From Nocardia fluminea (GTDB taxonomy: Bacteria > Actinomycetota > Actinomycetes > Mycobacteriales > Mycobacteriaceae): a stretch of DNA of 64,000 nt. Under the pieces are notes generated by a model, which worked only from the letters and a program-made list of their open reading frames with translations, made no database searches and was not told the origin of the DNA. Shown here piece by piece: positions 1 to 64,000 of this stretch. Within the stretch, counting starts at the first letter, position 1; every line of letters starts with the position of its first letter. A program made the translations under genes and the position numbers. The stretch spans positions 2,108,001-2,172,000 of the forward strand of contig NZ_PJMW01000002.1 of the NCBI RefSeq assembly GCF_002846365.1. Reading direction: 5' to 3'.

Positions 1-2860
<2,860 letters not shown>

Positions 2861-2864
<4 letters not shown>

Positions 2865-4342
2865 CGATACTCCCGCAGCCGCGGCCACAACCCGAGCGCG
2901 ACGCACACCGCCGCCACGATCCCCAGTACGAACGCGCCGGGGGCGAGGAAGGCCAGCACATCGATCGCCTGCGAGACCTTGGCGCGCAAGGTATCTCGCG
3001 TCACCGCGCCCGCCTTGTCCAGTGCCCGGTCGAGTGCGTCGACCTGGGCGGCGGAATCGGCGGCGCTCGGCCCGGTCGCGACGGTGGCCGCACCCACGAA
3101 ATCACCCCGCTCGAGGGTGTCGTTCATCCGCTGGTGGGCCGACTGCCAGCGGGTCAGCGCGGCGCGTGCGTGCGCCACCTCGTCGCGGGCGGGCGCGTCC
3201 TCGGGGTAACCCGCCAGCAGTTCGTTGAGCCGGGCGGCGTTCGTATCGAAGGTGCGGTCGTAGTCGCCGGTCGCGTCGCGGCGGACCAGTTTCACCATTT
3301 CCGCTGATCTGGCCTGCTGCACCAGGATTCGGCTCTCGGCCAATCGCGCCGACGGCACCGCGCCCTCGTCGCGGCAGCGGATCATCGCCACCGCGGAGAC
3401 CGAACCGGCCGCCACCGTCCAGATCAGCGTCAGCGCCAGCGCGCCGGTGCCGACCAGCAGGCCCATGTTGAAGAACCGCCGCGAGCGCCGCGCCAGCTCG
3501 ACCTGCACCCAGATCAGCGCGCCGAGCGCCACCACCAGCAGCGCGATCGCCGTCCACGGCGGCTGCACGTGCCGGTACTGCGCGGCGGTGACCGCATCGA
3601 AGCGGTGGTCCTCCAGTTCCTCGGCCATCGGCAGCAGCGCGGTCTGCATCTGATGCGATGCCTCGCTCAGATACGCCGCGCCAACGGGATAGCCGTTGCG
3701 ATTGTTCACCCGCGCCGTCTCGATCAGCCCGCTGTAGACGGGCAGCCCGGTCGCGATGCCGGTGCGCAGACGGCGATCGGCGCCCGACGGGTCGGCCGCC
3801 TCCTCGTCGGAGACGTGCCCGGCCTGCGTCACCAGTTCGGCGGCGGCCTCTCCGATGGCCTGGGTATAGCGGTCGCGCACCGCTTGGGGTTCGAGCCCGC
3901 CCGCGATGAACGCGGTGCCCGCGGCGGCATCGGCGATCGAGAGCGAGGTGTAGAGGTGGTTGGCCGAATGCGCGTCGGGTTCGGTGTCGTCGAGCAGGAC
4001 GCCGAGAGCTTGCTGGCGCTCGCTCACGGTCGTCGAAGTCACCGCGCCCGCTGTCACGCACAGCACCATCAGGACCAGTCCGGCGGCCACGAGCCGACCT
4101 GGCGAGGACTGCGCGAAGCTGCGCAACCGAGCGGGCTGGAACTGCGCGCGCAACGCTCTGACGTCGGGCGCGGGCGGCCGGTCGACAGGCGCCGCCGGTC
4201 GGCGCAGCGGCGCCCACCGCGGTGTCACCGGCGCCGCGTCGGCCGTCCCGGAGTGCTTCGCACCCGCCTCGGCCTGCGACGACGGGCGAACACGGACGGC
4301 CGCCACCTCCGTCGAGGCATTACGATTCCCCGGTTCGTCCAT
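2861..4342 (-). CDS. glnX: Four-helix membrane sensor GlnX (PknG pathway)
   Basis: 493-residue membrane protein. Predicted membrane segments lie near residues 55-75, 265-285, 293-320 and at the C-terminus (465-488, ending REYR). Two extracytoplasmic helical regions lie between helices 1-2 and 3-4. The first 50 residues are polar and cytosolic. This matches the topology of the mycobacterial/corynebacterial GlnX that passes the GlnH ligand state to PknG. The ATG at 4342 is the only good start. It is the first gene of the three-gene unit, with its own promoter expected in the 128-bp gap to the divergent Nudix gene. The name rests on gene order and topology more than on sequence motifs, but glnX-glnH-pknG is a very specific arrangement. 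Confidence 0.9.
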
Positions 4343-4470
4343 CGTTCACCTCCCGGCGCTGTCCGTGCACACCTACCTGTGCGGAGTTTATTGTGGGCCT
4401 ACGGGTAGCGCAGCCCCTCACATACCCCCGCAGCGGTTGCTGTTCGGCTGCTCGGAGGAAAGAGTATGGG

Positions 4471-5109
4471 ATGCGCGGCGACGGAGACGGTTGGTACAAA
4501 GGTCCCGGTGGGGTCAAGCACTGGGGCAAATTCGGGGCGGCGGGCCTGCTGCTGCGCGCGCCGTTGCCCGGTGGCGGGTCGGCGGTGCTGTTGCAGCACC
4601 GGGCACCGTGGAGTCATCAGGGCGGTACCTGGGCGCTGCCCGGTGGGGCGCGCGATTCTCACGAGTCACCCGAGCACGCGGCCGTCCGGGAGGCCGAGGA
4701 GGAAGCGGGCATCGCCGCCGATGACCTGCGGGTCCGTGCCGAGCGTCTGACCATGACCGCCCCGAGTGGCTGGACTTACATCACCGTCATCGCCGATGCG
4801 GACAAGCCGCTGCCGACGGTCGCCAACAGGGAGAGCGCCGAACTGGCCTGGGTCCCCGAGGACGAGGTGGCCGACCTGCCGTTGCATCCCGGCTTCGCCG
4901 CCGCCTGGATCGAGCTGCGCGCGGTGCCGTTGCGCGTGCGCCTCGACGCCGACACCGAGCTAGCGGACGCGCTTCCCCGCACAGTCGAACTGCCCGACCA
5001 GGGCTTCTTCTGGCTGCACGCCCGCGACGACGGCCCCGGTGCCGAAGTCGTTGTCGATGGTGAGCCCGCCGGAGGCCCGGTACTCACCAGGGCAGACGTC
5101 CTCGCCTGA
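4471..5109 (+). CDS. Nudix hydrolase (MutT3-like)
   Basis: 212-residue cytosolic Nudix-fold hydrolase. A complete Nudix box starts near residue 56 (GARDSHESPEHAAVREAEEE followed by AGI) and fits G-x5-E-x7-RE-x-x-EE-x-G. I chose ATG 4471 because GGAGGA lies 11 bases upstream and the protein begins MRGDGDGWYKGPGGVKHWGK, the usual start of this subfamily; the open frame reaches further upstream but without family sequence. Its position between glnX and thiE matches M. tuberculosis mutT3 (Rv0413), a family linked to hydrolysis of oxidised or methylated nucleoside triphosphates. Substrate is inferred from orthology only. It converges with thiE, leaving a 39-bp gap. Confidence 0.9.
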   Translation: MRGDGDGWYKGPGGVKHWGKFGAAGLLLRAPLPGGGSAVLLQHRAPWSHQGGTWALPGGARDSHESPEHAAVREAEEEAGIAADDLRVRAERLTMTAPSGWTYITVIADADKPLPTVANRESAELAWVPEDEVADLPLHPGFAAAWIELRAVPLRVRLDADTELADALPRTVELPDQGFFWLHARDDGPGAEVVVDGEPAGGPVLTRADVLA

Positions 5110-5148
5110 GCCTGCGGGCCGCCGCTCCGGATCCGGCCGCCGCGCCGC

Positions 5149-5853
5149 TCAGCCTGCGGCGAGCAGCGCTTGCTTCAGTTCGCGAGCCGCGGCTTCCGGA
5201 TCGACGGCGTCGGTGATCGCCCGGACGACGACCACACGGCGGGCACCTGCGGCGAGCACCTCCGGGAGCCGTTGCGCGTCGATGCCGCCGATGGCGAACC
5301 AGGGGAGCGTGGGGTGGGACTCCGCGGTCGAGCGGATGAAGTCGACCCCGGCGGCCTGGCGGCCGGGCTTGGTCGGCGTGGTCCAGATCGGGCCGGTGCA
5401 GAAGTAGTCGAGGTGGCCGTCGATCGCGGCCAGGCTCGCCTGGTTGCGGTTGTGGGTGGAGCGGCCGATCACCACGTCGGGGCCGAGGATGCGGCGCGCG
5501 TAGGAGGGCGGCAGGTCGCCCTGGCCGAGGTGCAGCACATCGGCGCTCGCGGCCAGCGCGATATCGGCGCGATCGTTCACCGCGAGTAACGCGCCGTGCC
5601 TGCGGGTCGCGGCCTTGATCTCGGCGAGCGCGCCGAGCTCGGCCTTCGCCTCGAGCGGCCCGAATTCGGCCTCGCCCGGCGATCCCTTGTCCCGCAGCTG
5701 CACGATGTCGACGCCGCCCGCCAGCGCCGCGTCGACGAATCGGGCCAGATCGCCCTTCTCGCGCCGCGCATCGGTGCACAGATACAGCAGTGCGCTCGAC
5801 AGGCGCTCCCTCGGCGGGACGGAACGGTTCGGATGGGAGGGCTGCACGTTCAC
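5149..5853 (-). CDS. thiE: Thiamin-phosphate synthase ThiE
   Basis: About 234 residues. ThiE joins HMP-pyrophosphate and the thiazole phosphate to make thiamin phosphate. TIM-barrel signatures are clear: [20 protein letters not shown] (phosphate/Mg region), [46 protein letters not shown] and [12 protein letters not shown]. The likely start is GTG at 5853 ([11 protein letters not shown]), with a second GTG two codons later. The open frame runs much further upstream but overlaps the divergent thiO and has no family sequence. The thiE-thiO gap is 72 bases, too short for a TPP riboswitch and without THI-box sequence, so any thiamin control here is not by riboswitch. Confidence 0.94.
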
Positions 5854-5925
5854 GACGGTAGTCGCGCTACCGTTGGAGTGCGAACGCCGTGGCGGGCGGT
5901 AGGCGAAAAAGACAGGTGGAACGTG

Positions 5926-7013
5926 ATGCGAACTCTGGCGGTCGTTGGCGGCGGCGCCGTCGGACTCGCCGTCGCCTGGCGGGCCGCCGAGGCGGGCTGG
6001 ACGGTCACCGTCTACGACCCCGAACCCGCGCGCGGCGCCTCCTTCGTGGCCGGTGGAATGCTCGCGCCGCTGTCGGAGGGGTGGCCGGGGGAGGACCGCG
6101 TCCTCGCCTTCGGCGCGGCGGCGCTGGCGCGGTGGCCCGCGTTCGCCGAACGGCTCCGCGCGGTCTCGGGCGAATCGATGTTCGTGGCCGAGGAGACGCT
6201 CACCGTCGCCCTCGACAGCGCCGATGTCACGGACCTGCGCACTGTGTCGGAGTGGCTGGCCGGTTTCGGTCACGATCTGCGGGTGCTCGACCGTGCTGAA
6301 GTCCGCGCGCTGGAACCCGCGCTCGCACGCACCGTCCGTGCGGGACTGCACGCGCGAACCGAACCCGCCGTCGACAATCGCCGCGTCCTGCGTGCGCTCG
6401 AATCCGCTTGTGCCGCAACCGGTGTCGAGATCAGGGCCGAATCCGTCGCCGCCCTGGATGACCTACCGCACGACCGGGTGGTGCTCTCGGCGGGCGCCCG
6501 CTCCGCCGAGCTCTGGCCCGGCCTGCCGGTGCGCCCGGTGAAGGGCGAGATCCTCCGTTTGCGTCGCAGGCCCGGCGTCAGCCCGGCACCGACCAGGGTG
6601 ATCCGCGCCCGGGTTCACGGCAGGCAGGTCTACCTGGTTCCCCGGGAAGACGGAATCGTCGTCGGCGCGACACAATACGAGGCCGGCTTCGACACCACCG
6701 TCACCGTCGGCGGTGTCCGTGATCTGATCGCCGACGCCGAGACCATCCTGCCCGGCATCGCCGAATACGAACTGGCCGAAGCGAACGCGGGCTCGCGGCC
6801 GGGAACCCCCGACAACCTGCCGCTGCTCGGCCACCTCGACGACCGGGTCGTCGCCGCCACCGGTCACGGCCGCAACGGCATGCTCACCCTCGCGCTCACC
6901 GCGGCGGTCGTGCCCGCGCTGCTCGACGGCGATACCCCCGCGGTCATCGAAGCCGCGGCGCCCCAACGTTTTCCGGCATCGCAGATGCCATCTCTGTCGC
7001 AAGGAGGAGTTCG

Positions 7014-7017
<4 letters not shown>
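5926..7017 (+). CDS. thiO: Glycine oxidase ThiO
   Basis: 363-residue FAD-dependent glycine oxidase that makes dehydroglycine for thiazole formation. The N-terminal dinucleotide motif is [20 protein letters not shown]. Further family segments are [51 protein letters not shown] and the C-terminal FAD segment [12 protein letters not shown]...[18 protein letters not shown] 5926 is preceded by AGGTGGA. The stop overlaps the thiS start (ATGA at 7014-7017), so thiO-thiS-thiG is one translationally coupled operon, divergent from thiE as in mycobacteria. Confidence 0.95.
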
Positions 7018-7980
<963 letters not shown>

Positions 7981-7986
7981 GGGTCG

Positions 7987-8010
7987 CGGGTCATCCTCGA
8001 GGATGACCCG
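7987..8010 (+). terminator. Perfect 24-bp palindrome after thiG
   Basis: A perfect palindrome centred on CCTCGAGG (arms beginning CGGGTCATC) starts 6 bases after the thiG stop. It lacks a T-run, as is common for actinobacterial intrinsic terminators. It most likely ends the thi transcript; a protein-binding dyad for the downstream ABC gene is an alternative. Confidence 0.6.
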
Positions 8011-8065
8011 ACTCGCTACTTCCCGGCGACGCGCGCCACGGCGATCGTGAGGCAAGCTGGGTCGC

Positions 8066-9001
8066 ATGATCGAGCTGAAGGGCCTGACGAAGCAATTCGG
8101 CCAGACCGTCGCGGTGCAGGACCTCACGTTCACCGTCCGGCCAGGACTGGTGACCGGGTTCCTCGGACCCAACGGTGCCGGTAAATCGACGACCATGCGG
8201 ATGATCCTCGGATTGGACAAGCCGACGGCGGGCAGCGCGCTCATCGACGGCAAGCAGTACCAGCAGTTGGAACGCCCGCTCACACAGGTCGGCGCGCTGC
8301 TGGATGCCAAGTGGGTGCATCCGAACCGCTCGGCGCGCGCCCACCTGGAGTGGCTGGCCGCCTCCAACGACATCCCGAAGTCGCGGGTCGAAGAAGTCCT
8401 GCGCCTGGTCGGCCTGTCCGAGGTGGCGAACAAGAACGCGGGCGGATTCTCGCTCGGTATGTCCCAGCGCCTCGGCCTGGCGGGCGCGCTGCTCGGTGAC
8501 CCGAAGGTGCTGCTGTTCGACGAGCCGGTCAACGGCCTCGATCCGGAGGGCATCCTGTGGATCCGCCGGTTCATGCAGCGTCTGGCCGCCGAGGGGCGCA
8601 CGGTGCTCGTGTCGAGCCACCTGCTCTCGGAGATGTCGCAGACCGCCGAGCAGCTCATCGTCATCGGGCGCGGTCAGCTGATGTTCGACGGCACCACCAA
8701 GGAGTTCATCGACCGCGCCTCCGAGCAGTCGGTGCGCGTGCGCAGCCCGCAGCTGGATCAGTTGCGCAGCCTGCTCACCTCGCACGGCATGACGGTGAAG
8801 GAAGAAGGCGACGCCGCGCTGATCGTCGCGGGCGTCACCTCCGACGAGGTCGGCAAGGTGGCGGGCACGAACAACGTCACGCTCTACGAGCTGGCACCGC
8901 AGCAGGCCTCGCTCGAGGAGGCGTTCATGCGGATGACCGGCGGCGCCGTGGAGTACCACGGTGAAAGCTTCGATCAACAGGCGATGGGAGGTGCGCTCTG
9001 A
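8066..9001 (+). CDS. ABC-2 type exporter ATPase
   Basis: 311-residue ABC ATPase of the drug/lipid exporter (DRA/CcmA) type. Walker A GPNGAGKST lies near residue 35, the signature region reads FSLGMSQRLGLA near 127, Walker B is VLLFDEPVNGLDPEG near 147, and the H-loop is VSSHLL. A C-terminal accessory domain of about 90 residues follows (VRVRSPQLDQLRSLL onward). The signature has Leu in place of the first usual Gly (FSLGM), as seen in this subfamily. Its TGA overlaps the permease ATG by one base (9001), so the two are coupled. The exported substrate cannot be read from sequence; antibiotic/peptide or envelope lipid are both possible. Confidence 0.92.
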   Translation: MIELKGLTKQFGQTVAVQDLTFTVRPGLVTGFLGPNGAGKSTTMRMILGLDKPTAGSALIDGKQYQQLERPLTQVGALLDAKWVHPNRSARAHLEWLAASNDIPKSRVEEVLRLVGLSEVANKNAGGFSLGMSQRLGLAGALLGDPKVLLFDEPVNGLDPEGILWIRRFMQRLAAEGRTVLVSSHLLSEMSQTAEQLIVIGRGQLMFDGTTKEFIDRASEQSVRVRSPQLDQLRSLLTSHGMTVKEEGDAALIVAGVTSDEVGKVAGTNNVTLYELAPQQASLEEAFMRMTGGAVEYHGESFDQQAMGGAL

Positions 9002-9762
9002 TGGGCGTGCTCGCAGCGGAACGAATCAAACTCACCTCCACCCGCTCGCCCTGGTGGTGCTCGGCGGTCGTGGTGGTTCTCGGCATCGGCCTCGCCTTGC
9101 TGATCGCGCTGGTCACCAACGCCGATACCGGGGGCAACTCGGAGGAGGGCCCGCCGTTGCTCACCCCGACTGTGGCGGTGTCGGGCGTCTCGAGCTTCGG
9201 CGTCATGGTCCTGATGATCATGGCCGCGTTGACGGTGACCAGCGAATATCGCTTCGGCGTCATCCGCTCCAGCTTCCTCGCCGTCCCGAACCGGTCCAAG
9301 GTCGTGCTGTCCAAGACCGCGCTGGTCGGCGTGTACGCGGCGGTGCTGACCGGTGTGCTCTCGCTCATCGCCTTCATCGTGGCCAAGGTGATCGTCGGTG
9401 ACGACGCTCCCGGTCTCGTGCTCGACGGCAACTGGCGAGCCCTCTACAGCGTTCCGATCTATGCCTTCCTGTGCGTCATGCTCGCCATCGGCGTCGGTGT
9501 GCTGGTGCGCCAGTCGGCCGCGGCGATCTCGCTGATCGTGCTGTGGTCGCTGCTGGTGGAGAACCTGCTCGGCGCGTTCGGCAGCTTCGGCCGCACCGTC
9601 AAGCCGTTCCTGCCCTTCCAGAACGCGAACCGTTTCCTGAGCGTCGAGGAGTACGCGGGCGACTGGCACTGGGGTGTGTGGGGCAGCCTGATCTACTTCG
9701 CCGTGTTCGTGGCGATCGTGTTCGCCGGCGCGCTCGTGCTGGTCAACCGCCGCGACGCCTGA
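9001..9762 (+). CDS. ABC-2 type exporter permease
   Basis: 253-residue membrane protein with about six predicted helices: a helix near 19-40, one near 66-85, and pairs near 100-130, 150-190 and 222-248. The conserved cytosolic TVTSEYRFGVIRSSFLAVPNR segment, between helices 2 and 3, identifies ABC-2 exporter permeases of the Nat/ABC-2_4 type. It is translated directly from the overlap with the ATPase gene and no third gene follows, so a two-gene transporter is complete. Confidence 0.9.
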   Translation: MGVLAAERIKLTSTRSPWWCSAVVVVLGIGLALLIALVTNADTGGNSEEGPPLLTPTVAVSGVSSFGVMVLMIMAALTVTSEYRFGVIRSSFLAVPNRSKVVLSKTALVGVYAAVLTGVLSLIAFIVAKVIVGDDAPGLVLDGNWRALYSVPIYAFLCVMLAIGVGVLVRQSAAAISLIVLWSLLVENLLGAFGSFGRTVKPFLPFQNANRFLSVEEYAGDWHWGVWGSLIYFAVFVAIVFAGALVLVNRRDA

Positions 9763-9771
9763 CAATCCAAC

Positions 9772-9848
9772 CCCGGGCCGCCCTCGTAATGGCCCGGGTC
9801 GCGAGGGCCGCGACCTTGTCGGGAGGTCGTGCGACCCGAACCTTCGGG
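9772..9848. other. Tandem short hairpins downstream of the ABC permease
   Basis: Three short dyads follow one another: CCCGGGCC/GGCCCGGG (9772-9798), GGTCGCG/CGCGACC (9797-9815) and CCCGAA/TTCGGG (9835-9848). The first starts 9 bases after the permease stop and may act in termination. With the long dyad at 9877-9916 they fill nearly the whole gap before the cyclase gene. Confidence 0.5.
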
Positions 9849-9876
9849 CTTCCGCTGCCCGGTGGCTCGAAGGTAG

Positions 9877-9916
9877 GACCGCCGGTCCGCTGCACACAAG
9901 CAGCGGACCGGCGGTC
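9877..9916 (+). terminator. 17-bp perfect hairpin before the cyclase gene
   Basis: Arms GACCGCCGGTCCGCTGC (9877-9893) and its exact complement (9900-9916) enclose the 6-base loop ACACAA. It lacks a downstream T-run. It probably terminates the ABC operon transcript. It ends 26 bases before the cyclase GTG, with a TANNNT -10-like TAACCT (9931-9936) between, so the cyclase mRNA is probably leaderless and starts after the hairpin. Confidence 0.7.
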
Positions 9917-9942
9917 GTCGTCGGGTGAGATAACCTTTTGGC

Positions 9943-10857
9943 GTGAGTGAAACGCCTTCTGGCGGGGTGAATCCGCGGCGGCGCGATGCCGCGGACGTGT
10001 CCATCCCGTTGGAGCCGATCGTGAGTGAATCCGCCGAGTCCGGCACCGATGCGCGCGCGAGCCGCAAGCGCGCCCAGATCTCGTCGAAATTGCAAGCGGC
10101 CAACCGCCGGGCGGACCTGATCGGCGCCTTACGCAGGGCGCGTCAACAACTGCCCGGCGACCCCGCGTTCGGAGACCCGCTGTCGGTCACAGGCCCCGGC
10201 GGTGCGCGCGCGGTGGCTCGGGCGGCGGACAAGATCGCCGGTGGCGCCCCGACCGCGGCCAGGGAAATCGGTTTCGGTGCCCTGCAGGTGTGGCAGGCGG
10301 GGCTGGAGCGGATCGGCCGTGGCCGCGGCAGCGAGGAGGTGACCATCGTGTTCACCGACCTGGTCGGGTTCTCGAGCTGGTCGCTGTCGGTGGGCGACGA
10401 GGGCACCCTGGAACTGCTGCGCAAGGTCGCCAGGGCCATCGAGCCGCCGATCGTCGAGCGTGGCGGTCAGGTGGTCAAGCGGATGGGCGACGGCCTGATG
10501 GCGGTGTTCTCCTCGCCCGATCGGGCCGTGCGCGCCGCGCTGGCGGCCCGCCGCAATCTCGCCGGGGTGGAGATCAACGGCTACACCCCGCGCATGCGGG
10601 TCGGCCTGCACACCGGCTCGCCTCGCGAGATCGGTGGCGACTGGCTGGGCGTCGACGTCAATATCGCGGCCCGCATGATGGAGGCGGGCGGCAACGGCAA
10701 CACGATGGTCTCCAGTACGACCTTGGCCGCGCTACGCCCGGAAACCCTCGATGAGCTGGGTGTTGTCGCGAAACCCTATAAGCGCAACTTCTGGGCCGCG
10801 CCGCTGAACGGCGTCCCCGAAGACGTCAGGATCTTCAAGCTACACACGTCGGGCTGA
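9943..10857 (+). CDS. Class III adenylate/guanylate cyclase
   Basis: 304 residues, no membrane segment seen. Residues 1-115 are a basic, poorly conserved region. The catalytic domain (about 125-285) starts EEVTIVFTDLVGFSSWSLSV, with the first metal-binding Asp in FTDLVGFS, continues GQVVKRMGDGLMAVF (second metal Asp) and ends with VGLHTGSPREIGGDWLGVDV and NIAARMMEAG (catalytic Asn/Arg). It should make cyclic AMP from ATP; ATP versus GTP preference is not certain from the sequence. Start is GTG 9943. The 3' end overlaps the opposite-strand small membrane gene by 18 bases. Confidence 0.92.
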   Translation: MSETPSGGVNPRRRDAADVSIPLEPIVSESAESGTDARASRKRAQISSKLQAANRRADLIGALRRARQQLPGDPAFGDPLSVTGPGGARAVARAADKIAGGAPTAAREIGFGALQVWQAGLERIGRGRGSEEVTIVFTDLVGFSSWSLSVGDEGTLELLRKVARAIEPPIVERGGQVVKRMGDGLMAVFSSPDRAVRAALAARRNLAGVEINGYTPRMRVGLHTGSPREIGGDWLGVDVNIAARMMEAGGNGNTMVSSTTLAALRPETLDELGVVAKPYKRNFWAAPLNGVPEDVRIFKLHTSG

Positions 10858-11178
10858 GCGCTTCTCGAGTCGATCCTGTTCCTTCCAGTAGGCGCGGAAC
10901 GCCTGCTGGGTCGGAGTCGGCCTGGTGGTCAGCGCCTGCCAGTTCGTCGAACGAACGAAGTCGATGACGAGCAGCACCGGCAGGATGAACGCGTGGAAGA
11001 AGATCAGGTAGTCGCCGCCTTCGAACACGAACCGCAGGTACCCGGCGTACCCGAGGAACGCGATGCCGAATACCGCGTTGAGCCCGCGCGAGAGCTGGCT
11101 GCGGCCGTTGTCGATATTGGCCATGATGATCATCGCGAGGCCGCTGAGCGCGAGCAGGCCGACATACCAAGTGAACAT
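10840..11178 (-). CDS. Small membrane protein, function unknown
   Basis: 112 residues with about three hydrophobic helices: near 3-20 (WYVGLLALSGLAMIIMA), 34-50 (LNAVFGIAFLGYAGYL) and 58-76 (LIFFHAFILPVLLVIDFV), then a basic cytosolic tail ending SARRV. I do not recognise the family. It converges on the cyclase gene and overlaps its last 18 bases, and lies next to another small minus-strand membrane protein. Normal codon use and hydrophobic pattern support a real gene. Confidence 0.7.
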   Translation of the reverse strand: MFTWYVGLLALSGLAMIIMANIDNGRSQLSRGLNAVFGIAFLGYAGYLRFVFEGGDYLIFFHAFILPVLLVIDFVRSTNWQALTTRPTPTQQAFRAYWKEQDRLEKRSARRV

Positions 11179-11227
11179 GTCGGCAAGCCAACAGCCCTCG
11201 CCTTGCCCTGATCTTGCGAAAGTCTTG

Positions 11228-11380
11228 CTACTCGAGCCAGAGCGCGGCGCCGAGGCCCGCGAGGACGGCGGCGACGATCAGGGCGATCGCCATCCGGCGG
11301 TTGTTCTTCCAGGTCGTGTACGCGCCGCCGAGCAGGAATCCGGCGAGGGCGAAGAGGAGGACGGACAGCATGGACTCCAT
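11228..11380 (-). CDS. Predicted 50-residue membrane protein
   Basis: Starting from the ATG at 11380 the product (MESMLSVLLFALAGFLLGGA...) has two hydrophobic helices separated by a basic turn (TTWKNNRRM), ending WLE. The longer frame from 11458 would overlap the atuA-like start and a palindrome and has no membrane-protein character, so the shorter form is preferred. Function unknown. It is divergent from the acyl-CoA operon and shares its control region. Confidence 0.5.
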   Translation of the reverse strand: MESMLSVLLFALAGFLLGGAYTTWKNNRRMAIALIVAAVLAGLGAALWLE

Positions 11381-11407
11381 CTTGCCTGGTCGATCGTCCC
11401 CGATTAA

Positions 11408-11423
11408 CAAGCACGCGTGCTTG
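11408..11423. promoter_or_regulatory. 16-bp perfect palindrome upstream of the acyl-CoA operon
   Basis: CAAGCACGCGTGCTTG is a perfect dyad centred 41 bases before the atuA-like ATG, followed by a 7-base T-run. Dyads of this length are typical operators for TetR-family repressors of fatty-acid and terpenoid catabolism. The TetR encoded at the end of the operon (20305-20919) is the natural candidate ligand. That link is inference. Confidence 0.55.
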
Positions 11424-11456
11424 CTTTTTTTCTGAACCGCTGCGATCCTGGGTGCC

Positions 11457-13172
11457 ATGAGTGCTCTCTCCGCTGACCCGGACCTGATCCGGATCGGGAA
11501 TTGTTCCGGGTTCTACGGTGACCGGCTCAGCGCTATGCGCGAAATGCTGGAGGACGGTCAGCTCGACGTGCTGACCGGCGACTACCTCGCCGAACTCACC
11601 ATGCTGATCCTGGGCCGCGACCGGATGAAGGATCCGAGCCTGGGCTACGCCAAGACCTTCGTCAAGCAGATCAAGGACTGCCTCGGCCTCGCGCTAGAGA
11701 AGAACGTCCAGATCGTCACCAATGCCGGCGGGCTGAATCCGGCCGGGCTGGCCGAGCAGTTGCGCAAGGTCGCCGCCGAGCTCGGTCTCGACGTCAAGAT
11801 CGCGCATGTCGAAGGCGACGACCTGGTGGCGCGCGCCGCCGAGCTCGACCTCGGGCAGCCGCTCACCGCGAACGCCTATCTCGGCGCGTGGGGGATCGTC
11901 GAGTGCCTGAACTCCGGCGCCGACATCGTCGTCACGGGCCGGGTCACCGACGCCTCGGTGATCGTGGGTCCCGCGGCCGCCCACTTCGGCTGGGCCCGTA
12001 CCGATTACGACGCGCTCGCCGGTGCGGTGGTCGCCGGTCACGTGATCGAGTGCAGCACCCAGGCCACCGGCGGCAACTTCGCCTTCTTCACCGAACTCGG
12101 TGACGTCGGCCGCCCCGGCTTCCCGATCGCCGAGATCCGACGCGACGGATCCTGCGTGATCACCAAGCACGACGGCACCGGCGGCGCGGTCACCGTCGAC
12201 ACCGTCGAAGCCCAGCTCATGTACGAGATCCAGAGCGCCCGCTACGCCGGACCCGATGTGACCACCCGCCTCGACAGCATCGCGCTGAGCCAGGAGGGCA
12301 CGGACCGGGTGCTGATCAGCGGCGTCACCGGTGAGGCCCCGCCGCCACAGCTGAAGGTCTCGCTCAACACCCTCGGCGGCTTCCGCAACGAGATGTCGTT
12401 CATTCTCACCGGCCTCGATATCGAGGCCAAAGCCGCACTGGCACAACGGCAGCTGGAATCCTGGCTGCCGGACAAGCCCGCCGAGCTCACCTGGACGCTG
12501 GCGCGCCTCGACCGCCCCGATGCCGAGACCGAGGAACAGGCCAGCGCGATCCTGCGCTGCGTGGTCCGCGATCCCGATCCGAACAAGGTCGGTCGCGGGT
12601 TCTCCAGCGTCGCTGTCGAATTGGCGCTGGCGAGCTACCCGGGCGCCAGCTTCACCGCGCTGCCGGGCAACGGTTCGCCTTACGGCGTCTTCACCCCTGG
12701 TTTCGTCGACGCGCACGAGGTGCCGCATGTCGCGGTGCTGGCCGACGGCACTCGTGTCGATATCGCGCCCGCCACGGAAACCGTTGTCCTGGAGCCTGTT
12801 TCCGAACCAGAACTGCCCGCGCCGCTGGCGCCCACCGAAACCCGTCGTGTGCCGCTCGGCACGATCGCGCTCGCCCGCAGCGGCGACAAGGGCGGCGACG
12901 CGAACATCGGCGTGTGGGTGCGCACCGACGACCAGTGGCGCTGGCTCGTGCACACCCTCACCGTCGACAAGCTGCGGGAACTTCTCCCCGAAACGGCCGA
13001 TCTGACCGTCACCCGCCACGTGCTGCCCAATCTGCGCGCGGTCAACTTCATCATTTCCGGGCTGCTGGGCAAGGGCGTCGCCTACCAGGCGCGTTTCGAC
13101 CCGCAGGCCAAGGGGCTCGGCGAATGGCTGCGCTCCCGCCACATCGATATGCCGACGGAGCTGCTCGCATGA
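11457..13172 (+). CDS. AtuA-like acyclic terpene utilisation family protein (DUF1446)
   Basis: 571 residues. The long N-terminal AtuA/DUF1446 domain (about 8-450) includes IRIGNCSGFYGDRLSAM, IVTNAGGLNPAGLAE, IVVTGRVTDASVIVGPAA, ATGGNFAFF and the SFTALPGNGSPYG-like segment. A C-terminal domain of about 100 residues begins VPLGTIALARSGDKGGDANIGVWV. AtuA is required for citronellol/geraniol use in Pseudomonas, but its biochemical role is not established. It heads an operon with fadE, accD, accA, fadE, echA and tetR; the M. tuberculosis homologue lies beside fadE13-accD2-accA2-fadE12-echA7 (Rv0976c-Rv0971c). The gene starts 33 bases after a palindrome and ends in the first stem of a structured repeat. 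Confidence 0.85.
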   Translation: MSALSADPDLIRIGNCSGFYGDRLSAMREMLEDGQLDVLTGDYLAELTMLILGRDRMKDPSLGYAKTFVKQIKDCLGLALEKNVQIVTNAGGLNPAGLAEQLRKVAAELGLDVKIAHVEGDDLVARAAELDLGQPLTANAYLGAWGIVECLNSGADIVVTGRVTDASVIVGPAAAHFGWARTDYDALAGAVVAGHVIECSTQATGGNFAFFTELGDVGRPGFPIAEIRRDGSCVITKHDGTGGAVTVDTVEAQLMYEIQSARYAGPDVTTRLDSIALSQEGTDRVLISGVTGEAPPPQLKVSLNTLGGFRNEMSFILTGLDIEAKAALAQRQLESWLPDKPAELTWTLARLDRPDAETEEQASAILRCVVRDPDPNKVGRGFSSVAVELALASYPGASFTALPGNGSPYGVFTPGFVDAHEVPHVAVLADGTRVDIAPATETVVLEPVSEPELPAPLAPTETRRVPLGTIALARSGDKGGDANIGVWVRTDDQWRWLVHTLTVDKLRELLPETADLTVTRHVLPNLRAVNFIISGLLGKGVAYQARFDPQAKGLGEWLRSRHIDMPTELLA

Positions 13173-13228
13173 TCGGTCAGCGCCCGGAGGCGGCAGCGGA
13201 GCGTAACCACGGAGGGCGCCCGATCATG
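13168..13228 (+). repeat. Structured intergenic repeat, copy 1
   Basis: The element starts on the stop codon of the atuA-like gene. The outer arms CATGATCGG (13168-13176) and CCGATCATG (13220-13228) pair perfectly, and GCGCCC/GGGCGC can extend the stem. The core, beginning CCCGGAGGCGGCAGCGGAGC and ending ACCACGGAGGGC, is shared with copy 2 at 17989-18053. The element ends 17 bases before the fadE start, upstream of its ribosome site (ACAGGAGAC). Confidence 0.75.
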
Positions 13229-13245
13229 CGACAGGAGACACAGGC

Positions 13246-14397
13246 ATGACATCAGTGTGGGAAACGGCGGAGCGTAAAGAGTTGCGCGCCACCGTGCGTG
13301 GGTTCGTCGAGCGGGACATCCTGCCCGACCTCGACGCCTGGGAGCGCGCCGGTGAACTGCCGCGCGAGCTGCACAAGAAGGCGGGCGAACTCGGTCTGCT
13401 CGGCATCGAGTACCCGGAGTCGGCGGGCGGGGAGGGCGGCAATGCCATCGACTCGCTCATCGTCGGCGAGGAGATCCATCTCGCCGGCGCCTCCGGTGGT
13501 CTGTGGGCTTCGCTGTTCACCTGCGGAATCTCGTTGCCGCACATGATCGCTTCGGGCAATCAGGCCCAGATCGACGAGTGGGCCAAGCCGACGCTGGCCG
13601 GTGACCTGATCGGTTCGCTGGCCATCACCGAGCCCGGCGGCGGTTCCGATGTCGGCCACCTCACCACCGCCGCCGTGCGCGACGGTGAGGACTTCATCAT
13701 CAACGGCGCCAAGACCTTCATCACCTCGGGCTGCCGCGCCGACTTCGTCGTCACCGCGGTGCGCACGGGCGGACCGGGCGCGGCGGGTGTGTCGCTGATC
13801 CTGGTGCCCACCGATACACCCGGCTTCACCGTCAGCCGCAAGCTGGAGAAGATGGGGTGGCTCGCCTCGGATACCGCCGAGCTGTCCTACGTGGACGTGC
13901 GGGTGCCCGCGTCGAACCTGGTCGGCGCCGAGAACAGTGGCTTCGCCCAGATCGCGTCCGCGTTCGTGAGCGAGCGGGTCGGCCTCGCGGTGCAGGCGTA
14001 TTCGCTGGCCCAGCGCGCACTCGACCTCACCGTGCAGTGGTGCCGCGATCGCGAGACCTTCGGGCGTCCGCTGATCAGCCGCCAGAAGGTGCAGATGACC
14101 CTGACGGATATGGCCCAGCGCGTCGACATCTCACGCACCTACACCCGTGCCCTCGTCGAGCGCTACGTCGCCGGTGATCAGAACCTGATCGCGGAGGTCT
14201 GCTTCGCCAAGAACAACGCCGTCGAGACCGCGGAATGGGTGGCCAACCAGGCCGTGCAGTTGCACGGCGGGATGGGCTACATGCGCGAGGCCGAGGTCGA
14301 GCGCATCTACCGCGATGTGCGCATCATCGGCATCGGCGGCGGCACCAACGAGATCCTGACCATGCTGGCATCGAAAGTATTGGGGTACCAGTCGTGA
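13246..14397 (+). CDS. Acyl-CoA dehydrogenase (FadE13-like)
   Basis: 383 residues, the normal length for a flavin acyl-CoA dehydrogenase that forms the alpha-beta double bond. Seen: LGIEYPESAGGEGG (N-terminal helical domain), SLAITEPGGGSDVGHL (FAD/acyl-binding beta domain), KTFITSGCRADFVVT, then RETFGRPLISRQKVQ and the C-terminal QLHGGMGYMREAEVERIYRD, where the second Glu is in the usual place of the catalytic base. ATG 13246 follows AGGAGAC. Its stop overlaps the accD GTG as GTGA (14394-14397). It resembles the branched-chain (isovaleryl/citronellyl-CoA type) enzymes that precede a biotin carboxylase pair. Confidence 0.92.
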   Translation: MTSVWETAERKELRATVRGFVERDILPDLDAWERAGELPRELHKKAGELGLLGIEYPESAGGEGGNAIDSLIVGEEIHLAGASGGLWASLFTCGISLPHMIASGNQAQIDEWAKPTLAGDLIGSLAITEPGGGSDVGHLTTAAVRDGEDFIINGAKTFITSGCRADFVVTAVRTGGPGAAGVSLILVPTDTPGFTVSRKLEKMGWLASDTAELSYVDVRVPASNLVGAENSGFAQIASAFVSERVGLAVQAYSLAQRALDLTVQWCRDRETFGRPLISRQKVQMTLTDMAQRVDISRTYTRALVERYVAGDQNLIAEVCFAKNNAVETAEWVANQAVQLHGGMGYMREAEVERIYRDVRIIGIGGGTNEILTMLASKVLGYQS

Positions 14398-15992
14398 CGA
14401 CCTTCCGTTCCACCATCGACACCGCCTCGCCCGAGTACACCGCGGCCGCCGAGGCGATGTCGGCCAAGCTCACCGAGGTCGAGGCGGAGTTCGCCAAGGC
14501 GATCGCCGGTGGCGGCCCCGAGAAGGTGGCCCGCCACCACAAGCGCGGCAAGCTCACCGCCCGTGAGCGCATCGAACTGCTGCTCGACGAGGACTCGCCG
14601 TTCCTCGAGCTGTGCCCACTCGCCGCGTGGGGCAGCGACTTCCACGTCGGCGCGTCGACGATCGCCGGGATCGGCCTCGTCGAGGGTGTCGAATGCATGA
14701 TCGTCGCGCCCGACCCGACGGTGCGCGGCGGTACGTCGAACCCGTGGACGCTGCGTAAGACGTTGCGCATCAACGACATCGTCCGGGAGAACCGCCTGCC
14801 GGTGATCTCGCTGGTCGAGTCCGGTGGCGCGGACCTGCCGACGCAGAAGGAGGTCTTCATCCCCGGCGGCGCGATGTTCCGCGACCTCACTCAGGCTTCG
14901 GCAGCCGGAATCCCCACCATCTCATTGGTGTTCGGCAACTCCACCGCCGGTGGCGCCTACATCCCCGGCATGTCCGACTACGTGGTGATGGTCAAGGAGG
15001 CCGCGAAGGTCTTCCTCGCGGGGCCGCCGCTGGTGAAGATGGCCACCGGTGAGGACTCCGACGACGAGACCCTCGGCGGCGCCGAGATGCACGCCCGCAC
15101 GTCGGGTCTGGCCGACTACATGGCCGCCGACGAGCAGGATGCGATCCGGCTCGGTCGCAACATCGTTCGTCGCCTGAACTGGAAGAAGCAGGGTCCCGAG
15201 CCGCGCGCCGAGGTGATCTCGCCGATCTACGATCCCGAGGAACTGCTCGGCATCGTGCCCTCGGACCTGAAGATCCCGTTCGATCCCCGCGAGGTCATCG
15301 CCCGGGTGGTCGACGGTTCCGACTTCGACGAGTTCAAGCCGCTCTACGGTTCGAGCCTGGTCACCGGCTGGGCCGAGATCAACGGCTACCCGATCGGCAT
15401 TCTCGCCAACGCGCGCGGCGTGCTGTTCTCCGAGGAATCGCAGAAGGCTACCCAGTTCATCCAGCTGGCGAACAAGAAGAACACGCCACTGTTGTTCCTG
15501 CACAACACCACCGGTTACATGGTCGGCAAGGAATACGAGCACGGCGGCATCATCAAACACGGCGCGATGATGATCAACGCGGTCGCCAACTCCACGGTGC
15601 CGCACATCTCGCTGCTGGTCGGCGCCTCCTACGGCGCCGGGCACTACGGCATGTGCGGGCGCGCCTTCAACCCGCGTTTCCTGTTCGCCTGGCCGAGCGC
15701 GAAATCCGCCGTCATGGGTGGGGCGCAGCTCGGCGGCGTGCTCACCATCGTGCAGCGCGGCGCGGCCGAGTCCAAGGGCCTGCCGTTCGACGAGGAGGCC
15801 GCCGCCGGCCTCGCCGCCATGGTGGAGGCCCAGATCGAGGCCGAGGCCATGCCGATGTTCCTGTCGGGCAGGCTGTTCGACGACGGCATCATCGACCCCC
15901 GCGACACCCGCACCGTGCTGGGAATGGCTCTGTCGGCCATTCACACAGCCCCGATCAAGGGCGCCGAGGGCTTCGGCGTCTTCCGAATGTGA
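14394..15992 (+). CDS. accD2: Acyl-CoA carboxylase carboxyltransferase subunit (AccD2/MCC-beta type)
   Basis: 532-residue carboxyltransferase that moves the carboxyl group from carboxybiotin to an acyl-CoA. It has both crotonase-like halves: N-terminal KRGKLTARERIELLLDEDSP, PVISLVESGGADLP and GNSTAGGAYIPGMSDYVVMV; C-terminal GSSLVTGWAEINGYPIGILA, LLFLHNTTGYMVGKEYEHGG and SYGAGHYGMCGRAFNPRF. The length and the GGAYIPGMSDY motif place it with methylcrotonyl/geranyl-CoA carboxylase beta subunits rather than propionyl-CoA AccD. Start GTG 14394 overlaps the fadE stop; the longer open frame belongs to fadE. Partner biotin subunit follows 8 bases after its stop. The substrate is unproven, and M. tuberculosis AccD2 has no agreed one as far as I know. 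Confidence 0.9.
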   Translation: MTTFRSTIDTASPEYTAAAEAMSAKLTEVEAEFAKAIAGGGPEKVARHHKRGKLTARERIELLLDEDSPFLELCPLAAWGSDFHVGASTIAGIGLVEGVECMIVAPDPTVRGGTSNPWTLRKTLRINDIVRENRLPVISLVESGGADLPTQKEVFIPGGAMFRDLTQASAAGIPTISLVFGNSTAGGAYIPGMSDYVVMVKEAAKVFLAGPPLVKMATGEDSDDETLGGAEMHARTSGLADYMAADEQDAIRLGRNIVRRLNWKKQGPEPRAEVISPIYDPEELLGIVPSDLKIPFDPREVIARVVDGSDFDEFKPLYGSSLVTGWAEINGYPIGILANARGVLFSEESQKATQFIQLANKKNTPLLFLHNTTGYMVGKEYEHGGIIKHGAMMINAVANSTVPHISLLVGASYGAGHYGMCGRAFNPRFLFAWPSAKSAVMGGAQLGGVLTIVQRGAAESKGLPFDEEAAAGLAAMVEAQIEAEAMPMFLSGRLFDDGIIDPRDTRTVLGMALSAIHTAPIKGAEGFGVFRM

Positions 15993-16000
15993 GCAGCGAC

Positions 16001-17995
16001 ATGACGATGACGAATGTTCTCGTTGCCAATCGTGGTGAGATCGCGCGCCGCGTGTTCGCCACCTGCCGCCGGATGGGCATCGGCACCACCGCGGTCTACT
16101 CCGATGCTGATGCCGCCTCGCCGCATGTGGCCGAGGCCGACGCCGCGATCCGGTTGCCCGGCAACACTCCGGCGGAGACCTACCTGCGCGGTGAGCTGAT
16201 CATCGAGGCCGCGCTGTCGGCCGGTGCCGACGCGATCCACCCCGGCTACGGATTCCTCTCCGAGAACGCCGAATTCGCGCGCTCCGTGCTCGACGCGGGT
16301 CTGGTCTGGATCGGTCCGCCCGTCGCGGCGATCGAGCAGATGGGCTCCAAGGTCGAGTCCAAGAAGATGATGGACGCCGCCGGTGTCCCCGTGCTGGCCG
16401 AGCTCGATCCGGCCGAGGTCACCGACGCGCACCTGCCCGTGCTGATCAAGGCATCCGCCGGTGGTGGCGGACGCGGCATGCGCGTGGTGCGCGATCTCGC
16501 CGAGTTGCGGGACCAGATCGCCGGTGCCCAGCGGGAGGCCGAGTCGGCCTTCGGCGATCCGACGGTGTTCTGCGAGCGCTACCTCGAGACCGGCAGGCAC
16601 ATCGAAGTGCAGGTCATGTCGGACACGTTCGGCAAGACCTGGGCGGTGGGCGAGCGTGAGTGCTCGATCCAGCGACGGCACCAGAAGGTCGTCGAGGAAG
16701 CGCCGTCGCCGCTGGTCGAGAAGATCGACGGCATGCGGGATCGGCTGTTCGAGGCGGCGCGTCTGGCCGCCGAGGCGATCGGGTACGAAGGTGCGGGCAC
16801 CGTCGAGTTCCTGGCCGACGAGAAGGGTGACTTCTTCTTCCTCGAGATGAACACCCGTCTCCAGGTGGAACATCCGGTCACCGAGCAGACCACCGGACTG
16901 GACCTGGTCCGCCTGCAGTTGCAGGTGGCGTCGGGTCTGCCGCTGCCCGCGAACCAGCCCGCCCTGCGTGGTCACTCGATCGAGGTCCGCCTCTACGCCG
17001 AGGACCCCGCGCACGACTGGCAGCCGCAGAGCGGGCCGGTGCACAAGATCGAGATCCCGTTCACCGCCGGTGAATTCACCGTCCTCGACCAGCCCGGCGT
17101 GCGCCTGGACACCGGTGTCGTCGACGAGTCGGTGGTGGGCGTCCACTACGACCCGATGCTCGCCAAGGTGATCTCCTACGCCGAAACCCGCGCGGAGGCA
17201 GCACATCTGCTCGCCACCGCGCTACAGCGGGCCAAGATCCACGGACTGGTCACCAACCGTGACCTGCTCGTGCGGGTCCTGCGCCACCCGGCGTTCCTCG
17301 CCGGTGACACCGACACTGCCTTCTTCGCCACCCACGACCTGGCCGTGCTGTCGGCGCCGCTGGTGTCCGAGGCCGACGAGGCCCTCTCGATCGTGGCTGC
17401 GGCCCTTGCCGATTCGGCGCTGAATCGTGGCGCCTCGCGTCTGGCCGGACTCGCCCCGAGCGGCTGGCGCAACCTGTCGTCGCTGCCGCAGACCAAGTCC
17501 TATGAGAGCCGCACCACCGGCATCCACGAGGTGCGCTACCGCTTCACCCGCACGGGTGTCGCGGTCGAGGGCCACGACGGTCTCGAGCTGATCTCGGTCG
17601 CACCCGATCGGGTAGTCCTGGGCGTGCCGGGTGAACGTGGCGCGGTACGCAGGCAATTCGAGATCGCCCGCTACGGCGATCTGGTCGCGATCGACTCCCC
17701 GCTCGGCCCGGTGGCCGTGCGCAGGCTGCCCCGCTTCACCGATCCGTCGGAGCAGGTGGCGGCCGGTTCGCTGCTCGCGCCGATGCCGGGCAGCGTGATC
17801 CGCCTCGGTGCCGCCGAAGGCGACCACGTGAAGCAGGGGCAGCCCATTCTGTGGCTGGAGGCGATGAAGATGGAACACACCATCGCGGCCCCGGCGACCG
17901 GCATTCTCAGTGCACTCAACGTGACCGTCGGCCAGCAGGTCGAGGTCGGAACCGTCCTCGCCGTCGTCGAGGAAGAAGAGCAGGAGCCGTCCTGA
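16001..17995 (+). CDS. accA2: Acyl-CoA carboxylase biotin carboxylase/BCCP subunit (AccA2 type)
   Basis: 664 residues. Biotin carboxylase domain (1 to about 445): LVANRGEIARRVFATCRRMG, IHPGYGFLSENAEFA, ATP-grasp loop KASAGGGGRGMR, ERECSIQRRHQKVVEEAPSP and FLEMNTRLQVEHPVTE. A linker/BT-like region follows, then the C-terminal biotinyl domain (about 588-660) with LAPMPGSVIRLG and the biotin Lys in EAMKMEH. This is the fused alpha subunit typical of methylcrotonyl-CoA and related carboxylases. ATG 16001 is chosen because family homology starts there; the frame is open further upstream inside accD. It forms a complex with the preceding AccD subunit. The stop lies in the first stem of the second structured repeat. 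Confidence 0.93.
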   Translation: MTMTNVLVANRGEIARRVFATCRRMGIGTTAVYSDADAASPHVAEADAAIRLPGNTPAETYLRGELIIEAALSAGADAIHPGYGFLSENAEFARSVLDAGLVWIGPPVAAIEQMGSKVESKKMMDAAGVPVLAELDPAEVTDAHLPVLIKASAGGGGRGMRVVRDLAELRDQIAGAQREAESAFGDPTVFCERYLETGRHIEVQVMSDTFGKTWAVGERECSIQRRHQKVVEEAPSPLVEKIDGMRDRLFEAARLAAEAIGYEGAGTVEFLADEKGDFFFLEMNTRLQVEHPVTEQTTGLDLVRLQLQVASGLPLPANQPALRGHSIEVRLYAEDPAHDWQPQSGPVHKIEIPFTAGEFTVLDQPGVRLDTGVVDESVVGVHYDPMLAKVISYAETRAEAAHLLATALQRAKIHGLVTNRDLLVRVLRHPAFLAGDTDTAFFATHDLAVLSAPLVSEADEALSIVAAALADSALNRGASRLAGLAPSGWRNLSSLPQTKSYESRTTGIHEVRYRFTRTGVAVEGHDGLELISVAPDRVVLGVPGERGAVRRQFEIARYGDLVAIDSPLGPVAVRRLPRFTDPSEQVAAGSLLAPMPGSVIRLGAAEGDHVKQGQPILWLEAMKMEHTIAAPATGILSALNVTVGQQVEVGTVLAVVEEEEQEPS

Positions 17996-18053
17996 TCCGG
18001 TCAAGCCCGGAGGCGGTAGCGAAGCGTGACCACGGAGGGCTCCGGGTCAGGAC
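17989..18053 (+). repeat. Structured intergenic repeat, copy 2
   Basis: This starts on the accA stop codon. Arms GTCCTGATCCGG (17989-18000) and CCGGGTCAGGAC (18042-18053) form a 12-bp stem with one G-U pair. The core (CCCGGAGGCGG..., ...ACCACGGAGGGC) matches copy 1. Relative to copy 1, an A-T pair has become C-G and a whole C-G pair is inserted, which supports a selected stem. It ends 13 bases before the next fadE start, with AGAAGGG as ribosome site in between. Confidence 0.75.
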
Positions 18054-18066
18054 AGAAGGGTTCAGC

Positions 18067-19227
18067 ATGAGTTTCATCGAAACCGAAGAGCAGAAGGCGC
18101 TGCGGGCGGCGGTCGCGTCGCTGGCGGCGAAGTACAACTACCGCGACTATGTGCTGCCGCTCTCGCGCAAGAACGAGCCGCTCACCGAACTGTGGGACGA
18201 GGCGGGCAAGCTCGGTTTCCTCGGCGTGAACCTGCCCGAGGAGTTCGGCGGCGGTGGCGCGGGGATGTACGAGCTGGCGCTGGTGCAGGAAGAGCTCTCG
18301 GCGCAGGGCGCCGGCCTGCTGTTGATGGTCGTGTCCCCGGCCATCTGCGGCACCATCATCACCAAGTACGGCACCGACGCGCAGAAGCAGAACTGGCTGC
18401 CCAAGCTCGCCGACGGCTCCTCGAAGATGGTCTTCGCGATCACCGAGCCCGACGCGGGGTCCAACTCGCACCAGATCACCACCACCGCCCGCCGCGACGG
18501 TGACGACTGGATCCTCAACGGCCGCAAGATCTTCATCTCCGGCGTCGACCAGGCCGAGGCCATCCTGGTGGTCTCGCGCACCGAGGATCACAAGACCGGC
18601 AAGCTCAAGCCCGCGCTGTTCATCGTGCCGGTGGACGCGCCCGGCCTGGTGAAGAACGTCCAGGAAATGGACGTCATCGAGCCGGACCACCAGTACACGC
18701 TGTTCTTCGACGACGTGCGCCTGCCCGCCGACGCCCTGGTCGGCTCCGAGGACGCGGCGCTGGCCCAGCTGTTCGCCGGGCTGAACCCCGAGCGGATCAT
18801 GGGCTCGGCGATGGCGATCGGTCTCGGTCGCTACGCCATCGACCGCGCGGTCGAATACGCCAAGGAGCGCACGGTCTGGAAGACGCCGATCGGCGCGCAC
18901 CAGGGTATTTCGCATCCACTGGCGCAGATCAAGATCGAGCTGGAACTGGCCAAGCTGATGATGCAGAAGGCCGCGACGCTCTATGACTCGGGCGACGAGT
19001 TCGGCGCTGCCGAAGCTGCCAATATGGCCAAGTACGCGGCGGCCGAGGCGAGTATCAAGGCGCTCGATCAGTCGATCCAGACGCACGGCGGTTCGGGTCT
19101 GACTCGTGAGGTCGGCTTGGCGGCGATGCTGCAGGCGGCGCGGATCATGCGGATCGCTCCGGTGAGCCGGGAGATGATTTTGAACTTCGTTTCGCAGCAC
19201 TCGTTGGGTTTGCCCAGGTCTTACTGA
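18067..19227 (+). CDS. Acyl-CoA dehydrogenase (FadE12-like)
   Basis: 386 residues. Shows the flavin dehydrogenase pattern: NLPEEFGGGGAGMYE, MVFAITEPDAGSNSHQI, GRKIFISGVDQAEAILVVSR, DDVRLPADALVGSEDAALAQ, RYAIDRAVEYAKERTVWKTP and C-terminal HGGSGLTREVGLAAMLQAAR. The C-terminal helix lacks the Glu-bearing ...VE(R/K)xYRD signature of FadE13-like enzymes, so the catalytic base must come from elsewhere, as in FadE12-type proteins. ATG 18067 follows the second structured repeat; the open frame upstream is accA sequence. Second dehydrogenase of the operon, so the pathway probably needs two different oxidations. Confidence 0.9.
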   Translation: MSFIETEEQKALRAAVASLAAKYNYRDYVLPLSRKNEPLTELWDEAGKLGFLGVNLPEEFGGGGAGMYELALVQEELSAQGAGLLLMVVSPAICGTIITKYGTDAQKQNWLPKLADGSSKMVFAITEPDAGSNSHQITTTARRDGDDWILNGRKIFISGVDQAEAILVVSRTEDHKTGKLKPALFIVPVDAPGLVKNVQEMDVIEPDHQYTLFFDDVRLPADALVGSEDAALAQLFAGLNPERIMGSAMAIGLGRYAIDRAVEYAKERTVWKTPIGAHQGISHPLAQIKIELELAKLMMQKAATLYDSGDEFGAAEAANMAKYAAAEASIKALDQSIQTHGGSGLTREVGLAAMLQAARIMRIAPVSREMILNFVSQHSLGLPRSY

Positions 19228-19284
19228 TGTTCGGTAGTCCCAGGAGGTTTGAGGCTGTGTTTGTTGGAGCGCTGGCGCGCTCGA

Positions 19285-19391
19285 GTCGCGGCCCCTAGGG
19301 GCCGCCGGTTAGCCACCGGGGCTTGCTCCTTCGTCGCGTACGCCCCGGCGGCTAACCGGCGGCCCGGCCGCGACCGGCCACTTCGTGGCCG
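19285..19391. repeat. Large palindromic element between fadE12-like and echA
   Basis: The arms at 19301-19322 and 19342-19363 (22 bases each, beginning GCCGCCGGTTAGCC on the left) are complementary except for one base and enclose a 19-base loop. An outer pair, GTCGCGGCC (19285-19293) and GGCCGCGAC (19366-19374), extends the structure. A further hairpin CGGCCA/TGGCCG with a short loop follows at 19375-19391. It is non-coding and looks like a dispersed palindromic (REP/MITE-like) element or a strong terminator inside the operon. Confidence 0.65.
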
Positions 19392-19418
19392 TCCCTCCCT
19401 AGGGGTCGGGAGTGCGGT

Positions 19419-19434
19419 GGGTGGGTTGGGTGGG
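19419..19434 (+). promoter_or_regulatory. G-quadruplex motif upstream of echA
   Basis: GGGTGGGTTGGGTGGG has four GGG runs with loops of 1, 2 and 1 bases, a strongly quadruplex-prone pattern. It lies on the coding strand 83 bases before the echA ATG and would be in the untranslated leader if transcription reads through or starts upstream. Whether it has a role is unknown. Confidence 0.5.
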
Positions 19435-19517
19435 TTGTGGAAGACGGGGACGGGCTGGGTGTGCGGTGTGGTGGGGAGGGCGGTCATGGTGGAAATGGGA
19501 ACTAGTAGGAGGCTTTG

Positions 19518-20300
19518 ATGGACGGATCGGCTGATAGTCCTTATGTGCGGTATGAGGTTGTTGATGGGTTTGCCACGCTGACCTTCGATTCGCCGCACAA
19601 CCGGAATGCGCTGTCGTCGAAGCTTGTTCGTGAGCTGCTCGCCGGGTTCGATGCTGCGGCAAATGATCCCGCTGTGCGCGGCATCGTGCTCGCTCACACC
19701 GGGGACACGTTCTGTGCGGGCGCCGACCTCAAGGAGGCGAGTAACGCCGATCCCGCGGTGGCCGCCGACGAGCGCACCCGGGTGATGATCGACGTGCTGC
19801 GCGGGATTCTCGCCTCGCCCAAGCCGGTGATCGCGCAGATCGACGGCAATGTCCGTGCCGGGGGCATGGGCATCATCGGGGCCTGCGATCTCGTCGTGGC
19901 GGGGCCGGGCAGTAGTTTCGCGCTCACCGAGGTGCGCATCGGGATGGCTCCGTTCATGATCTCGCTCACTCTGGTGCCGCGAATGGACCAGCGGGCCGCG
20001 AGCCGCTACTTCCTGACCGGGGAAAAGTTCGACGCCGCGACCGCGAAGGAGATCGGCCTGGTCACCGTGGCCGCGCAGGACGCCGCCGCGGAGGTGAAAC
20101 GCCTGAGTGGTGAGCTGCGCAAGGGGTCGCCGCAGGGCTTGGCCGAGTCCAAGAAACTGGTCAACGCGGCCCTGCTGGCGACCTTCGACGCCGAGGCTGA
20201 AGCACTCGCCAAGCGGTCGGCGAGCTTCTTCGGCACCCCCGAGGTGATCGAGGGCATGACGGCCTTCTTCCAGAAGCGTCCGCCCAGCTGGGCACAATAG
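19518..20300 (+). CDS. Enoyl-CoA hydratase/isomerase (EchA7-like)
   Basis: 260-residue crotonase-fold enzyme that would hydrate the unsaturated acyl-CoA made by the operon (possibly a methylglutaconyl-CoA-type hydratase). Seen: RYEVVDGFATLTFDSPHNRN, oxyanion-hole segments DTFCAGADLKEA and VRAGGMGIIGACDLVVAG, then FALTEVRIGMAPFMISLTLV and RYFLTGEKFDAATAKEIGLV. ATG 19518 follows an ideal AGGAGG (19507-19512). The 290-base gap to the upstream fadE holds a palindromic element and a G-rich tract, so expression may be set separately. tetR follows 4 bases after the stop. Confidence 0.9.
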   Translation: MDGSADSPYVRYEVVDGFATLTFDSPHNRNALSSKLVRELLAGFDAAANDPAVRGIVLAHTGDTFCAGADLKEASNADPAVAADERTRVMIDVLRGILASPKPVIAQIDGNVRAGGMGIIGACDLVVAGPGSSFALTEVRIGMAPFMISLTLVPRMDQRAASRYFLTGEKFDAATAKEIGLVTVAAQDAAAEVKRLSGELRKGSPQGLAESKKLVNAALLATFDAEAEALAKRSASFFGTPEVIEGMTAFFQKRPPSWAQ

Positions 20301-20304
20301 TCCG

Positions 20305-20919
20305 ATGGCGACACCCCACGAACCCAAGCAGGACCGCAGCCGGGCCACCCGGCAGCGGCTGCTGGAGGCGACCATCGACTGCCTGGCCGAAACCGGTTGG
20401 GCAGCCGCCACCGTGTCGGTGGTCGCCGAGCGGGCGGGGGTGTCGCGCGGTGCCGCTCAGCACCACTTCCCGACGCGCGAGGACCTGATCACCGCCGCGC
20501 TCGAGTTCATGTTCGAGTTCCGGATGGATCAGGCCAAGGCCGAAGCCGAAACGGTGAATGCGGTCGCCCAGGGCGAGGGCCGCACGCGCGCCGTCGTCTC
20601 CGCGCTCGTCGAGTCCTATACGACTCCGTTCTTCAAAGCCGCGCTCCAGGTCTGGACCCACGCCGCCGCCGACCCGGCCCTGCGCGAACGCATCCTGCCC
20701 CTCGAGGCCCGGTTCGGCCGCATCTCCCACCGTCGCGCCATCGAAGCTCTCGGCGTCGACGACTCCGACCCGGTCACCCACCATCTCGTCCAGGCCACCC
20801 TCGACCTGGCCCGCGGCCTCGGCCTCGCCGACGTCCTCACCGACGACTCCGCGCGCCGCAAACTCATCGTCGACCAGTGGGCCGCCACCCTCCACACCGC
20901 CCTGAATCTGTCCCACTGA
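20305..20919 (+). CDS. TetR-family regulator of the acyl-CoA operon
   Basis: 204 residues. The N-terminal helix-turn-helix spans about 12-58 (RQRLLEATIDCLAETGWAAA, SVVAERAGVSRGAAQHHFPT, REDLITAAL), followed by a helical ligand/dimer domain with a C-terminal Trp-containing helix. It is the last gene of the operon, 4 bases after echA. TetR proteins in this position usually repress the catabolic genes and respond to an acyl-CoA intermediate. The palindrome at 11408-11423 is the best operator candidate in view. Confidence 0.88.
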   Translation: MATPHEPKQDRSRATRQRLLEATIDCLAETGWAAATVSVVAERAGVSRGAAQHHFPTREDLITAALEFMFEFRMDQAKAEAETVNAVAQGEGRTRAVVSALVESYTTPFFKAALQVWTHAAADPALRERILPLEARFGRISHRRAIEALGVDDSDPVTHHLVQATLDLARGLGLADVLTDDSARRKLIVDQWAATLHTALNLSH

Positions 20920-20923
20920 ACCC

Positions 20924-20953
20924 TTGTGACCTCGTCGTTTCGGGGTATATAGT
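20924..20953 (+). promoter_or_regulatory. Promoter of the vapBC genes
   Basis: A good -35 TTGTGA (20924-20929) and -10 TATAGT (20948-20953) are separated by 18 bases, unusually canonical for this DNA. An AT-rich stretch GAATATATATC follows before vapB and may, with GTATATAG at the -10, form the site where the VapBC complex represses its own promoter. Confidence 0.65.
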
Positions 20954-20989
20954 TCGGGCATGGGGGAATATATATCGAGGGACTGTGTG

Positions 20990-21196
20990 ATGACCAAACG
21001 CCTGATCGAGATCGACGACGAGCTACTCGAGTCCGCGCAGGATGCACTCGGCACCGCTGGCGTCTCCGACACCGTTCGTGCCGCGCTGAACTCGGCCGTC
21101 GTGGCGCACGCGCGCGCCAGCGAAGTCGAATGGCTGGTCAACGGCGGCATGGCCGAAATGGCCGACAAGGATCGGCGCGACGACGTATGGCGATAA
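20990..21196 (+). CDS. vapB: VapB-type antitoxin
   Basis: 68 residues starting MTKRLIEIDDELLESAQDAL, the ribbon-helix-helix DNA-binding start of VapB antitoxins (KRLIEIDDELL, then AGVSDTVRAALNSAVV). The C-terminal part (about 45-68, WLVNGGMAEMADKDRRDDVW) should wrap the VapC toxin. An ATG 30 bases upstream is in frame, but the second start gives the family N-terminus. Overlaps vapC by 10 bases, the usual arrangement for balanced antitoxin/toxin synthesis. Confidence 0.87.
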   Translation: MTKRLIEIDDELLESAQDALGTAGVSDTVRAALNSAVVAHARASEVEWLVNGGMAEMADKDRRDDVWR

Positions 21197-21618
21197 CGGC
21201 GCGCTATCTCATCGATACCAGCGCGGCCGCTCGAATGCGTCATCCGGACGTGGGGGCCGCGCTCGGGCCGCTGCTCGAGGCCGGCTTGATCGCCACCTGC
21301 GCACCGCTCGATTCCGAGGCGCTCTACAGTGCCCGAAGTCCGGCTGAATACGAACAGATTCGCTTTCGGCGCCGCGCGGCCTACGAGTACCTGCCCACCA
21401 ATGACGAGCACTGGCAAAGCGCTTTCACGATCCAGCGCGAACTCGCGCGGTCCGGTCGCCACCGCGCCGTCGGCATCCACGACCTGCTCGCCGCGGTGCT
21501 CGCGATCGAACATCGCCTCGTTCTCTTCCACTACGACTCCGATTTCGAAACGGTCGCATCGGTGGTAGACCTCAATCACCGCTGGGTCGCGCCTCGGGGC
21601 AGCCTCGAGACCTCGTGA
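21187..21618 (+). CDS. vapC: VapC-type PIN-domain ribonuclease toxin
   Basis: 143-residue PIN-domain protein. Acidic metal-binding residues are visible in order: Asp in YLIDTSAAARM (residue 9), Glu in PLDSEALYSAR (about 43), Asp in VGIHDLLAAVLA (about 98) and Asp in LFHYDSDFETVA (about 116). VapC toxins cleave tRNA or rRNA when freed from VapB; the target of this one is unknown. ATG 21187 lies within the end of vapB. All catalytic acids are present, so the toxin appears intact. Confidence 0.88.
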   Translation: MAITARYLIDTSAAARMRHPDVGAALGPLLEAGLIATCAPLDSEALYSARSPAEYEQIRFRRRAAYEYLPTNDEHWQSAFTIQRELARSGRHRAVGIHDLLAAVLAIEHRLVLFHYDSDFETVASVVDLNHRWVAPRGSLETS

Positions 21619-21692
21619 CCAGGTGATGTCACACTCCGGCCCTCTACTTCGTCGACTCTGTGAACGCGAAAGAAGCGACGAAGGAGTGGATC

Positions 21693-22469
21693 ATGGCGGA
21701 GCAGAAGAAGATCGCGGTGGCCGGGGCGACCGGGCGATTGGGTCGGCACGTGGTGGATGTGCTGGTCGAGCGTGGGTATGACGTCGTCGCCTTCTCCCGG
21801 GCCGACGGTGTCGACATCGAGACCGGCGTGGGTCTCGACGAGGCATTGACCGGGGTCGACATCGTGATCGACGCGTCGAGTACGCCTTCGGCCGACCAGC
21901 AGGTGGCGACCGAGTTCTTCACCGCTTCCGCGCGGAATCTGCACGCGGCGGGGGAGCGGGCGGGGGTCGAGCGCTTGGTCGTGGTGTCGATCATCGGGAT
22001 CGACGGTTCGCTCGCCGGATACAACGCCGCCAAGCTCGCCCACGAGCAGGAACTGCTCAAAGGCGCTCTGCCGGTGCGGATCCTGCGTGCGGCGCAGTTC
22101 CATGAACTCGTCGAGGTGATGGTCGGATGGGGCACTCAGGGTGCCGTCGCCCATGTCCCCGGCATGCGCACCCAGCTGGTCGCCGCGCGAACCGTCGCCG
22201 AGGCGCTGGTCGATCTCGCCGCTGATCCCACCGCCGCCGAAGACATTCCGTTTCCCGAGATCGCGGGCCCGCAGGCCGAGACCATGGCCGGCGCGGCTAC
22301 TGCGCTGGTCGAGGCCCGTGGCGATGCGCTGCGGATCATCGAAACCTCCGACCCCGCCAACCCGGACCGCGACCAGTTCGAGAACGGCACCCTCCTGCCG
22401 TCCCCGCACGCCACTCTGGCGGGCCCGACTTTCGCCGAATGGATCAGCACCGCGCTCGCCGCTCGGTAG
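21693..22469 (+). CDS. NmrA-like NAD(P)-binding protein
   Basis: 258 residues. Atypical short-chain dehydrogenase/NmrA fold: the nucleotide motif AVAGATGRLGRHVVDVLVER opens the protein, and DIVIDASSTPS, VERLVVVSIIG and YNAAKLAHEQELL follow (the YxxxK pair is present as YNAAK). C-terminal half resembles NAD(P)H-sensing or quinone-oxidoreductase-like members. ATG 21693 has AAGGAG 6 bases upstream; a GTG 33 bases earlier is less likely. Ends convergently with the glycosyltransferase gene, separated by a strong terminator. Substrate unknown. Confidence 0.82.
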   Translation: MAEQKKIAVAGATGRLGRHVVDVLVERGYDVVAFSRADGVDIETGVGLDEALTGVDIVIDASSTPSADQQVATEFFTASARNLHAAGERAGVERLVVVSIIGIDGSLAGYNAAKLAHEQELLKGALPVRILRAAQFHELVEVMVGWGTQGAVAHVPGMRTQLVAARTVAEALVDLAADPTAAEDIPFPEIAGPQAETMAGAATALVEARGDALRIIETSDPANPDRDQFENGTLLPSPHATLAGPTFAEWISTALAAR

Positions 22470-22603
22470 TCGGTTCGTGATGTCGTCTACCAGCTATCTC
22501 GTCGCGCGGCAGCCTACTTCGGCCGGCACGGCCACAGGGCCCGGAATCGGCATCCCAGCTCGACGGCTGATTGTTCGGTGGTCGCGGACCACGTGACATG
22601 GCA

Positions 22604-22638
22604 CCGGCCCGGTGGATCGGGGTGATCCACCGGGCCGG
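22604..22638. terminator. Bidirectional terminator hairpin between convergent genes
   Basis: Perfect 15-base arms beginning CCGGCCCGGTGG enclose the 5-base loop GGGGT. A smaller dyad (GTGGTC/GACCAC, 22578-22592) lies beside it. The position between two converging genes fits a shared terminator. Confidence 0.75.
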
Positions 22639-22651
22639 CGCGTGCCGAGCC

Positions 22652-24766
22652 TTACGACTTCGGTTGAGTGAGGTCGTAGAGCGTGACGCCGTCGACAGTG
22701 GTCGCCGAGTAGTTCGCGGTCACCCAGGCGGTGATCGCCGAACTGGTCGACTCACTGTTCCCGCCGGGCCCGCCGCGCCCACCTGCGACGAAGTAATGGA
22801 TCTTCCCGTCGGCCACGTACTGCTGGAACTGTTCGAGAGTGGGCGACGGGTCGCTGCCGTTGAACCCGCCGATCGGCATCACCGGCAGTTCGGTGGCGAG
22901 CTGATACCCGGCGGCGCTGTTGGAACCGACAGCCGCCGCGACCCAGGTGTAGTCGCTGCCGTTCGACTCGAGCAGCGTGACGATCTGATCGCTCGGACGC
23001 GACCCGCCGAGCAATCCACCCGCGCCACCCATGCGCTGCTCACCGCCGTTCGCGCCTTGCGCGGAGCCGCCCGCCGCCGCGCCATTCTGGCTCGGCACGC
23101 CACCGTCCGAGGGCATTCCGGCCTGCGCGCCCGGAGTGGCACCGTCCGAAGGTATGCCGGTCTGGGCACCGTCGGGCGGCGTACCGCCAGCCGACGGTGC
23201 ACCGTTCCTGGCGCCGGTGGTGGCGGATCCATCGGCGCCGGGCCAGCCACCGTCTCCGCCGGGACGCATACCGGGTCCACCCAGTCCGCGCATCCCGCCG
23301 GAACTCGGTCCGGCGGAGGGGATCGCACCGGAATGCGCGGAGGCAAGGGTGTCGACCGAGTAGGCGATCGGTCCGGCGAGGCCGATGAAGGCCGCGGCGA
23401 GCGCCACGATCACCGACTGCTTGCGGGCCAGTGGGAACACGAAGGCCACGGTGGCGATGACGCCGGCGACAAGGATCGCCCATCGCAACCACGGCTGGAA
23501 GGAAGCGCTGCGCGACAGCAACATCCACGCCGTTGCGGTGGTGAGCGCAATGGCCACGGCACCGGCACACCGAACCCACAATCGGTCGCGCGAACCCCAG
23601 ATCTGCACGGCCCCGATCCCGACCAGTGCCGCGACAGCGGGCGCGAGCGCCACCGTATAGTACTGGTGGAAGATCCCCGCCATGAAGCTGAACACCAGCC
23701 CGGTGACGAGAAGCCAACCGCCCCAGAGGATCAGCGCGGCTCGTCGAGGATCGGTGCGCGGCGCTCGTCCGCGCAGCGCGAGCCCGATCACGAGCGCGAC
23801 CAACGCCGCCGGTATCAACCAGGCGATCTGACCGCCCTGCGCGGGCTCGAACATCCGGGTGATCCCGGTGCTTCCCCACATCCCGTTGCCGCCCGCGGGC
23901 AGTTCCCCACCCGGCCCGACACTGCCGGTCTCGTTGCCGTTCAACCGACCGAGACCGTTGTATCCGAGGGTGAGCTCGATGATCGAATTGTGCTGCGACC
24001 CACCGATCCACGGCCGCGAGTCCGACGGCCACAGCTCCACCGCCGAGATCCACCACCCCGCGCCGGCCACCATCGCCGCACCGGCGGCGCACAGCTGCGC
24101 GATCCGCTTGCCCAGCTTCGGGGGTCCGGCGATGAGATACATCAGTGCCAGGGGTGGCACCACGAGCAGCACCTGCAACTGTTTGGCCAGGAAACCGAAG
24201 CCGATGAACGCGCCGGTGAGCAGCAACCATCGCCACCGTCCGTCCGCGACCGCCCGCGTCATCGCCCACGCGGCCGCGATCATCAGCAGCACGAGCAGCG
24301 CATCGGGATTGTTGAACCGGAACATCAGCACCGCGACGGGGGTCACCGCGAGCACCGTGCCCGCGATCAACCCCGCCGCAGGCCCGAACGACCTGCGCAC
24401 CGTGGCCCACAGCAGCGCGACACTCGCCACGCCGAGCAGCACCTGCGGCACCAGCATGCTCCAGCTGTTGAGGCCGAACAGCCGCACCGACAGTTCCATC
24501 ACCCACAGCGAAGCGGGCGGTTTGTCCACGGTGATGGAGTTGGCGGCATCGGAGGAACCGAAGAAGAACGCCTCCCACGATTGCGAACCCGCTTGTACCG
24601 CAGCCGCGTAGAAGTCGTTGGCCCAGCCGTTGGCGCTCAGATTGATGAGATAGGCGATCAGCGTGCCGAGCAGCAACGCCGCCAGAGCCGGGCGCTCCCA
24701 ACGCTGCCGGTTCGGTCGCGCGTCGACTGTGCCCGTCGGCGAGGTGGGGGTGAGAGTCGTTGTCAT
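22652..24766 (-). CDS. GT39/ArnT-like membrane glycosyltransferase
   Basis: 704 residues. An N-terminal polytopic part (about 28-470, 11-12 helices) carries the ArnT/PMT signature loop: NDFYAAAVQAG, then SITVDKPPASLW, with the Asp of DKPP in the catalytic-loop position. A Gly/Ala/Pro-rich, low-complexity region (about 479-592) includes near-repeated GIPSDGATP and GMPSDGGVP. A C-terminal extracytoplasmic domain follows (SDQIVTLLESNGSDYTWVAA onward). It should transfer a sugar from a polyprenyl-phosphate carrier outside the membrane. The preceding gene encodes the matching GT2 sugar-phosphate transferase and overlaps it by 4 bases, as in ykcB-ykcC-like pairs. The acceptor is unknown. Confidence 0.87.
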   Translation of the reverse strand: MTTTLTPTSPTGTVDARPNRQRWERPALAALLLGTLIAYLINLSANGWANDFYAAAVQAGSQSWEAFFFGSSDAANSITVDKPPASLWVMELSVRLFGLNSWSMLVPQVLLGVASVALLWATVRRSFGPAAGLIAGTVLAVTPVAVLMFRFNNPDALLVLLMIAAAWAMTRAVADGRWRWLLLTGAFIGFGFLAKQLQVLLVVPPLALMYLIAGPPKLGKRIAQLCAAGAAMVAGAGWWISAVELWPSDSRPWIGGSQHNSIIELTLGYNGLGRLNGNETGSVGPGGELPAGGNGMWGSTGITRMFEPAQGGQIAWLIPAALVALVIGLALRGRAPRTDPRRAALILWGGWLLVTGLVFSFMAGIFHQYYTVALAPAVAALVGIGAVQIWGSRDRLWVRCAGAVAIALTTATAWMLLSRSASFQPWLRWAILVAGVIATVAFVFPLARKQSVIVALAAAFIGLAGPIAYSVDTLASAHSGAIPSAGPSSGGMRGLGGPGMRPGGDGGWPGADGSATTGARNGAPSAGGTPPDGAQTGIPSDGATPGAQAGMPSDGGVPSQNGAAAGGSAQGANGGEQRMGGAGGLLGGSRPSDQIVTLLESNGSDYTWVAAAVGSNSAAGYQLATELPVMPIGGFNGSDPSPTLEQFQQYVADGKIHYFVAGGRGGPGGNSESTSSAITAWVTANYSATTVDGVTLYDLTQPKS

Positions 24767-26106
24767 CGACGCACCTCCGGTGCCGTGCGCCGCGCTGCCG
24801 GATTCGTGCCGCTCAGGACACGATCGGATCCCGTCGCACCATCGGTGGCCTCGGCGGCTCGGGCAGCCTGCTGTCCCGAAGTGCCGACGCTGCAGTGTCG
24901 TCCGGCGTCGCGGAACACCCAGCGCAGTCCCACGAAACGAGCGAGCGTCGCGACGAGATTGGCGGTGATCAGGACCGTGAGTTCCACCGCGACCGGCGCG
25001 TCGGGAGCCCAGCGATGCAGGGCGAACAGCGAGCCGCTGGTGATCGCCAGCCCGAACGCGAAGATGGCCAGACCCTGGAACTGGTGCGAGAGCGCGTCAC
25101 CGCGTCCACGGACCCCGAAGGTGAAGGCGCGGTTGGCCGCCGTATTGCCCACCGCGGTGACCAGCAGCGACAGCAGATTCGCGCCTTGGCCGCCGACCAG
25201 CGGCTGCAACAGCAGATACAGGACGATGTAGGCGAGGGTCGAGGTCACCCCGACGATCGCGAACCGCACCAGCTGCCCGACCATGCCGAGCGGCACTCCG
25301 GCTACCAGCGGTTCACGCCCGACAGCTGCCCGCAGCTCGTCCAGCGGGAGGGCCCCGGTGGTGAGCGCCTTGGTCAACCGCCAGATCCCGCGCAGGTCCT
25401 TGCGCGCGGTATCGACGATGTCCACCCGGCTGTCGGGATCGTCGATCCAGTCGACGGGCACCTCGTGAATCCGCAGACCCGCCCGCTCCGCCAGCACCAG
25501 CAGCTCGGTGTCGAAGAACCACTCGCCGTCCCGGACCAGCGGCAGCAGCTCGCGAGCGACCTCGGTGCGCACGGCTTTGAACCCACATTGCGCATCCGAA
25601 AAGCGCGCCCGCAGTGTGGTTTTCAACAGCAGGTTGTAGCAGCGAGAGATGATTTCTCGCTTGGGCCCGCGCACCACGCGGGCCGACGCGTCGAGCCTGG
25701 TGCCGATCGCGAGATCGGAATGCCCGGACACCAGCGGCGCGATCAGCGGCAGCAGCGCGTCCAGGTCGGTCGACAGGTCGACATCCATGTACGCGACCAC
25801 CGCCGCATCCGAGCCCTCCCATGCGGTCCGCAGGGCCCGCCCACGACCTTTGGCGTCCAGGTGCAGTACCCCGACGCCGTCGAGTTCGGCGGCGAGCAAC
25901 TGCGCCACCGCCAGGGTGGCGTCGGTGCTGGCATTGTCGGCGATGGTGATGCGGGCTGTGAACGGGAATCCGGCACGCAGATAGGCGTGCAGCCGCCGCA
26001 CGCACAGGCCGAGATCGACCTCTTCGTTGTAGACGGGTATCACTACGTCGAGCACCGGCGCGCGGCTGCTCTGCATGGCCTTCTGCTCGGCCTCGGTCTG
26101 AGTCAT
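24763..26106 (-). CDS. Polyprenyl-phosphate glycosyltransferase (GT2) fused to GtrA domain
   Basis: 447 residues. Residues 18-260 form a GT-A domain: DVVIPVYNEEVDLGLCVRRL, ITIADNASTDATL, the metal motif VVAYMDVDLSTDLDALLPLI, then ISRCYNLLLKTTLRARFSDAQ and LAERAGLRIHEVPVDWIDDP, all typical of dolichyl/polyprenyl-phosphate sugar synthases. Residues about 285-400 are a four-helix GtrA domain (LVRFAIVGVTSTLAYIVLYL onward), which probably moves the lipid-linked sugar across the membrane. I chose the ATG at 26106 because the ten residues before it in the longer frame are not family-like. It feeds the GT39 enzyme that follows (ATGA overlap at 24763-24766). Confidence 0.9.
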   Translation of the reverse strand: MTQTEAEQKAMQSSRAPVLDVVIPVYNEEVDLGLCVRRLHAYLRAGFPFTARITIADNASTDATLAVAQLLAAELDGVGVLHLDAKGRGRALRTAWEGSDAAVVAYMDVDLSTDLDALLPLIAPLVSGHSDLAIGTRLDASARVVRGPKREIISRCYNLLLKTTLRARFSDAQCGFKAVRTEVARELLPLVRDGEWFFDTELLVLAERAGLRIHEVPVDWIDDPDSRVDIVDTARKDLRGIWRLTKALTTGALPLDELRAAVGREPLVAGVPLGMVGQLVRFAIVGVTSTLAYIVLYLLLQPLVGGQGANLLSLLVTAVGNTAANRAFTFGVRGRGDALSHQFQGLAIFAFGLAITSGSLFALHRWAPDAPVAVELTVLITANLVATLARFVGLRWVFRDAGRHCSVGTSGQQAARAAEATDGATGSDRVLSGTNPAARRTAPEVRR

Positions 26107-26175
26107 GCCACCCAGACTCGATGGCCGCGCTGCCACCGAGCTGGGACCGAGCTGGGAGGTTGCTGGGGATCGTGG

Positions 26176-26802
26176 TCAGCCGCGACGCAGGCGCAGCACG
26201 CTGTCGGCGCGCTGCCCGACTACCCCGTCGGGGCTGGTCGACGGGGTGTGGACCAGCTCGGCGGTCTCGACCTGCCACTCGGGCCCGAGCTCGAGCTGCG
26301 CGAGCATCTGCTCGATGGTGGGGAACACGTGGGCGTGCATCGCGCTCGAGGCCCAGCTCGGTGCGGCCGCGTGTGACCCGATCACCAGCACACCGCCCGG
26401 CGCGACGGCGGCGGCCGCGCTGCGCAGAATTCCGGCCCGCTCGTCCGGCAGCTCCACCGGCGAGTGCAGGAACTGTGCCGATACCAGGTCGAAGGTGCCC
26501 GCCGGGAAGCTTGCCTGGAGGTCGTGGCGTTCCCACGCGATCGTCACGCCTGCCTCGGCGGCTCGCCGCGCACCGCGCTCCATCGCGGTGGCGGAGATGT
26601 CGACGGCGGTGACCTGCCACCCTGCCTTCGCCAGCCAGAGGGCGTCGGCACCCTCGCCGCACCCCAGGTCGAGGGCGGTTCCGGGGGTCAGCCCGGCGAC
26701 CTCGCGCACCAGGAGGGGGTTCGGGTTGCCGGTCCAGATCTGCGCACGCTCGCGGTAGAAGTCTTCCCAGAACTCTTCGGCGTTCGCCACGGTCTCGGTC
26801 AT
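26176..26802 (-). CDS. Class I SAM-dependent methyltransferase
   Basis: 208 residues. Motif I ALDLGCGEGADALWLAKAGW binds S-adenosylmethionine, motif II is VTAVDISATAMERG, and the post-motif region is FDLVSAQFLHSP. The N-terminal AEEFWEDFYRERAQIWTGNP start resembles thiopurine/tellurite-resistance-type methyltransferases (TehB-like). Small-molecule acceptor likely, identity unknown. It is divergent from a TetR gene across a 150-bp gap with two dyads, so the TetR may control it. Confidence 0.85.
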   Translation of the reverse strand: MTETVANAEEFWEDFYRERAQIWTGNPNPLLVREVAGLTPGTALDLGCGEGADALWLAKAGWQVTAVDISATAMERGARRAAEAGVTIAWERHDLQASFPAGTFDLVSAQFLHSPVELPDERAGILRSAAAAVAPGGVLVIGSHAAAPSWASSAMHAHVFPTIEQMLAQLELGPEWQVETAELVHTPSTSPDGVVGQRADSVLRLRRG

Positions 26803-26874
26803 CGATGCTCCTGGTCAGTCAGGGTGAAAGGATCATCCGATAGTGCATCGGCAGCTCCGATGACCGCCAGAAAG

Positions 26875-26945
26875 TTTGCTGTTTCAGCAAATGTGTTCCC
26901 GCTCGCGATGGGGTGCGTAACCCCCGGTACGGCCCGCCCTAGTAT
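26875..26945 (+). promoter_or_regulatory. TetR control region: dyad and leaderless promoter
   Basis: TTTGCTG-TTT-CAGCAAA (26875-26891) is a perfect spaced dyad between the divergent methyltransferase and tetR genes. A -10-like TAGTAT (26940-26945) lies 7 bases before the tetR GTG, the usual spacing for a leaderless mRNA. The dyad could be the autoregulatory operator; this is inference. Confidence 0.5.
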
Positions 26946-26952
26946 TACTACC

Positions 26953-27678
26953 GTGACGCGCGGTTACCCCAAGACGGACGAGGCGCCGCGGCGTCGTGTC
27001 GACGCGCGGACCGAACGCTGGCGTGAGCATCGCGTGCAGGTGCGGATCGAATTCGTCGACGCCGCGTTCCGGGCGCTCGATCAGATCGGGCCCGATGTGA
27101 GCATGGGCGATATCGCCAAGGAGGCCGGTGCGGCCAAGCCGAAGCTGTATCGCCATTTCGAGGACAAGACCGACCTCTACAACGCGATCGTCGACCGGGT
27201 GCGCGACATGCTGTGGGAGCGCGTGCTCACCAGCGTGAACCTCACCGACGATTCGATCGCCGAACTCGTCCATACCGCGGCCACCGAATATGTGGCGGTG
27301 GTGTCGGCGCACCCGAACGTCTTCCGGTTCATGCTGCACAGCCATTTCAGCCAGCAGGCCAAGGAAACCGAACGCGCGCTGGTCGCGGCCCGCCAATCGG
27401 CGCGGCGGGCGGCGGAGTTCTTCGCGGGCCTGCTGCCGACGGAGTCGATCGACGTGACGGGGATCGAATTGGTGAACTATTCGATTTTCGGGGCGGTCGC
27501 CTCGGCCACGGACTGGTGGCTCGGCGCGAACCAGCGCGAAGTATCGGCGATGCCGGTGGAGCGCTTCGTCGACTATCTGGCCGAGAGCATCTCGGCGCTG
27601 GCGCAGGCGCACGCGCGCTTCAACGGGGTGAAGATCGACCCGTCGCAACCGCTGCGCTCGGCTTTCGGTCTCGACTGA
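26953..27678 (+). CDS. TetR-family transcriptional regulator
   Basis: 241 residues. The helix-turn-helix spans about 27-75: RIEFVDAAFRALDQIGPDVS, MGDIAKEAGAAKPKLYRHFE, DKTDLYNAIV. The C-terminal domain has FRFMLHSHFSQ and NYSIFGAVASATDWWLG. The GTG at 26953 is chosen because a -10-like TAGTAT sits 7 bases before it and the upstream open frame only mirrors the methyltransferase gene. Divergent from that methyltransferase. Target genes unproven. Confidence 0.85.
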   Translation: MTRGYPKTDEAPRRRVDARTERWREHRVQVRIEFVDAAFRALDQIGPDVSMGDIAKEAGAAKPKLYRHFEDKTDLYNAIVDRVRDMLWERVLTSVNLTDDSIAELVHTAATEYVAVVSAHPNVFRFMLHSHFSQQAKETERALVAARQSARRAAEFFAGLLPTESIDVTGIELVNYSIFGAVASATDWWLGANQREVSAMPVERFVDYLAESISALAQAHARFNGVKIDPSQPLRSAFGLD

Positions 27679-27790
27679 GATCTCGCGCCCGACACGAACT
27701 CCGTTGTTCTCGCCGATCACGTCATTGGGGCCGACGGGGGTGCGATGGGTTCAGTATGACCCTGGGCACCGACAAGTTCGCGACGCCACG

Positions 27791-28639
27791 CTAGGCGTCT
27801 GTGTGGAGTCTCCACAGTGGGGAGACGGGGCCGTGACCTGCGCCGAGATCGTAGGAGGCGGCGAGGCAGCGGTAGGTCCACTCCTTGGCGAACTCCACCG
27901 CGTCGGGCACCGGGTAGCCGTGGGCGAGGGCGCAGGCGATGGCCGCGGCCAAGGTGTCGCCGCCGCCGTGGTCGTTGCCGGTGGCGATGCGCGGCGCGCT
28001 GAACTCGCGGAAGGTGTCGCCGTCGTAGAGCAGATCGGTGCTGAATTCCGAGGCGCGCAGGTGCCCGCCCTTCACGATCGCCCACTGCGCGCCCAGTGCG
28101 TGCAACGCCTCGGCGGCCTTGCGTGCGGTGGCGTCGTCGATCACCTCGATGCCGGTGATCAGGCGCACCTCGTCGAGGTTGGGAGTGACCACGGTCGCCA
28201 GTGGGATTAGCGTATTACGCACTGCCTCCAGGGCTTCCGCGTGGAGCAGCGGGTCCCCGTGCATGGAAGCGGCGACGGGATCGACCACCAGTGGGATGGT
28301 GCCCGACCGCCCGATCCCGAGTTCGCGGCACACGCCGGCGACGGCCTCGATGATCGCGGTGGAGGCGAGCATGCCGGTCTTGGCCGCGCCGATGCCGATA
28401 TCACGCACGACCGCCCGCACCTGATCGGCCACGATCTGTGGCGGGATCTCGTGAAAGCCGCTGACGCCCACCGTGTTCTGCACCGTCACAGCGGCCACCG
28501 CCACGCACGCGTGCACCCCGCACAGCGCCATGGTGCGCGAATCGGCCTGGATGCCCGCGCCGCCACCGGAGTCGGTGCCCGCGATGGTGAGCGCGCGAAC
28601 GGGGGTCTGGCCATCGGGGGTCAGCGGCAACATCTTCAC
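27791..28639 (-). CDS. thiD: Hydroxymethylpyrimidine/phosphomethylpyrimidine kinase ThiD
   Basis: 282 residues of the ribokinase superfamily; phosphorylates HMP and HMP-phosphate for thiamin synthesis. Seen: ALTIAGTDSGGGAGIQADSR (substrate loop), VAAVTVQNTVGV, AAKTGMLAS, LVVDPVAASMHGDPLL, TPNLDEVRLITG, AIVKGGHL and the anion hole GNDHGGGDTLAAA. Enterobacterial ThiD has GTGC there with catalytic Cys; here the residue is Asp, as in ribokinase. The start is probably GTG 28639 (a KMLPL start); ATG 28633 is possible. It stands apart from thiC and thiE but belongs to the same pathway. The 77-bp gap to the divergent cobW gene holds a Zur box but no THI element. Confidence 0.92.
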   Translation of the reverse strand: MKMLPLTPDGQTPVRALTIAGTDSGGGAGIQADSRTMALCGVHACVAVAAVTVQNTVGVSGFHEIPPQIVADQVRAVVRDIGIGAAKTGMLASTAIIEAVAGVCRELGIGRSGTIPLVVDPVAASMHGDPLLHAEALEAVRNTLIPLATVVTPNLDEVRLITGIEVIDDATARKAAEALHALGAQWAIVKGGHLRASEFSTDLLYDGDTFREFSAPRIATGNDHGGGDTLAAAIACALAHGYPVPDAVEFAKEWTYRCLAASYDLGAGHGPVSPLWRLHTDA

Positions 28640-28692
28640 GCCCCAACCCTACGACCGCACTTCCCGTCACGAGACCCCACCTGCGCACTGCA

Positions 28693-28711
28693 AATGAAAA
28701 CCATTATCATT
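28693..28711. promoter_or_regulatory. Zur box overlapping the cobW promoter
   Basis: AATGAAAACCATTATCATT is a near-perfect match to the actinobacterial zinc-uptake regulator site (TGAAAAxxxTTxTCA-type palindrome). It overlaps a -10-like TATCAT (28705-28710) that lies 6 bases before the GTG of the GTPase gene, so Zn-loaded Zur would block transcription. Basis: motif resemblance and position. Confidence 0.8.
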
Positions 28712-28716
28712 AACTC

Positions 28717-29859
<1,143 letters not shown>

Positions 29860-29963
29860 TTGGCATCTTTGGTGCACGTATCACACTGCGCTGGTGCATG
29901 ATTCGAATGGGTCGCGACCCACGCACCGATGAGGGGAGCGTGGGCCGCGGCACCTGGAACGAA

Positions 29964-31100
29964 TCAGGCCAGCCCGGCGAAGAACTCGCGGATGTCGCCG
30001 ACCAGGACCGCGGGCGCCTCGTGCGCGGCGTAGTGCCCGGCCGCGTCGTTCGCGCCGCCCGTGCCCGCGCTGGTGTCGTAGGAATTCCAGCTCACGATCT
30101 TGCTGTGGTCGCGCTCGGCGAACCGGCGGATCGACTGGAAATCGCCGGCGAACATGGCCAGTCCGGTCGGGACGGTGGTCGGCTCGGTCTGCTGCTCGGT
30201 GGCGTGCGCGTCCTCGTAGTAGAAGCGCAGCGACGAACCGGCCGTCCCGGTGAGCCAGTACAGCGCGACATTCGCGATCACGAACCGCGCGTCGAGCGAC
30301 TCGCCGAACAGCTGGGCGTTCCAGCCGAGCAGGCCGACCGGGGAATCGGCGAGGGCGTAGGCCAGGGTCTGCGGCTGCTGGCTGTGCAGGGTGTTGAAGG
30401 CCATCTTGTTCTCGTGGAACCACTGAAGGTGTTGCAGCGCAGCCATATCCGCCTCCGACAGGCCCTCGAACTCGGCCGGGTCGCCGGACGGGAACGAGAA
30501 CAGCTGGGTGACGTGCACGCCGATCACTTGGTCGGGTGCGATCCGGCCGATCTCGGGGGAGACCATCGAGCCGCCGTCGTTGCCGATGGCGCCGTAGCGC
30601 TGGTAGCCGAGGCGCGCCATCAGCTCGGCCCAGGCGCGAGCGGTGCGGTAACGGTTCCAGCCGGTGCTGCGGGTGGGGCCGGAGAAGCCGAAACCGGGCA
30701 GCGAGGGAATGACCAGGTGGAAGGCGGGCGCGTCGGCCGATTCCGGCTCCGTGAGCGGCGCGATCACGTCGAGGTATTCCAGGATCGAACCGGGCCAGCC
30801 GTGGGTGAGGATCACCGGCGTCGCATCGGGACGTGAGGATCGGATGTGCAGGAAGTGGATGTCCTCACCCTCGATCTCGGTGGTGAACTGCGGGTAGGCG
30901 TTGAGCTCGGATTCCACTGCGCGCCAATCGAACTCCTCGAGCCAGTACTGAGCCAAGGCGCGGACGCGACCGGCGGGAACGCCGTAGGCATCGCCGACGC
31001 CGGGCAACTCGTCGGGGTACAGGGCGCCGCGCAGCCGGTCGGCGAGATCGTCGAGGCGGGCCTGCGGAACGTCGATCCGGAACGGGGTGATGGTGGCCAT
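29964..31100 (-). CDS. Epoxide hydrolase, microsomal/EHN type
   Basis: 378-residue alpha/beta hydrolase. An N-terminal epoxide-hydrolase domain (about 1-110: ITPFRIDVPQARLDDLADRL) precedes the hydrolase fold. The oxyanion motif is HGWPGSILEYL, the nucleophile Asp lies in AIGNDGGSMVSPEIG, and the C-terminal GHYAAHEAP gives the His of the triad. It would open an epoxide to a diol; substrate unknown. I chose ATG 31100 (MATITPFR) because GAGGAG is 5 bases upstream; the longer frame covers the operator region. It is divergent from a TetR gene across two mirrored operator sites, so substrate-induced expression is likely. Confidence 0.9.
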   Translation of the reverse strand: MATITPFRIDVPQARLDDLADRLRGALYPDELPGVGDAYGVPAGRVRALAQYWLEEFDWRAVESELNAYPQFTTEIEGEDIHFLHIRSSRPDATPVILTHGWPGSILEYLDVIAPLTEPESADAPAFHLVIPSLPGFGFSGPTRSTGWNRYRTARAWAELMARLGYQRYGAIGNDGGSMVSPEIGRIAPDQVIGVHVTQLFSFPSGDPAEFEGLSEADMAALQHLQWFHENKMAFNTLHSQQPQTLAYALADSPVGLLGWNAQLFGESLDARFVIANVALYWLTGTAGSSLRFYYEDAHATEQQTEPTTVPTGLAMFAGDFQSIRRFAERDHSKIVSWNSYDTSAGTGGANDAAGHYAAHEAPAVLVGDIREFFAGLA

Positions 31101-31115
31101 GTCGACTCCTCTTAT

Positions 31116-31171
31116 TGAAACGGAATGTTTCGTTCTGTTCCAAACGTAGCAGAACGGATCATTCCGTTTCA
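31116..31171. promoter_or_regulatory. Two mirrored operator sites between epoxide hydrolase and tetR
   Basis: Site A (31116-31137, begins TGAAACGGAATG, ends CGTTCTG) and site B (31150-31171, begins CAGAACGG, ends CATTCCGTTTCA) are 22-base inverted copies of each other with only two mismatches. Each is also an approximate palindrome. Site B lies just upstream of a TAGGCT -10 (31177-31182), 7 bases before the tetR ATG, and site A covers the epoxide hydrolase promoter region. One TetR dimer or dimer pair per site would control both genes. Confidence 0.75.
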
Positions 31172-31189
31172 AGTGGTAGGCTGATATTC

Positions 31190-31837
31190 ATGGCGAACCG
31201 GACCGAAACCGCAGATCAGCCCCGCTTGCCCGGCCGCAAGGCGCAGGCCGCGCGCAACGACGGACTGATCCTCGACGCCGCCCGCGCGGTGTTCCTCGAC
31301 GATCCGAACGCGCCGATCGCCGCCGTCGCCGAACGGGCCGGGGTGGGGATCAGCGCGCTCTACCGGCGTTATCCGAGCAAGGAGGTGCTGCTGCGCACGC
31401 TGTGTCACGAAGGGTTGCGGCGATTCAACGCGGAAGCCGATGTGGCGCTGGAGGATTCGGATGGCTGGCGGGGGTTCGTCGGATTCCTGGAGCGGGTCGT
31501 CGAGGCCGACGTGCACTCGCTCACCGTGCATCTCGCCGGCACCTTCACGCCCGACGAATCGATGCTGCCCGACGTGCTGCATTCGGGCGAGGCCGGTGAC
31601 GAGTTGGTCCGCCGGGCCCACGCCAGCGGGCGCTTGCGGCCCGATGTCAACGCCCTCGACGTAGGGCTGATTCTCGAGGCCTGCTCGGCCGTCGTCATGC
31701 CTGACCCGGCGCGCACCGCGCAGCTGCGCCGCCGGGTTCTCGCGCTGATGATCGACGGCCTCACAGCCGAGGGACCGCTGCCCGGCCCCGCGCCCGCTAC
31801 CGGTGAATTCGCTTGGCGCTGGGAACGTAGGCCCTGA
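31190..31837 (+). CDS. TetR-family regulator of the epoxide hydrolase
   Basis: 215 residues. Helix-turn-helix region about 22-68: DGLILDAARAVFLDDPNAPI, AAVAERAGVGISALYRRYPS, KEVLLRTLC. The C-terminal ligand domain resembles TetR_C (SBT-type) regulators. The ATG at 31190 follows a TAGGCT -10 by 7 bases, so the mRNA is probably leaderless; upstream frame is operator DNA. It should repress itself and the divergent epoxide hydrolase. Confidence 0.88.
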   Translation: MANRTETADQPRLPGRKAQAARNDGLILDAARAVFLDDPNAPIAAVAERAGVGISALYRRYPSKEVLLRTLCHEGLRRFNAEADVALEDSDGWRGFVGFLERVVEADVHSLTVHLAGTFTPDESMLPDVLHSGEAGDELVRRAHASGRLRPDVNALDVGLILEACSAVVMPDPARTAQLRRRVLALMIDGLTAEGPLPGPAPATGEFAWRWERRP

Positions 31838-31952
31838 GCTGGGAGGTGTCAGGTGGGCCCGGCTCGGGTAGCTGGGGCTGATCACCCGGCCCGGGGCTGT
31901 GGGGGCTGGCAGACTGAGCGCATCATCGGTGACTACAACGCGGAGGCGGGTA

Positions 31953-32363
31953 GTGAACTGGACTTTGGAAGTTGTGATCGTGCCGGTCTCCGACATCGAC
32001 CGGGCCAAGGATTTCTACGCACGCCAGCTCGGGTTCGTCGTCGATCACGACACGGTGATCTCCGACGACGTACGCATCGTGCAGCTGACCCCGCCAGGAT
32101 CGGGCTGCTCCATCGTCATCGGCAAGGGCGCGGTCCCGCATATGCCGCCCGGGTCACTGAAGGGGTTGCAGCTCGTTGTCCCCGACATCAAGCAGGCCCA
32201 CGCCGAACTCGTGGCGCGTGGTGTCGAGGTCACCGATGTCCAAGAGCTCGGGGTGAACCCGTCGCCCACCCCGGATCCGCTCGACAACGTCGGGTTCGTC
32301 TTCTTCAGTGACCCGGACGGGAACGGCTGGGGCGTGCAGCAGATCTCGAGCCGCGCGGGGTAG
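31953..32363 (+). CDS. VOC-family (glyoxalase-like) protein
   Basis: 136 residues with the two beta-alpha-beta-beta-beta modules of the vicinal oxygen chelate fold: WTLEVVIVPVSDIDRAKDFY and KGLQLVVPDIKQAHAELVAR, ending VFFSDPDGNGWGVQQI. The usual metal Glu near the end of the second module is replaced by Gln (WGVQQI), so it may bind rather than convert its ligand. GTG 31953 is chosen for the CGGAGG 6 bases upstream. Function unknown. Confidence 0.8.
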   Translation: MNWTLEVVIVPVSDIDRAKDFYARQLGFVVDHDTVISDDVRIVQLTPPGSGCSIVIGKGAVPHMPPGSLKGLQLVVPDIKQAHAELVARGVEVTDVQELGVNPSPTPDPLDNVGFVFFSDPDGNGWGVQQISSRAG

Positions 32364-32442
32364 CCGCCTCTCGAACGCCGACTAACCCTCGAGCTGATTC
32401 GAACCCTGTCGGCCGACCCCTCGCGGCGGGCACCATGCACGA

Positions 32443-33249
32443 ATGCTGTTGGACAAGCCCACCGAAACCGCCGAGCGACGGGTTCCGCTGTACCGCCGTT
32501 CGGGGTTCCTGCGTGCGCTGTCGCCGATCGTGCTCTTGCTCGTCTGGCAGCTCGCCAGCGCAAGCGGCGCGATCTCGGCCAAGAAGCTGCCCGCGCCTTC
32601 CGCGGTGCTGGACGCGGGTCTGGAAACCTACCGATCGGGCCAGCTCACCGAGGCCCTGCTGGTTTCCGGCCAGCGCGCGCTGTACGGCTTCGCGCTCGGC
32701 GCGGTCCTCGCGCTGGTGCTCGGCGTGCTCGCCGGGCTGAGCAAGGTCGGTGAGTACGCGGTGGACCCGCCGCTGCAGATGATCCGCACCATCCCGCTGT
32801 TCGGCCTGATCCCGCTGTTCATCATCTGGTTCGGCATCGGCGAGGAACCCAAGGTCTACCTGATCGCCCTCGGCGTGTTCTTCCCGCTGTACCTCAATAC
32901 CTTCTCCGGCATCCGCCAACTCGACCCGAAGCTGCTCGAACTCGGCAGCGCCCTGCACCTCGGGCTCGCCGAACGACTGCGTCTGCTCGTGCTCCCCGGC
33001 GCGCTGCCGCAGATCCTGGTCGGCGCGCGGCAGAGTCTCGGCATCGCCTGGCTCTCGCTGATCGTGGCCGAACAGATCAATGCCAGTGCGGGTCTCGGCT
33101 TCGTCGTCAACAACGCCCGCGAATTCCTGCGCACCGACATCGTGGTGTTCGGCCTGGTGGTCTACAGCCTGCTGGGCCTGCTCACCGACTCGATCGTGCG
33201 GCTGCTCGAACGCCGCGCCCTGCGCTGGCGCCCGGCGGTGCACCGCTGA
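32443..33249 (+). CDS. ssuC: Sulfonate/taurine-type ABC importer permease
   Basis: 268 residues with about six helices; N-terminal helix near 25-42 (ALSPIVLLLVWQLASASGAI). The permease signature loop is ELGSALHLGLAERLRLLVLP followed by GALPQILVGARQSLGIAW (EAA region). Family SsuC/TauC. It is followed at 52 bases by the ATPase and then a lipoprotein, so a full importer is encoded. No FMN monooxygenase gene (ssuD) is adjacent, so the ligand could be an aliphatic sulfonate or another small anion. Confidence 0.87.
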   Translation: MLLDKPTETAERRVPLYRRSGFLRALSPIVLLLVWQLASASGAISAKKLPAPSAVLDAGLETYRSGQLTEALLVSGQRALYGFALGAVLALVLGVLAGLSKVGEYAVDPPLQMIRTIPLFGLIPLFIIWFGIGEEPKVYLIALGVFFPLYLNTFSGIRQLDPKLLELGSALHLGLAERLRLLVLPGALPQILVGARQSLGIAWLSLIVAEQINASAGLGFVVNNAREFLRTDIVVFGLVVYSLLGLLTDSIVRLLERRALRWRPAVHR

Positions 33250-33301
33250 TGCCCACAGGGAGGCCCGCTACCCGCCGCCGTTCGATCGCGAGGTTCACAT
33301 C

Positions 33302-34057
33302 ATGACCGCTGCCGCCACCACGACCGTCACCCCCATCACCGCGCGCACGGCTCGCCCGGCTGCCGCGCGAATCTCCGGTCTCGGTAAGCGATTCGGTGAG
33401 CGCACCGTGCTCGACGGGATCGATGTCGAGATCGGCGCGGGCGAGATCGTCGCGCTTGTCGGCCGCAGCGGATCGGGCAAGTCCACGCTGTTGCGGATCC
33501 TGGGCGGCCTCGACACCGCCACTCGCGGTGCGGTGTCCGTCGAAGGCAGGCCGACGATCGTCTTCCAGGAACCGCGATTGATCCCGTGGCAGCCGGTGGT
33601 GCGCAATGTCGCCCTCGGCAGGCCGAAGCCGCGCAATCGACGGGCCGACGAGCGAGCCGCCCGCGACCTGCTCGCCGAGGTCGGCCTCGCCGGTCGCGCC
33701 GACGCGTGGCCGCTCACCCTGTCCGGTGGTGAGGCCCAACGAGCTGCCCTGGCAAGGGCATTGGTGGCCGAGCCGACTCTGCTGCTGCTCGACGAGCCGT
33801 TCGGTGCCCTCGACGCCCTGACCCGGCTGACGATGCACCAGCTGCTGCTCGGCCTGCACGCCCAGCGCGAGTTCGGCGTCCTGCTGGTGACCCACGACGT
33901 GCTCGAGGCGATCACCCTGGCCGACCGCGTGCTCGTCCTCGACGACGGCCGCATCGCCGCCGATGTGCCGATCGAGCTGCCACGCCCCCGCACCGCCGCC
34001 GCGCCGGAAGTCGCCGAGTACGCGACGCGCCTGCTCGCGCTGCTCGGCGTGCACTGA
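33302..34057 (+). CDS. ssuB: Sulfonate/taurine-type ABC importer ATPase
   Basis: 251 residues. Walker A VGRSGSGKSTLLRILGG near residue 55, Q-loop IVFQEPRLIPWQPVV, signature LSGGEAQRAALARALV, Walker B LLLLDEPFGALDALTR and H-loop VTHDVLEAI. The short distance between Walker A and the signature and the QEPRL-PW Q-loop are typical of SsuB/TauB. Start ATG 33302; the longer open frame upstream belongs to ssuC read in another frame. Middle gene of the importer operon. Confidence 0.9.
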   Translation: MTAAATTTVTPITARTARPAAARISGLGKRFGERTVLDGIDVEIGAGEIVALVGRSGSGKSTLLRILGGLDTATRGAVSVEGRPTIVFQEPRLIPWQPVVRNVALGRPKPRNRRADERAARDLLAEVGLAGRADAWPLTLSGGEAQRAALARALVAEPTLLLLDEPFGALDALTRLTMHQLLLGLHAQREFGVLLVTHDVLEAITLADRVLVLDDGRIAADVPIELPRPRTAAAPEVAEYATRLLALLGVH

Positions 34058-34089
34058 ATCCTCCGCACCAACGCGCGAAAGTTGTTCCC

Positions 34090-35085
34090 GTGAAACGCTC
34101 ACCGATGTCCCGCCTGGCAGGTCTCGCCCTCGCCGTCGCAGCAACGCTCACGCTGAGCGCCTGCGGCGACGACGCGGCGACCGAAGCCGCACCCTCGGGT
34201 CCGGTCGATCTCAGCACCGTCACCCTGAAAGTCGGTGATCAGAAAGCGATTTCGATCGAGGTGCTGCTCAAGGCATCGGGACAGCTGGAGAACCTGCCCT
34301 ACAAGATCGAGTTCTCCACCTTCACCGCCGGACTGCCGCTGGTCGAGGCGGCCAGCGCGGGCGGCATCGACATCGCCCAAACGGGCAATACCCCGGTGAT
34401 CTTCGGCGCTGCGGCCGATGCCGACATCAAGATCGTCGGGGCGCTCTCGGCCACCGGCAAGGGCGACGCGATCCTGGTCGGCAAGGACTCCACGATCGGT
34501 TCAGTCGCGGCGCTGAAGGGCAAGAAGGTGGCTGTCTACAAGGGCAGTTCGGCCAATGCGAATCTGCTGCTGCAGTTGCAGAAGGCGGGCCTGTCGCTGA
34601 GCGACGTCGAACCGGTCTACCTCGCTCCCGGCGACGGCTACACCGCGCTCACCCGCGGTGACGTCGACGCCTGGGCCACCTGGGACCCGTACACCGCCAT
34701 CGCCGAGAAGGAGATCGGCGCCAAGTCGATCGCCACCGCCGACCAGGCCGCGAACGGCTACAACTTCTGGGTAGCGGGCAACAAGACCGTCGCCGACGCG
34801 GGCAAGTCCGCCGCACTGGCCGACTTCTTCCAGCGCTACGCGGCCGCCACGAAATGGTCCTCGGACAACCTCGACGCCTGGTCGACCAAGTACGCGGAAC
34901 TGACCCAGATCAGTGTCGACGCCTCCCGCACCACCTGGACCCGCTCGATCAAGGAGCCCATCAAGCTCACCGACCAGGTCATCGCCTCCGAACAGGAAAT
35001 CGCCGACGCCTTCACCGAGGCCAAGGCCATCCCCGGCAAGGTCGACTTCGCGTCCTACGTCGACACCCGCTTCGACAAGGCCTAG
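34090..35085 (+). CDS. ssuA: Sulfonate/taurine-type substrate-binding lipoprotein
   Basis: 331 residues. Signal peptide with lipobox TLTLSAC (Cys about 25). The NMT1/SsuA-like fold follows: TLKVGDQKAISIEVLLKASG, EFSTFTAGLPLVEAASAGGI, DIAQTGNTPVIFGAAADADI, LKGKKVAVYKGSSANANLLL and DVDAWATWDPYTAIAEKE. GTG 34090 is the start. Last gene of ssuC-ssuB-ssuA, followed by a strong terminator. Ligand unproven; aliphatic sulfonates are the family default. Confidence 0.88.
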   Translation: MKRSPMSRLAGLALAVAATLTLSACGDDAATEAAPSGPVDLSTVTLKVGDQKAISIEVLLKASGQLENLPYKIEFSTFTAGLPLVEAASAGGIDIAQTGNTPVIFGAAADADIKIVGALSATGKGDAILVGKDSTIGSVAALKGKKVAVYKGSSANANLLLQLQKAGLSLSDVEPVYLAPGDGYTALTRGDVDAWATWDPYTAIAEKEIGAKSIATADQAANGYNFWVAGNKTVADAGKSAALADFFQRYAAATKWSSDNLDAWSTKYAELTQISVDASRTTWTRSIKEPIKLTDQVIASEQEIADAFTEAKAIPGKVDFASYVDTRFDKA

Positions 35086-35101
35086 TCCGCACCGGCAGAC
35101 C

Positions 35102-35132
35102 ACGGCGCCCTCGATCGGATCGAGGGCGCCGT
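35102..35132 (+). terminator. Terminator hairpin after ssuA
   Basis: A 31-base perfect dyad, arms beginning ACGGCGCCCTCGATC, turns on a single central base, so the real loop is a few bases wide. It starts 16 bases after the ssuA stop and closes the importer operon. Confidence 0.85.
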
Positions 35133-35272
35133 CTCGCGTGGTGCGCTCACTGTTCGCCGGCCGCACGGGTCGTGCTCCCGTGGAAACTGTTGCCGACTCG
35201 GTAGGTTGAGCGGCGGACCGGATGCCGGGGACCCGAATACCGGTCACGACCAGGAATCGGTGGTGAGGCGGC

Positions 35273-36793
35273 ATGGTGGGCGACAGTGCGCAGGCGTACG
35301 GGTCGGTGCGCTGGGTGATGCTCGGGGTGTTGTGCGCCAGCCTGTTGCTGGTGGCGATGGATGCCACGATTCTCAATGTGGCGTTGCCGTCGCTGATCGA
35401 GGATTTGCAGGTCGGTCCGCTCGAGCAGCTGTGGATCATCGACATCTACGGACTCGTGCTCGGCGGGCTGCTGATCACCACGGGTGCCCTCGGTGATCGG
35501 GTGGGGCGCAAGTTGTTGTTCATCAGCGGGTTCGTGCTGTTCGGGCTCGCTTCGGTGGTCGCGGCCACGGCGGGGAGTGCCGCTCAGTTGATCGGTGGAC
35601 GGGTGTTGCTCGGGATCGGTGGTGCGATGGTGATGCCGTCCACGCTGTCGCTGATCCGCAACATCTTCACCGATGCGCGCGAACGCACCATGGCCATCGG
35701 GATCTGGGCGGCGGTCGCCGGGGTCGGCGCCACGGTCGGGCCCATCGTCGGCGGTTTCCTCGTCGAGCACTTCGGGTGGTCGTCGGCGTTCTGGCTCAAT
35801 GTGCCGGTGGTGCTCGTGACCGTGGTGGTGGGGCTGTGGGTGTTGCCGGAATATCGTGCGCCGCAGGCGGGCAGCCTGGACTGGTTCGCCGCGGCGCTGT
35901 CGGTGGCCGGCATCGTCTGTCTGGCGTGGGGTGTGAAGCATCTGGCGAAAGGTGAAGCGAGCGAGGTGGACTGGGCGATCCTGCTGATCGGCATCGCCGC
36001 GCTGGCCTGGTTCACCCGTCGTCAGCTCACCGCCACCGACCCACTGCTCGATGTGCGGCTGTTCCGCAACGGGGCGTTCACCGCGGCGGCCGTCGCGACG
36101 CTGCTGGCCATGATGGCGATCGGCGCGGCGATGTTCCTGATCTCGCTGTGGCTGCAATACGTCCACGGCTACAGCCCGTCGCAGGCGGGCATCCGGATGT
36201 TGCCCGCCGCGCTCACGCTCCTCACCGCTTCCCTGCTCACGCCGTTTCTGATGGAGAAGTTCGGTGTCCGCGCGGTACTCGGGTTCGGTCTCGGCGCGGT
36301 CGCCCTCGGCTTCCTGCTGCTGGCGGTGAGTCCGGAGCCCACTACCTATCCGGTGGTCGCGCTGGTGCTGGTGTCGTTCGGTCTCGGCGACGGCATGGCG
36401 GTCACCGCGGCGGCCGCGGTCCTGGTCGGCGCGGTGCCCGCGGATCGGGCAGGCCAGGCGGGCGCGGTGGAGGAGACCAACTACGAGGTCGGTGTCGGGT
36501 TCGGCGTGGCGCTGCTCGGCAGCCTGCACGCCAGGATCTTCAGTCAGCACATGACGGGCCTGCCTGTCCCCGCCGACCGGCTCGACCAGGCGAGCGGTTC
36601 GATCGGCGGAGCGGCCGAGGTGGCCGGCGACCTGCCCGAACCGGCCGGCGACGAACTCGCCCATGCCGCCGAACACGCCTTCGACGTCGCCCTCACCACC
36701 ACGTCCTACATCTCGGCCGCCGTCGTCGCGGTGGTGGCTGTCGGCACGGTCTGGCTGGTCCCGAAGGGGTTTCGCGTCACCGGCGACCATTGA
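35273..36793 (+). CDS. DHA2-family (14-helix) MFS efflux transporter
   Basis: 506 residues, length of DHA2 drug/H+ antiporters. The first helix holds LLVAMDATILNVALPSLIED (motif D1), loop 2-3 has GALGDRVGRKLLFISGFVLF (motif A), and helix 5 has WAAVAGVGATVGPIVGGFLV (motif C, antiporter signature). The C-terminal half has VLVSFGLGDGMAV, then a charged loop and a last helix ending WLVPKGFRVTGDH. Similar proteins export quaternary amines and antibiotics (EmrB/QacA/LfrA type). No regulator adjoins in the same direction except the ArsR unit 80 bases downstream. Confidence 0.9.
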   Translation: MVGDSAQAYGSVRWVMLGVLCASLLLVAMDATILNVALPSLIEDLQVGPLEQLWIIDIYGLVLGGLLITTGALGDRVGRKLLFISGFVLFGLASVVAATAGSAAQLIGGRVLLGIGGAMVMPSTLSLIRNIFTDARERTMAIGIWAAVAGVGATVGPIVGGFLVEHFGWSSAFWLNVPVVLVTVVVGLWVLPEYRAPQAGSLDWFAAALSVAGIVCLAWGVKHLAKGEASEVDWAILLIGIAALAWFTRRQLTATDPLLDVRLFRNGAFTAAAVATLLAMMAIGAAMFLISLWLQYVHGYSPSQAGIRMLPAALTLLTASLLTPFLMEKFGVRAVLGFGLGAVALGFLLLAVSPEPTTYPVVALVLVSFGLGDGMAVTAAAAVLVGAVPADRAGQAGAVEETNYEVGVGFGVALLGSLHARIFSQHMTGLPVPADRLDQASGSIGGAAEVAGDLPEPAGDELAHAAEHAFDVALTTTSYISAAVVAVVAVGTVWLVPKGFRVTGDH

Positions 36794-36808
36794 CGGCCGC
36801 ACCTTGAC

Positions 36809-36855
36809 GCAACCGAAAGGTTGCAATACTCTGAGTTGCAACCAGTCAGTTGCAA
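36809..36855. promoter_or_regulatory. Repeated TTGCAA operator before the SRPBCC-arsR genes
   Basis: TTGCAA occurs at 36821, 36836 and 36850. The first two lie in a dyad GGTTGCAA-N9-TTGCAACC (36819-36843), and a GCAACC-GAAA-GGTTGC hairpin (36809-36824) overlaps its left arm. The pattern of spaced short inverted repeats fits an ArsR-family site. It sits just upstream of the ribosome site of the first gene of the unit. Confidence 0.65.
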
Positions 36856-36871
36856 TAAACGAGGAGGCATC

Positions 36872-37303
36872 ATGGGATTCCCTGATCAGATCGTCCGGAC
36901 CGTCGAGCTCGCGCACCCGCCCGCCAAGGTGTGGGCGGCCATCACCACCGCGGAAGGGCTGGGGAGCTGGTTCGGCAACACCGCCGAGATCGACCTGCGG
37001 CCGGGCGGGGACATGCGCATGACCTGGAAGGAAGGATTCGCCGCCGACATGCGGGTGGAGCGGGTCGAGGAGCCCTCGGTGTTCGGCTACACCTGGCCGA
37101 TCAACGGCCTGCCCGACGACGACCCGCGCCGCACCTATGTGGAATTCAGCCTCGAGCCGGTCGGCGACGGCACCCGGCTGACCGTCACCGAAACCGGTTT
37201 CGCCCAGCTGTCCGACGAGTCGCACAAGGAAGCGTTCGAAGGCAATGTCGGCGGCTGGAAGAGCGAGCTGGGCGAGCTCGTCGAGTACCTCGATGCGGCC
37301 TGA
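36872..37303 (+). CDS. SRPBCC/AHSA1-domain protein
   Basis: 143 residues with the START-like helix-grip fold of the AHSA1 group: QIVRTVELAHPPAKVWAAIT, TAEGLGSWFGNTAEIDLRPG, GDMRMTWK, VEFSLEPVGDGTRLTVTETG and a C-terminal long helix (NVGGWKSELGELVEYLDA). ATG 36872 is preceded by GAGGAGG. Overlaps arsR by 11 bases. Such proteins paired with ArsR regulators are common in actinobacteria and bind a hydrophobic ligand; function unknown. Confidence 0.85.
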   Translation: MGFPDQIVRTVELAHPPAKVWAAITTAEGLGSWFGNTAEIDLRPGGDMRMTWKEGFAADMRVERVEEPSVFGYTWPINGLPDDDPRRTYVEFSLEPVGDGTRLTVTETGFAQLSDESHKEAFEGNVGGWKSELGELVEYLDAA

Positions 37304-37622
37304 GCTGGAGGCCACCGCCGAACGGGTCTTCGTCGCGCTGGCCGATCCGAGCAGGCGGTCGGTACTCGCCGCACTCGCCGCGCACGGTCCGGCCACCGCG
37401 ACCGACCTCGCCGATCGACTGCCCATCTCCCGGCAGGCGATCGCGAAACACCTCGCCCTGCTCGCGGATGCGGGCCTGGTGATCGCGGAACCGGGGGAGC
37501 GGCGGCGCGTGCGCTACCGCCTCGATTCCGCCCCGATGCAAGTGGCACAACAATTTCTGGCTGCCCTGTCCCGTGACTGGGACAGCCCACTCGACGCGCT
37601 CCGCCGGCATCTCGACGGCTGA
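37293..37622 (+). CDS. ArsR-family winged-helix regulator
   Basis: 109 residues: RVFVALADPSRRSVLAALAA, TATDLADRLPISRQAIAKHL (recognition helix), ALLADAGLVIAEPGERRRVR (wing). No metal-binding Cys pair is present (no ELCVCDL motif), so it is a non-metal member of the group found with AHSA1 proteins. Translationally coupled to the preceding SRPBCC gene by an 11-base overlap. Likely binds the TTGCAA repeats upstream of the unit. Confidence 0.88.
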   Translation: MRPELEATAERVFVALADPSRRSVLAALAAHGPATATDLADRLPISRQAIAKHLALLADAGLVIAEPGERRRVRYRLDSAPMQVAQQFLAALSRDWDSPLDALRRHLDG

Positions 37623-37638
37623 GCCGGAAGGAAACGTC

Positions 37639-38145
37639 ATGAGCGACAACGACTTCACCGCCACCATCACCGTCGACAAGACCCCCGAGGAGGCCTTCGC
37701 GGCCATCAACAATGTGTGGGCCTGGTGGTCGGAGACCATCGAGGGCAGCACCGGCACGGTCGGCGACAGCTACCTGTTCGAGGTCCCCGGCCTGCACCGG
37801 TGCACCATGACGACCACCACGGCGATTCCGGGCGAGCGCCTGGTCTGGCACGTCACCGACTCGTACCTGTCCTTCATCGCCGACACCACCGAATGGGAGG
37901 ACACCGACGTCGTCTTCGACATCACCGAGAACGCCGACGGTACCGAAATCCGTTTCACCCATGTGGGTTTGGAACCCGCCGGGGAGTGCTACGAGGTGTG
38001 CTCCAACGCCTGGGGTGCCTACATCACCACCAGCCTGCGCGGTCTGCTCACCACCGGTGAGGGCGACCCGTTCCGGCGCACGAGCACCGGCGAGTCGGAG
38101 TTGCTCAAGCACGGCAACGCCGACTTGGTGAAGCCGCGTCCCTGA
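37639..38145 (+). CDS. Second SRPBCC-domain protein
   Basis: 168 residues: FTATITVDKTPEEAFAAINN, VWAWWSETIEGSTGTVGDSY, FEVPGLHRCTMTTTTAIPGE and ITENADGTEIRFTHVGLEP; then a C-terminal helix around AYITTSLRGLL. It is an AHSA1-like helix-grip protein, different from the first copy. ATG 37639 has AAGGAAA upstream and lies 16 bases after arsR, so the three genes form one operon. It ends flush with the opposite-strand thioesterase stop (38145/38146). Confidence 0.85.
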   Translation: MSDNDFTATITVDKTPEEAFAAINNVWAWWSETIEGSTGTVGDSYLFEVPGLHRCTMTTTTAIPGERLVWHVTDSYLSFIADTTEWEDTDVVFDITENADGTEIRFTHVGLEPAGECYEVCSNAWGAYITTSLRGLLTTGEGDPFRRTSTGESELLKHGNADLVKPRP

Positions 38146-38940
38146 TCAGCCTCGTGGCGCGATGAGCAGCGTCTGGGTGCTGCGCCCGATCGGCCCGGTC
38201 TCGTCGAACAGCGCGGATTCGGCGAGGCCGATGCCGTGCGGTTGGGGATGGGTGACAGCGTCCAGGCACACCCACTCACCGACCGGCTGACGATGCAGGG
38301 TGACGGTGAGGTCGGTGTTGATGAACAGGTACTTCGACCAGTCGAGGACCGCACTCACCCCGTTGCCCGAATCGGCGGCGGCCAGTGTGCGCTCCAGTGG
38401 ACTCGGGGCGGTGCCCGCGACGATCGGGTACTTCAACCGGATCCAGCAGACAGCGGGCCCTGGTGCGGCGAAAGAGCCTGCGGTGAAACGGTATTCGATG
38501 CCGGTATGGAAACCGATCTCCTGATCGGAGGGAAACTGCTCCGGCTCCGTCGCCGCGGGCAGCGCCCTGGTGCCGCTCGGCAGGAACTCGGCGGGCAGAT
38601 CGAGGGCGGGCTCGGCGAGCTTGAGCCGCCACGCGTTGGCCTGCATCACCGGTCCGCGCTCCGACGACAGGGTCGCCTCGATCAGCTCGACGCTGCGTCC
38701 CGAGCGCACCACCTTCGCCTGCGCGGTGAGTGGAGCCAGCGGTACCGGCCCGAGAATCTCGACGGCGACGCGCCCGACCTGGAATCCGGGCCGCGGCTCG
38801 CAGCGCTCGATCACATGCCCGAGCAGAGCCGACGGTGGTCCGGCGTGCTGGGCGTCCGGCGACCACGGGCCCCGGGTCAGCTCGGTCGAGAGGTACCGGT
38901 TCGGGTCCGCGGGGTCTTGACGGTAGAAAGCATCGGCCAC
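38146..38940 (-). CDS. Acyl-CoA thioesterase-like double-hotdog protein
   Basis: 264 residues. Resembles the TesB-like/4HBT_3 thioesterase family: N-terminal hotdog (TRGPWSPDAQHAGPPSALLG, HVIERCEPRPGFQVGRVAVE, VVRSGRSVELIEATLSS) and C-terminal hotdog (LFINTDLTVTLHRQPVGEWV, IGLAESALFDETGPIGRSTQ). The QHAGPPSALL motif is typical. It would cleave acyl-CoA to free acid; chain length unknown. Stops directly against the convergent SRPBCC gene with no gap. Confidence 0.8.
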   Translation of the reverse strand: MADAFYRQDPADPNRYLSTELTRGPWSPDAQHAGPPSALLGHVIERCEPRPGFQVGRVAVEILGPVPLAPLTAQAKVVRSGRSVELIEATLSSERGPVMQANAWRLKLAEPALDLPAEFLPSGTRALPAATEPEQFPSDQEIGFHTGIEYRFTAGSFAAPGPAVCWIRLKYPIVAGTAPSPLERTLAAADSGNGVSAVLDWSKYLFINTDLTVTLHRQPVGEWVCLDAVTHPQPHGIGLAESALFDETGPIGRSTQTLLIAPRG

Positions 38941-39069
38941 CCGGCCGACGTTACCCCGCGCGACGATCCGGGGGCAGCCGCGGTGCTCGTAGGCGGTGGC
39001 TGCGCGCCGGGGCGAATCCGCCGATCGACGCGACCCACCACGAAGGTCGGTCGCGCACGGCGGCGAAAC

Positions 39070-39264
39070 CTAGGCGCTGCCCGTGTAGAGCGCTGTGAAC
39101 AGGTCGAACAGCGAACGCAGGGCGCACGGGCTGGTGTCGGAGGTGCAGCCGATGGACGACGAACCGGAGTCGGCGACCGGGAGGGACGCCGCTTGGGCGG
39201 TGCCCAGCGGGGCGGCGACGGACAGGGCGGCGGCCACGAGGGCCCCGGCGAGGATGCGCTTCAT
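39070..39264 (-). CDS. Small secreted protein
   Basis: 64 residues from ATG 39264: a clear signal peptide (MKRILAGALVAAALSVAAPL, likely cut after AQA near residue 25) leaves about 39 residues with a possible disulfide in GCTSDTSPCALRSLF. GGAG lies a few bases upstream of this start; the longer frame adds non-signal residues. Similar short exported proteins with two Cys are common in Nocardia; function unknown. Lies alone between the thioesterase and thiC. Confidence 0.6.
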   Translation of the reverse strand: MKRILAGALVAAALSVAAPLGTAQAASLPVADSGSSSIGCTSDTSPCALRSLFDLFTALYTGSA

Positions 39265-39366
39265 TGATTCACTCCAGTACTCCGCGTGCCGGCAGGTCGG
39301 CACGATCGCCAACGTTACCGATCGCCACGGGGAGCGAAAGCCCCGAAATACAGGGTGCGCGCGGCA

Positions 39367-39403
39367 CGACGCCCGCCCGATCGCGCTGATCGGACGGGCG
39401 TCG
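39367..39403 (-). terminator. Terminator hairpin after thiC
   Basis: CGACGCCCG (39367-39375) pairs with CGGGCGTCG (39395-39403), extended by CCGATC/GATCGG with one mismatch between, giving a 15-bp stem and a 5-base loop. It is 21 bases past the thiC stop. Confidence 0.75.
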
Positions 39404-39423
39404 GCGCGGGTGGTGCTCCCGGG

Positions 39424-41180
<1,757 letters not shown>

Positions 41181-41259
41181 GTGAAGTGCGCCGCCGACGA
41201 TACCCGCCGCGGATCGCGACCCGCCCGGGGATGGACCGGACGGATCGCGCGCGGCCTCG

Positions 41260-43518
41260 CTACACCGCTGCCGAGTCGAGCTGCTTCGGCGCGTCCTGCG
41301 TGTCGTCCTCGGCTTCGTCGAGCCCGAACTTGCTGTGCAGCGCGGCCAGTGGCTTCGGCGCCCACCAGTTCCAGGTGCCCATCATCCGCATGAGGGCCGG
41401 GGCGAGCAGGCCGCGGATGACGGTGGCGTCGCTGATCACCGCCAGTGCGCAGCCGAGGCCGAACAGTTTCATCATCGATACGCCGGAGCTGGCGACGCCG
41501 AGGAACACGATGCTCATCAGCAGCGCGGCGGCGGTGAAGATGCGGCCGGTGCGGGCCACGCCCATCGCGACGGCTTCGGTATTGCCCTCGGTGGTCTTGG
41601 GCCCGGCCAGCCATTCCTCGCGGATCCGCGACAGCAGGAAGACCTCGTAGTCCATGGACGCGCCGAACGCCAGGCTGAACATGAGGATCGGCATGGCCAG
41701 GTTGAGGGTGCCGGTCGAGGTGAAGCCGAGCAGGCCCGACAGGTGGCCTTCCTGGAAGATCCACACCATCGCGCCGAACGTCGCCGCCAGCGAGAGGATG
41801 TTGAGGATCAGGGCCTTGATCGGCAGCACCACGCTGCCGGTGAACAGGAACAGCAGCACCAGCGTGGTGAGCGCGATCAGCGCGCCCGCCAGCGGCAGTT
41901 TGCCGGTGATCGCCTCGACCGAGTCCTGGTTCAGCGCGGCCGGGCCGGTGATCAGCGCCTTCGACGGCGCGGGGACGGCGCGCAGGGTGTCGAGTTGATC
42001 GCCGCCTGCGTCGGAGTAGGGGTCGAGCGAGGTGGCCACCGACAGGTAGGCGCCGTGCTGTGGGTCCGTCATCTCGGGCACGCCCGCGGCCACCCGCATC
42101 CCGTTGCGATACACCGCCGCGCTGCTGAGCACGGCGGGTACGTCGGGAACCTTGGACAACTCGCGCGCATAGGTATCGAGTTCGGCTGTGCTGCCCCGGA
42201 ATTCGGGCAGCACGATGGTCGCGCTCGAAGCCATGTCGGCATCGAATTCGGTGCGCAGGATGTCGCCCACCTCGCGACTGGCGACGTCGGTGGGCAGCGA
42301 CCGGTCGTCCGGGTAGCCGAACTGGACACCGAGGAACGGCGAGCCGAGCAGCAGCAGGAACGCGGTGGTGGCCAGCGCGATCGACATCGGGCGCTTCATC
42401 ACCGCGACGACGAGGCGATACCAGAAGCTCTGGCGCGGTTCCTTTTCCGTCCGCGGGGACAGCCGGAACAGCCGGCGCATCGGCGCGCGCAGGTCGCCCG
42501 CGTCGATGCGATCGCCGACCAGGATGAGCAGGGCGGGCAGCACGATCACCGCGGCGGCCGCGGCAGCGGCGACCACAGCGATACCCGCGTAGGCGAAGGA
42601 CTTGAAGAAGTACTGCGGGAAGACCAGCAGCGCCGAGAGCGAGAGCGCGACGACCAGCGCCGAGTACACGACCGTACGACCGGCGGTCTGAATCGCGCGG
42701 GTCACCGCCGCGGCCGGGGTAGCGCCGCCCGTCAGCTCTTCGCGATATCGGCTGACGATGAACAGGCTGTAGTCGATCGCCAGCGCCAGTCCGAGTGCCG
42801 TGGTCATGTTGAGCGCGAAGATCGACACATCGGTGAGCGCGGTCAGCACGCGCAGGATGCCCAGCGACGCCGCGATGGCGAACAGCCCGATCGCGACCGG
42901 CAGCGCGGCGGCCATGAGACTGCCGAACACCAGCGCCAGCAGCAGGCCGGTGATCGGGATCGCGATCGCCTCCGCGATGATCAGGTCCTTGCTGATCTGG
43001 GTGTTGATATCGGCGAAGGAGGCGGCGAGACCACCGGCTTTGATCGTGACCGGACCGCTCTCGACCTGGATTTCCTCGCTCAGCTGGGCCGCCCGAACGG
43101 GCAGCTCCGCATCGTCGCCCTCGATGCTGGCCAGGATGAGCGCGTGGGTGCGGTCCTTGCTGAGCATCGCCTGTTTCAGGTCGGGACGCGCGGTCCAGTA
43201 GGACTGGACGCCGCTGACGATCTCGGGGCGCGCGGCGAGGACGGCGAGCGCGCGTTCGGCGGCCGCGCGCGCCTCGGCGGAGTCGGCCACACCCTCGGCG
43301 GTGACCGTCAGGACGTAGTTGGGCTCACTGCCGGGGAAGTGGTCGCTCAGGTATTGGCTGGCCTGCACCGAATCGAGATCGCCGGTGACGAATCCGCCCG
43401 ATTTCATGTGCGAGTGCACGGTGGCGCCGATCGCGCCGCACAACACCATCAGTATCAGCGTGACCGCGACCACCCATCGTGGCCGGGCAACGGCGGTGCG
43501 GGCGATTCTCGTCAACAT
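41260..43518 (-). CDS. MMPL-family RND transporter
   Basis: 752 residues with the MMPL two-fold layout: helix 1 near 15-35 (WVVAVTLILMVLCGAIGATV), a periplasmic porter region (about 40-175), a five-helix bundle (about 180-345) with ALGLALAIDYSLFIVSRYRE as the GxxxDY proton-relay motif, a cytosolic loop (RLFRLSPRTEKE), then a second repeat with MFSLAFGASMDYEVFLLSRI as its DY motif. Actinobacterial members export lipids or drugs. ATG 43518 gives the family start; the longer frame is upstream leader. It stands alone; substrate unknown. Confidence 0.9.
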   Translation of the reverse strand: MLTRIARTAVARPRWVVAVTLILMVLCGAIGATVHSHMKSGGFVTGDLDSVQASQYLSDHFPGSEPNYVLTVTAEGVADSAEARAAAERALAVLAARPEIVSGVQSYWTARPDLKQAMLSKDRTHALILASIEGDDAELPVRAAQLSEEIQVESGPVTIKAGGLAASFADINTQISKDLIIAEAIAIPITGLLLALVFGSLMAAALPVAIGLFAIAASLGILRVLTALTDVSIFALNMTTALGLALAIDYSLFIVSRYREELTGGATPAAAVTRAIQTAGRTVVYSALVVALSLSALLVFPQYFFKSFAYAGIAVVAAAAAAAVIVLPALLILVGDRIDAGDLRAPMRRLFRLSPRTEKEPRQSFWYRLVVAVMKRPMSIALATTAFLLLLGSPFLGVQFGYPDDRSLPTDVASREVGDILRTEFDADMASSATIVLPEFRGSTAELDTYARELSKVPDVPAVLSSAAVYRNGMRVAAGVPEMTDPQHGAYLSVATSLDPYSDAGGDQLDTLRAVPAPSKALITGPAALNQDSVEAITGKLPLAGALIALTTLVLLFLFTGSVVLPIKALILNILSLAATFGAMVWIFQEGHLSGLLGFTSTGTLNLAMPILMFSLAFGASMDYEVFLLSRIREEWLAGPKTTEGNTEAVAMGVARTGRIFTAAALLMSIVFLGVASSGVSMMKLFGLGCALAVISDATVIRGLLAPALMRMMGTWNWWAPKPLAALHSKFGLDEAEDDTQDAPKQLDSAAV

Positions 43519-43585
43519 CGTCGGGTGCCCTCTGCTCGGAAACGTTCGAACCGTCACCGTATCCCGCGGCGAATTATTTCCGATA

Positions 43586-43605
43586 CCACCTCGGGGTGGA
43601 GGTGG
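43586..43605 (-). terminator. Hairpin downstream of fahA
   Basis: CCACCTC and GAGGTGG enclose a 6-base loop in the gap between the fahA stop and the MMPL gene start, on the downstream side of hmgA-fahA. No T-run. A weak candidate terminator. Confidence 0.4.
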
Positions 43606-43667
43606 GCCGAGTACCATCTCCGCCCCTGGGTGGACGCGGAGGCGGGCAGGCAACCGCTAGCGACGCC

Positions 43668-44858
43668 TCAGGTGTCGCGAGCGCACAGGATTCGGCCGGC
43701 GACCTCGCCGAGGCCGATGCGCCTGCCCTCGGTGCCCGGCGCGGTCGCGGTGATCGTCACCTCGTCGCCGTCGGTGAGGAAGGTCCGGGTCTGATCGTTC
43801 ACTCTGATGTGTTCTGTTCCACCCCAGGACAATTCGATGAACGATCCGCGTTGGGACGGCTCGGGGCCGGAGATGGTGCCGGAGGCGTAGAGGTCGCCGG
43901 GGCGGACCGAGGCGCCGTTGGCGGTGAGGTGGGCCAGCATCTGTGCGGGGGACCAGTACATGCGGGCGTAGGGCGGGTGCGTGACAACCGCGCCGTTCCA
44001 GGCCACGGCCAAGTCGATGTCGAGGCCGAAGTCGTCGAGGCCGCGCAGGTAGGGGAGAGGTTCTGGGTCCTGTGCCGGGATCGGCACCCGTGCCGACGTC
44101 AGCGCGGCGAGCGGGGTGATCCACCCCGAGATCGACGTGGCGAACGACTTGCCGAGGAACGGGCCGAGCGGCTGGTACTCCCACGCCTGGATGTCGCGGG
44201 CCGACCAGTCGTTGACCAGGGCGACGCCGAAAACATGCTCGGCGAATTCGTCCACGGTGACCGGTGTGCCGAGGGTGGAGCCGGTGCCGACGACGAAGCC
44301 CAGTTCAGCCTCGATATCCAGGCGCTCGGACGGACCGAAATCGGTTGTACCGGAAGCTGTTCGGCGTTGACCTCGTGGCCTGATGACCGGTGTGTCCGAG
44401 ACGACGACGGTGCCTGCCCGGCCGTGATAGCCCACCGGCAGATGCCGCCAGTTCGGCAGCAGCGGTTCACTGTCCGGACGGAAGAGCCTGCCCAGATTGG
44501 TGGCGTGGTCGATGCTGGCGTAGAAGTCGACGTAATCGCCGATCCGCACCGGCAGTGCCATCCGCACTGCGGACACCGGATACACGGCGTCGATCGGCAG
44601 CGCCGTGTCGGCGAGGGCGCGCAACTTTTCCCTGACCTCGCGCCAGCGGCGGGACCCCTGCGCCAGAAACGCGTTCATCTCCGAGCGCGCGAACACCGGA
44701 TCATCCAGGAGCGCAGCCAGATCGAGCACCATATCGCCCAACCGGCAACCGACCCGGAAGACACCGTCCGGGGGTGCGAAAACGCCGTAAGGCATGTTCT
44801 CCGGCCCGAACAGCGAGTCGGGCGGTACTTCGACGCGCGACACCCGCGAGCCGGTCAT
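43668..44858 (-). CDS. fahA: Fumarylacetoacetase
   Basis: About 396 residues. Cleaves fumarylacetoacetate to fumarate and acetoacetate, the last step of tyrosine/homogentisate breakdown. N-terminal FAA_hydrolase_N region, then DYVDFYASIDHATNLGRLFR, NWRHLPVGYHGRAGTVVVSD, metal-site DIEAELGFVVGTGS and ALVNDWSARDIQAWEYQPLG, SFATSISGWI, and C-terminal LYASGTISGP with RGSFIELSWGG. I chose ATG 44858; an in-frame GTG at 44873 is also possible. It follows hmgA with a 19-base gap, so the two are co-transcribed. Maleylacetoacetate isomerase is not seen next to them. Confidence 0.93.
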   Translation of the reverse strand: MTGSRVSRVEVPPDSLFGPENMPYGVFAPPDGVFRVGCRLGDMVLDLAALLDDPVFARSEMNAFLAQGSRRWREVREKLRALADTALPIDAVYPVSAVRMALPVRIGDYVDFYASIDHATNLGRLFRPDSEPLLPNWRHLPVGYHGRAGTVVVSDTPVIRPRGQRRTASGTTDFGPSERLDIEAELGFVVGTGSTLGTPVTVDEFAEHVFGVALVNDWSARDIQAWEYQPLGPFLGKSFATSISGWITPLAALTSARVPIPAQDPEPLPYLRGLDDFGLDIDLAVAWNGAVVTHPPYARMYWSPAQMLAHLTANGASVRPGDLYASGTISGPEPSQRGSFIELSWGGTEHIRVNDQTRTFLTDGDEVTITATAPGTEGRRIGLGEVAGRILCARDT

Positions 44859-44877
44859 CGGCCGCCGCCGCACGCAC

Positions 44878-46080
44878 TCATGCGAGCCCCGGCCCACGCC
44901 CGGACCAGGTCCACGCGTACCCGGGATCTTCGCAGGCCAGCGCCCCCTCGCCGAGTTGTAGCGGCCGGAACGTATCCACCATCACCGCCAGTTCGTCGAA
45001 GAACTCCGTCCCGACGCTGCGCTCGTAAGCACCGGGCTGTGGGCCGTGCGCGTAACCGCCCGGATGCACCGAGACCGAACCCTGGGCGATACCGGAACCC
45101 TTGCGCGCCTCATAGTTTCCGCCGCAATAGAACATGATCTCGTCGGAATCCACATTCGAGTGGTAGTACGGCACCGGAATCGACAGCGGGTGATAGTCGA
45201 CCTTGCGCGGCACGAAATTGCAGACGACGAAATTGGTGGCCTCGAAAGCCTGATGCACCGGCGGTGGCTGATGAACGCGGCCGGTCAGCGGTTCGAAATC
45301 GGCGATATTGAAGGTGTACGGGTACAGGCAACCGTCCCAGCCGACCACGTCGAACGGATGCGTCGCGTAGGTCATCCTGGTGCCGATCACGTCCGTCCCC
45401 GCCCGATGCTTGACCAGCACCTCCACGTCGGTGTCCTCGACGAGCAGCAATTCGAGCGGTCCGTGCAGGTCTCGCTCGCAATACGGTGCGCTCTCCAGTA
45501 GCTGGCCGAATTTCGAGAGATAGCGCTTGGGTGGGGTGATATGGCTCGACGCCTCGATCACGTACGCGCGCAACGGTTCCTCGCCCATCGGCAGCCAGCG
45601 GTGCGTCGTCGCCCTCGGCACGACAACCTGGTCGCCCTGGTGGACCGGCACGATCCCGAACACGCTTTCCAGCACGGCCGCACCGGATTCCACGTACACC
45701 AGCTCGTCGCCGATGGCATTGCGGTACAGCGGGGACGCGCCCTTGGCGACCACGTACGAGATCCGCACATCGGCGTTGGCCAGCAGCAACCTTCGCCCCG
45801 TCACCGGGTCGGTCGTCGTCGCCGTGTCGCCGGGAAACAGCAGCGGCAGCCGCAGGTGCCGGTGGTGCAGTGGATGATTCGGCGTCAACGTCTGGTCGGG
45901 CAGTTCCCAGACCGACGCGTCGACGATCGCGGGTGGCAGCGCGCGGTGATACAGCAGCGAGGAGTCCCCGGAGAAGCCCTCCTCGCCCATCAGTTCCTCG
46001 TAGTAGAGGTTGCCGCGCTCATCCCGATGCTGTGTGTGCCGCTTCGGCGGCACCGTTCCGACCCGACGATAGAACGACAT
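44878..46080 (-). CDS. hmgA: Homogentisate 1,2-dioxygenase
   Basis: 400 residues, cupin-fold iron enzyme that opens the homogentisate ring to maleylacetoacetate. Seen: YEELMGEEGFSGDSSLLYHR near the N-terminus, VYVESGAAVLESVFG, VVVPRATTHRW, TYATHPFDVVGWDGCLYPYT, and the Fe-ligand region PYYHSNVDSDEIMFYCGGNY followed by SVSVHPGGYAHGPQPG. ATG 46080. First gene of hmgA-fahA; the 75-base gap to xthA is expected to hold its promoter, but I see no clear operator. Confidence 0.93.
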   Translation of the reverse strand: MSFYRRVGTVPPKRHTQHRDERGNLYYEELMGEEGFSGDSSLLYHRALPPAIVDASVWELPDQTLTPNHPLHHRHLRLPLLFPGDTATTTDPVTGRRLLLANADVRISYVVAKGASPLYRNAIGDELVYVESGAAVLESVFGIVPVHQGDQVVVPRATTHRWLPMGEEPLRAYVIEASSHITPPKRYLSKFGQLLESAPYCERDLHGPLELLLVEDTDVEVLVKHRAGTDVIGTRMTYATHPFDVVGWDGCLYPYTFNIADFEPLTGRVHQPPPVHQAFEATNFVVCNFVPRKVDYHPLSIPVPYYHSNVDSDEIMFYCGGNYEARKGSGIAQGSVSVHPGGYAHGPQPGAYERSVGTEFFDELAVMVDTFRPLQLGEGALACEDPGYAWTWSGRGPGLA

Positions 46081-46156
46081 GAAGAGCGCACCTCCCGCTA
46101 CGTCGCAGGCTGGAAACTTCTCCCTCCAACGTAACCGAGAACGCGCGGCAGGTCCG

Positions 46157-46966
46157 TCAGAATTCGGCGATCACCGGCGCGTGGTCGCTGGCGCCCTTGC
46201 CCTTGCGCTCCTCGCGATCCACCGAAGCGTCCTTCACCTGGTCGGCGAGGGCGGGGGAGGCGAGGATGAAGTCGATGCGCATGCCCTCTTTGCGGGGGAA
46301 ACGCAGCTGGGTGTAGTCCCAGTAGGTGTAGACACCGGGGCCGGGGGCGAACGGGCGCATCACGTCGCGGAAGCCGATATCGAGCACGGCCTGGAACGCC
46401 TCGCGTTCGGGCGCGGAGGTGTGGGTCTTGCCGGCGAACAGTTCCGGCGCCCACACGTCGTCGTCGGTCGGGGCGATGTTCCAGTCGCCGACCAGCGCGA
46501 TCTTCGCCTGTGGGTCGTCGGCCAGCCAGCCGGCCGCCTTCGCGCGCAGAGTCGAGAGCCAGTTCAGTTTGTAGGTGTAGTGCGGGTCGGCGAGCGTGCG
46601 CCCGTTGGGGACGTAGAGGCTCCACACTCGCACCCCGCCGCAGGTCGCACCGATCGCGCGCGACTCGACCACCGGCGATTCGATCAGCGAATCGCCCGCG
46701 TCCTTGTCGAAGCCGGGCTGATCGGGAAACGCGAACTCCACATCGGTGAGCCCGACCCGCGACACGATCGCGACCCCGTTCCACTGATTGAGCCCCACGT
46801 GCGCCACCTCGTACCCCGCGGCCTCGAACTGCTCGAACGGGAACTGATCGTCCCGGCACTTGGTTTCCTGCAACGCCAGCACATCGATGTCGTGGCGGTC
46901 CAGAAAGGCGATCGCCCGATCGACGCGGGAGCGGATCGAGTTGACGTTCCAGGTGGCGAGACGCAC
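46157..46966 (-). CDS. xthA: Exodeoxyribonuclease III / AP endonuclease XthA
   Basis: 269 residues of the exonuclease-endonuclease-phosphatase fold. Catalytic motifs: LATWNVNSIRSR, DVLALQETKC (metal Glu), YVPNGR, ALVGDWNIAPTDDDVW (Asp/Asn), RIDFILAS and the final SDHAPV (Asp-His). It cuts abasic DNA and acts as 3'-5' exonuclease in base excision repair. GTG 46966 is the start. In M. tuberculosis the same order xthA-GNAT-def occurs (Rv0427c-Rv0429c). Confidence 0.95.
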   Translation of the reverse strand: MRLATWNVNSIRSRVDRAIAFLDRHDIDVLALQETKCRDDQFPFEQFEAAGYEVAHVGLNQWNGVAIVSRVGLTDVEFAFPDQPGFDKDAGDSLIESPVVESRAIGATCGGVRVWSLYVPNGRTLADPHYTYKLNWLSTLRAKAAGWLADDPQAKIALVGDWNIAPTDDDVWAPELFAGKTHTSAPEREAFQAVLDIGFRDVMRPFAPGPGVYTYWDYTQLRFPRKEGMRIDFILASPALADQVKDASVDREERKGKGASDHAPVIAEF

Positions 46967-47011
46967 GGTTGTGATGTCCTTTCGACGAGCCGAGAATCGC
47001 GGCTCCGGCCG

Positions 47012-47971
47012 CTAATGACTCTGCGGGGCGGCGTAGCGGTAGGCGTGATGTTCGATGAAGCCGAGTTCGCGGTAGAGGGCGAGGGCGCCGGAGTTGCCCA
47101 CCTCCACCTGCACATACGCGTGGCTCGCGCCCTGTTCGGCACCCCACCGGATCAGCTCGGCGCACAGCAGCGCGCCGAGTCCGTTGCGGCGGTGCGCGGT
47201 GGCGACGGCCACGCAGGTGAGCCCGACCCAGCGCCGGCCGTCGGGAGCGGTGGTCACCGCGCCGCGGCCGATGGCCAGTGGTTCGGGCAGGCCGAGCGAG
47301 GCGAAGCCGAGCGTGCCGTCCAGGACCGAGGTGAGCACGGACCGGTCCGGTTCGCGCACCGACGGGTCGAGGGGGATCTCGCCGCGGTAGCGGTGCGTTC
47401 GCAACCAGCCGTCCTCGGGCTCGTCGGCGATGCGTACCATCGACGGTCCTTGCGGCAGCACGAAATTCGCGATGTCGAGACCGAGGACCACGGTCTCGCT
47501 CCAGGTGTTCCAGGTCGGCGGGACCGGGGCGAGCCGGTCGGGCAGTTGCAGCAGCAGCGGCAACCCCTGACTCGTGTACCAGTCCGCGATCTTGTGCATG
47601 GTGTCGATCGACAACATTGCCGGGACACCGGACTCGCCCAGCGGCACAGCCGAATTCGCGCGCCCGGTGTACCCGTTGCCCGCTCGCGCCAGCCAGCCGT
47701 CGATCCACAGATGCGCGCTGCCCGGCCAGGCCATGGCCGCCGCGGTCTCCAGCGACCGGATCTCCTTGGTGCGAATGGGTCTGGGCCCCAGCGCTTTCAA
47801 CGCGACAACGCGATCGGCCGACACCGAGACCAGCTCGCCCTCGACGGTCCGCACCGACGGCGGCGACAGCGACACCAGTTCGCCGATCACGTCGGTGAGT
47901 GGCTGGGGATAACCCGCGGGCAGCTGATACCGCATCACCACCCGGCGGCCGAGGGGGATGTCAGTCGTCAT
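47012..47971 (-). CDS. GNAT-family acetyltransferase (Rv0428c-like)
   Basis: 319 residues. The N-terminal half (about 1-170) is a non-catalytic region of actinobacterial type with [20 protein letters not shown]. The C-terminal GNAT fold has [20 protein letters not shown] (acetyl-CoA pyrophosphate loop HRRNGLG), [20 protein letters not shown] and ends with EHHAYRYA. Overlaps the upstream def gene by 11 bases (start inside the def 3' end). Acceptor unknown; conserved linkage with def and xthA suggests a link to protein ends or stress, which is inference. Confidence 0.88.
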
Positions 47972-48551
47972 GACCGAAGGGGTCGGGGACGGTGCCGGGG
48001 ATCCAGCTCAGACCCGGTGTGCCCCAGCCGTTTCGCTTGATCGCCTTCTTGGCGGCGCGGGCGTTGCGGCCTATCAGCACGTCGACGTAGAGGAAGCCGT
48101 CGAGGTGGCCCACCTCGTGCTGGAGCATGCGCGCGAAGAAGCCGGTGCCCTCCAGCTCCACGGGCTCGCCGTTCTCGTCGGTCCCGGTGACCTTCGCCCA
48201 GTCCGCGCGACCGGTCGGGAACTGCTCGCCGGGCACCGACAGGCAGCCTTCCTCGTCGTCGTCGGGATCGGGCATGGTCTCGGGGATCGCCGAGGTCTCC
48301 AGCACCGGGTTCACCACCACGCCCTTGCGGCGGATGGGATTGCCGGTGGCGTCGAAGTCGGGGCAGTCGTAGACGAACAGCCGCTTGCCGACGCCGACCT
48401 GATTCGCCGCCAGGCCGACACCCTTGGACTCTTCGAGAGTGTCGTACATATCCGCGATGAGCTCGGCCAGCTCCGCGGGGGTCTCCGTCACCTTCGCGGT
48501 GGGGTTGTGGAGAACGGGGTCACCGACGATCACGATCGGGAGAATTGCCAT
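47961..48551 (-). CDS. def: Peptide deformylase
   Basis: 196 residues. Removes formyl from new N-terminal Met. The three deformylase motifs are intact: [10 protein letters not shown] (GxGxAAxQ), [10 protein letters not shown] (EGCLS with Cys metal ligand) and [10 protein letters not shown] (HExxH). ATG 48551 ([16 protein letters not shown]) matches the family start; another ATG lies three codons earlier. The insertion between motifs 1 and 2 ([13 protein letters not shown]) is of the type found in mycobacterial enzymes. Overlaps the GNAT gene by 11 bases. Confidence 0.95.
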
Positions 48552-48723
48552 GGTCGCCATTATCGCCGCCGGTGCGGCCGGACGATCGGCGGACCCCTGT
48601 GGGCCGCGCCACCCCTACTGGCCTTCAGTCAACACGCCGTGACACGGGTCGAAGGATCGGGCGAACCCGTGGTTGAATGACGACGGTATCTACCCATCTC
48701 GTGATACTCGGCGAGGGAGCAAG

Positions 48724-49050
48724 ATGGACGGCGCAGCAGCTCGGCACATCGCGCAGGGCCCCACTGCGGGCGAACAGGATTCGGCCGCCGACGAGAGCGC
48801 CGGTCTGAGTCGTCGCGAGCTCGACATCCTGGACTTCGAGCGCAAATGGTGGAAATACGCGGGCGCCAAGGAAGACGCGATCCGCGAGCTGTTCGCGATG
48901 TCGGCCACCCGCTACTACCAGGTCCTCAACGCTGTCGTCGACTCCGACGCGGCGCTGGCCGCCGACCCGATGCTGGTCAAGCGGCTGCGCAGGCTCCGAG
49001 CGAGCAGGCAGAAATCGCGTGCCGCGCGCAAACTCGGTTTCCAGGTCTGA
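48724..49050 (+). CDS. DUF3263 protein (Rv0430-like)
   Basis: 108 residues: a polar N-terminus then LSRRELDILDFERKWWKYAG, AKEDAIRELFAMSATRYYQV and LVKRLRRLRASRQKSRAARK. The central part is a predicted helix-turn-helix with a very basic C-terminal tail, suggesting nucleic-acid binding. Function is not established. ATG 48724 follows GGGAGC. Divergent from def and 42 bases before the LytR_C gene; the same pair occurs in M. tuberculosis (Rv0430-Rv0431). Confidence 0.88.
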   Translation: MDGAAARHIAQGPTAGEQDSAADESAGLSRRELDILDFERKWWKYAGAKEDAIRELFAMSATRYYQVLNAVVDSDAALAADPMLVKRLRRLRASRQKSRAARKLGFQV

Positions 49051-49092
49051 CATGACGGCCACACACCTTCTCTTGCGGCTAGGGTTGGGCGG

Positions 49093-49656
49093 GTGAGCAA
49101 CCCGAACCCCACCCCCGGCGGCCCGCCGTTGCGCGCGCTGGCGATGGTGTTGATCGCGCTGGCCATTGTCTTCGCCGGTCTGGGTGCGATGTCGCTGTCG
49201 AACTCCGATGCCGTGGCTTCCGACGCGGAGCAGACCGAGACCACCACCTCCAGCGCGGTCGCGCAGGCGCCCGCCACCACCTCCGCGCCGACGACCACCA
49301 GCGCGGCCGCCACCCCGACCACCACCACGACCACGACGACCGTCGCGCCGACGACCACCACCACGGCACCCGCGACGGGCGGCACGGATCAGACTGTGCC
49401 GGTGCGGGTGCTGAACAACAGCCTGGTCGCCGGCCTCGCCGCGCGCACGGCGAGCGAACTGACCAGCGCGGGCTGGACCAACGTGAGCACCGGCAACTAC
49501 AGCGGTGAGAACCTGACCACCACCACCGTCTACTACGGCGGCGGCGCGCGCGACAAGGCCGCGGCCACCGAGATCGCCGAGCAGGTCGGCGGGACGGTCG
49601 CGCCCAAGTCGGGCGACACCTCGCCGGGTGTCGTCGTCGTACTGACCGGTCGCTGA
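49093..49656 (+). CDS. LytR_C-domain membrane-anchored protein (Rv0431-like)
   Basis: 187 residues. One membrane helix near 15-33 (ALAMVLIALAIVFAGLGAM), a Thr/Ala/Pro-rich spacer (about 44-95, runs of T), then a LytR C-terminal domain (about 100-187: VPVRVLNNSLVAGLAARTAS, ELTSAGWTNVSTGNYSGENL, VYYGGGARDKAAATEIAEQV). Exposed outside the membrane. LytR_C domains accompany cell-wall ligases; this protein has no catalytic LCP domain. GTG 49093 is the start. The M. tuberculosis homologue is called tuberculin-related peptide. Confidence 0.88.
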   Translation: MSNPNPTPGGPPLRALAMVLIALAIVFAGLGAMSLSNSDAVASDAEQTETTTSSAVAQAPATTSAPTTTSAAATPTTTTTTTTVAPTTTTTAPATGGTDQTVPVRVLNNSLVAGLAARTASELTSAGWTNVSTGNYSGENLTTTTVYYGGGARDKAAATEIAEQVGGTVAPKSGDTSPGVVVVLTGR

Positions 49657-49745
49657 ACCGGGCGCGGCACGCGGTGCCGTAGGCCGTGTCGCCGCTGTGG
49701 CATCATCTTGAGCGGTATAGCCCCAGTCCGATAAGGAGTCCCCTG

Positions 49746-50441
49746 ATGGCCACGTCGACAACTCGTCGCCCGTCCTGGCGCATTGTGACCCCGGTGCTCG
49801 CGGTCGCCGCGTTCGGGCTCGCAGCCTGCACCAACAGCCAGGAGTCGAGTGACGTCAAGGGCACCACGCCGCCGGTGTGGACCAGCTCGGCGGCGCCCGG
49901 CGGCGAGAGCGGCGGTCACGGCGGCGCTGCTGCCGCACCGTCGGAGACTGCGGCCCCCAGCCACGGCGAGGACCCCGGTGACGTGGCGGGCGGGCTGAAG
50001 ACCTCGCTGAAGAACGGCGCGGGCGCCGAGGTCGGCACGGCGACCATCGTCCAAGAGGGTGGCCATCTGGTCGTCACCGTCGAGGCACGCGGTCTGACGC
50101 CCGGCTTCCACGGCCTGCACTTCCATCAGAACGGCACCTGCGAGGGCGACTTCACCTCGGCCGGTGGGCATCTGCAGGTCGGCGGTGCCACCGCGCACCC
50201 GGCCAGCGGTGACCTCACCTCGCTGCAGGTCGGCGCCGACGGCTCCGCGAAGCTGGTCACCCGGACCGACTCGGTCACCCTCGACAACGTCAAGGGCAAG
50301 GCGCTGATCATCCACGGCGGCGCCGACAACTTCGGCAACATCCCGCCGCGCTACACGCGCGAGGGTGGCACCGGGCCGGACGAGACCACGCTGGCCACCG
50401 GCGATGCGGGCGCCCGGGCGGCGTGCGGCGTCGTCGGTTAG
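49746..50441 (+). CDS. sodC: Cu/Zn superoxide dismutase lipoprotein
   Basis: 231 residues. Lipoprotein signal with lipobox FGLAAC (Cys28), a Gly/His/Ser-rich linker (about 45-75), then the SOD beta-barrel. Metal and fold motifs: [17 protein letters not shown] (Cu His pair and disulfide Cys), [13 protein letters not shown] (Zn region), [18 protein letters not shown] and [12 protein letters not shown] (second Cys). Disproportionates superoxide at the cell surface. As in M. tuberculosis SodC the zinc-loop ligands look reduced. ATG 49746 follows AAGGAG. Order LytR_C-sodC-ybdK equals Rv0431-Rv0433. Confidence 0.93.
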
Positions 50442-50454
50442 CGAGAGACCCCCC

Positions 50455-51597
50455 ATGGCCGGTGGTTTCGAGTCGGTTTCGTTTCGCGGTTCGCCCCGGC
50501 CGACCATCGGCATCGAATGGGAGATCGCGCTCGTCGACAAGGTGACGCGTGATCTGTCCAACACCGCCTCGGCGGTGTTCGACGCGGTCGGTGACCTGCG
50601 CGCCCACGACGGCACTCAGCAGGTCACCAAGGAACTGCTGCGCAACACGGTCGAATTGGTGACCGGTGTGCACGACACGGTCGGCGGCGCGGTCGAAGAC
50701 CTGCACGGCACGATGAACGCCGTGCGGCGCGCGGCCGATCCGCTCGGTGTCGACCTGTTCTGCGCGGGCACCCACCCGTTCGCGGCGTGGTCGGCCCAGC
50801 AGCTCACGCGCTCACCGCATTACGACGAACTGATCGAACGCACCCAGTGGTGGGGCAGGCAGATGCTGATCTGGGGCGTCCATGTGCATGTGGGAGTGTC
50901 GCACCGGGACAAGGTCTTTCCGATCCTGAACTCGCTGCTGCTGTCGTATCCGCATCTGCTCGCGCTGTCGGCGTCCTCGCCGATGTGGTCGGGCGACGAC
51001 ACCGGTTACGCCAGCAACCGGGCGCTGATGTTCCAGCAGTTGCCGACCGCCGGGCTGCCGTTCCAGTTCGAGAACTGGCGCCAGTTCGAGGGTTTCGTGC
51101 ACGACCAGATGAAAACCGGTGTGTTCGAACAACTCGGTGGCATGCACTGGGATATCCGGCCCGCGCCCAAGTGGGGCACCATCGAGGTGCGCGTGTGCGA
51201 CGGGCTGTCCAGCCGTGCCGAACTGGCTTCGGTGGCCGCGCTGATCCACTGCCTGATCGTCGACCTGGATCAGCGGCTCGAGAACGGCGAGGAACTGCCG
51301 ACGCTGCCGCCGTGGCATGTGCAGGAGAACAAATGGCGTGCCGCGCGCTACGGGCTCGACGCGATCGTGATCGTCGACGACGCCAGCAATGAGCGCTTGG
51401 TCACCGACGATCTGATGGATCTGCTCACCCGGCTCGAGCCGACCGCGAAGCGTCTCGGCTGCGCCGACGAGCTGGCCGCGGTGGCGGACATCCCCCGCCA
51501 CGGTGCCTCCTACCAGCGGCAACGCCGGGTCGCCGCGCAGACACAGGGCGACATGGTCGCGGTTGTCGACGCGCTGGTGCGTGAGCTGGATCAGTAG
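50455..51597 (+). CDS. Carboxylate-amine ligase, YbdK/GCS2 family
   Basis: 380 residues of the glutamate-cysteine ligase type 2 fold: PTIGIEWEIALVDKVTRDLS (ATP/Mg), LRNTVELVTGVHDTVGGAVE, GTHPFAAWSAQQLT, WGVHVHVGVSHRDKVFPILN, PAPKWGTIEVRVCDGLSSRA and the tail IPRHGASYQRQRRVAAQT. YbdK has weak gamma-glutamyl-cysteine ligase activity in E. coli; since these bacteria use mycothiol, the true reaction here is unclear. ATG 50455 gives the family start 13 bases after sodC. Confidence 0.9.
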   Translation: MAGGFESVSFRGSPRPTIGIEWEIALVDKVTRDLSNTASAVFDAVGDLRAHDGTQQVTKELLRNTVELVTGVHDTVGGAVEDLHGTMNAVRRAADPLGVDLFCAGTHPFAAWSAQQLTRSPHYDELIERTQWWGRQMLIWGVHVHVGVSHRDKVFPILNSLLLSYPHLLALSASSPMWSGDDTGYASNRALMFQQLPTAGLPFQFENWRQFEGFVHDQMKTGVFEQLGGMHWDIRPAPKWGTIEVRVCDGLSSRAELASVAALIHCLIVDLDQRLENGEELPTLPPWHVQENKWRAARYGLDAIVIVDDASNERLVTDDLMDLLTRLEPTAKRLGCADELAAVADIPRHGASYQRQRRVAAQTQGDMVAVVDALVRELDQ

Positions 51598-51647
51598 CGT
51601 TCAGCTGCACGGGGAGACAGCGTTAACCCGCCGTTTACGATGGTCGA

Positions 51648-53000
51648 ATGCTTGTCGAACATCCGCGCGCCGTTGCGGGGGGTTCCACCCTCGGTTCGCG
51701 TCTGCGTGAACCACGCACACTCGCCGTAGCCGGGGTGGCCGCAGTGCTCGCGCTGCTGGTCGGATTGCAGATCGTCGCGTCGGTCAGCGGCTTCGACGGA
51801 CCGCTGGCCAGCCTGGCTCGCGACTTCGTCGGGACGCCCAAATCGATGTCGGTGCCGTGGGCGGGGCTGGTGCTCGCGCTCGTCGGGATCTCCACGCGCC
51901 GCCGGGTGATCGCGCTGGCCGCCGCGATCGGGATCGATGCGGTGTGGGTCGCGCTGCGACTCATCGACGGCAAGCCGTTCAGCGTCGGCAACGGGCCGAC
52001 GATCGTGCTGGCCGCGCTGGCTGTCGTCGCGGCGGTGCGCTGGCGGGGCCGTGAGCGCCACGACGCGCTGAAGGCCGTCGCGCTCGGGGCGCTGCTGGTG
52101 CTGGCCACCAAGGTCGGCGATGTGTGGTTGCACCTGACTTCGGCGGTGCGGCCGACCGTGCTCGACGAGTACGCGCTGCTCGCCGATCACGCGCTCGGTG
52201 ACCCGGCGTGGGTCGTCGGGCGGGTGCTCGATGTGCTGGGGCCCGAGGTGTACGCGGTGCTGCACTGGGTCTACATCGAGTTGCCGGTGGCCGCGATCGC
52301 GGTGGCGGTGTGGCAGTTGCGCAAGGTTGTCACGACCGGGCAGTGGCCGAGCCACTATCTGGTGCGCACCTTCCTGGTCCTCGGTCTGGTCGGGCCGCTG
52401 TTCTATGTGCTGTTCCCGGTGGTCGGGCCGATGTTCGCGTTCGGGGCCGACGGGCACGGATTCCAGGTGGGCAATTTCTGGCCCACCGTGCTGCCGCCGC
52501 TCGATTCGAACCCGGCCGCTCTGACCTTCGACGAGTTCACCCCGCGCAACTGCATGCCGTCCATGCACACCGCGTGGGCGCTGTCGTTGTTCATCCACAC
52601 CCGTCGCGATGTCGACGGGTCGCGAGCCCCGGTCTGGATGCGCTGGGGCGGGGCGTTCTGGCTGGCGGCCACGGTCACCGCGACGCTGGGCTTCGGGTAT
52701 CACTACGGCGTCGATCTCGTGGCGGGCGCGGTGCTGTGCCTGACGGTCGAGTCGGCCTTGCGCGCGCCCGAGCGGGGCTGGGGCGGCTTCCGGATCCGGC
52801 TGGTCGGCTTCGGTGTGGCGGTGTTCGCGGGGCTGCTGCTGTCCTACCGGTACCTGGCGGTGCCGATGGCGGAGTATCCGGTGGCCGCGGGCGCGATCGT
52901 CATCGGGCTGCTGGCCGCGGTCGCGATCGCCTTCCACAACACCTGGTTCGCCACCGCGCCCGCACCGGCCATGGAGCGCATCGCGACGCCCGCCACCTAG
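51648..53000 (+). CDS. PAP2-superfamily polytopic membrane protein
   Basis: 450 residues with about ten or more hydrophobic segments. The C-terminal half holds phosphatase/transferase motifs of the PAP2 (inositolphosphotransferase AUR1-like) type: NCMPSMHTAWALSLFIH (catalytic His with PSMH) and GFGYHYGVDLVAGAVLC (second His and Asp). A lipid phosphatase or a phospho-alcohol transferase acting outside the membrane is likely. It sits between ybdK and the Mrp operon and its stop overlaps that of mnhG on the other strand (CTAG, 52997-53000). Substrate unknown. Confidence 0.83.
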   Translation: MLVEHPRAVAGGSTLGSRLREPRTLAVAGVAAVLALLVGLQIVASVSGFDGPLASLARDFVGTPKSMSVPWAGLVLALVGISTRRRVIALAAAIGIDAVWVALRLIDGKPFSVGNGPTIVLAALAVVAAVRWRGRERHDALKAVALGALLVLATKVGDVWLHLTSAVRPTVLDEYALLADHALGDPAWVVGRVLDVLGPEVYAVLHWVYIELPVAAIAVAVWQLRKVVTTGQWPSHYLVRTFLVLGLVGPLFYVLFPVVGPMFAFGADGHGFQVGNFWPTVLPPLDSNPAALTFDEFTPRNCMPSMHTAWALSLFIHTRRDVDGSRAPVWMRWGGAFWLAATVTATLGFGYHYGVDLVAGAVLCLTVESALRAPERGWGGFRIRLVGFGVAVFAGLLLSYRYLAVPMAEYPVAAGAIVIGLLAAVAIAFHNTWFATAPAPAMERIATPAT

Positions 53001-53299
53001 AACAACCCGTCGCGGTCGCGCTGTTCGCGGTAGGCGGTGCGGCCGAGGAGATGGGCGACGACCGGTGCGGTGATGATCGTGAACAGGCCGGTGAGCACCA
53101 GCATCCAGACGTTGACGTCGTCGCGGATGTCGATGCCGGTGCCGACGAGGACCAGGATGAGGCCGACCACCTGCGGTTTGGTGGCCGCGTGCATCCGCGT
53201 GAGGGTGTCGGGAAAGCGGACGATGCCGATCGACGCCGTGAACGCGAGTGCGCAGCCGGTGAGGATCAGCACCGCCGACACCCATTCCCACGGGCTCAT
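52997..53299 (-). CDS. mnhG: Mrp Na+/H+ antiporter subunit G
   Basis: 100 residues, three helices. Family segments: VSAVLILTGCALAFTASIGI, VRFPDTLTRMHAATKPQVVG and VWMLVLTGLFTIITAPVVAH. Last gene of the six-gene Mrp operon, with its ATG overlapping the mnhF stop by 4 bases. Converges on the PAP2 gene; the two TAG stops share a CTAG. Confidence 0.93.
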   Translation of the reverse strand: MSPWEWVSAVLILTGCALAFTASIGIVRFPDTLTRMHAATKPQVVGLILVLVGTGIDIRDDVNVWMLVLTGLFTIITAPVVAHLLGRTAYREQRDRDGLF

Positions 53300-53556
53300 C
53301 GGTCGTCCCTGACCCGGAAGCGGGTGACCGCGGCCGACCCGAGGAAACCGACCAGCGCGAGCGCGACGATCGCGGGGATCACCGTGGTGTCGTCGCTGTA
53401 GGCGGCCCACACCGCCAGCCCGGACGCGGCGATGGCCATCAGCGAATCGATGCCGACGACGCGATCGAGGGTGCTCGGCCCGGCGAGCACTCGGTAGCTG
53501 GTGATCACCGCGGCGGCCGTGAGCAGGACCGCGGCGATGACGGCGACGACCGTCAT
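53296..53556 (-). CDS. mnhF: Mrp Na+/H+ antiporter subunit F
   Basis: 86 residues with three helices: VIAAVLLTAAAVITSYRVL, then GPSTLDRVVGIDSLMAIAAS (conserved GP-xxDRxxxxD of MnhF/MrpF) and ATVALALVGFLGSAA-like third helix. Overlaps mnhE and mnhG by 4 bases on each side. Confidence 0.93.
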   Translation of the reverse strand: MTVVAVIAAVLLTAAAVITSYRVLAGPSTLDRVVGIDSLMAIAASGLAVWAAYSDDTTVIPAIVALALVGFLGSAAVTRFRVRDDR

Positions 53557-54107
53557 GGTTGCACCTCCGGTGGTGTTTCGACGCGGCGGCGTTCGCTCGG
53601 TCGTTCAAAGGCATTGATCATCAGGTGCTCCAGGCGCCGGGTGGTGCGGTAGAACTCCGCGACCGCCTCGTCGCTGCCCACATCGAGCACGTGGACATAG
53701 ACCACACAGCGCGCGCGGTCGAGTTCGAGGACCATGGTGCCGGGGATCAGGTTGAGCAGGTCGGTACACATCACCAGCACCAGATCGGACTGGATGCTCA
53801 GGTGCACGCGCAGCACGCCCGAGACCGGCGGGCCGCTGGGCCGGATCGCGAACCACGCCACCTGCAAGCTCGATTCGAGCGCGTAATAGGTTCCGACAGC
53901 GACCAATTCGAGAAAGGACAGCGGATGGAAGCGCCCCGCCACGGGAACCAACGGGAGGGGCAGGGCGACGACCACGATCAGCGCGACGATGGCCCCGGCG
54001 AGTACGTTGGCCAGGCTCAGATCGCCCCAGAGCGCCACCCAGACCGCGGTGAGCCAGCTCAGCACGGCGACGCGGAGGACGTTGTCGCGGTTCACGAATC
54101 GGCTCAT
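53553..54107 (-). CDS. mnhE: Mrp Na+/H+ antiporter subunit E
   Basis: 184 residues. Two to three helices near 12-54 (LRVAVLSWLTAVWVALWGDL, VALIVVVALPLPLVPVAGRF) and a cytosolic C-terminal part with the family motif TDLLNLIPGTMVLELDRARC, YVHVLDVG. The open frame is longer upstream, but this ATG overlaps the mnhD stop by 4 bases and gives the normal MnhE length. Confidence 0.92.
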   Translation of the reverse strand: MSRFVNRDNVLRVAVLSWLTAVWVALWGDLSLANVLAGAIVALIVVVALPLPLVPVAGRFHPLSFLELVAVGTYYALESSLQVAWFAIRPSGPPVSGVLRVHLSIQSDLVLVMCTDLLNLIPGTMVLELDRARCVVYVHVLDVGSDEAVAEFYRTTRRLEHLMINAFERPSERRRVETPPEVQP

Positions 54108-55699
54108 CGCAGCACCGGGCCGAGGACCGAGTCGATGTAGACCGACGGGTCGTTCAGATCGTCGGCCGCGCGTTCGGCGATACCGAGAACCGGGCCGGCG
54201 AACACCGTGAGCGCCAGTCCCGCGCAGACGAGACCGACGGTGGCCAGCACCATCAGTCCCGGCATCTTGCCGGGATCGGTGCGGTCCTCGTAGTGCACAT
54301 CGGTCGAATCCTCCACCAGTGTCGGCAGATTCGCGGCCGTGAGATGACCTTCCGGCGCCTCTTCGCGAGGTCGCCAGAACGCCTTGCTCCAGACCCGCGC
54401 CACCGCGTACAGCGTGAGCAGGCTCGTGATCACCGAACCCGCGACCAGCACCCACGCCAGCACGCTGCCCTCGGCGGCGCCGGCCTCCAGGAGTGCGACC
54501 TTGCCGATGAACCCCGAGAAGGGCGGAATGCCACCGAGATTCAGGGCGGGAACCAGGAACAGCACAGCCAGCAGTGGACTGGCTGTGGCGAGTCCGCCGA
54601 TCCGGCGCAACGAGACCGATCCGGCCTGGCGCTCGATCAGTCCCACCGCGAGGAACAGCGCGGTCTGCACCAGGATGTGGTGGGCCACGTAGAACACCGC
54701 GCCGGTGAGCCCCGCGGTGGTGGCGAGGCCGATCCCGAACACCATGTAGCCGATGTGGCTGACCAGTGTGAACGAGAGCAGACGCCGGATATCGGTCTGC
54801 GCGATGGCGCCGAGGATACCGACGATCATCGTCGCCAGTCCGCACACCAGCAGGATGTCGTCGAAGGCGCCGTCGGGGAACCAGAGCGTGTGGGTGCGGA
54901 TGATCGCGTACACACCGACCTTGGTGAGCAGGCCCGCGAACACCGCGGTGACCGGTGCCGGCGCGGTGGGGTAGGAGTCGGGCAGCCAGCTCGACAGCGG
55001 GAACACCGCCGCCTTGATCCCGAACGCGACCAGCAGTACCGCGTAGCAGGCGGTGCGCACGCCACTGGGCGTCGCTTCCAGGCGCACGGCCAGTTGCGCG
55101 AGATTCAGGGTGCCCGTCGCCGCGTAGGTGAGGCCGATGCCGATCAGGAAGATCAGCGAGGACACCATCGACACCATCACATAGGCGATGCCGGTGCGGA
55201 TCCGTTCCTCGGTGGCGCCCACGGTGAGCAGCACGAACGAGGCGACGAGCAGGACCTCGAAGCCGACGAACAGGTTGAACAGGTCACCGGCCAGGAAGGC
55301 GGTCGACACGCCCGCGGTCAGGATCAGATAGGTGGGCCGGTAGATCGAGGTCGGCTGGTGTTCGTCACCGTCGGAGATGTTCTGTCCCGCACCGTAGATC
55401 GACACCACGAGCAGGACGAAGGCCGAGACCAGCAGCATGGCGGCGCTGAGCCGATCGACCACCAGCGTGATGCCGATGGGGGTCGGCCAGCCGCCCACCT
55501 GCACGGCCGTGGTGCCGTCGCGGTCGGCGAGATACAGCAGCAGCCCGCTGATCACCAGCACCACCGACAGCACCGTCAGCGTGATCATCGCCTGGAGCCG
55601 TGGCCGGCGGCCGAACACCAGCGTCGCCGCGGCACCGAGCAGCGGAACCAGCACGGGCAGTGCGGCGATGGTGGGCAACAGTCCAGGCGACAAGGTCAC
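54104..55699 (-). CDS. mnhD: Mrp Na+/H+ antiporter subunit D
   Basis: 531 residues, 14 helices, related to the proton-pumping NuoM/N subunits. Conserved membrane-embedded Glu and Lys residues appear in NLFVGFEVLLVASFVLL and AFGIKAAVFPLSSWLPDSYP; QTDIRRLLSFTLVSHIGYMV is the typical helix 8 region and GGIPPFSGFIGKVALLEAG helix 11. Start GTG 55699 overlaps the mnhC stop as GTGA. Part of the ion-translocating core with MnhA. Confidence 0.94.
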   Translation of the reverse strand: MTLSPGLLPTIAALPVLVPLLGAAATLVFGRRPRLQAMITLTVLSVVLVISGLLLYLADRDGTTAVQVGGWPTPIGITLVVDRLSAAMLLVSAFVLLVVSIYGAGQNISDGDEHQPTSIYRPTYLILTAGVSTAFLAGDLFNLFVGFEVLLVASFVLLTVGATEERIRTGIAYVMVSMVSSLIFLIGIGLTYAATGTLNLAQLAVRLEATPSGVRTACYAVLLVAFGIKAAVFPLSSWLPDSYPTAPAPVTAVFAGLLTKVGVYAIIRTHTLWFPDGAFDDILLVCGLATMIVGILGAIAQTDIRRLLSFTLVSHIGYMVFGIGLATTAGLTGAVFYVAHHILVQTALFLAVGLIERQAGSVSLRRIGGLATASPLLAVLFLVPALNLGGIPPFSGFIGKVALLEAGAAEGSVLAWVLVAGSVITSLLTLYAVARVWSKAFWRPREEAPEGHLTAANLPTLVEDSTDVHYEDRTDPGKMPGLMVLATVGLVCAGLALTVFAGPVLGIAERAADDLNDPSVYIDSVLGPVLR

Positions 55700-56075
55700 T
55701 GTTCGGGATCCTCCCGTTCGCGTCGGGCGGCGACCTGGGCGTCCTCGGGGTCGTTGGTCACGTCTTCGGTGGTGGTCAGCATGTAGGCGCGATAGGCCAG
55801 CGCGAGGACGAAAGCCGCCACGCCCATGGTGATCACGATCGCGGTGAGCACCATCGCCTGCGCCAGCGGGTCGGCCATGCCGTCGGGAGAGGTGTCGGCG
55901 CTGCCGAGGATCGGTGGCTCCCCGTCCGGGCCGCCCATCGTGAGGATGAGCAGATTCACCGCGTTGCCGAGCAGGATGATCCCCAGCAGCATCTTCGACA
56001 CCACCCGCTCGAGCAGCAGGTAGACGCCGCACGCGGTGAGCACACCGATGGTGATCAGGAGAGCGAGGTCGGCAC

Positions 56076-56079
<4 letters not shown>
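55696..56079 (-). CDS. mnhC: Mrp Na+/H+ antiporter subunit C
   Basis: 127 residues, three helices, NuoK-like: LALLITIGVLTACGVYLLLE, VSKMLLGIILLGNAVNLLIL and PLAQAMVLTAIVITMGVAAF, with the usual DPLAQA-LTAIVI pattern. The acidic C-terminal tail (DVTNDPEDAQVAARREREDP) is cytosolic. 4-base overlaps with mnhA and mnhD. Confidence 0.94.
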
Positions 56080-58865
<2,786 letters not shown>

Positions 58866-58979
58866 CTCCCCCTCCGTCGGGTAGGTAGCGGTCGAGTAGC
58901 GCGCCCCGATCCTACGGGCGCGGACGGGAGGTTCGTCGGCACCGAGGTTGTCGCGTCGGCCATGTCGCGACGGGTGCGG

Positions 58980-60257
58980 CTATGGCTTGACCGTCGGAGC
59001 CGGTGTGCCGGGCCGTATCCGGTACAGCAGCAGCAGGGAGGCCGCGGCGCCGATCGTGATGGCGAGCGCGGCGCGGCCCGCCGTGGCCTCGGCCATCGGG
59101 TGCGGGCCGGTCTCCCAATTCCGCAGGCGGGTGGGTATCGCCCACAGGATCGACGGCAGGTACAGCGCGCCTAGTCCGAGGACGGCACTGGGCCAATAGC
59201 TGATCCGGATCGAACCGAAGGCGTATCCGGCGACACCGGCCAGCGCCACCGTGCCGGCCGTCCAGGCGAACGACCACGGCAGGCGTTCGGCGATGGTGGC
59301 GAACGCGCCGAGGGCGGCGGCGCCGAACAGCACCGCCCACGGCGTGGCCCACCGCCGACCCGTCAGGATGCCCATCGTCCCCGCGACCAGGACGAGCACG
59401 AGGTACCAGCCCATCTGCTCGGCGTCGATCAGCGAGTCGGCGGCGGCGGCCAGACTCACCGCGAGCAGCACACCCGTGCCATCGCGGCCGGGCAGCAGCA
59501 GCGCCGCGACGAACGCGGCGACGATCGTGAGCCCGACCGCCAGCGCGATGTGCCAGGCATTTCCGCGCTGCCCGTCGACCGCGCGCTGAAGTCGTTCCGT
59601 CGCGAGCAGTACCGACAGCGCCAGTACCGTCACCGAGACGATCGGGACGATCGGGACGTCGGCGACCAGCGGCGGCACGATGGGCGACCGGATGCTTCGC
59701 CGGTACCGGACGGTGTTGAGCGCGAGCAAGACGACAGCGACGATGATCAGCGCGGACGGGCTGTGCACAGCCCGGTCCGTCGTCGACAGCATGTTCGAGG
59801 TGACCAGCGCGATCACTTCGCCGTACACGAACACCGTCACCGAACCGAGGGCGAAGCCGAGACCGGCCCAGCGCAGCTGTAGCGAGCACAGGCACAGGAC
59901 ACCGAAGATCACGCCGCCGACGAGCGCGTTCACGTAGTTCTGGGTGGTGAGCACCTCGGCCGAAGTCATGGCGTGGCCGACGAAGTAGTTGATCCCCAGG
60001 ATCGCGGCGCCACCGGCGGCGATGAGCCAGACGAGTCCCGGCCGGTTGGCCGGCCGGATCAGCACGGCCACGACGACGGCGACGATCAGCCCGAGCGTCG
60101 TCGCCCTCGGCACACTGTTGGCCATGCTGGCGACCTGGTACGGCGTGTCGACCGTAATGCTGGTCCGGGAGGTGAACGGCACGAACAGCGCCATGCCCGC
60201 GACCGCGGCGCCCGCGAACGCCGTGACCGCATCCACACCATCCCCGACTTTGGGCAC
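58980..60257 (-). CDS. Polytopic membrane protein, function unknown
   Basis: About 425 residues from GTG 60257. It is almost entirely hydrophobic: about 12-14 helices, beginning AFAGAAVAGMALFVPF, with LVVVVAVLI-like, NALVGGVIFGVLCLCSLQ and SALIIVAVVLLALNTVRYRR segments, ending SLLLLYRIRPGTPAPTVKP. No Trp/His motif of a known transporter or enzyme was recognised. The frame is open to 60428, but that would overlap the upstream ATPase gene, and a -10-like TATCGT lies before this GTG. It lies between the ATPase and the Mrp operon, in the same direction as both. Confidence 0.75.
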   Translation of the reverse strand: MPKVGDGVDAVTAFAGAAVAGMALFVPFTSRTSITVDTPYQVASMANSVPRATTLGLIVAVVVAVLIRPANRPGLVWLIAAGGAAILGINYFVGHAMTSAEVLTTQNYVNALVGGVIFGVLCLCSLQLRWAGLGFALGSVTVFVYGEVIALVTSNMLSTTDRAVHSPSALIIVAVVLLALNTVRYRRSIRSPIVPPLVADVPIVPIVSVTVLALSVLLATERLQRAVDGQRGNAWHIALAVGLTIVAAFVAALLLPGRDGTGVLLAVSLAAAADSLIDAEQMGWYLVLVLVAGTMGILTGRRWATPWAVLFGAAALGAFATIAERLPWSFAWTAGTVALAGVAGYAFGSIRISYWPSAVLGLGALYLPSILWAIPTRLRNWETGPHPMAEATAGRAALAITIGAAASLLLLYRIRPGTPAPTVKP

Positions 60258-60324
60258 AGCTCGACGATACTCGCTGAAAACCCCGTCTAGCTGGGAAGTC
60301 GCCGACGACGCGGGGTAGGCGCGG

Positions 60325-62559
60325 TCAGGTCCTGCTTTCGGCGTAGCGGCGCAACGACTCGACCTGAGCGGGATCGAGCGAGGGCCGGACGGCGCCGCGC
60401 GCGTGGGCCACGTCCTCGGCCGTGACATCGGCGGCGGCCATATCGCGGCGCAGTGCCGAGAGCGCGGCCTCGCGGAGCAGGGCGGCGCAGTCGGCCGCCG
60501 AGTACCCGTCGAGATCCTCGGCCAGCGCGGCCAGGTCGACGTCCTCGGCCAGCGGTACCGACCGGCCCGCCGTGCGCAGGATCGCGAGCCGGGCCGGGCC
60601 GTCCGGCGGCGGGACGAACACCAGGCGGTCGAGCCGGCCCGGCCGCAGCAGCGCGGGGTCGATCAATTCGGGACGGTTGGTCGCGCCGACCACCACCACA
60701 TCGCGCAGGGGTTCGACCCCGTCGAGTTCGGTGAGCAGCGCGGCGACCACCCGGTCCGAGACCCCCGAGTCGCTGCTCTGGCCGCGGCGGGGGGCGAGCG
60801 CGTCGACCTCGTCGAGGAAGATCAGCGAGGGTGCCGAGTCGCGGGCGCGCTGGAACAGTTCGCGCACCGCGCGTTCGGAGGAGCCGACCCACTTGTCCAT
60901 CAGCTCAGCGCCTTTCACGGCGTGCACGCTGAGTTGGCCGGTGCCGGCCAGCGCCCGCACCAGGAAGGTCTTGCCGCAGCCGGGTGGCCCGTAGAGCAGG
61001 ACCCCGCGCGGCGGTTCGATGCCGAGGCGGGCGAACGAATCGGGGTGACGCAGCGGCCACAGCACCGTTTCGGTGAGTGCCTGTTTGGTTTCCACCATGT
61101 CGCCAACGTCGTCGAGGTGCAGCGAGCCGATCGCCAATTCCTCTGTGCCCGAACGGGACAGCGGACGGATCACGTCGAGCGCGCCGATCAGGTCGTCCTG
61201 GACGAGTTCGGGTTCGGTGTGCTCGCGGCTGGCGCGGCCCGCCGCGCGCACGGCCGCTTCCCGGCACAGCGCGGTCAGATCGGCGACCACGAAACCCGGT
61301 GTGCGCGAAGCGATCACATCGAGATCGAGTTTCCCCGCGGGCACCTTGCGCAGCAGCTGTTCCAGCAGCGCCCGCCGGATCGCCGCGGTGGGCAGTGGCA
61401 ACGCCAGTTCGCGATCACACAGGTCCGGGGCACGCAGCCGCGAATCCACCTGTGTGGGATGGGCGGTGGTGGCCAGCATGGCGACGCACGGGGCGCGCAC
61501 CGCGGCCCGCAACTGGTCGAGAATGAGGGTGGCGACAGGCTCGGCGTCGGCGGGCAGCAGGGCGTCGATATCGGTGATCAGCAGCAAGCCGCCCCGCCCG
61601 GTGGCGACATCGGCCACCGCCTCGGCGACCGCACGCAGCCGGGTGCCGCTCTCGGTGGCGCCGACACCCGGTCCGTCGAGCTCGACGATACGACGCGGTG
61701 CGGCAACAGCTTTCGCGAAGGTGGCCTTGCCGACCCCGGCGGGTCCGGTGATGAGGACACCGAGATGCGCCGGTGCGCCCAGCGTCTTGAGCAACTCGGG
61801 TTCGTCGAGTGCCAAGCTCAGCCATTCGGCCAGCTTGGCCGCCTGACTCTGCACTCCCGCCAGATCCTCGACCTGGATCGGCCCGCTGCCCGAACTCACT
61901 TTCACAGCGGCAGAGCCCGACTGATCCGGTTCCGGGAACCACTGCTGCCCCGACGACGACCGCATGTCGCCGTCACGTTCCACCGTGTGCTGGATCGCCG
62001 CGGCGCCCGCCCCCCAGCCGACGGCCGAATTCGGTTGCACGCTCACCGGTCCCGGCATGGGATCGATCGCGGTCACGGTGAGCAGTTCGGTGGTCCAGGC
62101 GATCCCGAAGGCACGCGAGAGCGCCTGGGTGGCCGCCGAGGAACTGATGTCGGGTCCGAGATCGCGCGGCAGCAGCGACACCGTGTCACCGACGGTCACC
62201 ACCTTGCCGAGCAGCGCCTGGCGCAGGGTGGCCGCCGGAACACTCGCCATCGCGTGCGCCGAGCCGCTCAGTGAGATCTGCCTGGCGCCGAAGACGGTCA
62301 CCGGCGCCACGGTCACCGCCGCGTTCTCCCGCAGCCCCACATTCGACAGCGTCACGTCATCGAGCAGCGCCACCCCCGGCGGACTGTCCACGGGTGCCTT
62401 CGCCACCACGGCCGCGGTCCTGCGCGCGCCGATCAGCGCGATGCCGTCCCATTCGCGCAGGCCGAGCGCGGTGAGCGTCTCGGGGTGCAGGCGCACCACC
62501 CCGCGACGGGCGTCGGCCGCTGAGGGGTTGAGCCGGGCGGTGAGCGAAAGTTCAGCCAC
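60325..62559 (-). CDS. CDC48/p97-like double AAA+ ATPase (Rv0435c-like)
   Basis: 744 residues. N-terminal Cdc48-type double-psi barrel (about 3-90: ELSLTARLNPSAADARRGVV, DGIALIGARRTAAVV), then two AAA+ modules. D1 (about 230-460): Walker A GPAGVGKATF (272-281), but Walker B LLITDIDALL has Ile in place of the catalytic Glu, and the arginine-finger region is altered (RLRAPDLCDRE). D2 (about 480-740): GPPGCGKTF (524-532), LIFLDEVDAL (Asp583-Glu584), NRPELIDPALLRPGRLDR all canonical. So D2 should hydrolyse ATP and D1 probably only binds it. Likely a protein-remodelling motor; partners unknown. Corresponds to M. tuberculosis Rv0435c. Confidence 0.9.
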   Translation of the reverse strand: MAELSLTARLNPSAADARRGVVRLHPETLTALGLREWDGIALIGARRTAAVVAKAPVDSPPGVALLDDVTLSNVGLRENAAVTVAPVTVFGARQISLSGSAHAMASVPAATLRQALLGKVVTVGDTVSLLPRDLGPDISSSAATQALSRAFGIAWTTELLTVTAIDPMPGPVSVQPNSAVGWGAGAAAIQHTVERDGDMRSSSGQQWFPEPDQSGSAAVKVSSGSGPIQVEDLAGVQSQAAKLAEWLSLALDEPELLKTLGAPAHLGVLITGPAGVGKATFAKAVAAPRRIVELDGPGVGATESGTRLRAVAEAVADVATGRGGLLLITDIDALLPADAEPVATLILDQLRAAVRAPCVAMLATTAHPTQVDSRLRAPDLCDRELALPLPTAAIRRALLEQLLRKVPAGKLDLDVIASRTPGFVVADLTALCREAAVRAAGRASREHTEPELVQDDLIGALDVIRPLSRSGTEELAIGSLHLDDVGDMVETKQALTETVLWPLRHPDSFARLGIEPPRGVLLYGPPGCGKTFLVRALAGTGQLSVHAVKGAELMDKWVGSSERAVRELFQRARDSAPSLIFLDEVDALAPRRGQSSDSGVSDRVVAALLTELDGVEPLRDVVVVGATNRPELIDPALLRPGRLDRLVFVPPPDGPARLAILRTAGRSVPLAEDVDLAALAEDLDGYSAADCAALLREAALSALRRDMAAADVTAEDVAHARGAVRPSLDPAQVESLRRYAESRT

Positions 62560-62719
62560 CGCCCCATTCTGCCCTTCGCGGCGCGATCAGGAATCGATAG
62601 GCCGAACGCAAGGTCAGACGGCCATTCTGACTGACATGACGAACTATCGCCGCCAGTCGGTACGCTGCACCGGACGCGCCGGAGGTGCCGGCGCCGCGAT
62701 CTACCGGGGAAAGCAGCAG

Positions 62720-63100
62720 ATGAACCGAATCTCCCTCGCCGTTCTGGCCGCCGGGGCACTGACCCTGACCTTGGCCGGGTGCGGATCCGGCGACGACTCC
62801 GCCGACGCGAGCGGGCTGCGCAAGGGCACCCCGAGCTCCAGCGCGCCCGCCACCACCACAGTGTCCACCTCCAGCTCGGCCCCGACGCCGGCCGCGGCGA
62901 GCGCCGACATCACCTGCACCCAGTTCAAGTCGCTCGATCCGGACGGCGAGAAGAAGGCCATCGAGCAGATCCTCGCGGCGCACCCCGGCGGTCCGTTCGA
63001 GGGCAGCCCCAACGTGGCGCTCAGCACCGTGAAGCTGGTCTGCCTCGTCCCGGCCAATGCCGACAAGCCGGTGGCCGACGCCGCCGGGATGAAGCCGTAG
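62720..63100 (+). CDS. Small lipoprotein, function unknown
   Basis: 126 residues. Signal peptide with lipobox TLAGC (Cys21), a Ser/Thr/Ala/Pro-rich spacer (about 40-72), then a small domain (ADITCTQFKSLDPDGEKKAI, EQILAAHPGGPFEGSPNVAL, VKLVCLVPANADKPVADAAG) with two Cys likely in a disulfide. I do not recognise the family; similar lipoproteins are widespread in mycobacteria and Nocardia. ATG 62720 is chosen for the signal peptide; the open frame extends upstream without meaning. Divergent from the ATPase gene. Confidence 0.75.
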   Translation: MNRISLAVLAAGALTLTLAGCGSGDDSADASGLRKGTPSSSAPATTTVSTSSSAPTPAAASADITCTQFKSLDPDGEKKAIEQILAAHPGGPFEGSPNVALSTVKLVCLVPANADKPVADAAGMKP

Positions 63101-63107
63101 CCCTAGC

Positions 63108-63455
63108 TCAGCTCAGCAGCGATTGCCAGTTCGCGGGGACCCGCGCGGCCGGGCCGGGGACGGACTGATCGGTGGGATGGCTGGTCGGCGCGGCGAGTTC
63201 GGGACCATCGCTGTACATCTCGCCGGTGGCGAAGTTGTAGAACCAGTCCTCGCCCGGTTCGTAACTCTGCATGAACGGGTGCGCGGTGGCCTCGAAGTGC
63301 TTCGTCGCGTGCTTGCTGGGGGAGCTGTCGCAGCAGCCCACATGCCCGCACTCCGCGCAGCGGCGCAGGTGTACCCACCAGCCGCCGCTCTCGTCGCACT
63401 CGACGCAACCGGCGCCACTGGGCGCCACGCTCGGATCGATCCCCGCTTCAGTCAT
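63108..63455 (-). CDS. UBP-type zinc-finger protein
   Basis: 115 residues. Zinc ligands follow the ZnF-UBP pattern: GCVECDESGGWWVHLRRCAE, CGHVGCCDSSPSKHATKHF and TAHPFMQSYEPGEDWFYNF. In eukaryotes this fold binds the ubiquitin C-terminus; bacteria have no ubiquitin, so it probably binds a C-terminal tail of another protein or acts as a structural zinc module. It overlaps the end of the histidine kinase gene by 8 bases, so the two are coupled and may work together. Confidence 0.88.
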   Translation of the reverse strand: MTEAGIDPSVAPSGAGCVECDESGGWWVHLRRCAECGHVGCCDSSPSKHATKHFEATAHPFMQSYEPGEDWFYNFATGEMYSDGPELAAPTSHPTDQSVPGPAARVPANWQSLLS

Positions 63456-64000
63456 CCTGGCCTCCTGTCATAGGTGTGCTGACATCCTCCGCCGCAGGGT
63501 GCAACGGCAGGCGGACGATGAAGCGCGTGTTGCCGGGTTCCGACTCCACGCGGATATCACCGTTGTGCTTGTTGGCCACGATCCGGAACGAGATGTCGAG
63601 GCCGAGACCGGTGCCGTCGCCGACCGGTTTGGTGGTGAAGAACGGCTCGAAGATCCGGCCGCGCGCCTCGGGCGCGATGCCGGGGCCGGTGTCGCCGATC
63701 TCGATGGCGGCGCAGTCGTTCTCCTTGAAGGTGCGGATCGTCAGGGTGCCCTCGCCGCCCATCGCGTAGACGGCGTTGTCGATCAGGTTGGTCCACACCT
63801 GATTGAGTTCGGCGGCGAAGCAGGGGATCGGCGGCAGCGTGCGGTCGTAGTCCTTCACCACGCGGATGCCGTCGCCGAGTTTGCGATTGAGCATCACCAG
63901 GGTGGAATCGAGCAGTTCGTGCAGGTCGACGACCTGATAAGGGGCCCGATCCATCTGCGAATACTGTTTGGCCGCACCGACGAGCGTGGAGATGCGGGTG
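63448..64000 (-). CDS. Sensor histidine kinase, C-terminal part (5' end outside window)
   Basis: The visible 183 residues are a dimerisation helix end (TRISTLVGAAKQYSQMDRAP) followed by the HATPase_c domain: N box ELNQVWTNLIDNAVYAMGGE, G1 EIGDTGPGIAPE, F box IFEPFFTTKPVG, G2 GTGLGLDISFRIV. ATP-binding residues are intact. The layout and the coupled UBP zinc-finger gene resemble actinobacterial sensor kinases with an N-terminal cyclic-nucleotide or regulatory domain; that part is not in the window. ORF starts inside at 63954 are not real starts, because the frame continues to the edge. No response regulator is seen here. Confidence 0.88.
   Translation of the reverse strand, partial: TRISTLVGAAKQYSQMDRAPYQVVDLHELLDSTLVMLNRKLGDGIRVVKDYDRTLPPIPCFAAELNQVWTNLIDNAVYAMGGEGTLTIRTFKENDCAAIEIGDTGPGIAPEARGRIFEPFFTTKPVGDGTGLGLDISFRIVANKHNGDIRVESEPGNTRFIVRLPLHPAAEDVSTPMTGGQDD

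Follow-up and report, generated by a model that had tools for sequence, protein, structure and literature searches.

Two short palindromic elements in a Nocardia acyl-CoA operon, probably MIRU-like mobile units at stop/start junctions

We found that two gaps of an acyl-CoA operon, when the sequence was read at both, hold one structured element of about 75-80 nt in two copies. We consider both copies to be very small, apparently non-autonomous mobile palindromes which are typical of Nocardia, resemble MIRU and keep translation coupled across the junctions that they occupy (probability roughly 0.7). The operon lies in a window of 64,000 nt (the whole stretch of DNA analysed, from what we call the source genome) and encodes an AtuA-family protein, an acyl-CoA dehydrogenase, a carboxyl transferase, a biotin carboxylase and a second acyl-CoA dehydrogenase. 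This content (window 11457-19227) suggests the breakdown of acyclic terpenes or branched acyl-CoA. The nearest named relatives of fadE1 belong to Nocardia, the best being 97% identical in protein. The element consists, in order, of an outer stem of 11-12 bp, a TCA bulge, an inner stem of 5-6 bp, a 28-nt loop and a short tail; in both copies the upstream TGA lies inside the left arm of the outer stem and the tail ends at the next ATG. Scores in the following list come from the covariance model R1, which was built from alignment A1 (27 copies).

11457..13172, + strand: AtuA family gene upstream of copy 1, its stop within the left arm of the element
13166..13245, + strand: copy 1, in the gap between the AtuA-like gene and fadE1 (gap 1; R1 match 13162-13249, 91.6 bits)
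13166..13176, + strand: copy 1 outer stem, left arm, CGCATGATCGG, holding the upstream stop TGA (13170-13172)
13167..13172, + strand: GCATGA, left half of a 6-bp direct repeat whose halves lie 77 nt apart (from sequence and empty sites)
13169..13249, + strand: copy 1 mini-ORF, 26 codons plus stop (frame f2, locus L092)
13177-13179, + strand: copy 1 bulge, TCA
13180..13185, + strand: copy 1 inner stem, left arm (6 pairs, from the fold)
13186..13213, + strand: copy 1 conserved 28-nt loop
13214..13219, + strand: copy 1 inner stem, right arm, pairing with 13180-13185 (from the fold)
13220..13230, + strand: copy 1 outer stem, right arm (11 pairs with the left arm, from the fold)
13231..13245, + strand: copy 1 tail, with a Shine-Dalgarno-like AGGAG (13233-13237), ahead of the fadE1 ATG (sequence reading)
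13244..13249, + strand: GCATGA, right half of the direct repeat, overlapping the fadE1 start (from sequence and empty sites)
13246..14397, + strand: fadE1, acyl-CoA dehydrogenase
15992..17995, + strand: acyl-CoA carboxylase alpha (biotin carboxylase), start assumed at 15992, stop inside copy 2
17989..18066, + strand: copy 2, in the gap between acyl-CoA carboxylase alpha and fadE2 (gap 2; R1 match 17985-18072, 93.2 bits)
17989..18000, + strand: copy 2 outer stem, left arm, GTCCTGATCCGG, holding the upstream stop TGA (17993-17995)
17992..18066, + strand: copy 2 open frame of 25 codons from CTG(A), in frame into fadE2 (frame f2, locus L091)
18001-18003, + strand: copy 2 bulge
18004-18008/18037-18041, + strand: copy 2 inner stem (5 pairs)
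18009..18036, + strand: copy 2 conserved 28-nt loop
18042..18053, + strand: copy 2 outer stem, right arm (12 pairs with the left arm, one of them T.G)
18067..19227, + strand: fadE2, acyl-CoA dehydrogenase

The mini-ORF of copy 1 begins with an ATG that overlaps the upstream TGA and ends with a TGA that overlaps the fadE1 ATG, giving ATGA at both ends. The 28-nt loop is the same in both window copies, GGAGGCGGYAGCGRAGCGTRACCACGGA, and many stem positions differ between them. The core pattern (≤ 3 mismatches) occurs twice in the window, against 0 occurrences expected from 100 shuffles, which confirms the proposal of the first-pass annotation that one element fills both gaps. The sequences were as it had described them, but the stem of copy 1 reaches two bases further on either side than the 13168-13228 which it gave. 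A search of the window with R1 returned the two copies and no others. Folding z-scores were −3.76 for copy 1 and −3.11 for copy 2, and none of 200 shuffles folded as well for either. An intrinsic terminator was rejected, there being no T run after either right arm; a terminator scan (loops of 3-8) listed a single site for the region, at 17994-17981 of the minus strand. Rfam families gave no matches above the gathering cut-off in the window and none at E ≤ 1 around each copy, which rules out a known RNA family as the identity of the element.

The first-pass annotation had proposed a covariance-model search for further copies, and this found many, with compensatory changes. There are at least 15 copies in the source genome by R1, a lower bound since only 150 of 7,627 first-look candidates were scored, and the genes adjoining them are unrelated to one another by our reading of these loci. 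All 118 genomes of the genus Nocardia that were searched (drawn from a larger group and including the source genome) contained R1 matches, with counts per genome that saturate because 37 candidates were scored in each; three relatives, with 150 candidates scored per genome, gave 100, 50 and 43 matches. On the 80 orthologous loci (1.02 Mb), R1 produced 28 matches at E up to 1, at least 20 of which are rows of A1 or their like and match by construction. Neighbouring matches were 75 nt apart at many loci, indicating tandem copies. In a sample of the order, 8 of 298 genomes matched at E ≤ 1e−4 when 14 candidates per genome were scored, 7 from the same genus and 1 from another family; the listing covers mostly the genomes with a match, so that the 7 should not be read as a fraction of the genus members in this sample. 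The sole match outside the genus in this sample (L137, G383:C47:161268-161355) lies at a stop/start junction, with the TGA and the following start both in phase, and looks like a transfer. As copies were taken from the best-scoring matches, decayed copies are under-sampled.

Viral contigs contained no exact matches to the core and no phage record matched the element, leaving no phage link in either. The plasmid search returned one record, a 2.66-Mb replicon of Nocardia farcinica listed as a plasmid, with 23 places, and this single record says little about plasmid spread. The element was not recognised among the best-ranked matches of the open-licence literature searched. The link to fadE suggested by the first-pass annotation looks incidental: other copies in the source genome precede other genes, and we rejected fadE-specific regulation on that ground.

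Several individual loci are worthy of mention. One copy (L098, G000:C2:3686297-3686383) lies between genes which we take, by eye and from motifs, to be rnc-like and fpg-like. Two copies in opposite orientations lie about 650 bp apart in one gene-like region (L097 and L100, G000:C2:2517936-2518672), which is presumably a peptide synthetase-like gene; the first reads in frame as a linker and one of the two is apparently antisense. In N. macrotermitis and N. jiangxiensis (L035:5917-6004; beginning of L031) gap 1 is occupied by either a divergent relative or another repeat, the insert in L035 scoring E = 0.0037 with R1. The gap-1 junction of Mycolicibacterium frederiksbergense (L090, approximately 5880-6000) contains a different repeat-like insert with GAGCGAGGACCGGAGCGAGG, perhaps another junction-seeking repeat.

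We then considered where copies sit relative to reading frames. Sequence was taken around listed matches (60 stretches). Alignment A3 (116 matches) includes 93 of the loci numbered L106-L207 (102 in total), the nine omitted being repeats of places already included. For the frame analysis the 17 source-genome rows of alignment A2 were added, and after same-place repeats and rows without the stop column had been dropped there were 129 copies, 101 of them leading copies. Coding phase was assigned by GC content per codon position rather than by annotation, and genes were called by composition and by eye. The expected column held TGA in 91 of the 101 leading copies (10 had none), and the letter before it was A in 75, G in 11, C in 5 and T in 0. 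A confident upstream phase was available for 89 of the 101. The phase was confident for 81 of the TGA copies, and in 69 of them upstream sense coding is closed in frame by the TGA, in agreement with the earlier suggestion of a dispersed repeat tied to stop codons; the remaining 12 comprise 4 with sense coding in another phase and 8 with an antisense upstream phase. For the 15 copies of the source genome, 10 clearly end the upstream gene, 3 are unclear and 2 lie in one gene-like region.

Following the tail, 79 of the 101 leading copies have a recognisable next start (none was recognised in the other 22), identified by a pattern on the tail which favours typical copies; the spacing was 75 nt in 63 of these 79, and the mini-frame was free of stops in 78 of the 79 measurable copies. 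Of the 75 last copies, 27 had no recognised next start and 45 had a confident downstream phase, and in 39 of the 45 the start is in the downstream coding phase. Loop column 37, where a T would make TAG, has T in 0 of 110 full-length loops (G in 54, C in 37 and A in 19). The peptide of the mini-ORF does not itself look conserved, since the loop's four variable bases occupy first or second positions in codons of the mini-frame. Random placement inside genes, which would have spoken against the reading in the first-pass annotation, was not seen. In 11 leading copies the upstream sense phase differs from the phase of the TGA column. Four of these (L207 and three from the carboxylase site described below) can be read across the whole element in phase and without a stop; L096 stops at a TGA shifted by one column, and the other 6 run into stops.

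Presence of the element at a given junction is polymorphic between species. Many species have nothing but an ATGA overlap at gap 1, for example GAGCTGCTCGCATGAC in L014, while the source genome carries a 77-nt insertion flanked on either side by GCATGA; further gap-1 copies are present in L012, L016, L018, L019, L028, L041 and L042. Gap 2 is filled in the source genome, L014, L016, L022, L017 and L019, filled with the core deleted in L013, and empty in L011 and others. Species with a filled gap 2 and those with an empty one differ in how the upstream protein ends, both in its final residues and in its stop, as though these had been brought by the element. With regard to the earlier idea that stop codons serve as targets, the empty sites at gap 1 are stop/start overlaps of the form ATGA, and at gap 2 the stop seems to be element-borne. 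At the junction of another copy of the source genome (L093), 28 of 29 relatives' loci have no element, with a short spacer or overlap only, and the remaining locus (L209) carries a degraded copy.

The element was also found inside a gene. In several species the carboxylase gene has 75 nt (25 aa) in frame between KID and MRDRLF, and shorter in-frame inserts occur at the same spot in other Nocardia. The carboxylase inserts (L013, L018, L020, L025, L029, L036, L039, L046, L060 and L065, at approximately 9467-9619) fall in the biotin carboxylase domain of acyl-CoA carboxylase alpha, possibly an insertion hotspot within an enzyme. On a fadE1 tree (a quick tree from DNA, 81 rows) the fewest changes needed were 8 for gap 1 (8 carriers), 6 for gap 2 (7 carriers) and 11 for the carboxylase site (11 carriers), counts which cannot separate gain from loss. 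The weak matches in L035 and L064 were not counted as carriers, and the degraded copies in L013 (gap 2) and L016 (carboxylase) were. The gap-1 copies of L012, L016, L160 and the source genome have a similar tail, and because some close species lack a gap-1 copy which by its tail looks shared, losses must be assumed as well.

The stems of the family covary. In A1, 15 of 17 stem pairs had changes on both sides and 92.6% of cells were paired, compared to 69.3% in shuffles and 30.5-44.0% in slid versions; in A3 (115 distinct rows), an alignment fitted to the R1 model, 15 of 17 pairs were again double-changed and 93.6% of cells were paired, compared to 82.6%. None of 500 shuffles reached the observed pairing in either alignment, which bears out the conserved structure proposed earlier, and the compensatory change first noted between the window copies (ATGA/TCAT vs CTGA/TCAG) is real and part of this family-wide covariation. 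At single sites, seven gap-1 copies, which may include separate insertions, had 95.0% of cells paired and double changes in 8 of 17 pairs, and twelve in-gene carboxylase copies had 92.6% paired and double changes in 10 of 17. At gap 1 the pair involving the base of the start codon is A-U (three copies), G.U (three) or G-C (one), the states through which compensation in RNA would pass. While the stems drift, the 28-nt loop is conserved at most columns. Over 12 stem pairs there were 31 G.U against 4 A.C mismatches, plus 26 others, and this excess of G.U points to the sense strand. It should be noted that this claim depends on leaving five pairs aside, since the sum over all 17 is 52 G.U vs 75 A.C: the three TGA pairs (G.U 18 vs A.C 2) are biased by retention of the stop, column 4 (1 vs 9) reflects largely tandem followers, and column 18 (2 vs 60) is hardly paired in most copies. 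Strand-biased mutation could add to the difference between G.U and A.C.

Pairing of the right arm extends into the upstream flank. Among 87 leading copies of A3, the arm forms Watson-Crick pairs with the three flank bases that precede NTGA in 85, 84 and 84 cases, whereas shuffled means were 60.6, 65.2 and 61.6 and shuffled maxima 69-73; one base further upstream, complementarity was at chance (23 of 87 vs 22.7 shuffled). In 24 tandem followers the outermost flank base was also at chance (13 of 24 vs 11.6). One genome (G004) has five different triplets (GGC, CGC, CGT, AGC and GGG) and its arms match them in 10 of 11 leading rows, while its 3 followers with complete arms do not match. GGC is the flank triplet at most sites. 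At gap 1 the triplet is host sequence in the empty sites, and at gap 2 it seemingly arrives with the element. At a further junction of the source genome (L095) the comparison of empty sites is partly readable; the readable empty relatives have GGA or CGA before ATGA and the source genome has GGC, so that this junction lends no support to target matching. With flank data this mixed, target choice, copying and later compensation look alike. We would only tentatively, and with considerable doubt, suggest that the arm is set by the target, either by guide pairing with the three bases upstream of an NTGA cut or by copying of the target at insertion. If so, every insertion would make a perfect hairpin with host sequence, and the element would be a minimal (approximately 75 nt), guide-like, stop/start-seeking unit able to settle between genes or in frame inside them.

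Other explanations of these observations were weighed. The element could be a cis-acting RNA selected by the host (a processing site, a stabiliser or a binding target read through the loop) which has spread because it helps regulation. The strong covariation, the G.U states on the sense strand, the loop kept at most columns beside drifting stems and the location of most copies at operon junctions would all fit, and cutting of Correia elements by RNase III, together with the RNase E site of ERIC, offers a precedent (PMC10969869). We nevertheless think this unlikely, because the same junction is patchily occupied among close species, copies occur in tandem, in frame inside a gene and next to unrelated genes, and Rfam has no family near the element. 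It is likewise doubtful that the fold is kept as single-stranded DNA, as a transposase substrate on the model of IS200/IS605 or REP elements, with the right arm guiding the unit to its target and the RNA fold and mini-ORF as by-products. Arm pairing which reaches exactly three flank bases and drops to chance one base beyond, the host origin of the gap-1 triplet and the matching of five triplets in G004 are what such a guide would produce, but GGC is common to most sites, the gap-2 triplet seems element-borne, the empty relatives at L095 have other bases and compensation after insertion would yield the same pattern.

It is improbable, and we would give it little weight, that the covariation is unselected and that template switching at replication repairs imperfect palindromes, so that the arms stay complementary by a mutational process. 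This would explain why nearly all stem positions covary, the flank triplet and in-gene copies included, but it predicts equal numbers of G.T and A.C mismatches, and 31 vs 4 were counted over the 12 pairs kept when five were set aside. Finally, the two window copies both lie in one operon, within 5 kb, as would be expected from local duplication of an operon segment or, failing that, a chance match. With 0 occurrences expected in shuffles and many stem differences between the copies this is hardly credible, and the copies elsewhere in the source genome and in 118 of 118 genus genomes refute it.

The reading that we prefer, of small mobile palindromes which keep translation coupled, would work as follows. 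The element sits mainly in sense orientation where the stop of one gene overlaps the start of the next (NTGA, usually ATGA), and transposition is the movement that we infer. As ATGA is repeated on both sides at gap 1, neither the end of the upstream gene nor the start of the downstream gene is lost. Within the structured unit, mostly of 75 nt, the TGA would close the upstream gene while the overlapping NTG would open a frame of 25-26 codons. In units of 77 or 74 nt, such as copy 1, this mini-frame would close on the next ATGA; in 75-nt units it would continue in frame into the next gene, possibly from the CTG in copy 2. This phase of the unit would also allow copies to sit in frame inside a gene and to expand in tandem. 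The RNA form is predicted to fold into the two-part stem with its conserved loop, and a ribosome ending at the TGA would open this fold, so that downstream translation would depend on upstream translation. Translational coupling, one of the functions offered in the first-pass annotation, thus appears plausible from the arrangement of the stop, the mini-frame and the start phases.

The closest likeness among known systems is to MIRU. MIRU are described as repeats of 40-100 bp at 41 places in H37Rv (PMC2734929), with units of 77 and 53 bp at senX3-regX3 (PMC4213456), and a 2025 review (PMC12548453) describes them as apparently mobile units that insert at start codons, their ORF being coupled to the neighbour at a spacing of −4. 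The Nocardia element is also short, dispersed and variable in copy number (mostly 75 nt, with 15 to 100 matches in four genomes), it is located at stop/start junctions with an NTGA/ATGA overlap (the 69 of 81 above), and it too occurs in tandem copies 75 nt apart. As to the −4-spaced ORF, of the 39 in-phase downstream starts 18 appear to end the mini-ORF at ATGA and 21 are in frame with it, as putative in-frame extensions. The copy between the rnc-like and fpg-like genes (L098) corresponds to a junction which holds MIRU-VNTR tandem repeats in the tuberculosis complex (PMC2734929). However, the genus is a different one and the likeness is one of description; R1 had no match at E ≤ 1e−4 in 290 of the 298 genomes of the order, with 14 candidates per genome scored. 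The Nocardia element has a two-part stem that covaries, an arm that matches three bases of flank and copies lying in frame inside a gene.

In that last respect it resembles the Rickettsia palindromic elements, which are described as approximately 150 bp long, inserting in frame in genes and encoding a peptide (PMC10969869), since in several species acyl-CoA carboxylase carries it as an in-frame insertion of 25 aa; it differs from these Rickettsia repeats of around 150 bp in its unit of 75-77 nt and in lying mostly at stop/start junctions. With REP/RAYT, Correia and ERIC it shares being a small palindrome without a transposase gene of its own, and effects of RNases on Correia and ERIC transcripts are reported (PMC10969869). 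The Nocardia unit further has an open mini-ORF and a stop/start placement, neither of which is known to be typical of REP/RAYT, Correia or ERIC.

If our reading is right, a genus other than the mycobacteria also shows MIRU-like behaviour, with a high copy number and numerous pairs of filled and empty sites. How such units move would then become testable by comparison, as would the question of whether their hairpin and mini-ORF preserve or retune operon expression. For annotation, 25-residue N-terminal extensions and internal inserts in Nocardia proteins should be treated with caution, as they may be derived from this repeat.
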